From Methylotenera sp. G11 (GTDB taxonomy: Bacteria > Pseudomonadota > Gammaproteobacteria > Burkholderiales > Methylophilaceae): a stretch of DNA of 64,000 nt. A program made the translations under genes and the position numbers. The notes under the pieces are model-generated. The model had not been told where the DNA came from. It searched no databases and saw nothing but the letters and a program-made list of their open reading frames with translations. Where the stretch lies: NCBI RefSeq assembly GCF_000799735.1, contig NZ_JUHH01000001.1, positions 2,232,001-2,296,000 of the forward strand, written 5' to 3'. Below, piece by piece: positions 1-64,000 of the stretch; the stretch's first letter is position 1; every line of letters starts with the position of its first letter.

Positions 1-1512
<1,512 letters not shown>

Positions 1513-1540
1513 CTAATAAACTCTAAATATCTAAATGTTT

Positions 1541-1675
1541 GGTGTGGCGAGGTAGATGCGATACAAGGCGCGAGAAACGTATTAAGCGAAGACAGTACAA
1601 AAGTACGTCGAGCTTAAACGGTTTCGAGCAACGCAGTAGCGCGCTACCATAGCTTGTCAGCTACATTCCGCCAGA
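1541..1675. repeat. Intergenic repeat-like element between groES and groEL
   Basis: This stretch separates groES from groEL. Read on the minus strand it has a short imperfect inverted boundary (TGGCG at one end, CGCCA on the other), a TACTGCGTTGC block, and a GTAC-4-GTAC palindrome near 1595-1606. The TACTGCGTTGC block and the later GCCTTGTATCGCAT block resemble parts of the elements at 9732-9923 and 22677-22887, so I group them tentatively as one family. It lies inside an operon and is probably transcribed, so it may form RNA structure that changes the groES:groEL ratio. The similarity is partial. Confidence 0.4.
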
Positions 1676-1963
1676 TTATTCTACGATGCCCATAATGTCA
1701 TCTTCACGCATTACTAACACTTCTTCGCCGTCAACTTTAACGGTTTGACCCGCATATTTGCCGAACAGCACTTTGTCGCCAACTTTAACGTCCAGTGCAA
1801 TGGCTTTGCCGCTATCATCTTTCTTGCCGTTACCAACAGCGATCACAACACCTTGGTCTGGTTTTTCTGTAGCAGAATCTGGAATTACGATGCCAGATGC
1901 GGTTGTACGTTCTTCTTCTGAGCGTTTTACAACCACGCGATCATGTAATGGACGAATTTTCAT
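1676..1963 (-). CDS. groES: 10 kDa co-chaperonin GroES
   Basis: Heptameric lid of the GroEL chamber. The 95-residue product starts [14 protein letters not shown] and contains the mobile-loop region (residues about 15-32, [16 protein letters not shown]) and the conserved C-terminal EDDIMGIVE; length is normal. The open frame extends upstream to 2029, but the ATG at 1963 has an AAGGAG sequence 7-8 bases upstream and matches the family start, so it is preferred. First gene of the groESL operon. A CIRCE inverted repeat lies about 55-80 bases upstream of this start, pointing to HrcA repression released by heat. Confidence 0.98.
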
Positions 1964-2018
1964 TAGATTTCTCCTTAAGTTATGCTTAAAATTGGTGTTA
2001 ATTTTATAGTGCGCGATT

Positions 2019-2045
2019 TTAGCACTCATGCACTTTGATTGCTAA
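2019..2045. promoter_or_regulatory. CIRCE operator (HrcA binding site) upstream of groES
   Basis: The sequence reads TTAGCACTC, a 9-base spacer, then GATTGCTAA. The CIRCE consensus is TTAGCACTC-N9-GAGTGCTAA, so only one base differs and the spacer is exactly right. On the minus strand a TATAAAAT-like box follows within 20-30 bases toward groES. CIRCE is the established operator for the HrcA repressor of groE operons, including many betaproteobacteria. The site also overlaps the 5' end of the divergent open frame at 2045. Confidence 0.9.
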
Positions 2046-2683
2046 TGTTGTGTCTAAACTTTAGTTTTCAAGAGCCGCCCACAAAAATTTATGGAAATGA
2101 TGTTTTGACTAATCCCGTAGCGCCAGAAGCACCAAAGCCCGATGCTGTGATTCAGCAGCTTAATCTTGGATACAACGCGCAGCAGGACCGCCTGCTGCTG
2201 CGTGTCGGGTTGAGCGACGATACCGAATTGCTGCTGTGGATCACTTACCGTGTCGCCAGGCTGATGTGGCAATTGTTAAGCGGCGAAGCGAATCTGCCGA
2301 CCGCTGGCTCTATCCAGCCTGATGTACCGCCAGCCGCGGCTGTTGCGCAGTTCAGGCAGGAGGCGCAGGCGACTGAATCCCTCAGCAAGATGGATTTTTC
2401 CACCCAGTACCAGCCTCGCAAAGGGATTCGCAATGACGGCGCCTTGCTTGCAGTCGAGCTGAAATTGTCCGGCGATGCGATCAAGCACCTGGATGTGCTG
2501 TGTCTGGACGGGGTGACGGTAGGCATGAACCTGCCGCCCGCGCTGATCCTGGCGCTATGCAATATGCTGCAGCTTTCCGTAAGGGAGTCCGGCTGGAGTA
2601 TTGGCGCCAAAGTTATGCCGCTGCCTGTGCTGAATGCGGATGCAGCTGATGAACCTGCAGTGACTAATAAGGTTTTACATTGA
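2045..2683 (+). CDS. Conserved protein of unknown function
   Basis: I do not recognise a named family. The ~212-residue product has a proline-rich N-terminus (VAPEAPKPD), a hydrophobic Trp-containing segment around residues 60-80 (LLLWITYRVARLMWQLL), and no signal peptide or clear membrane span. The start is uncertain: TTG at 2039 and ATG at 2045 fall inside the CIRCE operator and give an odd N-terminus, while TTG at 2105, with a GGAAA upstream, would give a protein beginning TNPVAPEAP and is a serious alternative. Its stop codon overlaps the ATG of the aldo/keto reductase by one base, so the two are likely co-translated. Confidence 0.7.
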   Translation: MLCLNFSFQEPPTKIYGNDVLTNPVAPEAPKPDAVIQQLNLGYNAQQDRLLLRVGLSDDTELLLWITYRVARLMWQLLSGEANLPTAGSIQPDVPPAAAVAQFRQEAQATESLSKMDFSTQYQPRKGIRNDGALLAVELKLSGDAIKHLDVLCLDGVTVGMNLPPALILALCNMLQLSVRESGWSIGAKVMPLPVLNADAADEPAVTNKVLH

Positions 2684-3741
2684 TGGAGTATACCCAGCTT
2701 GGCAATTCCGGCCTGACGGTTTCCAAGGTATGTTTAGGCACCATGACCTATGGCGACCAGAATACGGAAGCTGAAGCCCATGCGCAATTGGATTATGCGA
2801 TGGCGCAGGGCATTAATTTTATAGATACCGCAGAGATGTACCCGGTGCCGCCCAAAGCCGAAACCTATACGCGTACCGAAACCATGGTCGGCACCTGGCT
2901 TAAGAAACAGCCGCGTGACAGGGTCATCCTGGGGAGCAAGGCTGCCGGGCCCCGGCGCGGCATGGACTGGATACGCGGTGGACCGCCTGCACTGGACCGC
3001 GCCAATATACGCGCCGCGATTGAAGGTTCGCTCAAGCGCCTGCAGACGGATTATATTGATGTATACCAGCTGCACTGGCCGGAGCGCAATGTGCCGATGT
3101 TCGGGCAATACCAGTTTGACCCGGCGCAGGAACTGGATGCCGGCGGCAGGCAGGTGCAATGGGTGAGCATACGCAACCAGCTGGAAACATTGGCTGAACT
3201 GATACAAGAGGGCAAGGTGCGTGCGATTGGTTTATCCAATGAGCAGCCGTGGGGCTTGATGGAATTCCTGCGCATTGCTGGCGAATACGGCCTGCCGCGT
3301 GTGGCCAGCGTACAGAACTGCTACAACCTGATTAACCGCGGCATGGAATTTGGCATGTCTGAAGTGTTATACCGCGAGAATGTCGGCCTGCTCGCTTACT
3401 CACCCTTAGCCTTCGGTCATCTCAGCGGCAAGTATATTGATGACCCGGAAGCAAAAGGCCGTGTCACGATGTTCCTGGGTTACGCACAGCGCTATAAAAA
3501 ACCGGGGGTTGTTCCGGCCAGTGCCGCTTACACTCAACTCGCCAGGGCGCATGGCCTGACGCCGGTGCAATTGGCGCTGAGTTTTGTTTACCATCGCTGG
3601 TTTGTGAGCAGCACGATTATCGGCGCCACCACAATGGCACAGCTGAAACAGAATATCGATGCGTGGCAGACCCGCCTTACGCCTGAACTGGTGCAGGAGA
3701 TCGAGCATCTGCACCTGACGATGATGAACCCTGCGCCTTAG
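2683..3741 (+). CDS. tas: Tas-like NADP(H)-dependent aldo/keto reductase
   Basis: Soluble (beta/alpha)8 oxidoreductase of the aldo/keto reductase superfamily, closest in layout and length (352 residues) to E. coli Tas (346). The catalytic tetrad is visible: Asp48 (INFIDTAEMY), Tyr53, Lys86 (GSKAAG) and His131 (YQLHWPER). The C-terminal cofactor-binding segment includes SSTIIGATTMAQL. The ATG at 2683 overlaps the TGA of the upstream gene; the extra in-frame TTG at 2680 is less likely. The physiological substrate cannot be read from sequence. It is convergent with the DedA gene, whose stop lies 5 bases away. Confidence 0.9.
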   Translation: MEYTQLGNSGLTVSKVCLGTMTYGDQNTEAEAHAQLDYAMAQGINFIDTAEMYPVPPKAETYTRTETMVGTWLKKQPRDRVILGSKAAGPRRGMDWIRGGPPALDRANIRAAIEGSLKRLQTDYIDVYQLHWPERNVPMFGQYQFDPAQELDAGGRQVQWVSIRNQLETLAELIQEGKVRAIGLSNEQPWGLMEFLRIAGEYGLPRVASVQNCYNLINRGMEFGMSEVLYRENVGLLAYSPLAFGHLSGKYIDDPEAKGRVTMFLGYAQRYKKPGVVPASAAYTQLARAHGLTPVQLALSFVYHRWFVSSTIIGATTMAQLKQNIDAWQTRLTPELVQEIEHLHLTMMNPAP

Positions 3742-3746
3742 CCGGC

Positions 3747-4376
3747 TTAAGGTTTTTGCTTCCTGCCGGACAGGGCGGTACCGGCGATGATGCAAAGCAG
3801 CCCGATGCCAAGGCCGGACAGTACGATGCTGGCCATATGCTGGCGCACGAATGCAATCTCGCCGAAGAAATAACCAGCCAGCATCAGTGACGCTATCCAG
3901 AAGCCGGTGCCGATGTTGGCGGCAATCATGTATTGGCCGAACGGCATTCGGCTTACCCCTGCCAGGAATGGCGCGAAGGTGCGCACCACCGCAATGAACG
4001 GGGATAGAAACAAGGCGGCACGACCATGTTTCCGGTAAAAGACACGGCTGCGTTCCAATGCTTTTTGATTGATCCAGCGGTATTGGTGCGCGTCGATATT
4101 TTCACCGACGGCCATGCCGATTCTGTAACTGAGCAGATTGCCGAAGAAAGCGGCCATGATGAGCGTTGCCATCATGGTCGGCAGCGCAAGCGCGCCTAGC
4201 TTGCAGAAGGAGCCGGTGATGAAAATCAGCGGGTCACCGGGCAGGAAGAACAGGGGCAGCAAACCAATTTCACTTAACACGATAGCGAACAGGATGATAT
4301 AAATCAGTTTGCCATGCGTTGCAATCATGCTGCCTAGCTGCGTATCGAGACTGGTGAAGATGTGCAGTATGTCCAT
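3747..4376 (-). CDS. DedA family membrane protein
   Basis: Inner-membrane protein of the DedA/VTT superfamily, whose members act as lipid (undecaprenyl phosphate or phosphatidylethanolamine) flippases. The 209-residue product has several hydrophobic segments, the FFLPGDPL motif at about 43-50 with acidic residues Glu36 and Asp48 in the re-entrant region, and the family signature RTFAPFLAGVSRM near residue 125. The frame stays open to 4493, but the N-terminal extension overlaps rlhA and is Ala/Gly/Thr-rich; the ATG at 4376 gives a normal DedA start. It follows rlhA on the same strand with a 26-base gap. Confidence 0.92.
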   Translation of the reverse strand: MDILHIFTSLDTQLGSMIATHGKLIYIILFAIVLSEIGLLPLFFLPGDPLIFITGSFCKLGALALPTMMATLIMAAFFGNLLSYRIGMAVGENIDAHQYRWINQKALERSRVFYRKHGRAALFLSPFIAVVRTFAPFLAGVSRMPFGQYMIAANIGTGFWIASLMLAGYFFGEIAFVRQHMASIVLSGLGIGLLCIIAGTALSGRKQKP

Positions 4377-4402
4377 ATGTTCAGTCCCGCTATATTGGGA
4401 GG

Positions 4403-6331
4403 TTAAGGCCGCCTGGCGTGAAAGTGCACCGGTTGCGGCTGTGCCAGCTGCAGCACCGGTTTGCGTATCTTGCCCATGACATGCATCTCGCACGGTTTGC
4501 AGTCGAATTTCAGGGTGAAGCGGTCATTGCCGTTGATCAGCGTCATCGGCTCTGCCGTTACCGTGCCCTGTACGCCGATGACCCCTTTTGCCTCTTTGGG
4601 ACATAAGCCGTGGCTGAAGCGCAGGCAGTGTTTGGTGATCATGAGCGGTACTTCGTCCAGCTCTTTATTGGCTTCATAGGCAGCGGCAATCAGCTTGACG
4701 CCGTGTTTCCGGTAAAAAGCGCGCGCTTTCTGGTTGTAGACATTGGCAAGGTATGTCAGCGTATCCTCAGGGTAGATCGCGGGTGGTTCTGCTGCTGCGC
4801 GACGCGCAGGGCGGTCATAGCCCAGCACGCGTGTTTCCGTCAGTTGCTCGATTGCATCGCGGCGCAGGTTGTTGATGATAGAAGCCGGAATGAACCAGGG
4901 CTGGCTGGTTTGCAGCGAGATAGTCCTGGCGGCGAAGTCGGTGCTGCCCAGTTTGTTCAGGTTCTCACGCAGGCTGCTTTCGGCTTTTTCCATATTCTGC
5001 GCGGGCTGTTTTTCGGCTTTGCAGGTAGCGGTAGCGCTGAAACCGCCGTCATCGGTGATGGTCAGTGCAAAGCCGTCAGCGGTTTCGCAAAAATGGATGT
5101 CCACGGGTATCTTGCGCTGGGCGGAGTCCTTCTCCAGCAGGCGCATAAAGGCATGGTCGCGGTTCCTGAATACGGTCATGCCGCGGCGCATGTCCTGCGG
5201 CATTTCATTCGGGTACAGTCGCTTGCCTTCTACCGTATTGACGCGCAGGCCAACCAGCTCTTTGTGGACATCAAAAAAGCATACGCCATCACCGTTATGC
5301 AGCTCGACACCGGTTTCCACTTCAAAGTAATTGGTGCCGACCTTGCTGACCTTGCCCAGTTCCTCACCGGAGAATTTAGGCGTGTCGAATGCGCCGATAT
5401 CCGCCTGGCGGCCATTGGCAAAGTAGTCTGTGGCACTGCGGTTGAAGGTTTTTTCCGGCTGCGGGGTGAAGGTGTAAGTACATTCGCCAGATGAAGACTT
5501 CGAATACTGTGGCATTTCTTCCAGAATTTCGTCCAATAGCTGGCGGTAATGTGCGGTGGCATTTTTCACATAAGATAAATCTTTGTAGCGGCCTTCAATT
5601 TTAAAGGAGCTGACCCCGGCTTCGATCAGTGCGCGCAGGTTGGCACTCTGGTCATTGTCCTTCATAGACAGGAAATGTTTGTCTTTGCCGATGATGCGGC
5701 CTTTCTGGTCTTCCAGCGTGAACGGCAGGCGGCATTCCTGCGAGCACTCGCCGCGGTTGGCGCTGCGGCCGGTATGTGCGTGGCTGATGTAGCATTGTCC
5801 GCTGAATGCCACGCACAGAGCGCCATGGATAAAATATTCCAGATTACAGGTGGTCGCATCGGCGATTCTTTTGATCGTATTCAAATCCAGCTCGCGCGCC
5901 AGCACCAGTTGCGAGAAGCCCACCTGGTCTAAAAACACGGCTTTTTCAACGGTGCGGATGTCGGTCTGCGTGCTGGCATGCAGCTGTATCGGCGGCAAGT
6001 CCATTTCCAGCAGCCCCATATCCTGCACGATCAAGGCATCCGTGCCGATGTCATAGAGCTGGTGCACCAGCTCGCGCACGCCTTCCAGTTCGTTATCATG
6101 GAAAATGGTATTGAGCGCTACATATACTTCCGCATGGTAGCGATGGGCATGCTTCACCAGGCGCTCAATATCCGCTACTGTGTTTGGCGCTTTGGCGCGT
6201 GCGCCGAACGCAGGGCCGCCGATATAGACCGCATCGGCACCGTGATTGATGGCTTCGATGCCGAAATCAGCGTTTTTTGCGGGGGCAAGCAGCTCAAGGT
6301 GCTGCCTGGACTTTATGTGGATTTTTTGCAT
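4403..6331 (-). CDS. rlhA: 23S rRNA 5-hydroxycytidine C2501 synthase (peptidase U32 family)
   Basis: RlhA (YdcP) installs 5-hydroxycytidine at 23S rRNA position 2501 using prephenate. The 642-residue product is colinear with E. coli RlhA (653): N-terminal HLELLAPAKNADFGIEAINHG, then the U32 core with HGALCVAFSGQCYIS and the Cys cluster GECSQECRLPF, SFKIEGRYKD, and the C-terminal TKHCLRFSHGLCPKEAKG and KFDCKPCEMHVMGKI cysteine motifs, likely metal or Fe-S ligands. The length excludes the shorter paralogue TrhP (YegQ, about 450). No strong Shine-Dalgarno precedes 6331. Divergent from the toxin-antitoxin genes. Confidence 0.93.
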   Translation of the reverse strand: MQKIHIKSRQHLELLAPAKNADFGIEAINHGADAVYIGGPAFGARAKAPNTVADIERLVKHAHRYHAEVYVALNTIFHDNELEGVRELVHQLYDIGTDALIVQDMGLLEMDLPPIQLHASTQTDIRTVEKAVFLDQVGFSQLVLARELDLNTIKRIADATTCNLEYFIHGALCVAFSGQCYISHAHTGRSANRGECSQECRLPFTLEDQKGRIIGKDKHFLSMKDNDQSANLRALIEAGVSSFKIEGRYKDLSYVKNATAHYRQLLDEILEEMPQYSKSSSGECTYTFTPQPEKTFNRSATDYFANGRQADIGAFDTPKFSGEELGKVSKVGTNYFEVETGVELHNGDGVCFFDVHKELVGLRVNTVEGKRLYPNEMPQDMRRGMTVFRNRDHAFMRLLEKDSAQRKIPVDIHFCETADGFALTITDDGGFSATATCKAEKQPAQNMEKAESSLRENLNKLGSTDFAARTISLQTSQPWFIPASIINNLRRDAIEQLTETRVLGYDRPARRAAAEPPAIYPEDTLTYLANVYNQKARAFYRKHGVKLIAAAYEANKELDEVPLMITKHCLRFSHGLCPKEAKGVIGVQGTVTAEPMTLINGNDRFTLKFDCKPCEMHVMGKIRKPVLQLAQPQPVHFHARRP

Positions 6332-6378
6332 GATAAAACTGATAAATCAATAAGATGCGAACTATATCATAAAACGCA

Positions 6379-6418
6379 TTGACACTCATTGTGTAAGGTG
6401 TTACTTTGGTGTCACCTT
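6379..6418 (+). promoter_or_regulatory. Promoter and probable autoregulatory operator of the toxin-antitoxin operon
   Basis: A perfect TTGACA (6379-6384) and a TACTTT (6402-6407) are separated by 17 bases, a near-ideal sigma-70 promoter. Overlapping the -10 box is an imperfect inverted repeat, AAGGTGTTAC at 6395 and GTGTCACCTT ending at 6418, positioned where a ribbon-helix-helix antitoxin would bind and repress. The promoter lies 22 bases before the antitoxin start region and reads toward the antitoxin, toxin and bioA. Confidence 0.75.
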
Positions 6419-6439
6419 GTTGGTGTGTAGGAGAACAAA

Positions 6440-6721
6440 ATGGCAACTACTAGCTTGAAATTACCGGATGCGCTTAAAGAACGAGTAGCAAAACTCGCCG
6501 AGATTACGGGTAAGACGCCACATGCATTTATGGTAGAGGCGATTGCGACAGAAGCTGAACGCATTGAAGAAGACCGGGCTTTTATGATGCGTGCGATTGA
6601 AGCAAAAAAACATTATGATGAAACCGGTATTGGCTATGATGTCGATGAAGTGCATGCATATTTGCGTGCCAAAATTCAAGGGGTCACCTTGCCAGAACCA
6701 AAGCCTGTTAAGCGTGGCTAA
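6440..6721 (+). CDS. CopG/ParD-like ribbon-helix-helix antitoxin
   Basis: Ninety-three residues. The N-terminus (ATTSLKLPDALKERVAKLAEITGKTPHAF, residues 2-30) has the beta-strand plus two-helix pattern of ribbon-helix-helix DNA-binding antitoxins; the acidic C-terminal half would wrap the toxin. Its stop codon is immediately followed by the toxin ATG with no spacer, a hallmark of type II toxin-antitoxin pairs. GGAG lies 8 bases before the start. It probably binds the palindrome overlapping its own promoter. The pair sits between rlhA and bioA, which are otherwise core genes, suggesting acquisition. Confidence 0.9.
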   Translation: MATTSLKLPDALKERVAKLAEITGKTPHAFMVEAIATEAERIEEDRAFMMRAIEAKKHYDETGIGYDVDEVHAYLRAKIQGVTLPEPKPVKRG

Positions 6722-7015
6722 ATGATAAGGCTGGAGTATTCACAAAAAGCACTTGCTGATATTAATCGCCTGGTTTTATTTTTGATGGAAAATGATATTT
6801 CGGTCGCGCTGGATACGTTTGGCATCATTGATGAAGCGATTCAAGTGCTTAAACGCCACCCTGATATTGGTCGAATTACCAGTACAACAGGTAAGAGAGA
6901 ATTAGTTATTTCAAGAGGCCGAACCGGTTATATTGCGATTTACGAGTTTGATAAATTGACTGATGTTGTCGTAATTCTAGCGATTAAACATCAGCGGGAA
7001 AATGAATTTAATTAA
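6722..7015 (+). CDS. RelE/ParE family toxin
   Basis: Ninety-seven residues with the ParE/RelE pattern: an N-terminal helical pair (YSQKALADINRLVLFL), a conserved HPDIGR turn near residue 48, RELVISRGRTGYIAIYEF beta strands and a terminal AIKHQREN. Family members are DNA gyrase poisons (ParE) or ribosome-dependent mRNases (RelE); the lack of an obvious RelE catalytic set makes ParE-like slightly likelier. It starts directly after the antitoxin stop and its own stop lies 2 bases before the bioA ATG, so bioA translation is probably coupled to toxin translation. Confidence 0.9.
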   Translation: MIRLEYSQKALADINRLVLFLMENDISVALDTFGIIDEAIQVLKRHPDIGRITSTTGKRELVISRGRTGYIAIYEFDKLTDVVVILAIKHQRENEFN

Positions 7016-7017
7016 AA

Positions 7018-8325
7018 ATGTCGAATAATCAAACCCTTCTTGATCGCAGCCTGCGTTCAGTCTGGCATCCGTGCACGCAGATGAAGCAGCATGAAACTTA
7101 TCCACTAATTCCGATCCGTCGCGGTGACGGGGTCTGGCTGTATGATGTGGACGGTAAAAAACACCTGGACGCCGTGAGTTCGTGGTGGGTCAATCTGTTC
7201 GGGCACAACAACCCGCGCATCAAGGATGCCATCAGGCAGCAGCTCGATACACTGGAGCATGTGATGCTGGCCGGGTTCACGCATGAGCCTGTGGTGGCAT
7301 TATCGGAAAAGCTGGCGGGGCTCACGGGTTTAGGGCATGCGTTCTATGCATCGGATGGTGCAAGTGCAACCGAGATCGCGCTCAAGATGAGCTTTCATTA
7401 CTGGCGTAATATCGGTAAAACCGGCAAGACCAGGTTTATCAGCCTGCAGAATAGTTACCACGGTGAGACAATGGGTTCCCTGGGTGTGACGGATGTTGCA
7501 ATATTCAAGGATACCTATGCGCCGCTGCTGATACAGTCGGCGCAAGTGCCGAGCCCCGATTCCAGGCTGGCAGAGGCGGGTGAAAGTGCAGAGGATTTTG
7601 CCCTGCGCTGCGCCTCTGTATTGGAACAGTATCTCGCAGAACATCATGCTGAACTCGCGGCGTTCATTATTGAGCCTTTGGTGCAGTGCGCGGCCGGAAT
7701 GGGTATGTATCACCCCGTATATTTAAGCAGGGCGCGCGCGATCTGCAGCCAATATGAAGTACATCTGATCGCTGATGAAATTGCGGTGGGGTTTGGCCGT
7801 ACCGGCACCATGTTCGCATGCGAGCAGGCCAATATCAAACCGGATTTTATCTGTTTATCCAAAGGCATCACCGGCGGCTACCTGCCGTTATCGGCGGTAC
7901 TGACGACGGATGCAATCTACCAGGCGTTTTATCACGACGCGACGGTGAAAGGCTTTTTGCACAGCCATAGCTATACCGGCAACCCGCTTGCGTGCAGTGC
8001 CGCATTGGCAACTTTGGCGATATTCGAAACGGATGATGTAGTGCATAAGAACAAGGAGACCTCCGCACGTATTTTTGAGAAAATGCAAGTGCTTACTGAC
8101 CTGCCTGTGGAGCATTTGCGCCATCAAGGCATGATTTTCTCTTTTGATGTGCAGACAGCCAACCAGCAGTTTTCAAGACAGTGTTACCAGGCTGCGATTG
8201 CACAATCCCTGCTGCTGCGGCCCATAGGCAATACCGTATATTTCATGCCGCCGTACACCATTACGGAACCTGAAATCGACTTTATGGTGAAGGTAAGCCA
8301 TGACGTAGTTAAGGCGGTACGGTGA
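7018..8325 (+). CDS. bioA: Adenosylmethionine-8-amino-7-oxononanoate aminotransferase
   Basis: PLP enzyme of biotin synthesis that converts 7-keto-8-aminopelargonate to 7,8-diaminopelargonate with S-adenosylmethionine as amino donor. The 435-residue product shows VWHPCTQMKQHE near the N-terminus, DAVSSWWVNLFGH, the PLP phosphate-binding ASDGASATEIA, the LIADEIAVGFGRTG motif and the Schiff-base Lys282 in LSKGITGGYLPL. Length is normal. No other bio genes are in the window. It begins 2 bases after the toxin stop, and its stop overlaps the dacB start (GTGA). Expression therefore appears tied to the toxin-antitoxin promoter unless an internal promoter exists. Confidence 0.96.
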   Translation: MSNNQTLLDRSLRSVWHPCTQMKQHETYPLIPIRRGDGVWLYDVDGKKHLDAVSSWWVNLFGHNNPRIKDAIRQQLDTLEHVMLAGFTHEPVVALSEKLAGLTGLGHAFYASDGASATEIALKMSFHYWRNIGKTGKTRFISLQNSYHGETMGSLGVTDVAIFKDTYAPLLIQSAQVPSPDSRLAEAGESAEDFALRCASVLEQYLAEHHAELAAFIIEPLVQCAAGMGMYHPVYLSRARAICSQYEVHLIADEIAVGFGRTGTMFACEQANIKPDFICLSKGITGGYLPLSAVLTTDAIYQAFYHDATVKGFLHSHSYTGNPLACSAALATLAIFETDDVVHKNKETSARIFEKMQVLTDLPVEHLRHQGMIFSFDVQTANQQFSRQCYQAAIAQSLLLRPIGNTVYFMPPYTITEPEIDFMVKVSHDVVKAVR

Positions 8326-9731
8326 CCGTGCGCATGCTTCAGGTGCTGCTGGCAGCCGTCTTGTTTACTAGCCTCGGTGCAGAGGCTGCGCTGCCGGAAA
8401 CTGTGGCCGAGGCTTTGAAAAAAGAGGGGGTTCCGCAGCAGAATGTTGCGGTCTATGTGCAGGCCGTTGCCGACAAAGCCCCGGTTCTGGAACACAATGC
8501 AGGCCAGGCCATGAATCCGGCGTCGGTCATGAAGATCGTCACGACCAATGCCGCGCTGGATCTGCTTACGCCAGCCTACCGCTGGAAAACCGAAGTGTAT
8601 CGCGATGGCAGCCTTGCCGACTGGGTATTGCAGGGCAATCTGGTCATCAGGGGCTACGGCGACCCTGGCTTCAAGGCACAGGATTTCTGGCGGCTCCTGA
8701 TTAGCCTGCGGCAGGCTGGCGTAAAAAAAATCAGCGGTGACCTGCTGATCGATAAAAGCTATTTTGCCGCCGCTGCCAACAGCCCCGGTTTTGATAGTGA
8801 AAAATGGCGTGCCTATAATGCACAGCCCAGTGCCTTTTTGGTGAATGGCCGTAATACCAGCTTTAAGTTTGCAGCAGGTGATGCAGGCGTGACGGTCAAT
8901 CAGGAATTTGAATTGCCGGAAGTGCTGATTGTGAATAAGTTGAAACGCGCAGCGGGTGCCTGCGGAGACTGGCGCAGCCGCATGACTTATGATGTGCAGT
9001 CGGGAGACGATAAAGCGGTGGTTACCTTCAGTGGCAGTTATGCTGCAGATTGCGGTGAACGCTATCTGGAACTGAGCTTGTTTGACGATGAGCAGTATGC
9101 GTTTTTTACATTCAGGAAATTGTGGCGTGAACTGGGTGGCGAATTCAACGGCAGACTGAAACTTCAGGCCCTGCCGCAGGGGGCAGTCAAACTTCTGGAG
9201 CAGCAATCCGAGCCATTGGGCAGTGTCGTGCGCGACATCAACAAGTGGAGCAACAATGTCATGGCACGGCAGCTGCTGTTAACGATAGCTGCCGAAAAAG
9301 CAGGTGCGCCTGCCACGGAAGCCAAAGGCGCGGCAGCGATTCAGGGCTGGTTGACGGCTAAAGGGTTGAAGTTCGATGAATTGGTCATTGAGAACGGATC
9401 AGGCCTGTCGCGGGTGGAAAGAATCAGCGCAGGACATCTGGGGCAATTGCTGGTGCACGCTTACAACAGCCCGGTTATGCCGGAAATGATGGCTTCATTG
9501 CCGATACTTGCGCTGGATGGCACCATCAAGCAGCGCCTTAAGGGTAGCCAGTCCGATGGGCGTGCGCATCTGAAAACCGGCTCTATCAACGGCGTCAGCG
9601 CGATTGCTGGTTATGTGCTGGATGCGAACGGCCATCGCCATGTGCTGGTGATGCTGGTCAACCATGCCAGAGCCGGTGCCAGCAGGAATGCGCAGGATGC
9701 ATTGATAGAGTGGGTGCAGCAGCAGCCTTAG
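8322..9731 (+). CDS. dacB: D-alanyl-D-alanine carboxypeptidase/endopeptidase (PBP4)
   Basis: Periplasmic class C penicillin-binding protein that trims pentapeptides and cuts peptide cross-bridges. Residues 1-23 form a signal peptide ending LGAEAA. The three active-site motifs are present: Ser68-x-x-Lys71 (NPASVMK), Ser-Asn-Asn near 309 (KWSNNVMAR) and Lys-Thr-Gly near 418 (HLKTGSING); the long insert between the first two motifs is typical of PBP4. Length 469 is normal. The GTG start overlaps the bioA stop; an in-frame ATG at 8334 is an alternative. The stop codon abuts the repeat element at 9732. Confidence 0.93.
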   Translation: MTVRMLQVLLAAVLFTSLGAEAALPETVAEALKKEGVPQQNVAVYVQAVADKAPVLEHNAGQAMNPASVMKIVTTNAALDLLTPAYRWKTEVYRDGSLADWVLQGNLVIRGYGDPGFKAQDFWRLLISLRQAGVKKISGDLLIDKSYFAAAANSPGFDSEKWRAYNAQPSAFLVNGRNTSFKFAAGDAGVTVNQEFELPEVLIVNKLKRAAGACGDWRSRMTYDVQSGDDKAVVTFSGSYAADCGERYLELSLFDDEQYAFFTFRKLWRELGGEFNGRLKLQALPQGAVKLLEQQSEPLGSVVRDINKWSNNVMARQLLLTIAAEKAGAPATEAKGAAAIQGWLTAKGLKFDELVIENGSGLSRVERISAGHLGQLLVHAYNSPVMPEMMASLPILALDGTIKQRLKGSQSDGRAHLKTGSINGVSAIAGYVLDANGHRHVLVMLVNHARAGASRNAQDALIEWVQQQP

Positions 9732-9923
9732 AAAAACTTATTTTTCAGGCGCATTACTGCGTTGCGACTATATTTCAAATGGACTCGAAACCTCGCTGTA
9801 TGGCGCATACTATCTCGGCTTCTGCGTTCCGTGTGCCTTTGGCGTCAAGCCGAGCTGCTTTAGCAGCCGTGTTGACGGACATACCCTGTGCGGGCAATAC
9901 TGCATCCTGAAAAATAAGTTTTC
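9732..9923. repeat. MITE-like intergenic element with inverted ends (copy 1)
   Basis: A ~192-base element beginning immediately after the dacB stop. Its ends are an inverted repeat: AAAACTTATTTTTCAGG at 9733-9749 and its complement at 9906-9922. Inside are blocks shared with the element at 22677-22887, notably CCTCGCTGTAT, CGCATACTAT and TCTGCGTTCCGTG in the same order. The inverted ends are different in the two copies although the interior is related. It has no credible coding capacity. It may act as a large terminator or stabiliser hairpin at the 3' end of dacB. Confidence 0.7.
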
Positions 9924-10003
9924 AAAATATATGACGTGTCATTAGCCTGTGTTTTTACAGTATGATTACGGCTTACTTTTAAATGCAATATTTAGGGTTA
10001 AAC

Positions 10004-10477
10004 ATGAAATTATTCAATACATTATTAGCAGGTGTTTGTTTGTTGGGTTTGGGCGCATGCCAGGCTGAATCCAACCCGGCGAACGCAGAAAAAACCACAG
10101 CAAAGGAAACAGTAACCATGGCTGGAAACATTACAGAACTACAGAAAATCGACACCCAGGTAGGTACCGGCCGCGAAGCCGAGCCCGGCTTTAATGTCAC
10201 CGTGCATTACACTGGCTGGCTATATGACCCGGCAGCTAAAGATGGCAAAGGCAAAAAATTTGACAGCAGCCTGGATCGTGGCCAGCCATTCAATTTTTTT
10301 CTCGGCGGCGGCCAGGTGATTCAGGGTTGGGATGAAGGTTTTGCCGGTATGAAGATCGGCGGTAAACGTACATTGATCATCCCATCAGAAATGGGTTACG
10401 GTGCGCGTGGTGCAGGCGGGGCGATACCTCCAAATGCCAACCTTATTTTTGATGTTGAATTACTGAACGTAAAATAA
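10004..10477 (+). CDS. FKBP-type peptidyl-prolyl cis-trans isomerase lipoprotein
   Basis: Envelope foldase catalysing proline cis-trans isomerisation. A lipoprotein signal with lipobox LGAC places the acylated Cys at residue 19, followed by a linker and a single FKBP domain from about residue 48 to 157: VTVHYTGWL, KFDSSLDRGQPF, VIQGWDEGFAGM, IPSEMGYGARG and PPNANLIFDVELL are all standard FKBP positions. The ATG at 10004 is chosen because it starts the signal peptide; the open frame runs 7 codons further up. Monocistronic, between the repeat element and the osmC-like gene. Confidence 0.94.
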   Translation: MKLFNTLLAGVCLLGLGACQAESNPANAEKTTAKETVTMAGNITELQKIDTQVGTGREAEPGFNVTVHYTGWLYDPAAKDGKGKKFDSSLDRGQPFNFFLGGGQVIQGWDEGFAGMKIGGKRTLIIPSEMGYGARGAGGAIPPNANLIFDVELLNVK

Positions 10478-10617
10478 AAATGTGATTCTTATCGTCATGC
10501 TGCGCTGCCTGCAACAGATAATGTTTTGCATGCGCGTTGTCTGTTGCGCGCCATGCCGCTTAGCTTGATGGAAATGCCCTTAACGGGCAAAGAATGACAC
10601 TTTAGCAGGAGAGCTTT

Positions 10618-11046
10618 ATGCACGTAAGAGTTAAATGGATAGATGGCGTCAGTTTCGTCGGTGAGTCTGAAACCGGCCATGCGGTTGTGCTGGATGGCGC
10701 GCCAGAAAGCGGTGGCCGCAATATCGGCATGCGCCCTATGGAGATGCTGCTGATCGGTATGGGGGCCTGCACCTCATTTGATGTGGTTGCCATACTTAAA
10801 AAAGGTCGTCAGCCTATTGTGGACTGTGTCGCTGAGATTGAAGCTGAGCGCGCCGATGAAATACCAAAAGTATTCACCAAAATTCATGTGCACTTTGTCG
10901 TTACGGGGAATGACCTGAATCCGGCGCAGGTGGAACGCGCTGTTAAGCTGTCGGCTGAGAAATACTGTTCGGCTTCGATTATGCTGGGTAAGAGCGTTGA
11001 AATTACCCACGATTTTGAAATAAAACCACTGACTTTAGACGTTTAA
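10618..11046 (+). CDS. OsmC/YhfA family protein
   Basis: OsmC-like alpha/beta fold; many members are thiol peroxidases for organic hydroperoxides. The 142-residue product carries the two conserved cysteines, Cys51 in MGACTSFDV and Cys117 in EKYCSAS, and the MRPMEMLLIGMGAC helix typical of the YhfA branch. AGGAG lies 7 bases before the ATG. Function in this branch is not firmly established, so the family name is safer than a named enzyme. Convergent with the DUF2322 gene; an inverted repeat lies between them. Confidence 0.92.
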   Translation: MHVRVKWIDGVSFVGESETGHAVVLDGAPESGGRNIGMRPMEMLLIGMGACTSFDVVAILKKGRQPIVDCVAEIEAERADEIPKVFTKIHVHFVVTGNDLNPAQVERAVKLSAEKYCSASIMLGKSVEITHDFEIKPLTLDV

Positions 11047-11059
11047 AACACCGGCTGTG

Positions 11060-11111
11060 TCATCTCAAGCTAGCTGCGCAGGCTGACTCTTGTTTCACTG
11101 GTTTGAGATGA
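11060..11111. terminator. Inverted repeat between convergent genes
   Basis: A perfect 9-base inverted repeat, TCATCTCAA at 11060-11068 and TTGAGATGA at 11103-11111, with a 34-base loop, lies between the convergent osmC-like and DUF2322 genes. It has no long T tract, so it is only a possible bidirectional terminator or mRNA 3'-end structure. Confidence 0.35.
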
Positions 11112-11136
11112 TGTACTGCAATTACCTGCTGCTGGA

Positions 11137-11460
11137 TCAGGGTTTGGTTTCAATCAGCTTCACGGCCAGCGGCTGTTCATCCTCGAGAATGTTCAGCAGG
11201 CGATCTACGTTAGGGTGTTTCCCCGGACAGTTCTCCGCATCTTCCGTATGTTCCGCATACAGGCTCAGGCCTTCTACGGCCGCATCCATGGAAATTTCAC
11301 CATACATGCGCGCAAGGTGGCTGTAGACTTTTAATGAGCCCTGGCTGCCGGGTTTGTTCTCAATCACACCTTCCAGGGTGCCGTCTTTTTTATAAAGTTC
11401 AATGCGCTCTACATGGGAGGCATCGTCCAGTGTTAATAGTACGTCGCTGAATTTTTGCAT
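11137..11460 (-). CDS. DUF2322 family protein
   Basis: Small soluble protein, 107 residues. The pattern GSLKVYSHLARMYG, then EGLSLYAEHTEDA, then GKHPNVDRLL matches my memory of DUF2322, a proteobacterial family without assigned function. No signal peptide, membrane span or metal site is evident. ATG at 11460 follows a GAGGT-type sequence. It lies downstream of coq7 on the same strand (61-base gap), so co-transcription is possible. Confidence 0.8.
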   Translation of the reverse strand: MQKFSDVLLTLDDASHVERIELYKKDGTLEGVIENKPGSQGSLKVYSHLARMYGEISMDAAVEGLSLYAEHTEDAENCPGKHPNVDRLLNILEDEQPLAVKLIETKP

Positions 11461-11521
11461 TTTGATAGTTACCTCAATTAGTTATGTGGACGCATGGTCA
11501 TATGCGTTAGTCATTCATCTA

Positions 11522-12154
11522 TTAAAAATGATAGGTGGAAGCCGTCATCAGTTTTGACATCTGTTTCATGCAGAACTTGACCGGTGCGGGTAATTGCGCG
11601 GCGCCGTGCAGTTTTGCGTCATTGGCATGTTTGGCTTCATCTACACGCATTTGTTCAACAATCCTGCGGGATTTCTCATCGGCCTCCGGCAACTGGGTGA
11701 GATGGCTGGTCAGGTGCTCTCCTACCTGTTTTTCGGTTTCTTCCAGAAAACCCAGGCTCCATTTGTCACCAAGTGCCCCGGCAACAGTGCCGATTGCAAA
11801 AGAACCGGCATAGAACAGCGGGTTCAGTACGCTGGTATGTCCGCCAAGCTCATGGATGCGCGTTTTGCACCACGCCAGGTGTTCAGTCTCTTCACGGGCG
11901 GCCTGCTGCATGGTTTTGCTGGTTGCCGCATCGCGGGCGGTGATGGCCTGGCCGCTGTATAAAGCCTGTGCGCAGACTTCGCCGGTATGGTTGACGCGCA
12001 TCAGCGCACTGGCATGTCTTTTCTCGGCGTCCGTGAGCTGGGCTTCGGACAGCCCTTCATCCGGATGCGCACGCTGGCTGTGCGGCTTGGCGAGCAGTGT
12101 GCGCAGGCCGGTATCGAATTCGGTAATGAGTTTGTCTAAGGTTGAATGTCTCAT
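11522..12154 (-). CDS. coq7: Ubiquinone biosynthesis di-iron monooxygenase Coq7
   Basis: Coq7/CatF catalyses the last hydroxylation of the ubiquinone ring (3-demethoxyubiquinol hydroxylase) at the membrane face. The 210-residue product shows the di-iron ligand motifs in order: MRVNHTGEVCAQALY (Glu), REETEHLAWC (Glu and ExxH), EETEKQVGEHL (Glu) and MRVDEAKHAND (ExxH). Length and spacing are normal, and the terminal MTASTYHF is typical of proteobacterial Coq7. Its presence fits an aerobic betaproteobacterium using ubiquinone. Confidence 0.96.
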   Translation of the reverse strand: MRHSTLDKLITEFDTGLRTLLAKPHSQRAHPDEGLSEAQLTDAEKRHASALMRVNHTGEVCAQALYSGQAITARDAATSKTMQQAAREETEHLAWCKTRIHELGGHTSVLNPLFYAGSFAIGTVAGALGDKWSLGFLEETEKQVGEHLTSHLTQLPEADEKSRRIVEQMRVDEAKHANDAKLHGAAQLPAPVKFCMKQMSKLMTASTYHF

Positions 12155-12370
12155 GCTGATATTTTACGCCTAAATATTGCCGGTGAATCCCATCTGGACG
12201 GCAATAATTTGTATTGCCTGCGCCACTGCATGCGTAAACTGTATGCGGTGGCAAGCCTGCTTCAGTGGTGCACTCTTTAAACAGATAAGGTCATGGCTGA
12301 ATTATAAACGTTTTCAACCGGCTGAATGGCTGAAATAGGGGCGCAGATGGCGCACGGATTGCAGATGTAA
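12155..12370. other. Gene-free region between ctpA and coq7
   Basis: About 216 bases with no credible gene. It contains one inverted repeat around 12220-12251 (GCCACTGCAT pairing with ATGCGGTGGC across a short loop). As both flanking genes are on the minus strand, this holds the coq7 promoter and the end of the ctpA transcript. I see no recognisable RNA family. Confidence 0.4.
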
Positions 12371-12397
12371 AAAAACCGCCTTTAACAAAGGCGGTTT
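12371..12397 (-). terminator. Rho-independent terminator of ctpA
   Basis: AAACCGCC and GGCGGTTT form an 8-base stem around a 9-base loop; on the minus strand the stem is followed by a run of seven T. It sits 20 bases after the ctpA stop. Confidence 0.85.
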
Positions 12398-12416
12398 GAT
12401 CATGCTTTAAAGAAGA

Positions 12417-13865
12417 TTAATTGGTCTTGGCAGCTTCAGCCTTTGCGGGCGGCTCGGATTTTACCGGCAGGCCTTTTAGCAGGTTCATTGCCTGTACGAA
12501 TTGAATGTCATCCTTGCTCGCCGGCTCGATCGGAGCGGGTGGCTCGGCATATTTCTTCTCGTTGATTTTTTCTTTGGCGGCTTCTTTAGCGGCATTCGTC
12601 ACAACAGGTTTTACCGGTTCGGCGGACTTCTCATCTTTGGGATTCGACAGATGGCGTGTCAGGTCAGCCTCGTGAATGTTGCCGGACTGGTCTGTACCGT
12701 CTTCAACGATGTAATCGGGCACGATGCCTTTCGCCTGGATTGAGCGGCCTTTAGGCGTGAAGTAGCGTGCGGTCGTGAGTTTGATCGCAGCACCGTTGTT
12801 CATAGGCATAATGGTCTGCACTGAGCCTTTACCGAAGCTCTGTGTGCCGATCACGGCTGCGCGTTTGTGATCCTGCAAGGCGCCGGCCACGATCTCGGAA
12901 GCTGAAGCAGAGCCGCTGTTGATGAGTACAGCCATCGGCACTGTCTTCAGGTCTTCGGGCAAGTCACGGATATAGTCATTGGCTGCACCGCCGCGGGCGT
13001 AATTTTCCGGAATGGCGGTCAACTGCATTTTGGAATCAGGAGCGCGGCCTTCGGTATAAACCACAAGCTCGCCTTTGGGCAGGAACGCTGCGGAAACGCC
13101 TACGGCACCATTGAGCAAACCGCCCGGGTCATTGCGCAAGTCCAGGACAAAGCCTTTGAACGGACCTTTGTTTTCGGAATGCAGCGTTTTAATGGCTTTG
13201 GCCAGGTCTTCAACGGTACGCTCCTGGAATTGGGTGATCCTTACGTAAGCGTAACCGGGTTCAGGCATTTTGTACTTCACGCTTTTGTTTTTAATCACAT
13301 CGCGTGTCAGCGTGAATAATAATGGCTTGGTTTCGTTCTTGCGCACAACGGTCAGCACGATCTGGGTGCCGGGTTTGCCGCGCATGCGTTTTACCGCATC
13401 GTTCAGGGTCATGCCTTTTACCGGGGTTTCATCCAGCTTGATCACCAAGTCGCCGCTTTTCAGGCCGGCTGCGTATGCCGGTGAATCTTCGATCGGGGAC
13501 ACTACCTTGACCAGGCCGTCTTCCATGCCGACTTCAATACCCAGACCGCCGAACTCACCCTGCGTCGCAGTTTGCATATCCTTGAATGCATCCGGATCCA
13601 GGTAGGTCGAGTGTGGGTCGAGGCCGGTCAGCATGCCGCTGATGGCTTCTGAAATCAGTTTTTTGTCCTCTACGGTTTCTACATAATCGCTTTTGATTTT
13701 GCCGAACACTTCGGCAAATGCACGCAAGTCGTCGAGCGGTAACTGTGGTTTCACCATTTTTTCGGCTACAGCAGAATAGGTCAGGCTGAGCATGAGCCCA
13801 AGCACGAGGCCGGAGCCTACCAGTCCTATTTTTGTAAAACGGTGATGTTTGTTTTGTACTTGCAT
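12417..13865 (-). CDS. ctpA: S41 family carboxy-terminal processing protease
   Basis: Periplasmic tail-specific serine protease. The 482-residue product has an N-terminal membrane/signal segment (IGLVGSGLVLGLMLSL, about 13-28), a PDZ domain around residues 95-185 (GLGIEVGMEDGLVKVV, GDLVIKLD), and the S41 core with the Ser/Lys dyad: Ser in NSGSASASE (about residue 317) and Lys in GTQSFGKGSVQT (about 344). The C-terminal ~90 residues are Lys/Glu/Pro/Ala-rich and probably disordered. Monocistronic with its own terminator. Confidence 0.94.
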   Translation of the reverse strand: MQVQNKHHRFTKIGLVGSGLVLGLMLSLTYSAVAEKMVKPQLPLDDLRAFAEVFGKIKSDYVETVEDKKLISEAISGMLTGLDPHSTYLDPDAFKDMQTATQGEFGGLGIEVGMEDGLVKVVSPIEDSPAYAAGLKSGDLVIKLDETPVKGMTLNDAVKRMRGKPGTQIVLTVVRKNETKPLLFTLTRDVIKNKSVKYKMPEPGYAYVRITQFQERTVEDLAKAIKTLHSENKGPFKGFVLDLRNDPGGLLNGAVGVSAAFLPKGELVVYTEGRAPDSKMQLTAIPENYARGGAANDYIRDLPEDLKTVPMAVLINSGSASASEIVAGALQDHKRAAVIGTQSFGKGSVQTIMPMNNGAAIKLTTARYFTPKGRSIQAKGIVPDYIVEDGTDQSGNIHEADLTRHLSNPKDEKSAEPVKPVVTNAAKEAAKEKINEKKYAEPPAPIEPASKDDIQFVQAMNLLKGLPVKSEPPAKAEAAKTN

Positions 13866-14029
13866 GTATTATTATTCCCAGCAAATGATGTTGTATTCGG
13901 CCTGTAAATGCGTCAATCAAACGTTTTGCACTCGACACATTCTAAGAGTTTTAAATATATGATTAGTTTCAGTATTGAATATATTATTTGAGTGATACAT
14001 ATTAAACTATATCGGTCAGGACATACAAA

Positions 14030-14314
14030 TTGAGTGAGAATATCGTTGAAATTACCTATTGCACGCAATGCCGCTGGCTGCTGCGTGCAGCATGGCTTGC
14101 CCAGGAGCTGCTGACAACATTCGAGCAGGATTTAACCAGTGTTGCCTTAAAACCGGGTACCGGCGGTATTTTTGAAATCACCCTGAATGGTGAGTTGATA
14201 TACTCACGCAAAGATGCCGGGCGCTTTCCGGAAGCCAAAGAGGTTAAGCAATTGATACGCGACCATATCGACCCGGAGCGGGATTTGGGGCATAGTGATA
14301 GAATCAGAGAGTGA
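14030..14314 (+). CDS. SelT/SelW/SelH (Rdx) family thioredoxin-fold protein
   Basis: Ninety-four residues with the Rdx-family CxxC at residues 11-14 (ITYCTQCRWLLRAAW), the central FEQDLTSVALKPGTGGIFEI and the RFPEAKEVKQLIRD helix, matching bacterial SelW-like proteins. The selenocysteine position of eukaryotic SelW is a plain Cys here. A redox or thiol role is inferred from the family; substrates are unknown. The only in-frame start near the conserved region is TTG at 14030. Divergent from ctpA. Confidence 0.85.
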   Translation: MSENIVEITYCTQCRWLLRAAWLAQELLTTFEQDLTSVALKPGTGGIFEITLNGELIYSRKDAGRFPEAKEVKQLIRDHIDPERDLGHSDRIRE

Positions 14315-14442
14315 TCATCCTCAGGGCTGTATTTTTAGCCGCCATACGTTTTTTTAATGGATGATTTGATGCAGCTGTAATTTATTCAGATGCAATGAAG
14401 TTATTCATTAGTTTGTAAAATTTCCTAATAAGGAGCATGAAT

Positions 14443-14904
14443 ATGTCAGCAGACCATAAAACAGATAATTCTGTAATTAACGCATTAAATACCATTCTGG
14501 AGCTTGAGTTGGCGGGAGTGGTCAGGTACACCCATTATTCATTGATGGTGTTCGGTTATAACCGGATCCCGATCGTATCGTGGCTGCGCAGCCAGGCAAC
14601 CGAGTCACTGGACCATGCGAATAAGGCCGGCGAGATCATTACCCACCTTGGCGGGCATCCGTCATTGTCTATCGGCCCGCTGCTCGAAACGCATAACCAC
14701 GACATCGGCGATATCCTGCGCGAATCCTTGGCGCATGAAACGGTTGCGCTGAATGCCTATAAAGCATTGCTGAAACTGGTGGAAGGCGGCTCCGTGATGC
14801 TTGAAGAATATGCCAGGGAAATGATTTACCAAGAAGAACTGCATTTGGGCGAAGTGGATAAAATGCTGCGCAAGCCCGGAGACCTGGCAAAATTCCATGG
14901 CTGA
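14443..14904 (+). CDS. bfr: Bacterioferritin / ferritin-like di-iron protein
   Basis: Four-helix-bundle iron-storage or ferroxidase protein, 153 residues. Ligand-type residues appear in the expected order: LELELAGVVRYTHY (Glu, Tyr), ATESLDHANKAGEI (Glu, ExxH spacing), LAHETVALNAYKAL (Glu) and YQEELHLGEVDKML (Glu and His). The ATG at 14443 is preferred because AGGAG at 14431-14435 is 7 bases away; the ATG at 14437 is too close. A haem-binding Met cannot be assigned safely, so it could be a bacterioferritin or a related Dps/Bfr-like ferritin. Confidence 0.88.
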   Translation: MSADHKTDNSVINALNTILELELAGVVRYTHYSLMVFGYNRIPIVSWLRSQATESLDHANKAGEIITHLGGHPSLSIGPLLETHNHDIGDILRESLAHETVALNAYKALLKLVEGGSVMLEEYAREMIYQEELHLGEVDKMLRKPGDLAKFHG

Positions 14905-14962
14905 ATGATGTGACATGAATGCAGGCTGGTTCAATACGTCCAATATTGAATATTGCAGCAAT

Positions 14963-14992
14963 TAAAAAAGCAGCCAACTGGCTGCTTTTTTA
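14963..14992. terminator. Bidirectional terminator between bfr and the NlpC/P60 gene
   Basis: AAAAAAGCAGCC and GGCTGCTTTTTT form a stem with a short AACT loop, flanked by A on one side and T on the other, so it can serve both convergent genes. The stop codon of the NlpC/P60 gene lies in its right arm. Confidence 0.85.
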
Positions 14993-15547
14993 ATTGCCTT
15001 TCACCGATGCGTCAATGCGCTGTGCGCCGTTAAAGCGTTTTTCCCAGTAGCTGCTTTGCATGTCTTCCACACGCACGCCACCGCCGCTGCTTGGTGAGTG
15101 GATAAAGCGGTTGTTGCCCAGGTAGATGCCTACGTGCGAGAACGTGGATCTTAAGGTGTTGAAGAACACCAGGTCACCCGGCTGTAATTCGCTTTTTGGG
15201 ATGGTTTTGCCTAACTGGCTGATTGCACGGGCGCCATGTGGCAGCGTCAGGTTGCCTGCCTGCTGGTACACATAGCGTACAAAGCCGCTGCAATCGAAGC
15301 CGGATTCCGGCGATTTCCCGCCATACTGGTAGCGAACGCCGGTAAGGCTCAATGCATTGACCAGCACCTCACGCGCACGCTCCGGCCAGCTTGCTTCATC
15401 AATATCCTGCGTATCGATTCTGGAAGTTTGTATCTGACGTTCGAGTATCAGGTCGGTTTTGGCCGGTGCGGCAGGATTTGCCGCGCAGGCTGTGCTGACG
15501 ATGGCGAGCAGGAGGCAAACGAGGGAAGTAGTAGGGAATTTAATCAC
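14990..15547 (-). CDS. NlpC/P60 family cell-wall peptidase
   Basis: Secreted cysteine peptidase that cleaves peptidoglycan stem peptides. From the GTG at 15547 the product is 185 residues: an N-terminal export signal (TTSLVCLLLAIVSTACA; the lipobox STAC is poor, so lipidation is uncertain), then an NlpC/P60 domain with Cys86 (FDCSGFV), His138 (FSHVGIYL) and His150 (RFIHSP) as the catalytic triad. The open frame extends to 15646, but those residues precede the signal and overlap the intergenic region. No strong Shine-Dalgarno marks either start. Confidence 0.88.
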   Translation of the reverse strand: MIKFPTTSLVCLLLAIVSTACAANPAAPAKTDLILERQIQTSRIDTQDIDEASWPERAREVLVNALSLTGVRYQYGGKSPESGFDCSGFVRYVYQQAGNLTLPHGARAISQLGKTIPKSELQPGDLVFFNTLRSTFSHVGIYLGNNRFIHSPSSGGGVRVEDMQSSYWEKRFNGAQRIDASVKGN

Positions 15548-15690
15548 GCAGACATTATAGTAAAGTTGCTGCGAAGTGCCAAACGGGTTTTCAGCTTCAC
15601 GTCCAGACAAGCGGCAGGTGTCACCGGATTCTGAATTTATCTCCATAATTTGGCAGGATGGGCACTAAGTCATGGGATAATCGCGCTCTT

Positions 15691-17616
15691 ATGAGTGAAT
15701 ATAGTATCCGCCAGGTTTTTGAAAAAGATGGGGTTCTCGCCACGCAGATCGAGGGCTACCATGAGCGTACCCAGCAGCTGGAAATGGCCTTGGCAATTGC
15801 CGATGCCATTGAGCACAACAAGCAGCTGGTGGCCGAGGCCGGTACCGGTACCGGCAAGACTTTCGCTTATCTGGTGCCGGCACTGCTGACAGGCGGGAAA
15901 GTCATTATCTCTACCGGCACCAAAAACCTGCAGGACCAGCTCTTTAATCGTGATTTGCCCAATGTGCGCGATGCGCTCAAAGTGCCGGTCACCGTAGCGA
16001 TGCTGAAAGGGCGCTCGAATTATGTGTGCCATTACCACCTGGAACGGGCTGCGAATGAAGGCCGTTTTGCGTCGCGTGATGATGCCAAATACCTGCACGT
16101 CATCAAGAATTTTACCGAGAATACCAAGACCGGCGATAAAAGCGAGCTGAACACCGTGCCTGAAAACGCCAGCATCTGGGCAAACGTGACATCAACCCGC
16201 GATAACTGCCTGGGTGGCGATTGCAGTTTCTATAAAGACTGCTTTGTGATGGAAGCGCGTAAGCAAGCGCTGGCGGCCGATGTCGTAGTGGTCAATCACC
16301 ACTTGTTTTTTGCCGATGTCATGCTACGCGATGAGGGGGTGGCCGAACTGCTGCCTAGCGCCAACACGGTGATTTTTGATGAGGCGCACCAGCTGCCTGA
16401 GGTGGCAGGGCTGTTCTTCGGTGAGGATGTTTCAACCAGCCAGCTGATCGAGCTGGCGCGTGATTGCACCGCCGCGCACCTGAGCATGGCTAAAGACTGT
16501 ATTGAACTGGGCGAAATCATTCCCGTGCTGGAAAAAGCCTGTAAGGATTTCAGGCTCGTGTTTGCCTACGAAGGCTCCCGTATGCCGGTGCAGAAGGCGC
16601 TGGCACTGAAAGGCTTCCAGGATGCGTTTGCGCATATGCTGAGCCAGTTGCAGGCATTGGCGCGGGTGCTGGAGACGCAGGCTGCACGCGACCCCTTGCT
16701 GGAAAAATGCTGGCAGCGCAGCATGGCGCTGCAGGATTTATTGAGCCGCTGGCAATCTGCCGAGAATCATAACCTGGTGCGCTGGGTCGAGGTGTTCACG
16801 CAGTCTGTGCAGCTGCATGCTACGCCGCTCAGTGTGGCAGAAGGTTTCGGTAAACAGTTGAATGCACAGCCGCGTGCGTGGATATTCACATCGGCGACGC
16901 TTGCCGTCAAGAACGATTTCAGCCATTACCTGGCGCAGATGGGGTTGCAGGATGCGACGACCTCGGCCTGGCAAAGCCCTTTTAATTACCAGGAGCAGGC
17001 ATTGTTCTATGTGCCGCCTGATATGCCGGACCCCAATAGCCCTTCCTATTCTGCCTGTGTAGCCGCAGCTGCGCTGCCGGTGTTGCGCGCCAGCGGCGGC
17101 CGGGCTTTTGTGCTGTCCACCAGCCTGCGCGCGATGCGTGAGATTCATGCCTTGCTAAAAGAGGCGTTTTCTGAAAATGGGATCGAGAGCCCCTTGCTTT
17201 TGCAGGGCGACAGCTCTCGCACCGAGCTGCTGGATCGTTTCCGTAAACTGGGCAATGCCGTACTGGTCGGTTCGCAAAGCTTCTGGGAAGGCGTTGATGT
17301 GCGCGGCGAAGCCCTGAGTGTCGTCATCATCGATAAATTGCCGTTTGCGCCGCCCGATGACCCGGTCCTGTCAGCGCGCGTCGATAAACTCAATGCCGAA
17401 GGCAAGAACGCTTTTATGGAATACCAGCTGCCGTATTCGGTGATCACCCTGAAGCAGGGCGCAGGGCGCCTGATCCGCGACGAGAATGACCGCGGTGTGC
17501 TGATGATCTGCGACCCGCGTCTGATCAGCAAGGCTTATGGCAGAAAAATCTGGCAGAGCCTGCCGCCGTTCAAGCGCACCCGGGTGCTGGCCGATGTTGA
17601 GGCATTCTTTGCCTAG
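15691..17616 (+). CDS. YoaA/DinG-type ATP-dependent DNA helicase (XPD family)
   Basis: 5'-3' superfamily 2 helicase with an Fe-S cluster, involved in repair or replication-fork rescue. The 641-residue product matches YoaA (about 636) better than DinG (about 716). Visible motifs: Walker A AGTGTGKT near residue 50, the four Fe-S cysteines (NYVCHYH, then DNCLGGDCSFYKDC), DEAH near 230, motif III FTSATL, and VGSQSFWEGVDVRG plus GAGRLIRDENDRG near the C-terminus. The ATG at 15691 starts the conserved region; the longer frame from 15658 adds 11 non-conserved residues. Confidence 0.92.
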   Translation: MSEYSIRQVFEKDGVLATQIEGYHERTQQLEMALAIADAIEHNKQLVAEAGTGTGKTFAYLVPALLTGGKVIISTGTKNLQDQLFNRDLPNVRDALKVPVTVAMLKGRSNYVCHYHLERAANEGRFASRDDAKYLHVIKNFTENTKTGDKSELNTVPENASIWANVTSTRDNCLGGDCSFYKDCFVMEARKQALAADVVVVNHHLFFADVMLRDEGVAELLPSANTVIFDEAHQLPEVAGLFFGEDVSTSQLIELARDCTAAHLSMAKDCIELGEIIPVLEKACKDFRLVFAYEGSRMPVQKALALKGFQDAFAHMLSQLQALARVLETQAARDPLLEKCWQRSMALQDLLSRWQSAENHNLVRWVEVFTQSVQLHATPLSVAEGFGKQLNAQPRAWIFTSATLAVKNDFSHYLAQMGLQDATTSAWQSPFNYQEQALFYVPPDMPDPNSPSYSACVAAAALPVLRASGGRAFVLSTSLRAMREIHALLKEAFSENGIESPLLLQGDSSRTELLDRFRKLGNAVLVGSQSFWEGVDVRGEALSVVIIDKLPFAPPDDPVLSARVDKLNAEGKNAFMEYQLPYSVITLKQGAGRLIRDENDRGVLMICDPRLISKAYGRKIWQSLPPFKRTRVLADVEAFFA

Positions 17617-17637
17617 GCTGTTTTTTGCCTGGGCAAT

Positions 17638-17660
17638 GGGCGCGCAGGTTTGCCGCGCCC
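17638..17660 (+). terminator. GC-rich hairpin after the helicase gene
   Basis: GGGCGCG and CGCGCCC form a 7-base stem with a 9-base loop 21 bases after the helicase stop. There is no T tract, so it may be a weak terminator or mRNA-stabilising structure. Confidence 0.4.
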
Positions 17661-17841
17661 TTGGAATCCGCTGCCTTCTTAACCCTGAGTATCTGCTTAT
17701 GCTCCTTGTATATTGCAGGTATCTGGGATCTGTAAATCAAGTGTAAAAGATATTAATAAATTGTAACTGCCGTTTTTTTGAGGTAGTTAACTGGATAGAA
17801 TGCGCGCCTTACAAAATAATAAATATTTCGGGGGAGTTCAT

Positions 17842-18117
17842 ATGCGTCATTTCTTATCTGCAGCATTCGGCGCTGCATTGTTTGCATTATCTGCTACACC
17901 AGGCTTTGCCGGTGACTGCAATAAAACAGTCATGGGCGGCGGCTGTTCCGGCCAGGCTGAAGCCGGCGTTTCTCCGCACATGCAGTCTCAAAACCCTTTG
18001 AATGCAGTGACCAAAGTAAAAGGCAAAGAGAATGCAGCCGCGCCTGCCGCTAAAGCTGCAGCACCTGCCAAAGGCGTGAAAGTCAGCAATGCAACTGGCG
18101 AGAAACCGCAGATCTAA
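17842..18117 (+). CDS. Small secreted protein with Ala/Lys-rich tail
   Basis: No family recognised. Ninety-one residues: a clear signal peptide (residues 1-22, cleavage after PGFA), a short mature N-terminus with two cysteines (GDCNKTVMGGGCSGQ) that could form a disulfide, and a low-complexity tail of Ala, Lys and Pro. GGGGGAG lies 6 bases before the ATG, giving strong translation. The open frame extends 14 codons upstream but those lack signal features. A terminator follows. Confidence 0.75.
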   Translation: MRHFLSAAFGAALFALSATPGFAGDCNKTVMGGGCSGQAEAGVSPHMQSQNPLNAVTKVKGKENAAAPAAKAAAPAKGVKVSNATGEKPQI

Positions 18118-18155
18118 GCGCTTTAAATTTTAACCCCGGGTATTGGGTGTTTTTA

Positions 18156-18187
18156 AAAGCCGACGGTTAACACTGTCGGCTTTTTTA
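18156..18187 (+). terminator. Rho-independent terminator
   Basis: AAAGCCGAC and GTCGGCTTT flank a short loop and are followed by six or more T, 38 bases after the stop of the small secreted protein. Confidence 0.88.
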
Positions 18188-18260
18188 ATTTCACTATATG
18201 CAAAAATTAAATAGCGCTATAGTGCTGTCAGTGATTACAGCAATAAAAAACGTACACACG

Positions 18261-18665
18261 ATGTCCATTATCCATATCCCGGAAACTGAATACACGCTCA
18301 CCGCGATTCGCGCGCAGGGTGCGGGCGGCCAGAACGTGAATAAGGTTTCCAGCGCGATACACCTGCGTTTCGATATTGGCGCATCTTCTTTAAGTGACTG
18401 GCTCAAGGCCAGGCTGCTGCATCTGAAAGACAGCCGTATCAGCGCTGATGGGGTGCTGGTGCTGAAAGCCCAACAGTACCGGACGCAGGAGGCCAACAAA
18501 AGGGATGCGGTGCAGCGCCTGCATGACATTGTGAATGCAGCAAATCAGGTCAGCCCGACGCGCCACGCTACGCGCCCGACGCGGGGTTCTACCCGGCGCA
18601 GATTGGAAAGTAAGACGCAACGCGGGCATATCAAGCAATTACGTGGCAAAATAGCGGCTGAATAA
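18261..18665 (+). CDS. arfB: Alternative ribosome-rescue factor / peptidyl-tRNA hydrolase ArfB
   Basis: ArfB (YaeJ) enters stalled ribosomes lacking a codon in the A site and hydrolyses peptidyl-tRNA. The 134-residue product has the GGQ motif at residues 22-24 (RAQGAGGQNVNKV), the SAIHLRFDI strand and the basic C-terminal tail (RPTRGSTRRRLESK, then KQLRGK) that binds the mRNA channel. The start at ATG 18261 matches E. coli ArfB; the longer frame adds 21 unrelated residues. Five bases separate it from tsaB. Confidence 0.94.
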   Translation: MSIIHIPETEYTLTAIRAQGAGGQNVNKVSSAIHLRFDIGASSLSDWLKARLLHLKDSRISADGVLVLKAQQYRTQEANKRDAVQRLHDIVNAANQVSPTRHATRPTRGSTRRRLESKTQRGHIKQLRGKIAAE

Positions 18666-18670
18666 ACTCT

Positions 18671-19372
18671 TTGAATCATCCAGTGAAACTCCTAGCCTTC
18701 GACACCTCTACCGAATACTTATCCCTGGCACTCATGCAGGAGGATGGGCTGTCTACGTTTGACGTATTGGCCGGCCAAAGCCATTCACAGCTGATATTGC
18801 CGCAGATTCAGGTTTTACTGGATGGTGCCGGCCTACGGCTGGCAGACCTGCATGGCATCGCTTTCGGTGCCGGGCCCGGATCTTTCACCGGTGTGCGTAT
18901 TGCGGCGGGAGTTGCGCAAGGTCTGGCTTTTGGCGCCGGGTTGCCGGTAGCAGGCGTTTGTACCTTGCAGGCACTCGCCGAGGCGAGCGGTGCCGATAAA
19001 GTGATTGCCTGCCTGGATGCGCGCATGGGTGAGGTTTACCATGCGGCTTATGTCAGGGCGTCCGGCACCTGGCAAACCGTGATGGAACCGGGTCTGTATA
19101 AACCGGATGCAGTGCCTGCCATCGAAGGCGAGGGCTGGACCGGTGCCGGCAGCGGCTGGAAAGCTTACGGGGCATTGCTGGGCCAGGCATATCAAAGCCA
19201 GTTGCGGGAAACGATGCCTGAATTATTGCCGGGTGCCGGCGCGATATTGCATCTGGCCCAGCCCAGGTTTGCGAGCGGGCAGGCCCTGCCGGCCGCCGAG
19301 GCCATGCCGATCTACATACGAAACCGGGTGGCGCTTAAAACAGCCGAGCGTGAGCAGGGCTTGCGTTTATGA
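18671..19372 (+). CDS. tsaB: tRNA threonylcarbamoyladenosine modification protein TsaB
   Basis: Partner of TsaD in t6A37 tRNA modification. The 233-residue product opens LLAFDTSTEYLSLAL, has SHSQLILPQIQVLL and the GIAFGAGPGSFTGVRIAAG motif, all standard for TsaB of the ASKHA fold. The start is either TTG at 18671 or GTG at 18683; no ATG is available before the conserved LLAFDTST. The stop overlaps the rimI ATG (ATGA), and rimI in turn overlaps the next gene, forming a tight operon with arfB. Confidence 0.94.
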   Translation: MNHPVKLLAFDTSTEYLSLALMQEDGLSTFDVLAGQSHSQLILPQIQVLLDGAGLRLADLHGIAFGAGPGSFTGVRIAAGVAQGLAFGAGLPVAGVCTLQALAEASGADKVIACLDARMGEVYHAAYVRASGTWQTVMEPGLYKPDAVPAIEGEGWTGAGSGWKAYGALLGQAYQSQLRETMPELLPGAGAILHLAQPRFASGQALPAAEAMPIYIRNRVALKTAEREQGLRL

Positions 19373-19827
19373 ATGCGTTGCATCCTGCTTACCAGTTCCG
19401 ACCGATGATTGAGTCCGATATTGACGCCATCATGCAAATCGAGCCTTATATCTACTCCCACCCGTGGTCACGCGGAAATTTCAGCGATTCGCTGGTTTCC
19501 GGCTATTCGGCGTGGGTGTTGCTGGATGGCGCACAGATCATAGGCTATTCGCTGATGATGATGGTGCTGGATGAAGCCCACCTGCTCAACCTGAGCATTG
19601 CCAAAGCCTATCAGAAGCAGGGGCTTGGCCGGTTGCTGCTGGAACATATGATCGCCATCGCAAAAAGACAGAATGCGGCCAATATGTTCCTGGAAGTGCG
19701 GCCCAGCAATATCTCTGCAATCGCGCTTTATGAAAATATGGGCTTTAACGAAATGGCGATACGCCGCGGCTATTATCCGGCGCACAATGGCCGCGAGGAT
19801 GCAGTACTGATGGGGTTGGCATTATGA
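19369..19827 (+). CDS. rimI: Ribosomal protein S18 alanine N-acetyltransferase RimI
   Basis: GNAT enzyme that acetylates the N-terminal Ala of ribosomal protein S18. The 152-residue product contains HPWSRGNFSDSL, the acetyl-CoA-binding motif KAYQKQGLGRLLLEHM (Q/RxxGxG/A), FLEVRPSNISAIALYENMGFNE and the RRGYYPAHNGREDA tail, all typical of RimI. Overlaps tsaB and the HolD candidate by four bases on each side. Confidence 0.95.
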   Translation: MNALHPAYQFRPMIESDIDAIMQIEPYIYSHPWSRGNFSDSLVSGYSAWVLLDGAQIIGYSLMMMVLDEAHLLNLSIAKAYQKQGLGRLLLEHMIAIAKRQNAANMFLEVRPSNISAIALYENMGFNEMAIRRGYYPAHNGREDAVLMGLAL

Positions 19828-20621
19828 GCCTCGCAAACCAGCTCAGCCGCGAAGACATGCTGCGGGAACTGGAACTGCTGCCGGTCTGGCAGTTGCGGCA
19901 GCCGCTGCCTGCACAGCTAAAGACAGCCGTGTCATCTGCCGATGCAGGCCAGCCCGAAGTCAGCAAGCACGAGCCAACCCAGCCTGATGTGGCAGCAACA
20001 GAATCAGCGGTTGCCGAGTTGCCGGTCATTGAAACTCAGTCTGCCGCCTATGCTGCGCTTGAACTAGCGGAGCCGCTGCCAGTCGAAGTGGAGCCGCCAA
20101 AACCTGCGCCGGTTTTTGCAACGGTGTTGCAGCCGTCGGCAATCGAGGCCGCCGCGAGTTTCGATGCACTTGTGCCCGAACCCGCGCAGGAGGCGGTGCC
20201 TGAACAAGTGCAGGCGCTGCCGCTACGTCTGCTGTTGAGTGAAGCCAATGTCTATGCGTTCTTGATAGCGCCATATGCGGCGGAGCTTGATGCCGAACCG
20301 GTTGAAACCCTGTTGAGGAATATGATGCGTGCCATGCAGCTTGATAGCCGTGTGGATATCACCGATAGTGTAGATAAACTACTTGCGGCGTATGTTCCCA
20401 AAGTGATTATCAGCTTTGGAGCAGAACCGGCTAACCAGCTGTTCGGAACAATGCGGCGCATCGAAGACTGGCGTACGGCGCAGCAGCAGATGCCGCTGGC
20501 TTATGAGGGTGTGCCCTTGCTGGTGACACATCATCCCGCACATTTGCTTGAACACAGTGCGGATAAAGCAGATGCCTGGCGTGACCTGTGTTCTGCCATG
20601 AAGCTGATACAGCGCTTGTAA
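19824..20621 (+). CDS. holD: Candidate DNA polymerase III psi subunit (HolD-like, degenerate UDG fold)
   Basis: The 265-residue product has three parts. Residues 9-28 (REDMLRELELLPVWQLRQPL) resemble the N-terminal peptide of E. coli HolD, RDWQLQQLGITQWSLRRP, which docks on the clamp loader. Residues ~30-130 are an Ala/Pro/Glu-rich linker. Residues ~130-265 look like a uracil-DNA-glycosylase-like fold ending VTHHPAHLLEHSADKADAWRDLC, comparable to family-4 UDG (VTYHPxYLL), but the Fe-S cysteines and the GxGEAPG catalytic motif are absent. HolD is structurally related to the MUG/UDG fold, and rimI neighbours holD in enterobacteria. Alternative: a non-catalytic UDG-like protein of other function. 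Confidence 0.6.
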   Translation: MSLANQLSREDMLRELELLPVWQLRQPLPAQLKTAVSSADAGQPEVSKHEPTQPDVAATESAVAELPVIETQSAAYAALELAEPLPVEVEPPKPAPVFATVLQPSAIEAAASFDALVPEPAQEAVPEQVQALPLRLLLSEANVYAFLIAPYAAELDAEPVETLLRNMMRAMQLDSRVDITDSVDKLLAAYVPKVIISFGAEPANQLFGTMRRIEDWRTAQQQMPLAYEGVPLLVTHHPAHLLEHSADKADAWRDLCSAMKLIQRL

Positions 20622-20677
20622 TTGAGTCGGCTAACGCAATATAGTCTATATTGTTATTGGATTTTAAAGGAGCAACC

Positions 20678-21277
20678 ATGAAAAACCTGATGTTAAGAAT
20701 TTCAGCTTTATTGCTGGTGTTGAGCTTGACCGGCTGCGGTTATAACGCTTTCCAGACCCTGGACGAAGAAGCCAAAGCGAGCTGGTCTGAGGTGCTTAAC
20801 CAGTACCAGCGTCGTGCCGACCTGGTGCCTAACCTGGTTAACGTCGTGAAGGGTTATGCCTCGCATGAAGAAAAAGTGCTGACGGAAGTTGCCGATGCGC
20901 GTGCAAAAGTGGGCAGCATGCAAGTCACGCCGGAACTGATTAACGACCCGGAAGCCTTTGCAAAATTCCAGGCAGCCCAGGGGCAGTTGACTTCGGCTCT
21001 GTCACGCTTGCTTGTGGTTTCCGAGAACTATCCTAATTTGAAAGCGGATCAGGGTTTCAGGGACTTGCAGGCGCAGCTGGAAGGTACCGAGAACCGCATT
21101 ACCGTTGCGCGCAACCGTTATATTGAAACCATTAAGAACTACAATGTCGCCGTGCGTTCTTTCCCGCAGAACCTGACTGCGATGATGTTCGGTTACAAAA
21201 CCAAGGCGTCATTCACGGTAGAGAATGAGAAAGCCATTTCAGTCGCGCCGACTGTGAGTTTTGAAGATAAGAAATAA
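20678..21277 (+). CDS. lemA: LemA family lipoprotein
   Basis: Membrane-anchored helical protein of unknown biochemical role. A lipobox LTGC sits at residues about 16-19; the mature part begins YNAFQTLDEEAKASWSEVLNQYQRRADLVPNLV, which is the LemA signature, followed by long helices. AAGGAG lies 7 bases upstream of the ATG. It heads a three-gene set with two TPM-domain proteins, a common bacterial association. Confidence 0.95.
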   Translation: MKNLMLRISALLLVLSLTGCGYNAFQTLDEEAKASWSEVLNQYQRRADLVPNLVNVVKGYASHEEKVLTEVADARAKVGSMQVTPELINDPEAFAKFQAAQGQLTSALSRLLVVSENYPNLKADQGFRDLQAQLEGTENRITVARNRYIETIKNYNVAVRSFPQNLTAMMFGYKTKASFTVENEKAISVAPTVSFEDKK

Positions 21278-21322
21278 GGGCATCAAGATTACGGCAGAAT
21301 CCAGTCTATCTTGTCTTTTCGC

Positions 21323-22171
21323 ATGTCTTCCGTCCTGAAAACCTGCCTGTTCACATTCTGCTGGGTGCTGTTACTGGCATCCGGCAGCTTGCGCGCAGAG
21401 CTTGTAGCGGTGCCTGCATTGCAGCATCGCGTCACGGACCTCACCCAGACTTTAAGTGCCGGGCAGCAAAGCCAGCTTGAAGCAAAGCTGGCTGCTTTTG
21501 AGCAGCAGAAGGGCAGCCAGGTTGCCGTGCTGATCGTGCCAACCACGCAGCCGGAAGCGATAGAGCAATACAGTATCCGCGTAGTGGATAGCTGGAAGCT
21601 GGGCCGCGAAAAACAGGATGATGGCGTACTGGTGCTGGTGGCAAAAGATGACCGCAAAATGCGCATCGAGGTCGGTTACGGGCTGGAAGGCGCGATTCCG
21701 GATCTGATCGCCAAGCGCATTGTCACTGAAATCATGGTGCCCAGCTTCAGGCAGGGTGATTTTTACGGCGGCATTGACCATGCCGTTGAGCAGATCATCA
21801 GATTAATATCAGGTGAGCAGCTGCCTGCGCCGGCACAATCGGCGCCTGATGGCGACCGCTTCATGAGCATGCTGTATGTGGTATTCATCGCCGCTTTTGT
21901 CGTGGGCGGGATTTTACGTGCAATTTTCGGCGGCTTTGTAGGCGGCGTGCTCAATGGCGGCATCATTGGCATGTTGATATGGATTTTTGGCGGCGGTTTG
22001 CTGGTTGCCATAGTGCTGGCGATCATCGCCTTTTTCCTGACCTTAGCCGGTGTGGCTGGCTTAGGCCACATGGGCGGCATGGGCGGTGGTGGTTATAGTG
22101 GCGGCTCCGGCGGCTGGAGCGGGGGCGGCGGCGGTGGTTTTGGCGGCGGCGGTGCCTCGGGGAGCTGGTAA
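21323..22171 (+). CDS. TPM domain (YgcG-type) membrane protein with Gly-rich tail
   Basis: Signal peptide (residues ~1-25), a periplasmic TPM/repair-of-PSII domain (VTDLTQTLSAGQQSQLEAKL through GLEGAIPDLIAKRI), then two or three membrane segments (MLYVVFIAAFVVGGILRAIF and GGLLVAIVLAIIAFFLTL) and an extreme Gly/Ser-rich C-terminus ending GASGSW. This is the usual YgcG layout. ATG at 21323 is chosen; TTG at 21311 is possible. Works presumably with LemA and the next gene in envelope maintenance, which is inferred from conserved clustering. Confidence 0.9.
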   Translation: MSSVLKTCLFTFCWVLLLASGSLRAELVAVPALQHRVTDLTQTLSAGQQSQLEAKLAAFEQQKGSQVAVLIVPTTQPEAIEQYSIRVVDSWKLGREKQDDGVLVLVAKDDRKMRIEVGYGLEGAIPDLIAKRIVTEIMVPSFRQGDFYGGIDHAVEQIIRLISGEQLPAPAQSAPDGDRFMSMLYVVFIAAFVVGGILRAIFGGFVGGVLNGGIIGMLIWIFGGGLLVAIVLAIIAFFLTLAGVAGLGHMGGMGGGGYSGGSGGWSGGGGGGFGGGGASGSW

Positions 22172-22677
22172 TGGTCATGAATCTTTTCAAACGCGTATGC
22201 CGGCATCTTTTTATTTCTCCGCTGGCATTAAAGAAACGTTTTCCTAAATCGGTAATGCGGCGCATCGAGCAGGCGATTGCCGATAGCGAGCAGACGCATC
22301 TCGGTGAGATCAGGTTTGCGGTTGAACTCAACCTGCCGCTGCTGGACATCCTGGGCAGGAAATCCGGGCAGCAGCGGGCGGTTGAAGTATTCTCCCAGTT
22401 GCGGGTATGGGACACTGAGCAGAATAACGGGGTGCTGATCTACCTGCTGCTGGCAGACCATGATTTTGAAATACTGGCAGACCGCGGTATTCATCAGCAG
22501 ATAGGCACACATGGCTGGACACGCATCAGCCATGAAATGGAGGTGCTGTTCAGGCAGGGGAAATTTGAGGCGGGTGTGTTATATGGCATTGCGCAGATCA
22601 GCAATCTTCTGGCACAGCAGTATCCGCCAGGTACGCATAACGATAATGAGTTACCCAATGCGCCGGTTATTCTTTAA
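22171..22677 (+). CDS. TPM domain protein
   Basis: 168 residues; begins on the last base of the previous stop codon (TAATG), so the genes are coupled. The TPM-like core reads IEQAIADSEQTHLGEIRFAVE, VWDTEQNNGVLIYLLLADHDFEILADRGI and a terminal helix with FRQGKFEAGVLYGI. There is no signal peptide or membrane span, so it probably sits on the cytoplasmic side of the membrane or is soluble. Its final stop base is also the first base of the inverted-repeat element at 22677. Confidence 0.88.
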   Translation: MVMNLFKRVCRHLFISPLALKKRFPKSVMRRIEQAIADSEQTHLGEIRFAVELNLPLLDILGRKSGQQRAVEVFSQLRVWDTEQNNGVLIYLLLADHDFEILADRGIHQQIGTHGWTRISHEMEVLFRQGKFEAGVLYGIAQISNLLAQQYPPGTHNDNELPNAPVIL

Positions 22678-22887
22678 GGAAACACGGAATAAGTACCTGC
22701 GCGAGCAAATTACTTCGTTGCGCGGTACTCGCAACCTCGCTGTATACCGCATACTATGGCTTCGGCCGCTAAGCTTAACATCGCTTCGCGAGTTAGCCTA
22801 CGCCGAAACACTGCGTTGGTTTTCTCGGTTCCTGCGTTCCGTGCGCCTCGTACTTTATCTCGCTCGGCGACTTATTCCGTGTTTCCT
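22677..22887. repeat. MITE-like intergenic element with perfect 17-bp inverted ends (copy 2)
   Basis: A 211-base element starting at the stop codon of the TPM gene. The ends, AGGAAACACGGAATAAG at 22677-22693 and its exact complement at 22871-22887, form a perfect 17-base inverted repeat. The interior shares ordered blocks with copy 1: ACTTCGTTGCG, CAACCTCGCTGTAT, CGCATACTATGGC and CTGCGTTCCGTG. The open frame of the next gene runs through the whole element. Confidence 0.75.
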
Positions 22888-23500
22888 AAATTCACTGTCT
22901 TGCGGATTCTTGATTTTTTCACTGCATGCCCATGCAGCGTTAAGCGACATTACGCGCATTTATCAGCAAGTGCCGGCATTGGGCAGTTTCGATGTATGCA
23001 CCGGCGGTGGTTGTGCGGAAATGCAGCAGGTGTCGCTGACAGAGGACGAGTGGTACAGTATCAGCAGTGTGTTCCTGAATGCAGGGAATGTATCCGATGC
23101 CGCGCAGGAGCGCAGTCTGATCGCAGTGGCAATAGGGGTGTTCGAGGGGATCGTCGGCAGCAAGACAAGTACCGCTACCGATCTTGCCGGCACGTTTGGT
23201 AATTCGGAATACCCCGGCCAGCTGGACTGTAATGATGAGGCGATCAACAGCACCACCTATATGCGGCTAATGCGCCAGAATGGCCTGCTCAAGTTTCATG
23301 AGGTTGAAGATATGCGTACACGCAATTTCTTTTTCTCCGGCTGGCCGCATTCAACCGCCGTGATCAAGGAATCGGCAACGGGGGAACGCTATGCGGTAGA
23401 TAGCTGGTTTTATGACAATGGTTTCCCGGCCACCATCGTGCCTTTTAATGTCTGGAAATCAGGCTATATCCCGGAAGACAGCCCGGTGCTGTCCAAGTAA
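22841..23500 (+). CDS. Secreted transglutaminase/papain-like fold protein, unknown function
   Basis: No named family, but a conserved secreted type. Using the GTG at 22841 the product is 219 residues with an N-terminal signal (basic MRLVLYLARR, hydrophobic stretch ending FSLHAHA). A plausible Cys-His-Asp triad is Cys130 (GQLDCNDEA), His170 (GWPHSTAVI) and Asp187 (YAVDSWF), the order seen in transglutaminase-like hydrolases. The start is unusual: GTG 22841 and the basic N-region lie inside the repeat element. ATGs at 22646 and 22658 would translate the entire element in frame. No clear Shine-Dalgarno precedes any of them. Confidence 0.72.
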   Translation: MRLVLYLARRLIPCFLNSLSCGFLIFSLHAHAALSDITRIYQQVPALGSFDVCTGGGCAEMQQVSLTEDEWYSISSVFLNAGNVSDAAQERSLIAVAIGVFEGIVGSKTSTATDLAGTFGNSEYPGQLDCNDEAINSTTYMRLMRQNGLLKFHEVEDMRTRNFFFSGWPHSTAVIKESATGERYAVDSWFYDNGFPATIVPFNVWKSGYIPEDSPVLSK

Positions 23501-23529
23501 CCTGCGCTGGCAGCTAACGGTACTCGTGC

Positions 23530-23922
23530 ATGAGCCGGCTTAAACTTCATCATTCGCCTTATATCAGGCATGTATTTGTTGCCTTGGGTTTTGTCGCGCT
23601 ATTGCTCGGCGTGATCGGCATTTTTCTTCCCGTAATGCCTACGACGCCGTTTATCCTGCTGGCGGCCGCGCTCTTTGCTCGCGGCTCGGAACGTTTCCAT
23701 AGCTGGTTATTGGCACATCACCTGGCCGGACCATTGATTACAGACTGGTACGAGCATCGCAGCCTGCGCCCCGCTATCAAACGCTGGGCATACCTGCTGA
23801 CCGTCATCTCGTTCAGCAGTTCCATATTGATCGTTGACCCGATTGCGTTAAAACTGTTATTACTCGCATTCGCTGCGGTATTGATTTATTGCCTGTGGCG
23901 AATGCCGGTGCGTAAAGTTTAG
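23530..23922 (+). CDS. YbaN-like DUF454 inner-membrane protein
   Basis: 130 residues with the DUF454 pattern: GFVALLLGVIGIFLPVMPTTPF (first membrane segment), LLAAALFARGSERFHSWLL, a conserved P-x-I-x-DW (GPLITDWYEHRSLRP) and two further hydrophobic segments ending CLWRMP. Inner-membrane localisation is predicted; function is unknown. 29 bases after the previous gene. Confidence 0.88.
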   Translation: MSRLKLHHSPYIRHVFVALGFVALLLGVIGIFLPVMPTTPFILLAAALFARGSERFHSWLLAHHLAGPLITDWYEHRSLRPAIKRWAYLLTVISFSSSILIVDPIALKLLLLAFAAVLIYCLWRMPVRKV

Positions 23923-23968
23923 GCGTTTATTTTTTTGATTTTTACATCTTAAATATTCAGGATATGTC

Positions 23969-24664
23969 ATGACTGCAACTTATCAAGTACTCATTACCGG
24001 TGCCAACCGTGGTATCGGGCTCGAATTCACCAGGCAGTATGCAAGGGATGGCTGGAACGTCATTGCCTGCTGCCGAGACTTGGCACAGGCCAAGGATCTG
24101 CAGCAGCTGGCGCAGGCATATCCGAACATTAAAACCTATGCGCTGGATGTCGCGGATTTTGATGCAATCGAGGCATTGGCGGCAGCCTTGAAAGATGTGA
24201 AGATCGACATACTGATCAATAACGCGGGAGTCTACCCGCACTCAGACCTGCAAGCGGCCGATGCCGGCGATTGGCTGCATGCCTTCAAGGTGAACAGCAT
24301 GGCGCCATTGAAAGTGGCTACCGCTTTTATGCCGAATATAGCCGCTAGCCAGCTCAGGAAGCTGGTGACGCTGTCTAGCAAGATGGGCAGCCTGGATGAC
24401 AATACCAGCGGTGGCAGTTATATCTACCGCAGCAGTAAAACCGCAGCCAATATGGTGATGAAAAGCCTGTCCATTGATTTGCAGCCGTATGGCATTGCTG
24501 TCGCAGTCCTGCACCCGGGCTGGGTGCAGACCGAGATGGGCGGTCCCGGTGCGCTTATCGATGCACAGACCAGTGTTTCAGGTCTGCGGCAGGTGATTGC
24601 CAATCTGGATTTGGCCAATAGCGGGCAATTCATTGCTTATGACGGCAAGGCCATCAACTGGTAA
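23969..24664 (+). CDS. Short-chain dehydrogenase/reductase (C-factor-like)
   Basis: Rossmann-fold NAD(P) oxidoreductase, 231 residues. Visible motifs: ITGANRGIGLEF (TGxxxGIG, residues ~9-17), ALDVADFDAI, NNAGVYP, the catalytic Ser in VTLSSKMGS and YxxxK in SYIYRSSKTAANM, then HPGWVQTEMGG. The HPGWVxTxMGG ending is typical of the CsgA/C-factor and sniffer-like SDR branch. Substrate unknown. Followed by a terminator. Confidence 0.9.
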   Translation: MTATYQVLITGANRGIGLEFTRQYARDGWNVIACCRDLAQAKDLQQLAQAYPNIKTYALDVADFDAIEALAAALKDVKIDILINNAGVYPHSDLQAADAGDWLHAFKVNSMAPLKVATAFMPNIAASQLRKLVTLSSKMGSLDDNTSGGSYIYRSSKTAANMVMKSLSIDLQPYGIAVAVLHPGWVQTEMGGPGALIDAQTSVSGLRQVIANLDLANSGQFIAYDGKAINW

Positions 24665-24721
24665 ACATTGAATGCCTGGCTCTGGCACGGCCGCAATGAA
24701 CCAACAAAATTATGAATACTC

Positions 24722-24749
24722 AAAAAAGAGCCTGCCAGGCTCTTTTTTT
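24722..24749 (+). terminator. Rho-independent terminator after the SDR gene
   Basis: AAAAAGAGCCTG and CAGGCTCTTTTTTT form a compact hairpin with a T tract, 58 bases after the SDR stop; the A-rich left arm would allow function in both directions. Confidence 0.88.
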
Positions 24750-24880
24750 ATTCAGGCACGGTAATTTGATAAATAAAATTTATCGTTTTGTTTTTAACAT
24801 TAAATTATACATATTAAAAGTAGGGGGTTATGATGTCTCCATCGTCATTGATTTCATGTGATGAATGAATAAGGAGGTAC

Positions 24881-24982
24881 ATGATGTACAGGCAAAGTTT
24901 TCAAACCATGGTTGAGGATGTACTGAATTTATCTGTATATGTGTTCGATGAAATGCTGGCAAGTTATGCGTTTGCCCATTGA
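24881..24982 (+). CDS. 33-residue small ORF upstream of catalase
   Basis: A short frame beginning MMYRQSF and ending SYAFAH. It has an unusually strong Shine-Dalgarno, AAGGAGG at 24871-24877, at ideal spacing, and lies 48 bases before the catalase ATG. The peptide is acidic and amphipathic with no signal. No family is recognised. It could be a real small protein or a leader peptide that couples translation to the catalase gene. Real coding status is supported only by the ribosome-binding site and position. Confidence 0.5.
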   Translation: MMYRQSFQTMVEDVLNLSVYVFDEMLASYAFAH

Positions 24983-25030
24983 TCTGTGCGTTGATATGGG
25001 CATTGTTTAATTAATATTGAGGAGAATAGT

Positions 25031-26533
25031 ATGACCAGTAAGATTTTAACTACATCAGCAGGGGCGCCGGTAGCCGATGACAATAACAGTATTTCAGCAG
25101 GTGCGCGCGGTCCTTTGACTTTCGACAACCACTATATGTTCGAGAAGCTTGCACACTTTAACCGCGAGCGTATTCCGGAGCGTGTCGTGCATGCGCGCGG
25201 CACAGGAGCTTACGGCACATTTACCGTCACCAGGAGCCTTAAGGATTTTACGATTGCAGATTTCCTGCAGAATGCAGGCCAGCAGACCGAAGTGTTCGTG
25301 CGGTTCTCGACCGTAGGCGGCGGCCAGGACTCCAGCGATTATGCACGTGACCCGCGCGGTTTTGCAGTGAAGTTCTATACTAAAGAAGGCAACTGGGATA
25401 TGGTCGGCAATAATACGCCGGTATTTTTCCTGAATGACCCGATTAAATTCCCGGATTTTATCCACTCACAGAAAAAAGACCCGCGTACCAACCTGCCCAA
25501 CCCAGCCAATGCATTTGAGTTCTGGGCGAATCATCCGCAGTCCCTGCACCAGATGACGATCCTGATGTCTGACCGGGGGATTCCGTTGTCGTACCGTCAT
25601 GTGCATGGGTTCAGTTCGCATACCTTGAGCCTTTATAACGCCAAAGGGGAGCGCTTCTGGGTGAAATGGCACTTTAAGACCAATCAGGGCATTAAAACCC
25701 TGACCAATGCAGAAGCAGCGCAGATGCCGGCGCATGGTGCGCAGCAGGACCTGGTGAATGCGATTGACCGCGGTGATTTCCCGTCCTGGCGCGTTGAAGT
25801 GCAGATCATGACGGAAGCCGAGGCCCGTACATACCGTATCAACCCATTCGACTTGACCAAGATCTGGCCGCATAAGGATTTTCCATTGATCGAGATCGGC
25901 AGGCTTGAATTGAACCGTAACGTGAATAACTATTTTGCCGAGACCGAGCAGGTATCTTTTGCGCCAAGTAATTTCGTGCCGGGTATCAATGCATCGCCGG
26001 ATAAAATGCTGCAAGGCCGTTTGCTGGCTTACCAGGATGCCGCACGCTATAGAATCGGTGCGAATGTAAACCAGATTCCGGTCAATGCACCGCGTTGTCC
26101 GGTCAACCATTATCAGCGTGATGGTGCGTTTGCCGGGATGGGTTGCCCGGTCGGGCATGGCGCAACTGCAGGTGCAGGTGCAACTGCCTACCCGAATGCG
26201 GCTGCGGCAGTCGATGCCCTGAATTTTTATCCGAATGACAGAACCGCAAACGGTGCGCCGGCGCCGGTAGCGGCAGTTGCGCCGCCGCCGATGCCGGCAC
26301 TGGAGAATGCATGGATCGGTTACCATGACCAGAGTGAGGAGGATTACTATACGCAGGCAGGTGACTTATTCCGCATCATGAATCATGAGCAAAAAGCGCA
26401 ACTGTTCAATAACATTGCGGGTGGATTGAGCCAGGCCAATACCGATATCCAGCAACGTATGCTGGCGCAGTTCGCCAAGGCAGATCCGTCTTATGCGGAG
26501 GGTGTGAAACAAGCCATTGCTGCGCTAGTTTAA
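25031..26533 (+). CDS. katA: Monofunctional haem catalase
   Basis: Degrades hydrogen peroxide, relevant for a methylotroph whose oxidative metabolism makes peroxide. 500 residues, small-subunit type. Distal His in RVVHARGTGAYG (about residue 59), distal Asn in MVGNNTPVFF (about 130), and the proximal haem-ligand Tyr in GRLLAYQDAARYRIG (about 339). GGAG precedes the ATG by 6 bases. The segment after RCPVNHYQRDG is altered relative to typical KatA: it has a second Cys-Pro-Val (GCPVGHG) followed by an Ala/Gly/Pro-rich linker of about 60 residues before the conserved C-terminal helices. Confidence 0.96.
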   Translation: MTSKILTTSAGAPVADDNNSISAGARGPLTFDNHYMFEKLAHFNRERIPERVVHARGTGAYGTFTVTRSLKDFTIADFLQNAGQQTEVFVRFSTVGGGQDSSDYARDPRGFAVKFYTKEGNWDMVGNNTPVFFLNDPIKFPDFIHSQKKDPRTNLPNPANAFEFWANHPQSLHQMTILMSDRGIPLSYRHVHGFSSHTLSLYNAKGERFWVKWHFKTNQGIKTLTNAEAAQMPAHGAQQDLVNAIDRGDFPSWRVEVQIMTEAEARTYRINPFDLTKIWPHKDFPLIEIGRLELNRNVNNYFAETEQVSFAPSNFVPGINASPDKMLQGRLLAYQDAARYRIGANVNQIPVNAPRCPVNHYQRDGAFAGMGCPVGHGATAGAGATAYPNAAAAVDALNFYPNDRTANGAPAPVAAVAPPPMPALENAWIGYHDQSEEDYYTQAGDLFRIMNHEQKAQLFNNIAGGLSQANTDIQQRMLAQFAKADPSYAEGVKQAIAALV

Positions 26534-26554
26534 AACGCAGAGCGAATGGCAGAG

Positions 26555-26583
26555 AAAAGGCTACCTTGGGGTAGCCTTTTTTT
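26555..26583 (+). terminator. Rho-independent terminator of katA
   Basis: AAAAGGCTACC and GGTAGCCTTTTTTT form a strong hairpin with a T tract, 22 bases after the katA stop. Confidence 0.9.
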
Positions 26584-26713
26584 ATGCTTAGGTAACACAA
26601 GCGGAATTTTGGCTTGCGGCTTTGTTTGAACATCTATAAAGTGGCCGCGATATTAATAAACTATTATTTTTAAAAGGGTTATACACCCTCAATGATGGCC
26701 CTGGTGATTACAC

Positions 26714-28132
26714 ATGAAGCTTTATGAGCAGCTTGCCAACTCTATCGCCCAATCAATCCAGGAGGGGGTACTTGGCCGAGGCGATAAATTACCGTCCGTG
26801 CGGCAGGCGAGCGAGAGCCGCGGGGTCAGTCCTGCAACCGTATTCCAGGCCTATTATCTGCTGGAAGCCAGGGGGCTGATAATCGCGCGGGAGCGATCCG
26901 GGTATTTTGTAACAGGCGGTGCAATCGGTATGCCACCCGCACCCGCTCCGCAGGTCGAGCCTAATATTGCCTCCATGCAGGTCGATGTCAGTGAACTGGT
27001 GTTTGAGGTGCTGGAATCCATCATCAATAATCATGCGGTTCCCCTGGGCTCGGCTTTTCCCAGCCCGTTCCTGTTTCCGCTCGATCAACTGGCTAAATGC
27101 ATGGCGCCGGCATTGCAGGCAATGGCCCCGTGGTCGGTGATGAGCAATATCAATCGCGGAGATGCGGAACTCAGGCGCCAGATAGCGCTGCGCTACATGA
27201 TTGGCGGCTTGAATATCGCCGCCGAGGAAATCATCATCACCAACGGGGCGATGGAGGCATTGAACCTGTGCCTGATGGCGGTAACGCGCCCGGGTGACAC
27301 CATACTGATCGAGTCGCCGACTTTTTTTGCAGCGCTGCAATCGATTGAGCGCATTGGCCTGCGCGCCGTCGCCATACCAAGTCACCCCGAATCCGGTATC
27401 GACCTGGCGGCAATGGAGCAGGCGATTATTCAGCACAAGCCCCAGGCCTGCTGGATCATGACTAATTTCCAGAACCCTTCAGGCAGCCTGATGCCGGATG
27501 AAAAAAAGAAAGCGCTGGTAGAACTGGTGACTAAATACCAGGTGCCGCTGCTGGAAGACGATGTGTTTGGTGAGCTATATTTTGGCGATAAACGCCCAAT
27601 GCCGGCAAAAGCCTTTGATACCGAAGGCCTGGTGATGCATTGCTCCTCATTCTCCAAATGCCTGGCACCAGGCTACCGGGTGGGCTGGGCAGCGCCAGGC
27701 CGCTACCTGAAGGCGGTTGAGCGATTGAAGATCACGACTACAGTGGCAACCTCACTGCCGGCACAACTGGCAATCGCCAGGTATTTGCAGAAAGGCGGCT
27801 ATGATAAGCACCTGCGTCACCTGCGCCAGGTCTTGCTGGTGAACCAGATCAAGTTCATAGAAGCCATCGAGCGCTATTTCCCTGAGGGAACATGCCTGTC
27901 CGCACCGCAGGGCGGTTACTTCTTATGGATCAAGCTGCCCGAAGGCGTAGACGCACTGCAATTGCATAAGCTGGCGCTTGTTGATGGCATCAGCATCGCG
28001 CCCGGGCCTATATTTTCTGCCCAGAGGAAATTCACGAATTACATCAGGCTGAATTACGGGCAGACCTGGAATATGCGTTATGAGATGTCGCTAAATGCGC
28101 TTGGTACCATCGTCAAGAACATGATGCGATAG
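26714..28132 (+). CDS. MocR-type GntR/aminotransferase-like transcriptional regulator
   Basis: 472 residues: an N-terminal GntR winged helix (residues 1-70: LYEQLANSIAQSI, GDKLPSVRQASESRGVS, GYFV) joined to a fold-type-I aminotransferase-like domain with NFQNPSGSLM, LLEDDVFGELYFG and the PLP lysine in HCSSFSKCLAPGYRVGW. Such MocR/PdxR-like proteins use PLP or a PLP adduct as ligand to control transcription. Monocistronic; the regulated gene is not obvious. No pdx gene is next to it. Confidence 0.92.
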   Translation: MKLYEQLANSIAQSIQEGVLGRGDKLPSVRQASESRGVSPATVFQAYYLLEARGLIIARERSGYFVTGGAIGMPPAPAPQVEPNIASMQVDVSELVFEVLESIINNHAVPLGSAFPSPFLFPLDQLAKCMAPALQAMAPWSVMSNINRGDAELRRQIALRYMIGGLNIAAEEIIITNGAMEALNLCLMAVTRPGDTILIESPTFFAALQSIERIGLRAVAIPSHPESGIDLAAMEQAIIQHKPQACWIMTNFQNPSGSLMPDEKKKALVELVTKYQVPLLEDDVFGELYFGDKRPMPAKAFDTEGLVMHCSSFSKCLAPGYRVGWAAPGRYLKAVERLKITTTVATSLPAQLAIARYLQKGGYDKHLRHLRQVLLVNQIKFIEAIERYFPEGTCLSAPQGGYFLWIKLPEGVDALQLHKLALVDGISIAPGPIFSAQRKFTNYIRLNYGQTWNMRYEMSLNALGTIVKNMMR

Positions 28133-28420
28133 TGGCCAGTGGTAAGCGCGCAGGCCTAATGAGAAAACTTGCAGGCTGATATGCTTTTTATTCAGCGATC
28201 TGCTTCTGTTTAAAATCTTCTAAACCATGTAATTTGCGCGATTGCGATAAATCCCGTACCCGGTGTACTGATGGCAGTTCCTGATCTGACATTGTTACCT
28301 GGTGGGATATGCTCTTTAACTCATTTTATTAACCAGCTGCTGCCGGCTGAATTCAATGGCAGCCGGCCAGCATGCACTGGCTGTATGATCTGGCTCAGTG
28401 ATGCCTGATATCAAGACGAT
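28133..28420. other. Gene-free region upstream of the ABC/phosphatase fusion
   Basis: 288 bases without a credible gene. One inverted repeat is visible near 28348-28373 (GCCGGCTG and CAGCCGGC around a 10-base loop), without a T tract. It presumably holds the promoter of the next gene; I cannot assign boxes with confidence. Confidence 0.4.
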
Positions 28421-29800
28421 ATGAATAAAATATTACCGATACAATTGCCGCAATCATCCTCGCAATTGTCTACGATCACAAATACCGGTGTGTCTCCAGA
28501 GAGCATGCTGCTTCGGCTTGAGGGTTTCGGCGTCACATTCGGCAGCAATGCCGTATTGAGTGATATATCGCTCAGTGTGCCGGACAAAGGGATGGTTGTG
28601 CTCACCGGGCCCAAGGGCACGGAAAGGGCAATCCTGCTGCGTACGCTGGCCGGCTTTGGCGCCAGGAGCGTTCCGCACCAGATGCTGGGAAGCGCAATCT
28701 ACCGCGGGGCGGCGCTGGGCGATAAAGGGCACGTTGCGCTCGTGGCGCAGAATGCACAGTTGATGATGGCCTCGGTGCTGGAGAATGTCATTGTGAATCT
28801 GCCTGAACGCAACCGGTTAACGCAGCCATTGCAGCGTGAGCTTGCGCAAAAGCTGCTCAAGGAGGCCGGATTGCAGGATCTTTGCGATCGGCTGGACCAG
28901 CCCATGGCGAGTTTACCGTTTGCATCGCAGCGGCATTTGTCGGTTCTGCGTGAGATCGTGGCCGATCCGCCACTGCTATGCATCGATGAGCCTATAGCAG
29001 GGATGGCAGATCCGGATGCCGGGCGTTTAATTGCTTATCTGCGCGACCAGGCCACGCACCGCGCACTGCTGGTGGCTGTTCACAGCCAGGCGCATGTGCG
29101 TCAGCTGGGCGGCAATGCCGTGCTAGTCGTGCATGGGCGCATGCTTGAGCTGCAGCCTGTCCCGCAAATATTTGATAGCCCATGTTCGCCGGCGGCAATC
29201 GAGTTTGCACAAACCGGTAAATGCAGTGCCGCAGCCTACGAAGCCTCATTAAATACCCAGCATGCAGACCATGGTTTACAGCCAATGCCGCTTTCTGATG
29301 CAGCCGTGCAGGTTCATGCGGAAAAAGTTGAGCAGAATAGCCAGGTCAGACTGGGGAGATTCATGTGGCTCAAGCGCGGTATGCTTGCGGCTACGCCGGT
29401 ACCCGGCAGGCACGGCAGTGTTGCCGGTGATTTGGAGGCTTTGCGCCAGCATGGGATTACAACGCTGATTACCTTGAGTGAGACCGGTATTGATGACGCT
29501 GCATTGCAGGCAGCCGGCCTGAAAAACATCTGGGAGCCTGTTCCCGATATGGAGGCGCCCAGCATTATCCAGGGGGTGCGTATCTGCAAGGAAATCGAGT
29601 CATTGCTGAAGCAGGGGGATGTGGTTGCAATCCAGAGTGATGCCGGGTTAGGCCGCACGGGTACCCTGCTGGTTGCGCACCTGTTATGGAAAGGCATACG
29701 CCTGAACGATGCACTGGAATACGTGCGCAGGGTGGAGCCGCGCTGGGTGCAGACACAGGCGCAGCTGGATTTTCTGGGTGAGTTTGCGCAGCGGGTTTAG
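28421..29800 (+). CDS. Fusion of a degenerate ABC ATPase domain and a degenerate dual-specificity phosphatase domain
   Basis: 459 residues. Residues ~30-250 follow an ABC-transporter ATPase: Q-loop Gln110, Walker B LLCIDEP (Asp189-Glu190) and H-loop His221 are intact, but Walker A is GPKGTERA (63-70) instead of GxxGxGK[ST] and the signature is PFASQ. Residues ~310-459 follow a dual-specificity phosphatase: the acid Asp376 (PVPDM) and loop end AGLGRTGT (Arg412) remain, but the HC pair of HCx5R is Gln405-Ser406. So both catalytic centres appear altered while the folds are kept. No signal or membrane span and no permease neighbour. Probably a binding or regulatory protein; its partner is unknown. 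Confidence 0.85.
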   Translation: MNKILPIQLPQSSSQLSTITNTGVSPESMLLRLEGFGVTFGSNAVLSDISLSVPDKGMVVLTGPKGTERAILLRTLAGFGARSVPHQMLGSAIYRGAALGDKGHVALVAQNAQLMMASVLENVIVNLPERNRLTQPLQRELAQKLLKEAGLQDLCDRLDQPMASLPFASQRHLSVLREIVADPPLLCIDEPIAGMADPDAGRLIAYLRDQATHRALLVAVHSQAHVRQLGGNAVLVVHGRMLELQPVPQIFDSPCSPAAIEFAQTGKCSAAAYEASLNTQHADHGLQPMPLSDAAVQVHAEKVEQNSQVRLGRFMWLKRGMLAATPVPGRHGSVAGDLEALRQHGITTLITLSETGIDDAALQAAGLKNIWEPVPDMEAPSIIQGVRICKEIESLLKQGDVVAIQSDAGLGRTGTLLVAHLLWKGIRLNDALEYVRRVEPRWVQTQAQLDFLGEFAQRV

Positions 29801-29815
29801 TATTGCGGTGCATCA

Positions 29816-30844
29816 TTATTGGCCTGACTGCCCAGCCAATTTGGGCGATTCAAGGTTGAGCGACTCCAGCGCTTCCTTATCCAGTGCGCTCAGCATTTTA
29901 CTGAAATCCTTGAGTTCCGATTGGTTGTCCTGGTCCCTTGCAATCCTTGCCAGGGCCAGAATACTGGATGTATGGTGAGGGTTGGCGGCCAGCGTTATGC
30001 GAAAATTTGTTTTGGCATCCTGTGTTTTTCCCAGGTTCTGCTGGGCAAGCGCCAGGTAATAGCTTGCTTCCGGGTCGTCCGGCGCCTGTTTTTTCCACTC
30101 GGTTGCGATGGCCAGCAGTTCTTGCCATTTCTCCGCCTGCATGGGCAGTACTACCTGCATCCAGTATGGGCGTTCTGCCAGGGGAGCATCCCAGAACGGG
30201 GCAGCGGTCTTGATGATCTTATCGGTTTCCGGCAACGACATTGCCGCCCTGATCCATTTGGCCGGAACATTATAGAAATAACCATTCGCGCCGGGGCTTT
30301 TGAAGGTACTCATGCCGATGACCCTTCCCTGGTCATCAAACAGCGGGCTGCCGCTGGCACCCATCTGGAATGATGCGGAGGTGCGGATCACATAGCTGCT
30401 ATCCATTGCGTAAAGCGCTTTGATTCTGCCCGTGGTGGTCAGTGGCTTTGCTGCGCCGCCCGGAAAGCCGACTGAAAATGTTGCGGTTTCATAGATGAGT
30501 TTTTCGCTGTCGCCGAAAGTTGCGGGTTTCAATGGCAGGTATTCAAAACGCAATATGCAGACATCATGTTTCCAGTCGGCCCGCACTCCGACCGGCGCAT
30601 AGGTTTCGCCGCGTGCGGCCACATTAACGCCGACTGCATTGCCCAGCACGTGGCAATTCGTAGCCACAAGATTCTCAGCCACAACAAATCCTGACCCGCT
30701 GCCCTGGCCGCCGGTGGTCGTGACGGTATGGATCTTCACGATGGTGCCTTTGAGGTTGTACACCAGTTCGGGAGAAGGCTCCGCCGACGCTGCCTGGCTC
30801 AAACCCATCAGTATCAGCATTGTGTTCAAAGCATAATTTTTCAT
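29816..30844 (-). CDS. Secreted trypsin-like serine protease with C-terminal helical repeats (paralogue A)
   Basis: 342 residues. Signal peptide 1-21 (ending SAASA), then a chymotrypsin/DegP-type domain with His65 (VATNCHVLG), Asp94 (DWKHDVCIL) and Ser164 (MGASGSPLF). After residue ~220 a TPR-like region follows (ASYYLALAQQNLGKTQDAK, HHTSSILALARIARD). No PDZ domain is seen. ATG at 30844 is supported by AGGAG 7-8 bases upstream. It is a clear paralogue of the protein at 42747-43760. Convergent with the ABC/phosphatase fusion (15-base gap). Confidence 0.9.
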   Translation of the reverse strand: MKNYALNTMLILMGLSQAASAEPSPELVYNLKGTIVKIHTVTTTGGQGSGSGFVVAENLVATNCHVLGNAVGVNVAARGETYAPVGVRADWKHDVCILRFEYLPLKPATFGDSEKLIYETATFSVGFPGGAAKPLTTTGRIKALYAMDSSYVIRTSASFQMGASGSPLFDDQGRVIGMSTFKSPGANGYFYNVPAKWIRAAMSLPETDKIIKTAAPFWDAPLAERPYWMQVVLPMQAEKWQELLAIATEWKKQAPDDPEASYYLALAQQNLGKTQDAKTNFRITLAANPHHTSSILALARIARDQDNQSELKDFSKMLSALDKEALESLNLESPKLAGQSGQ

Positions 30845-31043
30845 CGCGCGCTCCTGATCAATAAATGATGGATGCATCGTATCGCCATTGGTTCAAATGT
30901 CAGCAGGCATGTAATCATCAGCCGCCGGCAAAAATGTAATATACACGCGATGAAGCGGTGCCGTACTTAATAAGTGTTGCTGACTAACGCGCTGATTAAC
31001 TGTAAAATTCGCACTTTCGTTTAGCCACAGATTTGAATCTATT

Positions 31044-32765
31044 ATGCGCGCCTCACAATTTTTCTTTAACACTCAAAAAGAAGCCCCTAACGAAGCCGAA
31101 CTGCCAAGCCATATTCTAATGGTGCGTGCAGGGCTGATTAAGCGACTGGGTTCTGGCCTTTATAACTGGATGCCGCTGGGACTGCGTGTGCTGCGCAAGG
31201 TTGAAGCGGTTGTCCGCGATGAAATGAACAAGGCGGGTGCGCTGGAATTGCTGATGCCGGCCGTGCAGCCAAAAGAGCTGTGGGAGGAAACCGGCCGCTG
31301 GGCAGTATTTGGCCCGCAGATGCTTAAAATCAAGGACCGTCACGAGCGTGAGTTCTGCTTTGGCCCTACGCATGAGGAGGTGATTACCGACATTGCCCGT
31401 AAGGAAATCCGTAGTTACAAGCAGCTGCCGCTTAATTTTTACCAGATTCAGACCAAGTTCCGTGATGAGATCCGCCCGCGTTTCGGCGTGATGCGCGCAC
31501 GTGAATTCATGATGAAAGATGCGTACTCATTCCATACCGATTTCGCATCGCTGGAGCAGACTTACCAGACCATGTACCAGGCTTACAGTAATGTGTTCAC
31601 CCGTCTGGGACTCAAGTTCCGCGCAGTGCGTGCCGATACCGGTGCTATCGGCGGCGAGGGCTCGCACGAGTTCCACGTGCTGGCGGATTCCGGTGAAGAT
31701 GGCCTGGCCTATTGCGACACATCAGATTTTGCAGCCAACGTAGAGCTGGCCGAAGCCTTGCCTGCAGGCAGCGCAAGGGCTGCCGCAGCTGAAACGATGC
31801 GCGAAGTGGATACGCCCAAACAGACCTCGTGTGAAGATGTGGCTAAGCTTCTGGAAATAGGTATTGAGCGCACAGTGAAAGCGATTGCGCTGATCGCCAG
31901 AGATGAGGTTGCCGGTGACAGGTTCTACTTAGCGCTATTGCGCGGCGACCACAACCTGAACGAAGTCAAGATTGGTAAATTGGCAGGCTTTGCGGACTTC
32001 AGGTTCGCGACCGAAGAAGAAATCCGTGCTCACCTGAATTGTCCGCCAGGTTTCATTGGCCCGGTTGGTGTCGCTGCGAACGTGACCGTCATCGCTGACA
32101 GGACCGTTGCGCTGATGAGCGATTTTGTGTGCGGTGCCAATAAGCCCAAGTTCCATCTGGCCGGCGTGAATTTTGGCCGTGATTTGCCGGAGCCATCGCT
32201 GGTGGCCGATATCCGCAACGTGGTGGATGGCGATGCCAGCCCGGACGGCAAGGGCGTGCTGTCACTGTGCCGCGGTATTGAAGTCGGGCATATTTTCCAG
32301 CTGCGCACTAAATACTCAGAAGCCATGAGTGCGACTTACCTGGATGAAAATGGCCAGACCAAGACCATGGAAATGGGTTGCTACGGCATAGGTGTGTCAC
32401 GTATCGTAGGCGCTGCGATCGAACAGGGCAATGATGAGCGCGGTATTATTTTCCCCAAGAGCATGGCGCCGTTTGAAGTGGTGATCTGCGCGATCGGCTA
32501 CGACAAATCGGAAACGGTCAAAGCTGCAGCCATTAAACTGCATGATGATTTGCAGGCGGCAGGCGTGGATGTACTGCTTGATGACAGGGGCGAGCGCCCT
32601 GGCGTGATGTTTGCCGAGGCTGACCTGATGGGAATCCCGCATCGTCTGGTGGTCGGTGAGCGCGGCCTGGCCGAAGGCAATGTGGAATATAAAGCCAGGG
32701 TAGAGGCTGACGCCAGATCTGTCGCGCTGGTTTCGGTGGTTGAGTTTGTGCAGGATTTGGCATAA
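31044..32765 (+). CDS. proS: Prolyl-tRNA synthetase
   Basis: Class II synthetase charging tRNA-Pro. 573 residues, bacterial type with the editing insertion (INS) between motifs 2 and 3. Visible: motif 1 region [16 protein letters not shown], motif 2 [26 protein letters not shown], the INS domain around 224-410, motif 3 [17 protein letters not shown] and the C-terminal anticodon-binding domain with [22 protein letters not shown]. Length normal. ATG at 31044 begins the conserved MRASQFF. Confidence 0.98.
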
Positions 32766-32812
32766 CATTGCCCTGACGCCCTTAAGGCCTTGTTCGGATT
32801 GAGAAAATAACG

Positions 32813-33439
32813 ATGCGAAGATGCATTCTCGGAAGCCTGATGCTGTTGCTGGCCGGAATATCCGGCCTGAGCTACGCGGGTTCACAGATTGAAGAGCCGC
32901 TATCCAACAGCGTAAAAGCCCTGATGCAGCGCAGTGTGAGCGACCGGGCTGCGCCCACGCTGACCTTCGCAACGGAAGAAGAGGGACGCGCATGGATGAA
33001 TGCCATGTCTGAACGCCTTAAAAAACGCATGCCGGATGCCAGGTACCGTGAAGATTTTCTGCGTACCGTACATTATGAAGCCAGCCGCGCCGGTCTTGAC
33101 CCGCAGATGGTTCTGGGCTTGATTCAAGTGGAAAGCGGCTTCAAGAAGTATGCAGTTTCATCTGTAGGTGCGCGGGGCTTTATGCAGGTGATGCCGTTCT
33201 GGGTGCGCAGCATTGGAGCCAATGACCACAACTTATTCCTGCTGCGTACCAATCTGCGCTATGGCTGTACGATCCTGAGGCATTATGTGGATATTGAACG
33301 CGGTGATCTGTACCGTGCCCTGGGGCGTTATAACGGCAGCCTGGGACGGCCGGAGTACCCTAACCTGGTGCTGAGCGCATGGCGCAAGCATTGGGATTAC
33401 ACGCCCGGCAACTGGAATAACACGCCTAAGAATATCTAG
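32813..33439 (+). CDS. Lytic transglycosylase (SLT domain)
   Basis: Secreted muramidase-like enzyme forming 1,6-anhydromuramic products. 208 residues: signal peptide ~1-22, then an SLT domain with the catalytic Glu107 in GLIQVESGFKKYAVSSVGARGFMQ, followed by NLFLLRTNLRYGCTILRHY and LGRYNGSLGRPEYP. This is the usual small lytic transglycosylase size in betaproteobacteria. 47 bases after proS. Confidence 0.93.
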   Translation: MRRCILGSLMLLLAGISGLSYAGSQIEEPLSNSVKALMQRSVSDRAAPTLTFATEEEGRAWMNAMSERLKKRMPDARYREDFLRTVHYEASRAGLDPQMVLGLIQVESGFKKYAVSSVGARGFMQVMPFWVRSIGANDHNLFLLRTNLRYGCTILRHYVDIERGDLYRALGRYNGSLGRPEYPNLVLSAWRKHWDYTPGNWNNTPKNI

Positions 33440-33440
33440 T

Positions 33441-33464
33441 GCCGGTTCAGTTTTGAACCGGCTT
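33441..33464 (+). terminator. Hairpin after the transglycosylase gene
   Basis: GCCGGTTCA and TGAACCGGC form a perfect 9-base stem with a 4-base loop starting 2 bases after the stop codon; only a short TT follows. Likely a terminator or 3'-end stabiliser. Confidence 0.6.
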
Positions 33465-33707
33465 GAATCCACCCCCAGACCTGATACTTAATCAGGTTTT
33501 CACGCTTCGCGTCACGTTCGTCTATGTAAAAGACTGTAACGGAATATGACAAATAAGTTTACATCCCGGCTAAATTCATTCAGTATGCCCCTAGCGATTT
33601 TTTTGTTCTAGGGCAACTTATAACATTTCTAATCTGCCCTGGCATCTCGCTGCTGTTCGTACTACCTTGTTATTCAACTAAAAATATATATTTGGGAGAA
33701 ATAAAGT

Positions 33708-34211
33708 ATGTCGAAATTAACTGCATTGGCTTTGAGTATTGCTGTTTTGGGTGGAGTCTGGGCATTTCTGGCTCTGGGACCTCTTGCTGGCTCGGTGTTG
33801 GTCTGGGCCGGGTTTATCGCATGGGGTAGCTATTTCCATACCGGGGGTGATGGTGCTGCACTGCAAAAAACGATTGCTGGCATGATTTACGGTGCCGTGG
33901 TTGCGGGCGTGGCTTTGGCGCTGGTTGTGGCTAACCCGGTAGGTCTGGGCGCTGCGATCGCGGCTCCGGTGTATGTAGCTGTGACCGTGTTCTTCCTGGT
34001 GATTGTGGCAGGCATCAACCTGCTGTCCGTAGTGCCGGCTAATGTGTATGGTTATGCTGCTACAGCAGGTTATGCCTTGAGCACCAACACGGCTAACCTG
34101 ACCATGATGCCGAACCTGACCAATCCGGTGCTGCTGGTGGCGTTGTCTGTAGTGATCGGTGCTTTGTTCGGCGCCGCATCAGGCAAGCTGGCCGGAATGT
34201 TAGGCAAGTAA
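33708..34211 (+). CDS. DUF1097 family membrane protein
   Basis: 167 residues, almost entirely hydrophobic, with about five membrane segments (LTALALSIAVLGGVWAFLAL, GSVLVWAGFIAWGSYF, GMIYGAVVAGVALALVV, VAVTVFFLVIVAGINLL, VLLVALSVVIGALFGAASG). The spacing and the SYFHTGG loop match my recollection of DUF1097 (YcdZ-like) inner-membrane proteins of unknown function. GGGAG precedes the ATG. Followed by a strong terminator, so it is monocistronic; the 268-base upstream gap gives room for its own promoter. Confidence 0.82.
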   Translation: MSKLTALALSIAVLGGVWAFLALGPLAGSVLVWAGFIAWGSYFHTGGDGAALQKTIAGMIYGAVVAGVALALVVANPVGLGAAIAAPVYVAVTVFFLVIVAGINLLSVVPANVYGYAATAGYALSTNTANLTMMPNLTNPVLLVALSVVIGALFGAASGKLAGMLGK

Positions 34212-34225
34212 ACGCTGGCCAGTCA

Positions 34226-34261
34226 TAAAAAAACCGCCATTTCATAAATGGCGGTTTTTTA
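34226..34261. terminator. Bidirectional Rho-independent terminator
   Basis: AAAAAACCGCCATTT and AAATGGCGGTTTTTT form a long stem with A/T tracts on both sides, serving the convergent DUF1097 and 34279-35148 genes. Confidence 0.92.
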
Positions 34262-34278
34262 TTGGCTGTATCAATCTG

Positions 34279-35148
34279 CTACTTCAGGACCTTAAATCCA
34301 TAATAAGTGCCGAACTCGCCTTCAGGCTCATGATAGACAAACAGCATGTCATTGGCATAGCCGGTACCGTTGAAATGGTTCTGTGCACGTAATTTCAGGT
34401 CTTTAGGCAATTCACTCCTGCCCGCATATTTGCCATTGAGGTCAAAAATCAGCACCGCTTTATGGTCCACATCCAGCAGCACCAGCTCCTGCCCTTTTAC
34501 GCCGCTGTAGCCTATAAAGTGATCGCTCACGTCGTGATGTTCTGCGCCGGCAGCGGTCAGGTCAAGTGCGATTTCCCGGATCTTTTCGCGGGATTTTGGA
34601 TCCACGACCCACACTTTATTGCCGCGTTCCTGTTTTGCGTAGTATTGGTTGGTTTCCGGGTTGTAGCTCGGCATGGTGGCTGAATCGCCAAATGCAGGAT
34701 TGAAACCGAGTATATCCGCTGAGCTGTTTTTTAAATCACCGTTCTCGGCCAGGTCAATTGAGAAAATGCCTGAATTTGGTGAAAACCCTACGTCACTCGA
34801 GATATTGTAGGTCACTGTTTCCAGTTTTGCGGTATTCGGGTTGTAATACAGTGAACGGTTGTCGTAGCCCGGGCGGGATGAGTTGACGTATTTCCCTTCT
34901 TCATCGTAAGCGTGGACTTCTGATTTTGAATAAGCTACTTCACCCTCGCCACCCATCGGGGCCAATCCGCCGTCAGCAATATAGTAACGCTTGAATACCG
35001 GGATATGCGCCACGGTCATCGGGCGTGTGGTAGGCTTTTTGGTTAGCGGGATTTTGATACCAACCTGTGCTTCAGGCAGTATTTCTGCATGAGCAAGCTG
35101 TGCAGCCGTTAAGAAAGCCATAGGAAGTAGTAAGTTTAAAACACGCAT
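34279..35148 (-). CDS. Secreted protein, possible beta-propeller, unknown function
   Basis: 289 residues with a signal peptide (LNLLLPMAFLTAAQLAHA, cleavage near residue 21). The mature part has repeated strand-turn patterns (HIPVFKRYYIADGG, GIFSIDLAENGDL, NKVWVVDPKSREKIREIAL, KAVLIFDLNGKYAGRSEL) suggesting YVTN/NHL-like propeller blades. No family name can be given. Conserved-looking acidic and His residues (GAEHHDVSDH) might bind metal, but that is a guess. The ATG at 35148 starts the signal; the frame opens 5 codons earlier. Confidence 0.75.
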   Translation of the reverse strand: MRVLNLLLPMAFLTAAQLAHAEILPEAQVGIKIPLTKKPTTRPMTVAHIPVFKRYYIADGGLAPMGGEGEVAYSKSEVHAYDEEGKYVNSSRPGYDNRSLYYNPNTAKLETVTYNISSDVGFSPNSGIFSIDLAENGDLKNSSADILGFNPAFGDSATMPSYNPETNQYYAKQERGNKVWVVDPKSREKIREIALDLTAAGAEHHDVSDHFIGYSGVKGQELVLLDVDHKAVLIFDLNGKYAGRSELPKDLKLRAQNHFNGTGYANDMLFVYHEPEGEFGTYYGFKVLK

Positions 35149-35221
35149 GGTCGGATTTCTCAATTTATTATCTAATAGTCTGATTGATAGGGTTAATTTA
35201 AATACATAGTTAATTTAAATA

Positions 35222-36253
35222 TCAGCGCTGCTGCTTTTCTATCAGCATGGCATCGCCATAGCTAAAGAACCGGTACTCCTGTTCAACCGCATGCGCATAG
35301 GCTTTTTTAATGTGGCCTATGCCGGCAAAGGCAGACACTAGCATGAGCAGCGTGCTTTTTGGTAAATGAAAATTGGTAAATAAACGATCCACCACTTTGA
35401 ATCTGTAGCCTGGGGTAATGAAAATATCCGTATCACCGTCGCCAGCCTTCAATTCGCCATGCCGGGCTGCGCTTTCCAGGGCACGCAAGGCAGTTGTGCC
35501 GATGGCCGTTACTTTGCCGCCATTGCGCCGTGTTTCATTGATGCTATCTACAGTAGACTGGGGAATGCTGAAAAGTTCACTGTGCATCTTATGTTCTGCA
35601 ATGTTGTCTACCCGCACCGGCTGGAATGTGCCGGCGCCTACGTGCAGGGTGACATAAGCGATGTTGACGCCTTTTTGCTGCAGTTGTTCCAGCAACGCCT
35701 CATTGAAATGCAGTCCGGCAGTCGGAGCGGCCACTGCACCCAGGTTCTTGGCGAAAACAGTCTGGTAGCGTTCTTCGTCATCATCCGTAGCGGCATGGGT
35801 GATGTACGGCGGCAGGGGCAACGCGCCATACTGCTCCAGCAGGTCAAATACCGAGACATCACTCAAGAAATGCAGTTCGAACAAGTCGTCGTGGCGTGCG
35901 GCCACTTCCACATCAAATGCATCGCTCAGGCGCATGCGGCTGCCGATCTTGGGTGAGCGTGAAGCGCGCACATGGGCGTACGCAGTTTGTGCGTTGATGA
36001 CGCGCTCGATCAGCACCTCTACATTGCCGCCGCTTTCTTTATGCCCGAACAGGCGTGCCTTGATGACCCGCGTATCGTTAAATATCAGCAGATCCCCCGG
36101 TTTGCAGGCATCCGGAAAGTCCAGAAACATTTTATCGGCAAGGGTTCCATCAGATCCGTCCAGGCATAACATGCGGCTGGCGGTACGTTCTTGGGTGGGA
36201 TGCTGTGCAATTAAGGGGGAGGGTAAATAAAAATCGAAATCTTGGGTTTTCAT
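35222..36253 (-). CDS. queA: S-adenosylmethionine:tRNA ribosyltransferase-isomerase QueA
   Basis: Converts preQ1 to epoxyqueuosine at tRNA position 34 using the ribosyl part of S-adenosylmethionine. 343 residues with [14 protein letters not shown] at the N-terminus, [46 protein letters not shown] and [19 protein letters not shown], all QueA signatures. Length is normal. No tgt or other que gene in the window. Transcribed away from tRNA-Leu. Confidence 0.97.
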
Positions 36254-36314
36254 AAATCGGATAGCTTGCTATAATAGCGAAATCGCAATTATACAGTAAT
36301 GTATATTCCAAAGA

Positions 36315-36401
36315 GCCCAGGTGGCGGAATTGGTAGACGCACGGGACTCAAAATCCCGCGCTGGCGACAGCGTGCCGGTTCGATTCCGGCCCTGGGCACC
36401 A
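36315..36401 (+). tRNA. tRNA-Leu (anticodon CAA)
   Basis: 87-nucleotide class II tRNA with encoded CCA. Acceptor GCCCAGG pairs with CCTGGGC; the anticodon stem-loop CGGGA-CTCAAAA-TCCCG gives anticodon CAA (decodes UUG); the long variable arm and the GGTTCGATTCC T-arm are present. Confidence 0.98.
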
Positions 36402-36475
36402 GTAAATCTTTGATTTGCACTCTATGGAAGTAATCAGGTGGTTGTGGCTGAGCTATGCCCGCCTTGCGTAAAGAT

Positions 36476-36525
36476 CGCTATGTTCAATACACGTTCAGCT
36501 GTATATTGAACATAGCGTTTTTTTT
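36476..36525 (+). terminator. Rho-independent terminator downstream of tRNA-Leu
   Basis: CGCTATGTTCAATA and TATTGAACATAGCG form a long stem followed by eight T, about 75 bases after the tRNA-Leu CCA end. Confidence 0.9.
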
Positions 36526-36642
36526 CGCCTGTCTCCTGCGAAGGCTGGTTGCACCCAGCGCAAGGAATCGATGCCGGGGAAGCAAAACATCAGTCTCGCT
36601 GTCCGCCCTTATAAACTCAACCCGCTTTTAATGGCTGCCGTC

Positions 36643-37566
36643 TCAGAGCTCACTCAGGCATTTGATGTGTGTCATCACGCAGCGCCCAAGGGCATGCAGC
36701 GAGTAGCCGCCCTCCAGAACCGAGACGATACGACCTTGTGCATATTTTCTTGCAAGCTGTTTCAGGGTTTCCGTGACCCATAGATAATCGGCTTCTTTCA
36801 GGGCGAGGCCGCCCATATCATCTTCGTAATGCGCATCAAAACCAGCAGAAATCAGTAAAAATTGCGGCTGGAAACGATCCAGCGCGGGTAACCAGTGCTC
36901 CGTGACGGCTGCCCTGAATTCTGCGCCGCTGGTCCTGGCGGCAAGCGGTACATTGATGATGTGATCATTGCCGCTCCCTGCACCTTTATATGGGTAGAAC
37001 GGGTGCCTGAAAGTAGAGCACAGCATCACGTGCGGATTATCGTGGAAGATGTCTTCGGTGCCGTCGCCGTGATGCACGTCGAAATCCAGAATGGCTACCC
37101 GCTGTAGCTGATGCTGGCTGATCGCATGCGCAGCGCCGACGGCCACATTGTTAAAGATGCAGAACCCTGATGCGCCGGAGCGGCCGGCATGATGTCCCGG
37201 CGGGCGTATGCAGCAGAAAGCGTTTTCGACTTCACCGGCCATCACTAGGTCAACCGCCTGTATCGCAGCGCCAGCAGCATGGATTGCCGCATCCAGCGTG
37301 AACCTGTTCATGGCGGTATCGCCATCCAGCTGCACCAGGCCTTCGGCCGGCGCCTGCCGGAAGACCCATTCCACATATTCGCTGTTATGCACCCGTGTTA
37401 ACTGCGCTTTGCTGGCCGTTTCGGCATCGTAGTGGATCAGGTGGTCCAGCACACCGGATGCGATCAGTTGGTCATTGATGGCATGCAGGCGTTCCGCGCA
37501 TTCGGGGTGGTCTGCTCCCATGCTGTGTTTGCTACAGGATGGGTGTGTGATATAGGCAGTGCGCAT
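36643..37566 (-). CDS. Histone deacetylase family protein (class II-like)
   Basis: Zn-dependent deacetylase of acetyl-lysine or acetylpolyamines, 307 residues. Active-site motifs: RPPGHHAGRSGASGFCIFNNVA (paired His), DFDVHHGDGTE (Asp and His Zn ligands), SAGFDAHYEDDMGGL (Asp ligand) and EGGYSLHAL. It starts 9 bases after the stop of the large Pat-type acetyltransferase and is certainly in the same operon. This suggests it reverses acetylation made by that enzyme, as AcuC does with AcuA in Bacillus; the substrate remains an inference. Confidence 0.93.
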   Translation of the reverse strand: MRTAYITHPSCSKHSMGADHPECAERLHAINDQLIASGVLDHLIHYDAETASKAQLTRVHNSEYVEWVFRQAPAEGLVQLDGDTAMNRFTLDAAIHAAGAAIQAVDLVMAGEVENAFCCIRPPGHHAGRSGASGFCIFNNVAVGAAHAISQHQLQRVAILDFDVHHGDGTEDIFHDNPHVMLCSTFRHPFYPYKGAGSGNDHIINVPLAARTSGAEFRAAVTEHWLPALDRFQPQFLLISAGFDAHYEDDMGGLALKEADYLWVTETLKQLARKYAQGRIVSVLEGGYSLHALGRCVMTHIKCLSEL

Positions 37567-37575
37567 GATCCTGTT

Positions 37576-40269
37576 TTAAAGCAGTTTGTAGACAGACTTG
37601 ATGCTGTCGTCCTCTTTGCTGGGCTCGATCGTAAAACCCAGGTTCTTCATCAGCTTCAGCATGTGGCTATTCTGGCTGAGCACTTCACCTTGCATCACCT
37701 TGAGGCCTCTTTCGCGCGCCGCATCCATCAATGCGGTCATTAGCTTACTGCCCAGGCCTTTGCCGTGCATATTGTCGGCGATGACAATCGCAAATTCGCA
37801 GCTTTCGCCATCCGGGTTGGTGGCGCAGCGTGCTACGCCAACTTCAACCTCCATTTTTTCGGCGTTGCGGCCATGGGTTTCCCTGACTGCGAGCAGTGCG
37901 ATTTCGCGGCTGTAATCGATCTGCGTAAAGCGCACCAGCATCGCCTGGCTCAATTCCTGAATGCTGTTCATAAAGCGGAAATAGCGTGATTCTTCAGATA
38001 ACTCGCGCACAAAAACCTGTTCGAGTTCGGCATCTTCCGGGCGTATCGGGCGAATCACGATGTTGGAGCCGTCACTTAATTGCCAGTTGCTGACTAAATG
38101 GGATGGATACGGATAGATGGCCATGTGTGCGTAGCGGTCGGCACTTGGTGTGCGGAACGCTACGACGACGCGGGCATCTGCTGCCAGGGCGCCATGTTCA
38201 TCGGCAATGAGCGGGTTAATGTCCATTTCCATCAGCATCGGCAATTCGCAAACCATTTCGGAAACACGCAGCAGCAGGCTTTCAAGCGCATCCATATTCA
38301 CCGCGGGCATGTGGCGGAATGCCCCCAGCATTTTTGCGACATGCGTGCCCTGAATCAGGTCTTTGACCAGGAATGAATTGAGCGGAGGCAGTGCCACCGA
38401 GCGGTCCCCCATGACTTCTACCATGGTGCCGCCGGCGCCAAATGTGATGACTGGGCCGAATACCGGGTCATTGGTCACGCCTACCATGAGTTCACGCCCA
38501 TTCGGTTTCACGACCATGGGTTCAATCGACACTCCGTCTATCCTGGCTTCCGGGCGATACTGGCGCACGCTGTCCAGCATTTCATGATAAGCCGCCGGAA
38601 CGGCCTGTGCGTTTGTCAGGTTGAGTATCACACCGCCGGCATCCGTTTTATGGGTGATGTCCGGTGAGTTGATTTTCATGGCGACCGGAAAGCCCAGCTC
38701 CAGCGCAATTTGCAGTGCTTCATTCGGTGAGCGCGCAATCAGTGTCTTTGCTACCGGGATGTGGAATGCCGACAGCAGTGCCTTGGATTCCATTTCGTTA
38801 AGCACCTTGCGCCTGTCTTGCAATGCCGCCTCGATCACCATGCGTGCGCCTTCCACATCCGGCTCCAGGTGGTGAGACAGCGGCCCCGGTACCTGTATCA
38901 GCAGTTTCTGGTTCTGGTAATACTCGGAAAGAAATGAAAACACTTCTACCGCAGGTTCCGGCGTGCGGAAACTTGGTTTCTTTGCATGATTGAAAAGCCT
39001 GCGCGATTCTTCAACCTGGGTGCCGCCCATCCAGCAGGCAATCAGCGGTTTGCTGTACTGATTGGAAAGTTCGATGACCGCGTTAGCCGCTTCCAGCGGT
39101 CTGGTCATTGCCTGCGGCGTCAAAATTGTGAGTACGCCATCTACGTTGGGGTCTTCAAGGCATGCTTTGACGGCATGCCGGTAGCGGTCCGCCTGGGCGT
39201 CACCGATAATATCGACAGGGTTGCCGTGCGACCAGGTTCCCGGCAGCGTCTGGTTCAGCTGATTGATGGTGGTGTCTGTCAGTTCTGCCATGACCAGTCC
39301 CAGGTCGGCTGCAATATCGGTTGCCATCACGCCCGGGCCGCCGCCGTTGGTCACGATTGCCAGCCGGTTACCGGTCGGGTGAAAACCGCAGGAGAGCGCT
39401 TTGGCTACGGAGAAGAGTTGCGTGACGGTCTGCACGCGCACTACACCGGCACGCCTTACCGCGGCATCGAAGGCGTCATCCGAACCGACCAGGGATGCCG
39501 TGTGCGACATGGCGGCTTTGGAAGAAACACTGTGCCTGCCAACTTTGACCAGAATGACCGGTTTGAATTGGGCCGCCGCCCGAATGGCGCTCATGAAGCT
39601 GCGCGCATTGCGTATGCCTTCAATATAGAGCAGGATGCTCTGCGTGGCGACGTCGGAAACGAGGTAATCGAGAATCTCACCGAAATCGACATCAATCGAA
39701 GAACCCATTGAGATGACACTGGAAAAACCGACATCATTGGATTTTGCCCAGTCCAGGATTGCGGTACATAAAGCGCCGGACTGTGATACAAAAGCCAGGT
39801 TGCCGGTATTGGCGCTGCCGTGATTGAATGTGGCGTTCAGGCCGATATCGGGGCGCATCACGCCCAGGCAGTTTGGCCCGATCAGGCGGATGTTGTAGCG
39901 TTTTGCATTTTCGAGTACGGCGCGCTCCAGCTTGATCCCGGCAGCGCCAGCCTCGCCAAAGCCAGCCGTGATAATGACCGCCGCTTTTACGTTGTGTTTT
40001 CCGCACTCCTCAATGATATCCGGCACGGAATGGGGCGGAGTGGCAATGATGGCTAAATCCACCGGCTCCGGTATCTGCGCGATGGAAGCGTATGACTGAT
40101 GCCCCTGGATTTTGGGGTGATTCGGGTTGATCGGGTAAAGCGCACCCTGATAACCGCTTTGCAGCATGTTGTGGAATACGATTTTCCCGACGGAGTCAGT
40201 CTGGTCACTGGCGCCAAAAACGGCAACAGATTTTGGTGCGAATAGTGGTTTAAGATAATGCTGACCCAT
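37576..40269 (-). CDS. pat: Pat/PatZ-type protein lysine acetyltransferase fused to an NDP-forming acyl-CoA synthetase domain
   Basis: 897 residues, colinear with E. coli PatZ (886). N-terminal CoA-binding/succinyl-CoA-synthetase-like domains (SVAVFGASDQTDSVGK; GPNCLGVMRP; FVSQSGALCTA), an ATP-grasp region (GFPVAMKINSPDITHKTDAGGV), then a C-terminal GNAT domain from ~720 (RPIRPEDAELEQVF, IADNMHGKGLGSKLM). Pat acetylates acetyl-CoA synthetase and other lysines. The catalytic His of the synthetase domain is present here (His256 in AMSHTASLVG), where E. coli PatZ has Asn, so this domain may still be active. Operon with the deacetylase. Confidence 0.93.
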   Translation of the reverse strand: MGQHYLKPLFAPKSVAVFGASDQTDSVGKIVFHNMLQSGYQGALYPINPNHPKIQGHQSYASIAQIPEPVDLAIIATPPHSVPDIIEECGKHNVKAAVIITAGFGEAGAAGIKLERAVLENAKRYNIRLIGPNCLGVMRPDIGLNATFNHGSANTGNLAFVSQSGALCTAILDWAKSNDVGFSSVISMGSSIDVDFGEILDYLVSDVATQSILLYIEGIRNARSFMSAIRAAAQFKPVILVKVGRHSVSSKAAMSHTASLVGSDDAFDAAVRRAGVVRVQTVTQLFSVAKALSCGFHPTGNRLAIVTNGGGPGVMATDIAADLGLVMAELTDTTINQLNQTLPGTWSHGNPVDIIGDAQADRYRHAVKACLEDPNVDGVLTILTPQAMTRPLEAANAVIELSNQYSKPLIACWMGGTQVEESRRLFNHAKKPSFRTPEPAVEVFSFLSEYYQNQKLLIQVPGPLSHHLEPDVEGARMVIEAALQDRRKVLNEMESKALLSAFHIPVAKTLIARSPNEALQIALELGFPVAMKINSPDITHKTDAGGVILNLTNAQAVPAAYHEMLDSVRQYRPEARIDGVSIEPMVVKPNGRELMVGVTNDPVFGPVITFGAGGTMVEVMGDRSVALPPLNSFLVKDLIQGTHVAKMLGAFRHMPAVNMDALESLLLRVSEMVCELPMLMEMDINPLIADEHGALAADARVVVAFRTPSADRYAHMAIYPYPSHLVSNWQLSDGSNIVIRPIRPEDAELEQVFVRELSEESRYFRFMNSIQELSQAMLVRFTQIDYSREIALLAVRETHGRNAEKMEVEVGVARCATNPDGESCEFAIVIADNMHGKGLGSKLMTALMDAARERGLKVMQGEVLSQNSHMLKLMKNLGFTIEPSKEDDSIKSVYKLL

Positions 40270-40340
40270 GGTTTGAACCCGCCGTTACATAATTGCTGTC
40301 ATCTTAGCTGGTTTGGCGCCTTGCATATTGAGCTGTATCA

Positions 40341-42032
40341 TCAGTTGGGCTTGAAACGCTCAAGCACATGCTTGGTCATGCCTTTTGCCAGCTCTTCTTC
40401 GCCAAAAAATACCGTCCCTATGCCGTCATTCTGCAGCATTTTGGATTCTTCTTCGCTATGGGTGCGCACGACCACTTCAATCCCTGGCTGCAAGGTGGTG
40501 GCGATTTCAGCCATTTTGCGTACATCCATCGGGTCCGGGGTGGCAATCACCAGCAAGGCAGCATTGGTGATATGGGCCTGGATCAACACTGAAGGGTCTG
40601 CTGCGTTGCCTGAAACGGCAGGTACGCCCGATTTACGCAGTTTTTCCACCATTTCACGGTTCTGTTCGGCAACGACATAAGGGATGCCGCGCGCGGATAG
40701 CGCTTCTGCAATGCGCCTGCCAACCCTGCCGTAGCCGACCAGTACGACCTGGCCTTCCAGGTATTTGCGCTCGGTACTCATCGGCAGCTCCGCAAACGGG
40801 TCTGTGCGCGATTCAAGCTCGCGTGCCAGCCTGGAGTGTTTCAAGGTCCAGGTCCTGAGCGGCTTGATGGTGGAAAAGACCAGTGGGTTCAGTGCGATTG
40901 AAATGAAAGCACCCGCCAGGATCAGGCTCATGCCGGCAGCCGGCAGGATGCCCAGTGACATTCCCAGGCCGGCCAATATGAACGAGAACTCACCGATCTG
41001 TGCCAGGCTTGCGGCGATGGTCAGCGCAGTGTTGAGCGGGTAGCGGAACGCAAGCACCAGTGCCATCGCCGCCAATGATTTGCCGATAATAATGATCGCC
41101 ACTACGGCAAGCAGTTGTAACGGTTCGTTCCAAAGTACCTGCGGCTCGAACAGCATGCCGACTGACACAAAGAACAGTACGGCAAAAGCATCCCTGAGCG
41201 GTAATGATTCTTCAGCCGCGCGGTGGCTGAATTCAGATTCCCGCATCACCATGCCTGCAAAGAATGCGCCCAATGCAAATGACACATTGAACAGGGCGGA
41301 AGCGCCATAGGCGATCCCGATGGCAACGGCGACGACAGAGAGTGTGAACAGTTCACGGGAGCCGGTTTTGGCCACGTGCCATAATAACCATGGCAACGCG
41401 CGTTTGCCGACAACCAGCATCAGGATGATGAATACCGAAACCTGGACGATGGTCAGGCTGATGGTCTGCCATAGCGGCGCTGTGCTTGCGGCATCAGCGT
41501 TGCCTCCCAGCACGCCTGCCAGCGGCGGCATCAATACCAGCACCATGACGGTTGCCAAGTCTTCTACCACCAGCCAACCCACGGCAATTTTTCCGTTCAT
41601 GCTGTCCAGTATCCCTCTGGCTTCAAGTGCCTTGAGCAGCACTACGGTACTGGCGCAGGATAATGACAGGCCAAAAATCAGGCCTTCGCCGAATGTCCAG
41701 CCCCAGGTCTGTGCCAGAATTGTACCCAGCACGGTAGCCAGCCCCATCTGCACGATTGCGCCGGGCACGGCAATGCGCTTTACGGCAAGCAGATCCTTGA
41801 TGGAGAAGTGCAGACCGACGCCGAACATCAGCAGCATCACGCCGATTTCTGACAGTTGCGAGGCAATGCCCACATCTGCAACATAGCCTGGTGTTGCCGG
41901 GCCGAGAATGATCCCCGCCATCAGGTATCCCACGAGTGCAGGCAGTTTGATGCGTTCGGCGATGAAGCCGAATATGAGCGCCAGTCCAAATGCCGAAGCA
42001 ATGGTGGTAATGAGTGAAATGTTATGTTCCAT
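40341..42032 (-). CDS. ybaL: YbaL-like cation/proton antiporter (CPA2/Kef family)
   Basis: Inner-membrane monovalent-cation:proton antiporter with a cytosolic nucleotide-binding RCK domain. 563 residues: about 12 membrane segments with LVGYLMAGIILGPATPG, LLMFGVGLHFSIKDLLAV, the paired VEDLATVMVL and FFAGMVMRESEFSHRAAE and AVLFFVSVGMLFEP, then a TrkA-N domain from ~410 (VVLVGYGRVGRRIAEAL, GNAADPSVLIQAH). Layout and sequence match E. coli YbaL. 71 bases upstream of the Pat gene start, same strand, so possibly co-transcribed. Confidence 0.93.
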   Translation of the reverse strand: MEHNISLITTIASAFGLALIFGFIAERIKLPALVGYLMAGIILGPATPGYVADVGIASQLSEIGVMLLMFGVGLHFSIKDLLAVKRIAVPGAIVQMGLATVLGTILAQTWGWTFGEGLIFGLSLSCASTVVLLKALEARGILDSMNGKIAVGWLVVEDLATVMVLVLMPPLAGVLGGNADAASTAPLWQTISLTIVQVSVFIILMLVVGKRALPWLLWHVAKTGSRELFTLSVVAVAIGIAYGASALFNVSFALGAFFAGMVMRESEFSHRAAEESLPLRDAFAVLFFVSVGMLFEPQVLWNEPLQLLAVVAIIIIGKSLAAMALVLAFRYPLNTALTIAASLAQIGEFSFILAGLGMSLGILPAAGMSLILAGAFISIALNPLVFSTIKPLRTWTLKHSRLARELESRTDPFAELPMSTERKYLEGQVVLVGYGRVGRRIAEALSARGIPYVVAEQNREMVEKLRKSGVPAVSGNAADPSVLIQAHITNAALLVIATPDPMDVRKMAEIATTLQPGIEVVVRTHSEEESKMLQNDGIGTVFFGEEELAKGMTKHVLERFKPN

Positions 42033-42303
42033 ATGGTTTTCGCTGTTTATTGTTTTTGTTAAACACTGTTGTTATGAAATCGCCCGGTTTGAAAAGGCCG
42101 GCCGGCACAGTGTCAGGGCAGTCATAAGAAATTAATCGGGCAGGCTCCATTAGGATTCGCTCAAAGCGATTAAATTCCTGAAGTCATTATAAAACACTTA
42201 TATTGCACAGAAAGTGCTGATTATGGTCTTATCATACATGATGCCATTTTATTTTTTATGAAATATATATTGCTGAATACCGCACAGTGAATAGGAGCAA
42301 GCC

Positions 42304-42738
42304 GTGAAATTATTTATTCTGGCAGTGATGTTATGCGTATCGGCGTGGGGGGTGAATTATTTCGCGGACACGGATCCATTCAGTGCTTTCAGGCACACCG
42401 GTACGCCGCAGGCAAGCGTGCTGGCAAAAGCGGGGGATGAATGTACGGCTATTGCGGAAAAAGCGACCGCGCACCTGATACCCAAGCTGGAGTTTCAACG
42501 GCTTGAGCTGGCCGGGCGTAAAGCCAATGTGGTTGTACGCTGCATGGCTGACCATGGCTTCTACCAGAATCCGGAATGGCTGAAATATGCCGAACCCATC
42601 GCTGCCAGAGTTTCATCCGAACAGCATATATCAGTCGATGAAGCGACAGAAAACCTGAAACGCATAGATATGCTGGTGTTTGAAGCCCGCCCTGATAAAC
42701 CCGTTTATTGGCAATATTCAAAGAAAGCAGATCAATGA
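42304..42738 (+). CDS. Unknown membrane-anchored or secreted protein
   Basis: 144 residues, no recognised family. Residues 1-20 (LFILAVMLCVSAWGVNYF) form a signal peptide or anchor; the rest is soluble with two Cys (Cys47 in AGDECTAIAE and Cys80 in VVRCMADHGF) that may pair in the periplasm. AGGAG precedes the ATG by 8 bases, so translation is likely. Its stop lies 8 bases from the convergent protease stop. Confidence 0.75.
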   Translation: MKLFILAVMLCVSAWGVNYFADTDPFSAFRHTGTPQASVLAKAGDECTAIAEKATAHLIPKLEFQRLELAGRKANVVVRCMADHGFYQNPEWLKYAEPIAARVSSEQHISVDEATENLKRIDMLVFEARPDKPVYWQYSKKADQ

Positions 42739-42746
42739 TCTGCCTG

Positions 42747-43760
42747 TTATTCGCTCTTGAGGGCGAGCACTTTTGTTGATAGCTGTTCGGCTTCGCTTTC
42801 ATCGAGAGGCCTGATCAAACTGATGATTTTCTCAAGATCCGGCGCATTTTTTTCAAGAATCGCAATCTTTGACAGCGTGAGCATGGCATCCAGGTGACGG
42901 CCATTCAGTGTCATGCATTTATTTAAATGCTGTTTTGCTTCGGCAATCTGGCTGGATTCAAATTCAGCGATTCCGAGAAAATACCAGCTGTCTGCAAGCT
43001 GGGGCTGATCCTTTGTCCATAAACCGGCAATCCTTTTCAGCTCCTGCCACTCATGGTTCTGGAACGGCACGACCACTTGCATGAAATATGGGTGCTGGTT
43101 ATTCGGGAACGCCCAGAATGGCAGCTGATCTGTTTTCAAGGATAGCAGTTCCGGGGAGTCGAACAGCCGTTTGATCCATTCGACCGGCATGCTGTAAAAG
43201 AAGGAATTAGGTCCGGGATTCTTGAAGCTGGTGATGCCGATCAGGTTGAAATGCTGGTCGAACATCGCTCCGCCGCTGGAGCCTAGTGCAAATGCGGCAT
43301 TGGAGCGAATGATCAGGTTGCCATCAAGAGGATAGGTCGCCTTTATGCTGCCATAAGAAGGTTGCGGTACGCTATTGCCGCTTGGAAATCCCACCGTGAA
43401 TATTTCTTCCTCATACAGCAGCGTGGCGCTATCCCGCATCGGTACAGGTTTGAACGGCAGCTTGTCAAATTTCAGCAGGCACAGGTCGTGTTTCCAGTCG
43501 GCTTTCATGGCGATCGGCTGGTAGCCGTCGCCGTATTTTGCAATATTGGCACCGCGGGCATTTGCCAGTATGTGGCAATTGGTCGCCACATATTCATTGC
43601 TGACGACTACGCCGGTGCCGGTGCCGGTACTGCCATTGCCCAGGTCGACGCTCACATGCACAATAGACTCATTCAGTTTTAACAGATCCCCGATACCGGG
43701 TTGCGAGAAACCGCTGATAGGAGCTGCCAGTAAAGTTACCAGAAAAGCTGTTCTACCCAT
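42747..43760 (-). CDS. Secreted trypsin-like serine protease with C-terminal helical repeats (paralogue B)
   Basis: 337 residues. Signal peptide ~1-20 (FLVTLLAAPISGFS), protease domain with His63 (VATNCHILA), Asp92 (DWKHDLCLL) and Ser162 (LGSSGGAMF), then a TPR-like tail (SWYFLGIAEFESSQIAEAKQ; HLDAMLTLSKIAIL). It shares order and many short segments with 29816-30844 (ATNCH, ADWKHD, GFPxG, MPVEWIK versus VPAKWIR), so the two are paralogues. AAGGAG precedes ATG 43760; the frame opens further upstream without signal features. Confidence 0.9.
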   Translation of the reverse strand: MGRTAFLVTLLAAPISGFSQPGIGDLLKLNESIVHVSVDLGNGSTGTGTGVVVSNEYVATNCHILANARGANIAKYGDGYQPIAMKADWKHDLCLLKFDKLPFKPVPMRDSATLLYEEEIFTVGFPSGNSVPQPSYGSIKATYPLDGNLIIRSNAAFALGSSGGAMFDQHFNLIGITSFKNPGPNSFFYSMPVEWIKRLFDSPELLSLKTDQLPFWAFPNNQHPYFMQVVVPFQNHEWQELKRIAGLWTKDQPQLADSWYFLGIAEFESSQIAEAKQHLNKCMTLNGRHLDAMLTLSKIAILEKNAPDLEKIISLIRPLDESEAEQLSTKVLALKSE

Positions 43761-44067
43761 ATAAACTCCTTGGGGCTTGGTTTGCCTTGGCTCTCCGCTA
43801 AACACGTACTGATTCGCCGCGGCAGGTCGGCTATAGCTGCATCGCCCATGAATATTTGTGTGTGAAATGGTGTTTAGGTTCAATCCGGCTGCAGATGTAC
43901 GCTGCCAGGCGCATTAAATATGGCTTTTTTGCCTGTTTATTGCGCCTGCACACTGTTCAAGCCAATAAACACGGGTTATGATGGGGCCTGTTGTGCGAGG
44001 GGAGTGTAAATTCGCACAATGATGAGATTTGATTAAAATTCGTCTTAACTAATCAGGAACACTATCC
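43761..44067. other. Intergenic region upstream of HU
   Basis: 307 bases between the divergent protease B and HU genes. It contains an inverted repeat TGTGCGA / TCGCACA at about 43992-44018 and a TAAAAT box near 44034 that could be the HU -10 element. No gene is seen. Confidence 0.4.
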
Positions 44068-44340
44068 ATGAATAAACAAGAATTAATTGCCCAAATTGCA
44101 GAACAAGCCGGCTTAACAAAAACAGATGCAGCAAAAGCCCTGAACGCGATTACCGACAGCATCACACAATCCTTGAAAAAAGGTGACCCGGTAACATTGA
44201 TCGGTTTCGGTACATTTAAAGTGGGTAAACGTGCCGCACGTACAGGCCGTAACCCACGTACTGGCGCAGAGTTGAAAATCGCAGCTTCAAACGCACCTGG
44301 CTTTACTGCCGGTAAAGCATTGAAAGATGCTGTGAACTAA
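44068..44340 (+). CDS. hup: DNA-binding protein HU
   Basis: Nucleoid protein that bends DNA as a dimer. Ninety residues, normal length, with [20 protein letters not shown], the hydrophobic core [17 protein letters not shown] and the DNA-clamping arm [16 protein letters not shown], ending [12 protein letters not shown]. Monocistronic, with its own terminator about 100 bases downstream. Confidence 0.98.
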
Positions 44341-44442
44341 GCGTTTGTTTTGTGGATGCATGAAAGCGGCTTAAGTTCAGCTTTTGGGTGTCCATCATTA
44401 AATCTACGCAGGATTTAGGTCTACGTAAGATTAGTTATACGC

Positions 44443-44470
44443 AAAAACGGGAGCCTCGGCTCCCGTTTTT
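44443..44470 (+). terminator. Rho-independent terminator of HU
   Basis: AAAAACGGGAGCC and GGCTCCCGTTTTT form a near-perfect hairpin with T tract, about 100 bases after the HU stop. Confidence 0.9.
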
Positions 44471-44740
44471 GCATTCTGCCGCTGCCGCGTGATGATTTAT
44501 CGATGCGGATTTCATCTGCTTAATTCCTCTGCCATCAAGCCCTGCTGCTTTTTCATGCGCAGGCTTGCCGTTTGCGCTTGCACTTCTGTTTCAAAACTCC
44601 GGTTAAGCATGCATAATGCAGTCAGCATGCTTTAAAGCTTAAAGATGGCTCAGGGCCTCATTCATGGGGTGACGCATGAATAAGGCTGGGCCATAAATGA
44701 TGTTGAATTTCTGCCTTGAATTTTATTAAAAAGGATTGCT
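44471..44740. other. Gene-free region upstream of the GspE-like ATPase
   Basis: 270 bases with no gene. Two inverted repeats are visible: AAGCATGC at 44605-44612 with GCATGCTT at 44625-44632, and a longer imperfect one around 44653-44692 (GGCCTCATTCAT with ATGAATAAGGCTGGGCC). They do not match a riboswitch I know. AAGGA lies just before the ATPase start. Confidence 0.45.
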
Positions 44741-47197
44741 ATGTTGGAAGCCTTATCGGATTGGCCCACGCCGTCTTATTTCAGTTTCGAATCCAGTAGT
44801 GCCCAATCGGGGCCGGAAAGTTGTTTGATCTATTTTGTGGATGGCAGGAAAGCCCTGGGCGAGTTGATCCGCATGTCTTTCGATGACGCCAGCATTACAT
44901 TCCTGTCATCGCGCAGCGATGTCAATGAAACGATCGGCCTGGATCAGGTAAAAACCATCCGGCTGCTGAGGCCTGTTGTCATGCATCGGCAGATGGAGCT
45001 GCTGCATGAGCGCGCGCCGGAAGTTTTTCATTCAACGGATCGCCAGACTTTTACGGTTGAATTTATCGATAAGGAAACGATAGACGGGGAGACGATCGGC
45101 TATTCTGAAACCGGCAGCGGTTTATTCCTGTACTTTCCCAAAGAGGATGACCAGGTTTTGCGCTGCTTCATTCCCAGGCAGTGCATCGCAAGATTTCAGA
45201 TCGGCATGCACCTGGGCGAGATGCTGATCCAGGAAAAGCTCGTGAACAAGGATCACGTTGAAGAAGCGGTAGCATACCAGCGTAAATTGCGTCACCAGCG
45301 CATAGGTGAATATCTGTCAGAGCAGAAGCTGGTTTCGCGTGAGCAGCTGGAGCAGGCAATCCTGCATCAGGAAAAGCGTCCTATCCTCAAGCTGGGCGAG
45401 GCGCTGCAGGAGCTGGGCCTGATCACGCAGGAGCAGCTTAATGCCGCGCTGGAAAAGCAGCAGCTGAACCGCAAGATGCCTTTGGGACGCATACTGGTGG
45501 AAATGGGCGCGTTGGAGGAGAACGTACTGAAAGGCGCGCTGGCTAAAAAGCTGGGTATTCCGTATGTTGGCCTCGCCAGGTTCAATATAGACCTGGATGC
45601 CGTGAAGCTGATCAATGCGGAACGCGCACGCAAGCATGTGCTGATGCCTTTGTACCTGCATGATGCGGCACTGGTGATTGCCTTCCAGGACCCCTTCAAC
45701 ACAAAGGCGGTGGAAGAGATCAGGTTTCTGACGCAGATGAAAGTGATTCCGGTGATGTCTTCCCATGAAGATATCGACCATGCCATCAAGAAGTACTATC
45801 ACCCCCAAGTGGCGGATAAATATGCAGCAGTAATGACGGAAGAGGCGGCGCCCCCAAGCAGTGAGTACGATTTCTATAATACTGCGGCAGAATTGAAGAT
45901 TAATGATCTTGCATCCAAATTATCCAGCGAGGATCAGGGTGTGGAGCTGAAACTGGAGGCGGTTAACGAGTCCGATAATACGCTGGTGCAGACGGTGAAC
46001 AAGATCATTCTCGATGCTTTCAATGAGGGGGTTTCCGATATTCATATCGAGACTTACCCTGGCAAGCAGAGTACCCGGGTTCGGTTCCGTAAAGATGGCG
46101 TGCTGGCGGACTATGTCGAGATACCTTCAAATTTCCGTGAGGCGATCATTTCGCGGATCAAGATCATGGCGCAGATGGATATTGCCAATCGCCGGACTCC
46201 GCAGGATGGCAAGATCGATTTCCAGCGTTTCGGTTCTGCCAAGATCGAACTTCGTGTCGTTACCATTCCAACCAGTCATAATCTTGAAGATGTGGTGATG
46301 CGTGTATTGGCCGCAGCCAAACCGCTGCCGATAGAAAAGCTGGGCAGCGCCCCGGATATCCTGGATAGCCTGAAACATATGGTCGAGCGCCCGTATGGCT
46401 TGATCCTGGTGTGCGGCCCGACCGGCTCGGGCAAAACCACAACATTGCATTCACTGCTTGGTTATATCAATACGCCCAGCAGGAAAATATGGACAGTGGA
46501 AGACCCGGTTGAAATCAGCCAGACCGGTTTGCGGCAGGTTCAGGTCAATAATAAAAGCGGCCTCACCTTCGCGCATGTAATCCGCAGTTTTTTGCGGGCA
46601 GACCCTGATGTCATCATGATAGGGGAGATGCGCGATCAGGAAACCACAAAGATTGCGATTGAAGCATCCCTGACCGGGCATATGGTACTGTCGACCCTGC
46701 ATACGAATACCGCCCCGGAGAGTGTGACCAGGCTGCTGGACCTTGGCATGGATCCATTCAATTTTGCCGATGCCCTGGTTGGTGTATTGGCGCAGCGCCT
46801 ATTAAAGGCGCTGTGCAGGAAATGCAAACAGGCTTACGTGGCAGATGCGCAGGAAATAGACGCACTGCTGGCTGAGTTTCTTGAAGGCTCGCCTATCACA
46901 CGGGAGGCGGCGTTGAAGAACTGGCAGCAGAATTTCTCTAAAAACGGCAGTTATACCCTATACAAACCAGCTGGATGTGCGCATTGCAATCATACCGGTT
47001 ACAGCGGCCGTGTCGGGGTTCATGAACTGATGGCGGTGAATCCTGAAATCCGGCGCCTGATCCAGACCAGGGCGCCTTTGCATGAACTGCAGCTTGAGGC
47101 ATTAAAAGCCGGCATGCGCACGCTAAGGCAGGATGGCATGCTTAAAGTGCTGCTGGGCGAAACGGATATGACGCAGGTGCGTGCAGCCTGCGCTTGA
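44741..47197 (+). CDS. GspE/PilB-type secretion or pilus ATPase with an extra N-terminal domain
   Basis: 818 residues, longer than usual PilB/GspE (about 560). Residues ~25-155 are an unassigned region with two similar beta-rich halves; ~160-380 resemble MshE-N/GspE-N modules (LGEMLIQEKLVNKDHVEEAV; LGEALQELGLITQEQLNAAL; LGRILVEMGALEENVLKGAL), which in MshE bind c-di-GMP. The ATPase domain has Walker A GPTGSGKTTT (~560), Walker B IMIGEMRDQET and the Zn cysteines CRKC (~692) and CAHC (~746). No pilus or secretion gene is adjacent, so it is an orphan. MshE-like c-di-GMP control is an inference from the N-module repeats. Confidence 0.9.
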   Translation: MLEALSDWPTPSYFSFESSSAQSGPESCLIYFVDGRKALGELIRMSFDDASITFLSSRSDVNETIGLDQVKTIRLLRPVVMHRQMELLHERAPEVFHSTDRQTFTVEFIDKETIDGETIGYSETGSGLFLYFPKEDDQVLRCFIPRQCIARFQIGMHLGEMLIQEKLVNKDHVEEAVAYQRKLRHQRIGEYLSEQKLVSREQLEQAILHQEKRPILKLGEALQELGLITQEQLNAALEKQQLNRKMPLGRILVEMGALEENVLKGALAKKLGIPYVGLARFNIDLDAVKLINAERARKHVLMPLYLHDAALVIAFQDPFNTKAVEEIRFLTQMKVIPVMSSHEDIDHAIKKYYHPQVADKYAAVMTEEAAPPSSEYDFYNTAAELKINDLASKLSSEDQGVELKLEAVNESDNTLVQTVNKIILDAFNEGVSDIHIETYPGKQSTRVRFRKDGVLADYVEIPSNFREAIISRIKIMAQMDIANRRTPQDGKIDFQRFGSAKIELRVVTIPTSHNLEDVVMRVLAAAKPLPIEKLGSAPDILDSLKHMVERPYGLILVCGPTGSGKTTTLHSLLGYINTPSRKIWTVEDPVEISQTGLRQVQVNNKSGLTFAHVIRSFLRADPDVIMIGEMRDQETTKIAIEASLTGHMVLSTLHTNTAPESVTRLLDLGMDPFNFADALVGVLAQRLLKALCRKCKQAYVADAQEIDALLAEFLEGSPITREAALKNWQQNFSKNGSYTLYKPAGCAHCNHTGYSGRVGVHELMAVNPEIRRLIQTRAPLHELQLEALKAGMRTLRQDGMLKVLLGETDMTQVRAACA

Positions 47198-47362
47198 GTG
47201 TGCCGCATGGTTTTTTCAGGGAACCTCAGGGCTGGTTCAGGCGCCGTGTTTGAAGAAAAGGGCGGGTTTTTGATGGTTTTTTAAATATTTTTTAAATACT
47301 TTTAAAATAGGTTGGAAAATTCGTAAGATTTCATGTAATATGCCGCCTCGTTGGTTGAGGCA

Positions 47363-47438
47363 GGGTGCTTAGCTCAGTTGGTAGAGCGTCGCCCTTACAA
47401 GGCGAATGTCAGCGGTTCGACCCCGTTAGCACCCACCA
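47363..47438 (+). tRNA. tRNA-Val (anticodon TAC)
   Basis: 76 nucleotides including CCA. Acceptor GGGTGCT pairs with AGCACCC; anticodon stem-loop TCGCC-CTTACAA-GGCGA gives UAC; T-arm GGTTCGACC is present. It is followed 48 bases later by tRNA-Asp, an often co-transcribed pair. Confidence 0.98.
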
Positions 47439-47486
47439 AAAATCAGCGTAAAAGTACATAAGGTTCCTGAACGGCTTTATGTATAA

Positions 47487-47563
47487 GGAGTGGTAGTTCA
47501 GTTGGTTAGAATACCGGCCTGTCACGCCGGGGGTCGCGGGTTCGAGTCCCGTCCACTCCGCCA
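47487..47563 (+). tRNA. tRNA-Asp (anticodon GTC)
   Basis: 77 nucleotides with CCA. Acceptor GGAGTGG pairs with CCACTCC; anticodon loop CTGTCAC gives GUC; T-loop GGTTCGAGTCC is standard. Confidence 0.98.
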
Positions 47564-47603
47564 ACAATTCCGGCATTATCCTGACGGGATGATGTGCCAA
47601 AGC

Positions 47604-47627
47604 AAAGCCCCGTTATCGGGGCTTTTT
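47604..47627 (+). terminator. Terminator of the tRNA-Val/tRNA-Asp unit
   Basis: AAAGCCCCG and CGGGGCTTT form a hairpin with a 5-base loop and T tract 40 bases after tRNA-Asp. Confidence 0.9.
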
Positions 47628-47705
47628 GCTTTTTCGGAGCCATCAGATAACTTTACGGCCTGGTCAAGCAGAGTTGGCCTGTTAATGCTGAGTTTTCAGT
47701 AACGC

Positions 47706-48233
47706 TTACTCTTTGCCGATCTGGTATTCTTCATAGCTGACTTCTACGATCTTTCCAGTAGCTGCATCAACTTCCACTTTGATTTCTTCTTTATCCGCTT
47801 CGAGAATATCAAATTCATAAGAGGCTTTGCCGTCTGCTTCCAGCTCATATTCGGTTTCAACCAGCGTGCCCGGGTGCGCTGCTAAAGCGGTGGCTTCTGC
47901 ATCCGCCTCGCTGACTTTTGCCAAGGCCTTGAATTTTGCATTATCCGCGTTCACTTCCTGTTCAATCTCCGTCACTTTTCCGGATTGCGCGTCACATTCA
48001 ATCTCCCAGGCACTGCCGTCCGCTGATTCAATATCAAATTCATACACCCCTCTTTTATTCTCGGATTTAAATTCTGCTTTAACAATCTTGCCTTCATGTT
48101 CAGTGAGGGCTGCCTTTACGCATTTTCCCAGGCTGTCATAAGCTTTTGGTTTGATGGTGTCATGGTCAGCCATTGCGGTATTCGCAAAGAGTGCGGCTGC
48201 GATCAGGGCGGTGCTTCTTGATAAACGCAACAT
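47706..48233 (-). CDS. Secreted protein with two PepSY domains
   Basis: 175 residues: signal peptide ~1-22 ([16 protein letters not shown]) and two tandem PepSY-like repeats, the first around 30-95 ([21 protein letters not shown] ... VYEFDIES ... [11 protein letters not shown]) and the second around 100-170 ([20 protein letters not shown] ... [27 protein letters not shown]). PepSY domains usually act as protease inhibitors or regulators in the envelope. The protein is very acidic. ATG 48233 has AGGAG 7 bases upstream. Divergent from the GGDEF/EAL sensor. Confidence 0.88.
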
Positions 48234-48456
48234 ATCAATCTCCTGTATTTTTGAGGTCATTTCACTGAAAATAAACCCAGTATAAACCTGCGTGCAGTGC
48301 AGGGTTTTTGCAATATAGCTCAGCTTGCAGTTTCGGCATTTTGATTTAACGCAAGTGTAGGCTGTATATCCGGGATATTGGCTTTACTAGAATCATAATT
48401 GCAGTAAAGTATTGGTAAAGCAAAACAATTCCGGTTCAATCATTATCAAACTCAAT

Positions 48457-51400
48457 ATGTTTCATATCCGCTCACTCAAGACAAGGGTGACTTTATTCAC
48501 GCTGGCAATCTTTGTTGCAGGGATCTGGCTGCTTTCGTTTTATGCCGGCCGTATGCTGCATGGGGATATTGCACATCAGCTCGGGCAGCAGCAGCTTGCA
48601 ACGACATCGCTGCTCGCAGCGCAGATTGATGATGACCTGAATGAACGTCTGGCTGTGTTGAAGGTGGTTGCAGAAACCTTGGGGGGCAGCAATTTGAATG
48701 ATGCCTCATCCATACAGGCGCTGCTGGAGAATCGTCCGCTTTTTATCAGGTATTTCAATGCCGGCGTTTATGCTGCCGGCCCCGATGGCAGGGCTATCGC
48801 CTCTTTGCCTTACGCAAGCGAACGGGCGGGTATCGATTACAGCGATAGGGACTATATCGCCATTCCGCTCAGGCAAGGCAAGGCCAAGATCGGTCAGCCG
48901 GTTGTCGGCAAGGTTGTCGCTTCAGCCGTCCTGGGCATCGGCGTACCGATCATGAATAAGCAGGGTAAGGTCATCGGTGTGCTGGCCGGCGTGACTGACC
49001 TGGCAAAACCCAGCTTTCTGGATAAAGTAACCGAGAATCGTTATGGCAAGTCCGGTTATTTTGAATTGCAGGCGTCGAAAAGTGGCTTAATCATTACCAG
49101 TACCGGCAAGCGCAGGGTCATGCAGAGGTCTGAGCAGGGTGTCGGCCTTGCCTTGTCTGCGGGCGACAAAACGCTGGTCACCACGAATGCCCTGGGCGAG
49201 AGTATGCTGACTTCGGCAAGGCGTATCTCGGTCGCAGACTGGCTGCTTGTTGCATCGCTGCCGATGGCAGAGGCCTTTGCGTCTGTTTACAGCATGGAAC
49301 GGCGCATTGTTCTCGTTACCATTCTGCTGACCATTGTTGCCGGCGGCCTGACGTGGTGGATGCTAAGGCGGGAGCTTTCACCGATGTTTGCTACAGTGAA
49401 GCAGCTGGCTTCTTTATCCGGGGCAGATCAGCAGTTACGCCCGCTCATGATTGACAGCCGCAATGAAATCGGCGAACTGGTTGGCAGCTTTAATGCACTG
49501 CTTGAGGTGCTGGGGCAGCGTGAGGATGCCTTGAGGGATAGCGAGTTCAGGTGGAAGTTTGCGATTGAAGGCTCCGGGGATGGCCTCTGGGATTGGAACG
49601 TGAGCGCGAACCAGATATTTTTCTCCAAAACCTGGAAACATCTGCTGGGGTATGCCGAGGCGGAAATTGACGGCAATCTCGCAGAATGGGAACGGCATAT
49701 CCATCCGGAGGATAAGGCCAGGGTTCTTGCCAGATTGCAGGATCACCTGGATGGTAAAACGCCGGCTTATGTCAGCGAACACCGGGCCTTGTGTAAAGAC
49801 GGCAGCTATAAATGGATACTTGACCATGGCCTGGTGGTCAGCCGTAATGCGGATAATAAACCACTGCGTGTCATCGGCACGCTCTCTGACATTGCCGGGC
49901 GTAAAGCTGCCGAGATCAGGCTGCGCATGCTGTCTACCGCCATTGAACAAAGCCCGACCTCGGTTGTGATCACGAATCTTGATGCCAGCATTGAGTATGT
50001 GAACCCATGTTTCACGGAGGCTACCGGTTACAGCCTGGCAGAGGCGCTGGGCAAGAACCCGCGTGTGCTGCAGTCAGGTCTGACCGACCCTTCCGTTTAC
50101 GCGGATATGTGGACTACGTTGACCAATGGCCGCACCTGGGTGGGCGAGTTCATCAACAAGCGTAAAAATGGCGAGATCTACTTTGAAGAAGCGCACATCT
50201 CTCCGGTGACCGATATCGATGGCGCAGTCAGCCATTATGTCGCGGTCAAGGTTGATATCACGGCAAGAAAACTGGCTGAAGATAATCTGCGCATCGCAGC
50301 AGCCGTGTTCCAGTCGCAGGAGGGCATGATTGTTGCCGATGCTGACAGCACGATTCTGCGGGTGAATAGCGCCTTTACTGCAATCACCGGATACAGCGCT
50401 GAAGACGTGGTGGGCAGTACGCCCAAAGTGCTGAGTTCAGGCATGCACGATAAAGTGTTCTATGAAACGATGTGGGAAGTCATCAGCCAGACAGGCACCT
50501 GGGAAGGCGAGGTCTGGAATCGCCGTAAAGATGGTGAGGCTTACCTCGAACACCTTATCATCACCGCCGTTAAGAATGATGCAGGCAAGGTGACCAATTA
50601 TGTCGCGACCATGACCGACATCACGAGCAGTAAACAGGCTTCTGAAGAGATTCACAACCTGGCTTTTTATGATCCGCTGACACAGCTTCCCAACCGGCGC
50701 CTGTTACTGGATAGGCTCAAGCAGGCTTTGGCCGCCAGCGAACGGAACAGCAGGCATGGCGCCTTATTGTTCCTGGATCTGGATCATTTCAAGACATTGA
50801 ATGACACGCTGGGGCACGACATGGGTGACCAGCTCCTGAAACAGGTGTCTGCAAGGCTGGCTGGCTGTGTGCGTAAAGTGGATACCGTGGCGCGTATCGG
50901 GGGGGATGAATTTGTGGTGCTGCTGGAAAACCTGAGCAGCCACCCGCTAGAGGCTGCGGCACAGACCGAAACTATCGCTACCAAAATACAGGTTGCGATT
51001 GGCCGGCCATTCAATATCGGCTCGCACGAGCACCATAGCACTTGCAGTATCGGCGCTACCTTGTTTGTCAACCAGGAGCAGGCTGGTGTCGAGGCGATCC
51101 TGAAGCAGGCTGATATTGCAATGTACCAGTCCAAAGACTCCGGCCGTAACGCGATACGTTTCTTCGATCAGGATATGCAGGATGCGGTCACGGCACGCGC
51201 CAACCTGGAACACGAACTGCGTATGGCATTGGTGCAGAAGCAGTTCCAGCTTTATTTCCAGCCGCAGGTCGACCATGCCGGCTGTATATTGGGTGCCGAA
51301 GTATTGCTCCGGTGGCATCATCCGCAGCAAGGCATTATCCTGCCGGGGAATTTTATCAATCTGGCGGAAGAAACAGGATTGATCCTGCCGATGGGGCAAT

Positions 51401-51960
51401 GGGTATTGGATACGGCCTGTGCCCAATTAAAAAAATGGCAGCAGGATCCACACACAAAGCAACTGACACTTTCTGTGAATGTGAGTGCAAAACAGTTCAG
51501 GCAGACTGACTTCGTCGACCATGTGCAGTCTGTCATCAGCCACTATGCCATTAATCCGGCATTGCTGAAGCTGGAGCTCACTGAAAGTATCCTGTTCAAG
51601 GATATCAACGGCATGATCTCGACCATGCGGGCGCTACGGGAAATCGGGATCCGCTTTGAGCTGGATGATTTCGGTACCGGGTACTCTTCGCTGCAGTATC
51701 TTAAAAAACTGCCCTTGAGCCAGCTGAAAATCGACCAGTCGTTTGTACGGGATATCACGATTGACAGCAATGACAGAACGCTGGTGCTGACGATCATTAC
51801 CATGGCGCACAGCCTGGGGCTGGAAGTGATTGCCGAGGGTGTGGAAACCGGGCCGCAGTTCGAGTTCTTAAAGGATCATGGATGCGATCATTACCAGGGC
51901 TACCTGTTTGGCAGGCCGGTACCGCTGCATGAATTTGAGACTATGCTGCCGCAAAGCTGA
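48457..51960 (+). CDS. CACHE-HAMP-PAS-PAS-PAS-GGDEF-EAL membrane sensor for c-di-GMP
   Basis: 1167 residues. TM1 ~10-30 (VTLFTLAIFVAGIWLLSF), periplasmic double-CACHE sensor ~33-280, TM2 ~284-305 (IVLVTILLTIVAGGLTWWML), HAMP, three PAS domains with PAC tails (~372-745), GGDEF ~748-915 with intact GGDEF at ~817 (VARIGGDEFVVLL), and EAL ~925-1165 with EVL in place of EAL (GAEVLLRWHHP) but intact LELTES, DDFGTGYSS and KIDQSFVRDI. Both synthesis and hydrolysis of c-di-GMP look possible. The ATG at 48457 begins just before TM1; TTG 48412 is a weaker option. The nearby GspE-like ATPase with MshE-N-like modules is a possible c-di-GMP target. Confidence 0.93.
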   Translation: MFHIRSLKTRVTLFTLAIFVAGIWLLSFYAGRMLHGDIAHQLGQQQLATTSLLAAQIDDDLNERLAVLKVVAETLGGSNLNDASSIQALLENRPLFIRYFNAGVYAAGPDGRAIASLPYASERAGIDYSDRDYIAIPLRQGKAKIGQPVVGKVVASAVLGIGVPIMNKQGKVIGVLAGVTDLAKPSFLDKVTENRYGKSGYFELQASKSGLIITSTGKRRVMQRSEQGVGLALSAGDKTLVTTNALGESMLTSARRISVADWLLVASLPMAEAFASVYSMERRIVLVTILLTIVAGGLTWWMLRRELSPMFATVKQLASLSGADQQLRPLMIDSRNEIGELVGSFNALLEVLGQREDALRDSEFRWKFAIEGSGDGLWDWNVSANQIFFSKTWKHLLGYAEAEIDGNLAEWERHIHPEDKARVLARLQDHLDGKTPAYVSEHRALCKDGSYKWILDHGLVVSRNADNKPLRVIGTLSDIAGRKAAEIRLRMLSTAIEQSPTSVVITNLDASIEYVNPCFTEATGYSLAEALGKNPRVLQSGLTDPSVYADMWTTLTNGRTWVGEFINKRKNGEIYFEEAHISPVTDIDGAVSHYVAVKVDITARKLAEDNLRIAAAVFQSQEGMIVADADSTILRVNSAFTAITGYSAEDVVGSTPKVLSSGMHDKVFYETMWEVISQTGTWEGEVWNRRKDGEAYLEHLIITAVKNDAGKVTNYVATMTDITSSKQASEEIHNLAFYDPLTQLPNRRLLLDRLKQALAASERNSRHGALLFLDLDHFKTLNDTLGHDMGDQLLKQVSARLAGCVRKVDTVARIGGDEFVVLLENLSSHPLEAAAQTETIATKIQVAIGRPFNIGSHEHHSTCSIGATLFVNQEQAGVEAILKQADIAMYQSKDSGRNAIRFFDQDMQDAVTARANLEHELRMALVQKQFQLYFQPQVDHAGCILGAEVLLRWHHPQQGIILPGNFINLAEETGLILPMGQWVLDTACAQLKKWQQDPHTKQLTLSVNVSAKQFRQTDFVDHVQSVISHYAINPALLKLELTESILFKDINGMISTMRALREIGIRFELDDFGTGYSSLQYLKKLPLSQLKIDQSFVRDITIDSNDRTLVLTIITMAHSLGLEVIAEGVETGPQFEFLKDHGCDHYQGYLFGRPVPLHEFETMLPQS

Positions 51961-52203
51961 TTGCCGTTCGTTCTCATGCCGGTTTCTTTCCGCCGGGTAG
52001 TCTGTCACCGCGGTCAATCAACAATCTTTTACAAACTTGTTAATCCATATCTGCCTTGAAAGCGAATGGTCACTTATAATCTTAGCCCCGCCTTGCAGGC
52101 AGGGCTGCCACTTTATAACAGAACTGATGCTGAAGATTGAGTATATTTATCAGCCATAAGTTTTGTTGAATGCGTATATCAAAAAGAAAATTTAATTAAG
52201 CTG
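51961..52203. other. Intergenic region with one hairpin
   Basis: 243 bases between the sensor and the GNAT gene. A hairpin AGCCCCGCC / GGCAGGGCT at 52084-52106 is followed by no T tract; a TATAAT sequence lies at about 52075. It likely holds the GNAT gene promoter. Confidence 0.4.
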
Positions 52204-52986
52204 ATGGATAGAAAAGACATTGAAAAAATTATCGTTGATAGTTTATTTATTTCCGAAAAAAGGCCAGGCAACACGGTAGTCGACATTACGGGCATGCGTG
52301 GCTGGTTTTCCCCTTTCAGCGAACCTTATGCAAACCGCATCGGCCTGGTGAGTGACCATGATGTTGAGACGTCAATTCAGGAAGCGATTGATTTTTTCAG
52401 AAGCAGAAACAGTGGGTTTACCTGGATCGTCAGGCCAGGCGATATTGATGCGCAACTGCCGCAACTGTTAATGAAGAACGGGCTGACCCCTTCCAGGTTC
52501 CACAAAGTGGCAGGAATGCATCTTGAGTCTTCTGCTATATCCGGGACGGAGAATTCGCAAATCAGCGTGCGGGAAATCGCCAAAGATGAATTTACAGAGC
52601 ATATGGAATTGATTACACGTGCCTACGGTGCAGCTTCAAAAGCCTATATCGAGTACCTGTATGCACCGTCAGCGCATCATGACGGAGTGCAATCCAGAAT
52701 GTATCTGGCTTCTTTGCGCGATGGGCAAGAGCCGGTCGGCTATGGTTACTGTTCTTATATCGAGAGCAATTCCGTCATGATGCTGAGAGGGGCTGCCGTT
52801 GTGCCCGAACATCGCAATAAAGGCGCTTACCGTGAATTGATACGGCAGCGGCTTGCAGATGCCTGCGAAAATGAGGTCAGCCACTTTGTGATCCAATCGG
52901 CACGGGACAGCTCCTATTCGACATGCCTGCGGTTCGGCTTTGAGGAGGTTTGCCCGCTGGAACTCTATCAATGGCTACCATCCTGA
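52204..52986 (+). CDS. GNAT family acetyltransferase-like protein
   Basis: 260 residues. The C-terminal half has a GNAT fold: VREIAKDEFTEHMELI, EPVGYGYCSYIESNSVMMLRGAAVVPEHRNKGAYRELIRQRL (with the R/QxxGxG/A-like NKGAYR acetyl-CoA loop), then STCLRFGFEEVCPLELYQW. The N-terminal half may be a second degenerate GNAT-like unit. It is convergent with the phosphopantetheinyl transferase; a role in tailoring the A-T-TE product is possible but unproven. Confidence 0.82.
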   Translation: MDRKDIEKIIVDSLFISEKRPGNTVVDITGMRGWFSPFSEPYANRIGLVSDHDVETSIQEAIDFFRSRNSGFTWIVRPGDIDAQLPQLLMKNGLTPSRFHKVAGMHLESSAISGTENSQISVREIAKDEFTEHMELITRAYGAASKAYIEYLYAPSAHHDGVQSRMYLASLRDGQEPVGYGYCSYIESNSVMMLRGAAVVPEHRNKGAYRELIRQRLADACENEVSHFVIQSARDSSYSTCLRFGFEEVCPLELYQWLPS

Positions 52987-52988
52987 AC

Positions 52989-53006
52989 ATGCAGCTAACT
53001 GCATGT
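52989..53006. terminator. Short palindrome between convergent genes
   Basis: CATGCAG and CTGCATG flank a TAA-like loop between the GNAT and phosphopantetheinyl-transferase stops. Weak, no T tract; possible bidirectional terminator. Confidence 0.35.
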
Positions 53007-53014
53007 TGGCCGGG

Positions 53015-53740
53015 TCAGGCTTCATGCAAAATATCCGGTTCGATTTCAATAGGGTGCCAATCCCTTCCGGCTGCGGCAAGCGCAGCGCAGTAACCGCCTG
53101 GTGCTTCAATCTGCATCAGGCGCCATTCAGCAGTTGCTAGCCGGTTGTGCTCATCACTGCGTAAAGCGTCTGTATCCCCGGCCGCCTGCGATACGCAGAA
53201 CTGATGTGCAGGCCGTGTAAACCCAGTTCCCAAAGCCTTGATATAGGCTTCTTTGCGCACCCAGGTTTGAGTAAACGCCAGTTGCTGTTCATGGACAGGC
53301 CGCGATAGCAGGCCGGATATTTCTGCGGGTGAAAACACCAGGCGCGCAACCGATTCTGCATCCGCGACCTGTGCGATGGCCTGTATGTCGATGCCTACCG
53401 CCCTGTGCATCGCAACGGCCACCTTGGCCATGCGATGGCTATAAGATAGATTGAAGTGAAGGCCGGAGTTTTTGCCAAGATGCGGTTTTCCGGCCTGGCC
53501 ATATTCAAAACCCAGTGCCGCAGCATCGCCGCCCATATACAAAGCCAGAATCCTGCGCAAGGAAGCCCGTGCAATGATAAAGCGTTGTTTTACTTCCGGA
53601 ATGCGGATGCGCTCAGCGCGGCTGGTTTCTTCAGCGGATAGCAAAGAGGCGTGATGTGCGATTCCGGCCTTGTCGGTTTCAAGTTGAATGGTCCAGACAT
53701 GTACCTGGTTTTGATCCAGTGCGGGCAGTGATGTCGTCAT
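53015..53740 (-). CDS. Sfp-type 4'-phosphopantetheinyl transferase
   Basis: Activates carrier proteins by transferring phosphopantetheine from CoA to a serine. 241 residues, the two-lobed Sfp/Gsp class: GKPHLGKNSGLHFNLSYSHRM, the Mg-binding AVGIDIQAI (Gly-Ile-Asp) and the WVRKEAYIKALGTGF motif (WxxKEAxxKxxG). The ATG at 53740 overlaps the stop of the synthetase gene (ATGA), so the two are translationally coupled; the obvious client is Ser565 of that synthetase. The few codons upstream to 53764 overlap the synthetase and are ignored. Confidence 0.94.
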   Translation of the reverse strand: MTTSLPALDQNQVHVWTIQLETDKAGIAHHASLLSAEETSRAERIRIPEVKQRFIIARASLRRILALYMGGDAAALGFEYGQAGKPHLGKNSGLHFNLSYSHRMAKVAVAMHRAVGIDIQAIAQVADAESVARLVFSPAEISGLLSRPVHEQQLAFTQTWVRKEAYIKALGTGFTRPAHQFCVSQAAGDTDALRSDEHNRLATAEWRLMQIEAPGGYCAALAAAGRDWHPIEIEPDILHEA

Positions 53741-56301
53741 TTTGACCGGGCATTGTTGATGCATGCCTGCAGCGCCTCGGCTACATGCTTTACTGCCGGT
53801 AATCTCACCAGGCCACTATGGCTGGTTGGGAAAGAATGTGTCGTTACCGAGCCTTTGAACCATCTCTGCCAGCCCAGCAGCTTGTGTACAGTGTGTTTTG
53901 TAGATTCTTCAGCGATAAAAAAATCAATATACTGTGTGGATTTGCGGGGCTGATACGCCATGTGCGCATATTTATGCGCTTTATGCACATCCTGGATTTT
54001 AAACAGGCAGTTAAGCTTGAATGTCGTCAGGAAAGCTGAACGCAGCAGGTTGCGCATGCTGTGCGTTTTTCCGCGTAGCAGGCGTTTCAGGGCGTTAAGC
54101 CAGCGATGGCTCTGGTATATCCACGGGCAATAAGTATCCAGCAGAACCAGGGCAGCGACATGATCGCCTGATTGATTCAGTTGCTGTGCCATTTCGTAGG
54201 CAACCACGCCGCCACTGGAGTAACCTGTGATCAAATATGGCCCTTCGGGTTGTATCTGGCGCATGGCCTGGATGCAGTTGGCTGCAATGTGTTTAATGCT
54301 GCAATCGGGGGTGTGGCTGCCAAAAACACCGCGCGCCTGCAGGCCGTACACTGCCTGGTCTGGAGCCAGGTGGCGTGCCAGCAGGTAATAGTCGAGCAGG
54401 TGCCCGCCTTTGGTATGCACAGCAAACAGCGGTTGGCGGGAACCTTCCTTAATCAGTACCAGCTCCGGGTTGGCGCCAAACCGGTACTGGTCGCGCAATG
54501 CGCTGGCGATAGAGGCTATGGTGCCGCCGTGAAACCATAGAAAATCCAGGGGTAGCTTCTTCTGAAATACTTTTTCAATCTGATCTATCATCTGTGCGGC
54601 GAGCAGCGAATGTCCGCCAAGGTCGAAAAAATTGTCATGGATGCTGGTTGGCGCAACCTTAAGCAGGCTTTCCCAGATGGCAGCCAGATGGCGCTCGTAG
54701 GTATCAAAAGATTCCTGCCGCCCGGCAGTGGCTGTCTGTAACGGCAGAGGTCGCGGTAGTGCCATACGGTCTATTTTGCCGCTGGCAGTTAATGGCAGTT
54801 CAGGCAGCAATGTAAAATGACGGGGCAGCATGTATTCAGGCAATGATTGTTTGAGTGCCAATCTTATATCGCCAGGCTTGAGGCTGGGGTTGCGTGTCAC
54901 CATGTATGCCGCCAGAAATTTATCATCGGCTGCATCTTCACATGCAATGACAGCGGCATGCTGAATATCCGGCAGTGCCAGGAGTACAGCCTCTATCTCT
55001 CCCAGTTCAATCCTGAATCCCCTGATTTTTACCTGGCTATCTGAGCGGCCTAATACCTGCAAATAGCCATCAGGCAGCCAGCGCCCTCTGTCTCCGCTTT
55101 TGAATAAACGCTGTTCGGGTGTCTGTGCAAACGGGTGTGGCACGAACTTTTGAGCAGTCAGGCCGGGGGCATTGAAGTATCCTCTTGCCATCAGCCCGCC
55201 AAGGTAGACCTCGCCCTCTCTGCCGATTGGTACGGGCTGCATGGCCTCATCCAGTACGTAGACCTCCATCATGGCGGCGGGGCGTCCTGTGGCATGAATC
55301 CCATGTTGAGTATCCCGGCTTAATTTCATGGTGGCGGCGCCGGGAACCTCGGTGCAGCCATAGATAATATGCAGTTCGGCATTCAGGTGTGAAAGAAAAT
55401 CCTGTTTCAGTTGCAGCGGGATATCCTCACCTGAGCAGGTCACCGATTTAAGGGAATGGCAGAGTGCTATATTGTCTGAATCCAGCAGGGCGCGCAGTGC
55501 GGTTGGCGTTGAGACTAAATGGGTAATGCGGTGCCGATTGATATAGCTGGCTAGTTCCCGGAAATTTTTTTCCAGTCCGCGCGGTGCAATGAACAGCTGT
55601 TGCCCGCTGACCAGCGGGCGCAGCATCTCTGCCCTGGTAAAGGTCGTGCCGGAGTCGGTTTTAAGCATATGCCGCTCAGTGCCGCTATCAGCTACATGCT
55701 GCTCGCAGTAAGCACCATACGGAAACATGACGGCTTTCGGCTTGCCGGATGAGCCTGATGTGAAAAAGATGCAGGCCAGGTTCTGCGAGCTGACCTCGGC
55801 TGCCGGCAAACTGATCTCCTGATGTTCTTCAGCGTGTTCAGACGCATCCATCATGATCAGGAGTGTGTGCGCATCTTCCAGTTTTTCGTGATCAAGTCTT
55901 GCATGATATTGGTGTGTTGTAAGAATCACGCGCGGACTGATCTCCGCAAGCATCGCTTCCAGCCGCCTGGCCGGGGCGGATGGCTCAATGAAGGCACATG
56001 CCCCGCCGGCTTTATGGATGGCGATAGTGCCGATCACCAGCTCCGGGCAGCGTTCCATATATAAAGCAACAACAGTTTCAGGCCCCACGTCCATAGCGCT
56101 GAGCATTTTGCCGAAGTGATTTGCGCGTGCGTTCAGTTGAGCATAGGTAAGCTGACCGCCATCATGGGAAACGGCAATCGCGTCGGGTGTTTTCCTGACG
56201 TGAGCTTCAAACCGGCGGTGCGGCAGATTGGGTATTAGCGGCAGTACCGGGCCGCGGCCGAACTCAATGGTCATATGATTGTTATGTATGTCATCAGACA
56301 T
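53737..56301 (-). CDS. Single-module A-T-TE nonribosomal peptide synthetase-like enzyme
   Basis: 854 residues: adenylation domain ~25-520 (A3 FTSGSSGKPKA at 180-190; A5 IIYGCTEVPG; A7 FKSGDRGRW; A8 VKIRGFRIELGEIE; A10 Lys509 in LTASGKIDR), carrier domain with Ser565 (DLGGHSLLAA), thioesterase ~620-854 with Ser695 (ITGYSSGGVVAYEM). There is no condensation domain. In the A4 region (FTRAEMLRPLVSG, 221-233) the Asp that contacts the alpha-amino group in amino-acid-activating domains (FDxS) is Thr222, pointing to an alpha-keto, hydroxy or aryl acid. A-T-TE enzymes such as RalA of Ralstonia (furanone) and AtrA/TdiA (quinones) are the closest known design. Confidence 0.92.
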   Translation of the reverse strand: MSDDIHNNHMTIEFGRGPVLPLIPNLPHRRFEAHVRKTPDAIAVSHDGGQLTYAQLNARANHFGKMLSAMDVGPETVVALYMERCPELVIGTIAIHKAGGACAFIEPSAPARRLEAMLAEISPRVILTTHQYHARLDHEKLEDAHTLLIMMDASEHAEEHQEISLPAAEVSSQNLACIFFTSGSSGKPKAVMFPYGAYCEQHVADSGTERHMLKTDSGTTFTRAEMLRPLVSGQQLFIAPRGLEKNFRELASYINRHRITHLVSTPTALRALLDSDNIALCHSLKSVTCSGEDIPLQLKQDFLSHLNAELHIIYGCTEVPGAATMKLSRDTQHGIHATGRPAAMMEVYVLDEAMQPVPIGREGEVYLGGLMARGYFNAPGLTAQKFVPHPFAQTPEQRLFKSGDRGRWLPDGYLQVLGRSDSQVKIRGFRIELGEIEAVLLALPDIQHAAVIACEDAADDKFLAAYMVTRNPSLKPGDIRLALKQSLPEYMLPRHFTLLPELPLTASGKIDRMALPRPLPLQTATAGRQESFDTYERHLAAIWESLLKVAPTSIHDNFFDLGGHSLLAAQMIDQIEKVFQKKLPLDFLWFHGGTIASIASALRDQYRFGANPELVLIKEGSRQPLFAVHTKGGHLLDYYLLARHLAPDQAVYGLQARGVFGSHTPDCSIKHIAANCIQAMRQIQPEGPYLITGYSSGGVVAYEMAQQLNQSGDHVAALVLLDTYCPWIYQSHRWLNALKRLLRGKTHSMRNLLRSAFLTTFKLNCLFKIQDVHKAHKYAHMAYQPRKSTQYIDFFIAEESTKHTVHKLLGWQRWFKGSVTTHSFPTSHSGLVRLPAVKHVAEALQACINNARSK

Positions 56302-56558
56302 TTGTTATATGGTAAAAACTGTGTAATGTTCAGTATGAAAACATCCGGCTTTCATACTTCGATCCGGTTCGGGCTAAAGTCGTGCAGCCAGCCATGGCAC
56401 AGTGATCAGAGCATTATAGTTGCTAGGCGCGGAATACCCAATATTCCATGGCTGATGAATGATTGTGAATCAGGCTGGTTCAGGGTTAAATATTCATATT
56501 GCACATTCTGCCAAAAGCGTTAAATTAGTGTTTTAAATAAAAGTATCGGGTCATTCAG
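56302..56558. other. Divergent intergenic region of the A-T-TE gene and the DUF2141 gene
   Basis: 257 bases with no gene and no strong terminator. It must hold both promoters; I cannot place boxes with confidence. Confidence 0.35.
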
Positions 56559-56987
56559 ATGAAAACATACAAGTTATTGCTGGCAGTGTGCATGGCTTTC
56601 TTTTCACTCGCCGCTACCGCACAGGATGCATTCAGGCTTTCCGTCAATTTAGAGCAGGTTAAGAATAACAAAGGCAATATTTTTGTTGAGCTGTATTCAG
56701 ACCCCGCAACATTCCGCAAAAGCGCCAAAGCATTTAAAATCATTAAAACGCAGGCGGTAGAAGGCGCGTCGAACGTCACTTTTGAAAACCTTGCTGCCGG
56801 CACTTATGCCGTGCTGACTTACCATGATGAAGATGGCAACAATGAAATGAACAAGCGTTTCGGCATGATTCCAACCGAGGGGTATGGTTTATCGAACAAT
56901 CCTAAAGTCATGGGGCCGCCATCATTCAAGGATAGCCAGTTTGAAGTCAGGCAAGATACTGAAATCAGTATTCATTTTAATTATTGA
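56559..56987 (+). CDS. DUF2141 family secreted protein
   Basis: 142 residues with signal peptide ~1-21 (LLLAVCMAFFSLAATA). The mature part fits DUF2141: GNIFVELYSDPATFRK, VTFENLAAGTYAVLTYHDEDGNNEMNKRFGMIPTEGYGLSNN, then PPSFKDSQFEV and a terminal beta strand. Family function is unknown; it is a small beta-sandwich exported protein. Confidence 0.9.
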   Translation: MKTYKLLLAVCMAFFSLAATAQDAFRLSVNLEQVKNNKGNIFVELYSDPATFRKSAKAFKIIKTQAVEGASNVTFENLAAGTYAVLTYHDEDGNNEMNKRFGMIPTEGYGLSNNPKVMGPPSFKDSQFEVRQDTEISIHFNY

Positions 56988-57177
56988 GATTTTCGTATCA
57001 AAAAGTCTGTGGAGCGACAGGTTGCAGACCGCTATCCAGACGGCATGGCACTTTCATGGTTTTGCTGACTTAGCATTCATGAACAGCAATAGGGTAGTTA
57101 ATTACGTCTGGCGCATAATTCAATCACACAGACACGGCATACCGCCAGTTTGAAAAACAAAACCAAGGAGAATGATG

Positions 57178-57249
57178 ATGTGGACTAAACCAGCAGCGAC
57201 TGAAATGCGTTTTGGCTTTGAAGTCACAATGTACGTAATGAACAAATAA
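57178..57249 (+). CDS. pqqA: PQQ precursor peptide PqqA
   Basis: 23-residue peptide (MWTKPAATEMRFGFEVTMY plus VMNK) with the Glu15-x-x-x-Tyr19 pair that is cross-linked to make pyrroloquinoline quinone. It matches Klebsiella PqqA in length and key positions (WxKP, EVT-Y). Three ATGs are in tandem at 57172, 57175 and 57178; AAGGAG at 57165-57170 fits the third or second. No pqqB-E genes follow; a terminator does, so this is a stand-alone pqqA copy. PQQ serves methanol dehydrogenases in methylotrophs. Confidence 0.93.
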   Translation: MWTKPAATEMRFGFEVTMYVMNK

Positions 57250-57278
57250 TAAAGTTCATATTGCAATATATTGCATAT

Positions 57279-57299
57279 AAGGGAGCTGCGGCTCCCTTT
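57279..57299 (+). terminator. Hairpin terminator of pqqA
   Basis: AAGGGAGC and GCTCCCTTT form a tight hairpin followed by a short T run, 30 bases after the pqqA stop. Confidence 0.75.
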
Positions 57300-57413
57300 G
57301 TCATTTGCATGACATGAAATTTGCCTATAGTCACAAACTGTCAGCAGCAATCATTGAAGTTACCACTTCATTTGTAACAAACGAGAGATCAAAAATTTCT
57401 TAAGGAGAATTAA

Positions 57414-57563
57414 ATGAGCACATACCAGAATTATGATGATAATCAGCGTAATACCACGCTATTTGGGTCAAACAAATTCATCCGTATATTATTTACGGCA
57501 GTATTCGTGGCAGCAGTCTTTATCGTGCCGCCCCTCGCAACAGCACAGTTTTTCCTGACTTAG
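57414..57563 (+). CDS. 49-residue single-pass membrane peptide
   Basis: No family recognised. Begins MSTYQNYDDNQRN (polar, acidic, probably cytoplasmic), then a membrane segment ~22-44 (FIRILFTAVFVAAVFIVPPLATA) and ends AQFFLT. The TAAGGAGAA ribosome-binding sequence is at ideal spacing and nearly the same as that of pqqA 236 bases upstream. The hydrophobic stretch ending TATAQ could also be a signal peptide, but nothing substantial would follow it. Coding status rests on the ribosome-binding site and sensible composition. Confidence 0.6.
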   Translation: MSTYQNYDDNQRNTTLFGSNKFIRILFTAVFVAAVFIVPPLATAQFFLT

Positions 57564-57671
57564 ACTTGATGCCGCTTGGGTGAAACTGATCCTGGGCGAG
57601 TTTAAAAGTGAGTGCCTGCCGCACAGCCTGAAAGTGAAGTCATTAAGAGGCTGGTTTTTGAGGTGTAAAAG
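57564..57671. other. Short region with possible gene remnant next to the first att-like repeat
   Basis: About 108 bases between the 49-residue peptide and repeat R1. One frame stays open without a start (a stretch reading DAAWVKLILGEFKSE). It could be the decayed end of a gene cut off by the insertions that follow; I cannot identify it. Confidence 0.3.
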
Positions 57672-57740
57672 ACAAAAGGCTTACAGTCGTTAAACTGTAA
57701 GCCTTTGTTTTGTATGGTGCGCCTAAAATGATGGATTTGG
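57672..57740. repeat. tRNA-Arg-derived att-like direct repeat R1
   Basis: Contains a hairpin (AGGCTTACAG / CTGTAAGCCT, perfect 10-base stem), then TTTGTTTTGTATGGTGCGCC, which reproduces the terminator and the last bases (CCA, discriminator and acceptor) of the tRNA-Arg at 60498-60574. The match to R2 continues past the tRNA-like part (TGGGCACTGGGT). Same orientation as R2 and R3. Confidence 0.85.
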
Positions 57741-57826
57741 GCACTGGGTGGAATGTCTGATGATAGCTTGACTATTAAATTCAGGGGCGCATTGCCGATA
57801 GGTGGAGCGACCCCAACAACGATTGC

Positions 57827-58612
57827 TTAGCCTGCAACTGTGCGAACTTTCGCAAGCATGTCTTTGATTGATGAAACTAAAATTAAGTGCTCAGCGTCGA
57901 CCCTATCCAATGTCTTGACGATGGTACTTACATCCTCAGCATCGGGGATTAAGGTGGTGTAGTTAGCTTTAAGCATTGATCCTAGATCACCCTGTATTCG
58001 GTCAAGAGCATCAGCAATATCGTAACGGTTCTCGGTGATGAGTGATATATCAAGCATTTGTCTAGAAGTGCGGAGGGCGTTTGAATAGACTTTCTTTTCA
58101 CGCCACTTGGTGTGCTCAATCTCACGTATTTCAAGTTCTAGATTTGCTAGACCACGAGATAAGGTTCTTTCATTAGCTAAAATCTTCTTTTTTAGAGGCT
58201 CAGTCGCGGCTTGGGACTGCATAATAATCTGATCGGTTAGTGTTTTCTTTGAGTCGTCCACATGATCCTCAACCAATCGGCGGAGATTTCGCAATTCGTC
58301 TTCAACTGCTGAGTGCAGTTCCTGTCGAAGTGCTGTCTTGTCTCGTTCATAGATTCTGAAGTTCGCAAACCAGCTGAACCCTACTAGTAAGGCTGCGATT
58401 GTCGCTAGCGTTCCCAGTGACCAATAGACGGTGGATAATAACTTATCTTGATAGGACTCGACTATCTGCAATTGGGCCTTTAGTTGCTTTACCTCGTCTT
58501 GTGCAGCGATTAAGTTTTGCTGAAGATGTTGACTCATTTCGGGTGCCGCACGGGCATACCAAGAGAACGTCACTCCAAATATGAACAATGCTAGGTAAAT
58601 ATGTTTCTTCAT
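57827..58612 (-). CDS. Membrane-anchored coiled-coil protein (cassette 1 cargo)
   Basis: 261 residues, no named family. Signal peptide ~1-22 (LALFIFGVTFSWYARA), a first coiled-coil ~24-58 (QHLQQNLIAAQDEVKQLKAQL), a membrane segment ~62-84 (STVYWSLGTLATIAALLVGFSWF), then a long charged helical region ~85-185 (DKTALRQELHSAVEDELRNLRRLVEDHVDD) and a mixed C-terminal domain. Only gene between repeats R1 and R2. Base composition is more AT-rich than the core genes nearby, consistent with transfer. Function unknown. Confidence 0.75.
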   Translation of the reverse strand: MKKHIYLALFIFGVTFSWYARAAPEMSQHLQQNLIAAQDEVKQLKAQLQIVESYQDKLLSTVYWSLGTLATIAALLVGFSWFANFRIYERDKTALRQELHSAVEDELRNLRRLVEDHVDDSKKTLTDQIIMQSQAATEPLKKKILANERTLSRGLANLELEIREIEHTKWREKKVYSNALRTSRQMLDISLITENRYDIADALDRIQGDLGSMLKANYTTLIPDAEDVSTIVKTLDRVDAEHLILVSSIKDMLAKVRTVAG

Positions 58613-58812
58613 GTTGTCTTTCGATGGATTGTTATTAGTGGGGCTAAAAAGAAGTGGGTTAACGTAAAGTAGACTTTTATTCGACTGTGGCGTGACTCAT
58701 CACTCCGTTCATGTAACACGGGGAGGGCTATAAATACATTAACGATAAATAATACTAGCATGATTGTTAGAATGAAGGCATGGCAGCGTTAGCGACGCAC
58801 ATCATTCACGCA
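58613..58812. other. Upstream region of the cassette 1 gene
   Basis: 200 bases with no open frame of note, AT-rich, presumably holding the promoter of the minus-strand cargo gene. A small GCGTTAGCGACGC palindrome lies at about 58786. Confidence 0.35.
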
Positions 58813-58954
58813 AATAATAGGGGGCAGACCACAATTTATGAATAACTAATTTCACGGAGGTGTCATCCGCTTGCTTATAGCAGAAGGAATCAAGAAAGTT
58901 ATTGCGATGGTAGCTAGCAGTGCTGGGTGAGGTGTGACTGTGCGATGTTATAAA
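58813..58954. repeat. REP-like repeat unit A adjoining R2
   Basis: Begins AATAATAGGGGGCAGACCAC and continues through TATGAATAACTAATTTC, CCGCTTGCTTATAGCAGAAG and GCGATGGTAGCTAGC to R2. Nearly the same 140 bases occur at 60311-60453 in front of R3. The GGGGACAGACCAC core is widely seen near REP-associated transposases (from memory). Confidence 0.85.
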
Positions 58955-59007
58955 ACAAAAGGCTTACAGTCGTTAAACTGTAAGCCTTTGTTTTATATGG
59001 TGCGCCC
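58955..59007. repeat. tRNA-Arg-derived att-like direct repeat R2
   Basis: Same 10-base-stem hairpin and TATGGTGCGCCC end as R1; separated from R1 by 1.23 kb holding one gene, and from R3 by 1.45 kb holding another. After GCGCCC it continues AAGATAATGAAGATGGGCACTGGGT, similar to R1. Confidence 0.88.
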
Positions 59008-59084
59008 AAGATAATGAAGATGGGCACTGGGTTGATATCATTAATATTGGCTGAATGATTTAATGCTTAGCATGTAAGTACAAG

Positions 59085-59912
59085 CTAGTTATCTTGCGAA
59101 GGTCTTCTAAACGGCACGACGTTATGTGTATTTTGGATTTCTGCAGAATTACTTGTTTGCATTTTTAATCTGCATTTGGGGAATTGTGAGCATCCCCAAA
59201 ATTGTTTACCTGCATTTTCACCAGCTTTTGTAGTTCTTAATACCATCTTACTGCCACATTTTGGGCAGAGCCTAGGTGAAGCGGTGTTGAATCTTGCTTG
59301 CAAATTGTTTACATGCTCGCGATGCGTATTAAATGAAGGTGACAGTCGCTCAGTCTGAATAATTCTTAAAATGTTTTGAACCTCAGTCAGTGAAAGTATT
59401 GGTACTTTCTTTGATTTGATATAGCTAATAAAGGTGGCAGCAGTTCTTACATTCGGGGGCGGTCTTGTTTTGAAAGTGCTACCACCTACAAAAATAATAA
59501 CGGAGTGAAATTTATCTGAAGAAATACTCAATGAGCTTTCTAGAGCTTTAAGGTGTTTGTAATTTTGGTGTAATGGATTTTGGAATTTGTAGGTTTTTTT
59601 GTATAGCTTTTGAGTCCACATGCTTTGCTTTTCATCCCCGAATATCCAACCTGAATAGTTCTTGGTTTCAACTACAAAAACACCATATTCCGACACGAAT
59701 ATATGATCAATTTGGGTGGTGCCATCTGGAGTAGCTAAGGTGACATTATGCACAGCATGGTATGTGGACTTATCAAGGAAATACTTTGCAGAGTTTCGTA
59801 TGTAAATTTCTCCGGCAAATCCCTTAAATGAAGGTGATTTTAGAATGGCTGAGATAATCATTAACGGAATAACCCACCAAATATGCTCTAACAATTGAGA
59901 GGTTAGGTCCAT
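59085..59912 (-). CDS. NERD-domain protein with C-terminal topoisomerase-type zinc ribbon (cassette 2 cargo)
   Basis: 275 residues: an N-terminal membrane segment ~11-25 (IWWVIPLMIISAIL), a NERD nuclease-related domain ~30-150 with the PD-(D/E)xK-like residues Glu35 (GFAGE), Asp69 (TTQIDHIFVS) and Glu82-x-Lys84 (FVVETKNYSGWI), and a C-terminal zinc ribbon with CPKCGSKM and FWGCSQFPKC. NERD proteins are suspected DNA-processing or defence enzymes; the zinc ribbon of topoisomerase I type binds single-stranded DNA. Only gene between R2 and R3, visibly AT-rich. A defence role is inference. Confidence 0.88.
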   Translation of the reverse strand: MDLTSQLLEHIWWVIPLMIISAILKSPSFKGFAGEIYIRNSAKYFLDKSTYHAVHNVTLATPDGTTQIDHIFVSEYGVFVVETKNYSGWIFGDEKQSMWTQKLYKKTYKFQNPLHQNYKHLKALESSLSISSDKFHSVIIFVGGSTFKTRPPPNVRTAATFISYIKSKKVPILSLTEVQNILRIIQTERLSPSFNTHREHVNNLQARFNTASPRLCPKCGSKMVLRTTKAGENAGKQFWGCSQFPKCRLKMQTSNSAEIQNTHNVVPFRRPSQDN

Positions 59913-60055
59913 AATTTCCCCTTTTCTTATAACACTCTAGCAGCCTAGATTGCTTTATTCGATATTAATCAAGGTTCTTATATTTTGAAATGAATTTCGG
60001 TTTTTGTCATTCTAGAAAAGTTTAGTGCCCATTTCTATTCCATACGTTGATAAAT
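59913..60055. other. Upstream region of the NERD gene
   Basis: 143 AT-rich bases with no gene; presumably the NERD promoter (minus strand; AGGGG precedes its ATG). Confidence 0.35.
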
Positions 60056-60090
60056 AAAAGGGCTGATTTCATTATAGAATCAGCCCTTTT
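60056..60090. terminator. Bidirectional hairpin terminator
   Basis: AAAAGGGCTGATT and AATCAGCCCTTTT form a strong 13-base stem with A and T tracts on the two sides. It sits upstream of the repeat array, not directly after a gene, so it may be a cassette boundary structure. Confidence 0.75.
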
Positions 60091-60106
60091 ATTATGTGGA
60101 GCAGTC

Positions 60107-60453
60107 AATAATAGGGGACAGACCACAATTTATGAATCACTAATTTACATTGGTGTTATCCACTTGCTTATAGCAGAAGTAAAATAATAATAGGGGACAG
60201 ACCACAATTTATGAATAACTAATTTACATTGGTGTTATCCGCTTGCTTATAGCAGAAGGAATCAAGAAAATTATTGCGATGGAAATAATAGGGGACAGAC
60301 CACAATTTAAAATAATAGGGGACAGACCACAATTTATGAATAACTAATTTACATTGGTGTTATCCGCTTGCTTATAGCAGAAGGAATCAAGAAAATTATT
60401 GCGATGGTAGCTAGCTGTGCAGGGTGAGGTGTAGTTGATCGATGTTTGAAAAA
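60107..60453. repeat. REP-like repeat array (units B-E)
   Basis: Four head-to-tail units each starting AATAATAGGGGACAGACCAC: B at 60107 (~75 bases), C at 60184 (~98), D at 60283 (~27, truncated after CACAATTT) and E at 60310 (~143, full length). All share the phase and sequence of unit A at 58813 and end at different points, as if truncated copies accumulated. Unit E runs directly into R3 and tRNA-Arg. No spacers of unique sequence, so not CRISPR. Confidence 0.85.
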
Positions 60454-60497
60454 ACAAAAGGCTCACAGTCGTTAAACTGTAAGCCTTTTGTTTTGTT
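60454..60497 (-). terminator. tRNA-Arg terminator, also att-like repeat R3
   Basis: Hairpin AGGCTCACAG / CTGTAAGCCT followed on the minus strand by a T-rich run lies directly after the tRNA-Arg CCA. The same hairpin and the tRNA end are copied at R1 and R2. R3 differs from them by one mismatch in the stem. Confidence 0.88.
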
Positions 60498-60574
60498 TGG
60501 TGCGCCCGAAGAGATTCGAACTCCTGACCCCTTGGTTCGTAGCCAAGTACTCTATCCAGCTGAGCTACGGGCGC
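60498..60574 (-). tRNA. tRNA-Arg (anticodon ACG)
   Basis: 77 nucleotides on the minus strand with encoded CCA. Acceptor GCGCCCG pairs with CGGGCGC; anticodon loop CTACGAA gives ACG (read as ICG); T-arm AGTTCGAATCT. It is the intact tRNA at the right end of the cassette region, and pieces of its 3' end recur at R1 and R2. Confidence 0.98.
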
Positions 60575-60636
60575 GAAAGCGTGCATTATACTTGAAGCTG
60601 GTTTTTTTTCCAGCAATATTTCACACTTTTTTAAAC

Positions 60637-60730
60637 TGGCGGAGAGCGAGGGATTCGAACCCTCGATACAGATTTAAGCCCGTATGCTTCCTTAGCAGGG
60701 AAGTGCCTTCGACCACTCGGCCAGCTCTCC
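60637..60730 (-). tRNA. tRNA-Ser (anticodon GCT)
   Basis: 94 nucleotides with CCA, class II with a long variable arm. Acceptor GGAGAGC pairs with GCTCTCC; anticodon loop CTGCTAA gives GCU; T-arm GGTTCGAATCC. Upstream of tRNA-Arg on the same strand, so the two are probably co-transcribed. Confidence 0.98.
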
Positions 60731-60737
60731 GTTTTTA

Positions 60738-60848
60738 GCGATACTTATCAGTTTACTGATTTAGTAACGCTTATCAGTTTTCCTGATTCACAATACTTGC
60801 CAGTTAGCTGGCTTTGTAGTGTCGATCAGTTTCCTGATTACTTCTTTT
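60738..60848. repeat. Four tandem imperfect palindromes between lysC and tRNA-Ser
   Basis: Four units of about 27 bases each carry a short palindrome: TCAGTTTACTGA, TCAGTTTTCCTGA, GCCAGTTAGCTGGC and ATCAGTTTCCTGAT, preceded by a TACTT or similar. They lie downstream of lysC and upstream of tRNA-Ser on the minus strand, so they could be terminator-like or repressor sites. Confidence 0.6.
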
Positions 60849-60921
60849 CGCTTATTGCGAGGGCGTGATACTACTTGAAACCCTTTTAAAAATCAACGAT
60901 AACTTGCTGCATTTGCAGAAA

Positions 60922-62148
60922 TTATTCGGCGTCCAGCTCAAAAGCTTTGTGCAGTACGCGCACTGCAAGTTCCAGGTATTTTTCATCAATCACTACTGCG
61001 ATTTTGATCTCTGAAGTTGAGATCATCTGGATATTGATACCTTCTTCAGCCAGGATGCGGAACATTTTGCTGGCGATGCCTACGTGCGAACGCATGCCCA
61101 CGCCTACGATGGAAACCTTGGCGATTTTGTCGTCGCCTTTGATCTCACGTGCGCCGATATGTGCCTGCACCTTGTCACGCAGGATGCTGAGCGCTTTGTT
61201 CATTTCATTTTTGTTCACGGTGAACGTGAAATCAGTGGTGCCGTCGGCGCCTGTGTTTTGGATAATCATATCCACATCAACATTGGCTTCGGCAATTGGG
61301 CCTAAGATTTGATAGGCAATGCCTGGTTTGTCAGGTACGCCTAATACAGTGATTTTGGCTTCGTCGCGATTAAATGCGATGCCTGAAATAACGGGTTGTT
61401 CCATATCTTTTTCTTCCTCAAATGTAATCAGTGTGCCTTCGCCTTCGTCGTCAAAGCTGGAGAGCACGCGTAATTTAACTTTGTATTTGCCGGCAAATTC
61501 TACTGAGCGAATCTGCAGTACTTTGCTGCCTTGTGAGGCCAGCTCAAGCATTTCTTCAAATGTGATTTTGTCCAGGCGGCGTGCTTCAGGCACTACGCGT
61601 GGGTCGGTGGTGTATACGCCGTCAACGTCGGTGTAGATCTGGCATTCGTCAGCTTTCAGTGCTGCAGCAAGCGCTACACCGGTAGTGTCTGAGCCGCCGC
61701 GGCCCAGTGTTGTGATATTGCCGTTGCCATCAACGCCCTGGAAGCCGGCAACTACCACCACATAGCCATTGTCGAGGTCGTTTTTAATGTTGCCTTCGTC
61801 TATGCTCAGGATACGTGCTTTGGTGAAGGCGTCGTCTGTCAGGATTTTGACTTGTGAGCCGGTGTAGCTTTTGGCTTTGATGCCAAGCTCCATGAGTGCC
61901 AACGAGGTCATGCCGATCGTGACTTGCTCGCCGGTAGAAAGTATGACGTCTAATTCGCGCGGATCCGGATCCGGCATGATTTCCTTCGCCAATGAAATCA
62001 AGCGATTCGTTTCGCCGGACATGGCGGAAACTACCACAACGACTTTGTGCCCCATTGCTTTGTAGCGCGCAACCCGGCGCGCCAGGTTGCGGATGCGATC
62101 TGGATTGGCGACTGAGGTGCCGCCGTATTTTTGTACTATAAGTGCCAT
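60922..62148 (-). CDS. lysC: Aspartate kinase
   Basis: First enzyme of the aspartate pathway (lysine, threonine, methionine, diaminopimelate). 408 residues: kinase domain with VQKYGGTSVANPDRI at the N-terminus, VVVVVSAMSGETNRLI, TLGRGGSDTTGVALAAAL and TDVDGVYTTDPRVVPEAR, then two ACT domains from ~265 (ITVLGVPDKPGIAYQIL; VSIVGVGMRSHVGIASKMF) for feedback binding. Such short monofunctional kinases are often inhibited by lysine plus threonine. Lies downstream of alaS on the same strand. Confidence 0.97.
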   Translation of the reverse strand: MALIVQKYGGTSVANPDRIRNLARRVARYKAMGHKVVVVVSAMSGETNRLISLAKEIMPDPDPRELDVILSTGEQVTIGMTSLALMELGIKAKSYTGSQVKILTDDAFTKARILSIDEGNIKNDLDNGYVVVVAGFQGVDGNGNITTLGRGGSDTTGVALAAALKADECQIYTDVDGVYTTDPRVVPEARRLDKITFEEMLELASQGSKVLQIRSVEFAGKYKVKLRVLSSFDDEGEGTLITFEEEKDMEQPVISGIAFNRDEAKITVLGVPDKPGIAYQILGPIAEANVDVDMIIQNTGADGTTDFTFTVNKNEMNKALSILRDKVQAHIGAREIKGDDKIAKVSIVGVGMRSHVGIASKMFRILAEEGINIQMISTSEIKIAVVIDEKYLELAVRVLHKAFELDAE

Positions 62149-62180
62149 ATATATAAAACCTAATAATTAAACAGCAGATG

Positions 62181-62240
62181 AACGCCGATGCACGCAGATA
62201 ACCCCAATTCAACATCGGCGTTTATCGGCGTTTATCGGCG
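62181..62240. repeat. Repeat-rich hairpin between alaS and lysC
   Basis: AACGCCGAT at 62181 pairs with ATCGGCGTT at 62214, and a ten-base unit TCGGCGTTTA is repeated about three times in tandem up to 62240. The pattern is REP-like. It overlaps the end of alaS mRNA on the minus strand. Confidence 0.6.
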
Positions 62241-62241
62241 G

Positions 62242-64000
62242 TTAATTTATTTTTTCTTTAATCCAACTCTCTACACTTGCTAATGCTTTTGGCAAGCTGC
62301 TGGCATCGGTGCCGCCGGCCATTGCCATATCCGGTTTGCCGCCGCCTTTGCCGCCAACCTGGCCTGCTACAAAGTTCACTAACTCACCTGCCTTGATTTT
62401 GCTGATTAAATCAGGGGTTACACCTGCAGCCAGGCTTACTTTGCCATCATTTACACTGGCCAGCACAATTGCCGCAGACTTAAGCTTGTCTTTTAACTTA
62501 TCCATGGTTTCGCGCAGGGCGTTGGCATCCGCGCCATCCAGCGTGGCCGCCAGGGTTTTAACGCCGGAAATTTCCACAGCCTGTGTTGCCAGGTCATCCC
62601 CTTGGGAGGAAGCCAGTTTAGATTTCAAACGCGCCAGTTCTTTTTCCAGTGATTTTGCATATTCAGCCAATTGGCCTACTTTGGCAGCCACTTCGCCTGC
62701 GGGTGCTTTGAGTTCGCTGGCCAACTGTGCAATCAGACTCTGCTGGGCATTGATAAGTTTCAGCGCGCCCTCGCCGGTAGTGGCTTCAACGCGGCGCACG
62801 CCTGCCGCCACTCCGCTTTCAGAGGTGATCTTGAACAGGCCGATGTCACCGGTGCGGCTGACATGCGTACCGCCGCAGAGTTCGCGCGAGGTGCCAATGT
62901 CCAGCACACGCACTTCATCGCCGTATTTTTCGCCAAACAGCATCATGGCGCCGGTTTTCTGTGCGGATTCAATATCCATGACGCGTGCCTGGCAGGCTGC
63001 GTTTGCCAGAATCTCCGCATTGACAATCCGCTCAACTTTGGCGATTTCGTCATCGGTCATCGGCGCGTTATGCACAAAGTCAAAACGCGTTTTGTCGGTA
63101 TCGACCAGTGAGCCTTTCTGCTGCACATGTTCACCCAGCACTTCACGCAGCGCCTTGTGCATGAGGTGGGTGGCAGAGTGGTTGCGCATGGTGTTGGTGC
63201 GTGCTTGCACGTTAACACGGGCAGTGATGTGGTCGCCCACGCTCAGGGTGCCGGTTTTCAGCACGCCGTGGTGGCCAAATACGGTCGCCTGGATTTTTTG
63301 TGTATCCTCTACCGCAAAAATGCCGTTAGCGCCGCGCACTTCGCCGCTGTCACCAATCTGGCCGCCGGATTCAGCATAGAATGGCGTGTTGTTGAGCACC
63401 ACAACACCTTGCTCACCTTCGTTTAATCTGGTGACGGCTGCGCCATCTTTATACAGCGCTGTGACCTGGCCTGCGGTTTCCAGTTTTTCGTAGCCGTAGA
63501 AAGTGGTGGCAATGCCATCGTATTCAAGGTTGGCAGCCATCTTGAACTTGCCGGCAGAGCGTGCCTGTTCTTTCTGGCGCGCCATCGCGGCATCAAAAGC
63601 GGCGGTGTCCACTTTTACTTCGCGTTCGCGGCAGATGTCAGCAGTCAGGTCTAGTGGAAATCCATAGGTATCGTGCAGTTTGAAAGCGGTCTCGCCATTG
63701 AATATTTCTTTGGTATTGGCAAGTTCTGTTTCCAGAATCGTCATGCCGTTTTCAATGGTTTCAAAGAAGCGGTCTTCTTCCAGTTTCAGAATGTCTGTAA
63801 TGCGCGCCTGATTGCTTACCAGTTCAGGGTAAGCGCTGCCCATGGCAGCCACCAGGTCTGGCACGATCCTGTTAAAGAATGCGCTGCGTACGCCAAGCTT
63901 GTAGCCATGACGGATCGCGCGACGGATAATGCGGCGCAGTACATAGCCGCGGCCTTCATTGCCTGGAATCACGCCATCGGCAATTAAAAAGCTGCAGGCA
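62242..64000 (-). CDS. alaS: Alanyl-tRNA synthetase (5' end outside window)
   Basis: Class II synthetase charging tRNA-Ala. The frame is open to the window edge; the visible 586 codons start inside the catalytic/tRNA-recognition part ([30 protein letters not shown]) and include the editing domain Zn motifs [12 protein letters not shown] and [16 protein letters not shown] and the C-terminal Ala-rich domain ([15 protein letters not shown]). The family is about 870 residues, so about 285 are outside. The ATG at 63972 is internal and not a real start. Confidence 0.98.

What the first reader, a model, noticed from the sequence alone, without database searches (positions are those of the whole stretch)
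28421..29800. Double pseudoenzyme: ABC ATPase without Walker A Lys fused to a phosphatase with Cys-to-Ser
Seen: Walker A is GPKGTERA (residues 63-70), so the invariant Lys and Ser/Thr are gone, while Walker B, Q-loop and H-loop persist. In the C-terminal dual-specificity phosphatase domain the HCx5R loop reads Gln405-Ser406 ... Arg412, with the general acid region PVPDM kept. Established: Cys-to-Ser in this loop abolishes catalysis but allows substrate trapping, and natural pseudophosphatases (STYX) work as binders. Inference: the protein is a phospho-dependent scaffold or sensor, an architecture I do not recognise.
Basis: partly seen in the sequence, partly recalled or inferred. Interest (0 to 1): 0.8.

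Follow-up and report, generated by a model that had tools for sequence, protein, structure and literature searches.

The report
Dead twin of an ABC-phosphatase fusion
The gene makes a two-part protein in which both the ATP-binding site and the phosphatase site are broken, while a second, intact copy in the same bacterium sits in a little-known signalling operon, so the broken copy is probably a non-catalytic partner or competitor of its twin, or a gene on its way out.

Summary
In detail: 28421-29800 (+) encodes a 459-aa ABC ATPase-phosphatase (DSP) fusion with Walker A GPKGTERA and phosphatase loop QSDAGLGR. The architecture is a real, patchy family: I found 14 other members, one a 54%-identical paralogue in the same genome, and 14 of 14 have intact GK[ST] and HCx5R. 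So the dead sites are not conserved across species, and no orthologue of the window copy was found (187 genomes of its family, E <= 1e-24). Yet it is no plain pseudogene: the frame is whole, divergence is codon-structured, and it keeps 12 of 17 catalytic-motif and 28 of 38 other family-invariant residues. It evolved faster than its paralogue and, unlike the 14, lacks the partner gene downstream. The intact paralogue's operon resembles Group 3 MglA GTPase/roadblock modules; my searches listed no ABC-DSP component of these in print. Most likely a lineage-specific double pseudoenzyme acting, if at all, as non-catalytic partner or competitor of the intact copy. Recent decay is the main rival. 'Phospho-dependent sensor' is untested.

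The parts
28421..29800 (+). P0001, ABC ATPase-DSP phosphatase fusion, 459 aa, both catalytic centres altered
28607..28630 (+). degenerate Walker A, residues 63-70 GPKGTERA (paralogue: GPSGTGKS)
28748..28750 (+). Q-loop Gln110, kept
   Evidence: invariant in the 14 others and kept
28913..28933 (+). place of the ABC signature, residues 165-171 LPFASQR; degenerate in all 15 aligned members
28970..28993 (+). Walker B and catalytic Glu, residues 184-191 PLLCIDEP, kept
29081..29083 (+). H-loop His221, kept
29546..29548 (+). general-acid Asp376 of the phosphatase half, kept
29633..29656 (+). degenerate phosphatase loop, residues 405-412 QSDAGLGR (paralogue: HCRAGLGR)
26714..28132 (+). upstream neighbour: MocR-type regulator (GntR + aminotransferase class I/II); no match in the 14-kb syntenic stretches of two relatives
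29816..30877 (-). downstream convergent neighbour: trypsin-like peptidase; beside proS in two relatives whose stretches hold no P0001 match

Best explanation
P0001 is a lineage-specific, catalytically dead paralogue (or xenologue) of an ABC ATPase-DSP fusion whose intact form is coded elsewhere in the same genome beside an MglA-type GTPase, a Roadblock/LC7 protein and a highly conserved unknown protein (P0004). Since the copies parted it has lost the gene neighbourhood, the Walker A Lys/Ser and the phosphatase His-Cys, and it evolved faster while much of the fold stayed under constraint. Shown by sequence: the dead motifs, the intact paralogue and family, the orphan position, the rate difference and a signature of constraint. 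Inferred: it is expressed, folds, and works without catalysis by pairing with or competing with the intact fusion for its partner or substrate, damping or redirecting that GTPase module.
For: The paralogue P0002 is intact and 54% identical over the full length. 14 of 14 other members have intact GK[ST] and HCx5R. A P0004-like gene follows the fusion in 14 of 14 intact loci (11, 3), and the genome gave one P0004 match, beside P0002. P0001's tree branch is 0.83, against 0.08 for P0002 and 0.09 for G906. Relative-rate counts with 6 outgroups (of 12 possible) give 65-83 changes unique to P0001 against 14-27 unique to P0002. Constraint: differences from P0002 at codon positions 1/2/3 are 0.38/0.28/0.64; the omega = 1 model is worse by 27.6 lnL; neutral drift to 54% identity gives 9.7 stops on average and 0 of 300 runs without one. 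Family-invariant residues kept: 12 of 17 in catalytic motifs, 28 of 38 elsewhere.
Against: No orthologue with the same dead motifs was found in 187 genomes of the family, of which 119 are at least 90% complete and at most 5% contaminated, so long-term maintenance is not shown. The constraint may have acted before the catalytic losses. The synonymous distance is saturated (t about 11) and a one-ratio model fits as well as separate ratios. P0001 changed more family-conserved positions than any other member: 15 of 55 against 0-6, and at an 85% threshold 31 of 108 against 0-12. Catalytic-motif residues were not lost preferentially (5 of 17 against 10 of 38). The only structure prediction, from a single sequence, was useless (mean pLDDT 37.6). 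No expression or interaction data exist here.
Confidence: 0.5

Rival explanations
1. A redundant copy that recently lost both activities and is on its way to becoming a pseudogene; the intact frame only reflects that too little time has passed since the losses.
For: 14 of 14 other members are intact; no orthologue found in the family; orphan position, with no match to it in the syntenic stretches of two relatives; 15 of 55 family-invariant residues changed, against 0-6 in each other member by leave-one-out. Upstream there is one weak promoter-like match on the + strand (28286-28313, 9 of 12); the region held 4 such sites against 1.9 (sd 1.6) in shuffles, so expression is neither supported nor excluded.
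Against: No stop or frameshift at 46% amino-acid difference; codon-structured divergence; the rest of the GLGRTG loop, Walker B, Q- and H-loop are intact.
Confidence: 0.32
2. One reading: a phospho-dependent scaffold or sensor that binds phosphorylated ligand with the dead phosphatase loop, STYX-like.
For: R412, the GLGRTG loop and D376 are kept. Natural pseudophosphatases such as STYX bind the substrate and compete with the active enzyme (PMC10211241, passages read).
Against: The residue after the Cys position is Asp407, found in 0 of 14 others (they have R, L, K or H), which may weaken phosphate binding (inference). I know of no substrate for any family member. The dead loop was found in no other species.
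Confidence: 0.12
3. P0001 keeps some chemistry by other means, for example ATP binding through Arg69 or a Ser-dependent activity of the DSP half.
For: Walker B, catalytic Glu, H-loop and the phosphatase Arg and Asp remain.
Against: Gly68, Lys69, Ser70, His405 and Cys406 are all gone; loss of the Walker A Lys or of the DSP Cys alone is normally inactivating (established knowledge, recalled).
Confidence: 0.05

Closest known systems
ABC-DSP fusion family with intact motifs (P0002 in the same genome and 13 in other genomes; no curated name seen)
   Same: Same two domains in the same order, same degenerate signature motif, 29-54% identity to P0001.
   Different: 14 of 14 keep GK[ST] and HCx5R and are followed by a P0004-like gene; P0001 has neither.
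PstB phosphate-transport ATPase (TIGR00972)
   Same: Best-scoring NCBIfam model, over the N-terminal half (72.3 bits).
   Different: Far below the model's cut-off of 343.2 bits; signature motif lost; no permease recognised by sight beside it.
Prokaryotic DSP phosphatases (PF22785, PF22784; PDB 25xa)
   Same: C-terminal half matches over most of its length.
   Different: His-Cys of the catalytic loop replaced by Gln-Ser. The Pfam name mentions a polymorphic toxin system; nothing seen here suggests a toxin.
Group 3 MglA GTPase modules (Wuichet and Sogaard-Andersen 2014, PMC4316618)
   Same: The paralogue's operon holds an MglA-like GTPase lacking the G4 Lys and with an invariant G5 Arg, a Roadblock/LC7 protein and a preceding protein of unknown kind, as described for Group 3.
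   Different: An ABC-DSP fusion and P0004 sit inside the operon. The paper's main text has no occurrence of 'phosphatase'; its supplementary neighbourhood table could not be read here. The window copy is not in such an operon.
STYX and other pseudophosphatases
   Same: Catalytic Cys replaced, Arg of the loop kept (STYX from passages).
   Different: STYX has Gly, not Ser, at the Cys position and an intact His (recalled). Here the fused ATPase is altered too and conservation is not shown.

Membership tests
active ABC ATPase | Walker A GxxGxGK[ST] | tested here: not met
   GPKGTERA
active ABC ATPase | LSGGQ-type signature | tested here: not met
   LPFASQR; also degenerate in the other 14 members
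active ABC ATPase | Walker B Asp-Glu, Q-loop Gln, H-loop His | tested here: met
   D189/E190, Q110, H221
ABC_tran fold (PF00005) | score over the curated cut-off | tested here: met
   34.8 bits, cut-off 25
PstB (TIGR00972) | score over the curated cut-off | tested here: not met
   72.3 bits, cut-off 343.2
DSP-type phosphatase fold (PF22785) | score over the curated cut-off | tested here: met
   66.9 bits, cut-off 27; PF00782 DSPc is below its own cut-off (30.8 against 33.5)
active Cys-based phosphatase | HCx5R | tested here: not met
   QSDAGLGR
ABC-DSP fusion family (defined here) | both domains in this order, full-length alignment, clade with P0002 and G906 | tested here: met
   clade of the three supported 100/99
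ABC-DSP fusion family (defined here) | P0004-like gene directly downstream | tested here: not met
   14 of 14 intact loci have it; the window copy does not (tblastn)
Group 3 MglA module (for the paralogue's operon) | GTPase without the G4 Lys and with Asp-x-Arg at G5 | tested here: met
   T125-R126, D156 and R158 invariant in 8 of 8 GTPases aligned; criterion, shared by Groups 2 and 3, from PMC4316618
Group 3 MglA module (for the paralogue's operon) | coupled MglB/roadblock protein | tested here: met
   P0005 Robl_LC7, 50.6 bits, cut-off 23
Group 3 MglA module (for the paralogue's operon) | conserved receiver-like plus winged-helix protein | tested here: inconclusive
   the preceding ORF is conserved but has only sub-cut-off HTH matches
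conserved pseudophosphatase (STYX-like) | inactivating change conserved in orthologues | tested here: not met
   no orthologue found in 187 genomes; 14 of 14 other members intact
conserved pseudophosphatase (STYX-like) | binds the phosphorylated substrate | not testable with these tools
   needs protein

The most novel reading that the evidence does not exclude
P0001 is a maintained double pseudoenzyme that works as a built-in antagonist or adaptor of an undescribed signalling module in which an ABC ATPase fused to a protein phosphatase reads out, or is switched by, an MglA-type GTPase and its roadblock proteins.
Probability: 0.35. Interest if true: 0.68.

Novelty: new variant of a known kind. 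Interest (0 to 1): 0.47.

Why it matters
If the dead copy is maintained, it is a bacterial case of one protein losing two unrelated enzyme activities while the intact twin stays in the same cell, so regulation of an active enzyme by its dead paralogue could be tested in one genome. Apart from that, the intact family links ABC ATPases and protein phosphatases to bacterial Ras-like GTPase modules, a link I did not see in the listings of my paper searches (several were capped at 10-15 of 18-45 papers).

Tried and rejected
Conserved pseudoenzyme across species: not supported, 14 of 14 other members are intact. Plain pseudogene or sequencing error: not favoured. Transporter ATPase: by sight no permease beside either copy, and the PstB score is far below its cut-off. 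Plasmid- or virus-borne gene: no match in plasmids; in viral contigs 6 stretches matched a peptide pattern and none encoded a relative. Remnants of the operon's other genes around the window copy: none significant (tblastn of P0004-P0007 against 27601-31200, best E 0.5). A P0004 structural relative: no convincing PDB or Pfam match; hhalign with the roadblock protein aligned only 34 C-terminal columns at 76% probability, a lead only. Fold of P0001: single-sequence AlphaFold gave mean pLDDT 37.6 and was not searched further. The genome-contig scan found only a distant ABC match (28% over residues 30-242). Rows dropped: the summary alignment A4 left out G743 (13 of 14); the P0004 alignment A2 left out G169, whose gene my pattern missed although one search shows it (13 of 14); the relative-rate test used 6 of 12 possible outgroups. 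The first family alignment had three rows with wrong coordinates and is not used; one search replaces it. In the genome searches only the best 4-8 candidates per genome were scored, so weak second copies could have been missed.

Full report
WHAT IS THERE. The frame 28421-29800 (+) encodes one 459-aa protein, P0001. Its N-terminal half matches ABC_tran at residues 46-193 (34.8 bits, cut-off 25). Its C-terminal half matches a DSP-type phosphatase model, PF22785, at 327-425 (66.9 bits, cut-off 27). Both halves match solved structures by sequence, the phosphatase half best with PDB 25xa (E 2.9e-17).

THE GENOME. The window is part of a 2,545,099-base single-contig genome. PQQ methanol/ethanol-type dehydrogenases (8 matches, 3 over the family cut-off; the 14 control genomes gave none over it) and a family that contains genera with single-contig genomes of 1.3-1.4 Mb suggest a methylotroph of the Methylophilaceae. 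This is an inference; no call gave a name.

AN INTACT TWIN. The same genome holds a full-length paralogue, P0002, at G000:C1:601584-602954, at 55% identity by the search and 54% in alignments. Its Walker A reads GPSGTGKST and its phosphatase loop HCRAGLGRTG. A run of 16 bases that spans the start codon is identical in the two copies.

A FAMILY, ALL OTHERS INTACT. Searches gave: 2 of 61 genomes (relatives, E <= 1e-20), 5 of 399 (order sample, E <= 1e-24), 7 of 369 (class sample, E <= 1e-45), 5 of 187 (family as held, E <= 1e-24) and 4 of 398 (phylum sample, E <= 1e-40). These sets overlap, each count includes the own genome, and only the best few candidates per genome were scored. Together they give 14 members besides P0001: P0002 and one each in 13 other genomes. 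In the aligned set 14 of 14 have GK[ST] in Walker A and HCx5R in the phosphatase loop, and P0001 alone lacks both. The ABC signature is degenerate in all 15 (for example LPLALQR), so a non-canonical ABC half is a family trait. At these thresholds only the window's genome showed two copies.

CONTEXT OF THE INTACT COPIES. A P0004-like gene follows the fusion in 14 of 14 intact loci (11, 3). It is strikingly conserved: 62-96% identity to P0004 in the 13 aligned, against 38-85% to P0002 for the fusion in the 13 aligned. It has no Pfam, NCBIfam or convincing PDB match. An MglA-like GTPase gene was matched by pattern in 8 of 14 loci. A Roadblock/LC7 protein like P0005 was matched in 7 of 14: 6 of 11 by BLAST and L041; L042 and L043 were only looked at by eye. 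The other six loci (G001, G129, G169, G598, G849, G904) form the other main branch of the tree; no GTPase was matched in the 10-20 kb held of each. The GTPases lack the G4 lysine and keep an arginine at G5 (T125-R126, D156-x-R158 in 8 of 8). That is what Wuichet and Sogaard-Andersen describe for Group 2 and 3 MglA proteins. Group 3, almost only in beta/gamma-proteobacteria, is typically one unknown protein, MglA and one or two MglB (PMC4316618; section 18 read whole, passages). The paper's main text has no occurrence of 'phosphatase'; its supplement could not be read here. In the P0002 operon a ferredoxin/FAD/NAD reductase-globin protein follows.

THE WINDOW COPY IS AN ORPHAN. No part of that operon was recognised around P0001: upstream is a MocR-type regulator, downstream a convergent trypsin-like peptidase, and tblastn with four of the operon's proteins found nothing significant in 27601-31200 (best E 0.5). 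The genome gave one P0004 match, beside P0002. Of 5 stretches fetched around the peptidase gene of relatives, 2 (G011, G017) show the peptidase-proS-queA block in synteny, and neither holds a match to P0001 or to the MocR regulator. G906, the relative with the closest operon, has an 85% identical copy of P0002 and no second match over threshold; its assembly is 92% complete.

DECAY OR MAINTENANCE. P0001 has the longer branch: 0.83 against 0.08 (P0002) and 0.09 (G906); the pairing of the latter two has modest support, 82/69. With six outgroups (of 12 possible), changes unique to P0001 number 65-83 and those unique to P0002 14-27, p below 1e-4 in each whole-protein test. Against free decay: differences from P0002 per codon position are 0.38, 0.28 and 0.64; omega on the P0001 branch is about 0.09, and omega = 1 is worse by 27.6 log units. 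But the synonymous distance is saturated and a single omega for all branches fits equally well (-4107.74 against -4107.43), so relaxation is neither shown nor excluded by that model. Random drift of P0002 to 54% identity gave 9.7 stops on average and 0 of 300 runs without a stop. Of 55 positions invariant in the other 14, P0001 changed 15: 5 of 17 in catalytic motifs and 10 of 38 elsewhere; the other members changed 0-6 in leave-one-out counts, and at an 85% threshold P0001 changed 31 of 108 against 0-12. So catalytic residues have lost their special protection, many conserved positions have been given up, and yet most, including Walker B, Q- and H-loop, Asp376 and Arg412, persist. When the catalytic losses happened relative to the rest cannot be told without orthologues.

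MECHANISM. The best-supported reading is a dead, fast-evolving duplicate that can still fold and may pair with or compete with the intact fusion. Dead relatives that bind the substrate of an active enzyme are documented (STYX against DUSP4; PMC10211241, passages read). Here no interaction is shown. The Asp after the nucleophile position is unique in the aligned family and may disfavour phosphate binding (inference).

LITERATURE. Searches for an ABC ATPase joined to a phosphatase in a GTPase/roadblock context, and for pseudophosphatases with ABC ATPases, listed no description of this family by title or start of abstract. Searches listed 10-15 of 18-45 papers, and most subscription papers are not held. 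Apart from PMC4316618 and PMC10211241, papers were seen only in search listings.

VERDICT. The wider family is the more interesting result.

Noticed in passing
L014:6306-11607 (G000:C1 about 600306-605607): Apparent operon: HTH-like ORF, MglA-like GTPase, intact ABC-DSP fusion, P0004 (very conserved, no known family), Roadblock/LC7 protein, ferredoxin-FAD/NAD reductase-globin fusion.
   Followed up: partly
L015, L030, L031, L036, L042, L043: Second branch of the fusion family, 4 of 6 with a clearly longer linker (521-588 aa proteins), paired with P0004 but with no GTPase matched nearby.
   Followed up: partly
window 29816-30877 and 42747-43883: Two related trypsin-like peptidases; the family is often multi-copy in this genus (38 of 52 genomes have at least one match at E <= 1e-60, up to 4 each).
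   Followed up: partly
window 53015-56301: Single-module adenylation-carrier-thioesterase protein followed by a phosphopantetheinyl transferase on the same strand, product unknown.
   Followed up: no
L065 3188-7482 against window 24664-29816: At the syntenic place relative G011 has a different long frame (726 aa, by sight catalase-peroxidase-like) where the window has a catalase, the MocR regulator and P0001: a variable spot between the SDR gene and proS.
   Followed up: partly
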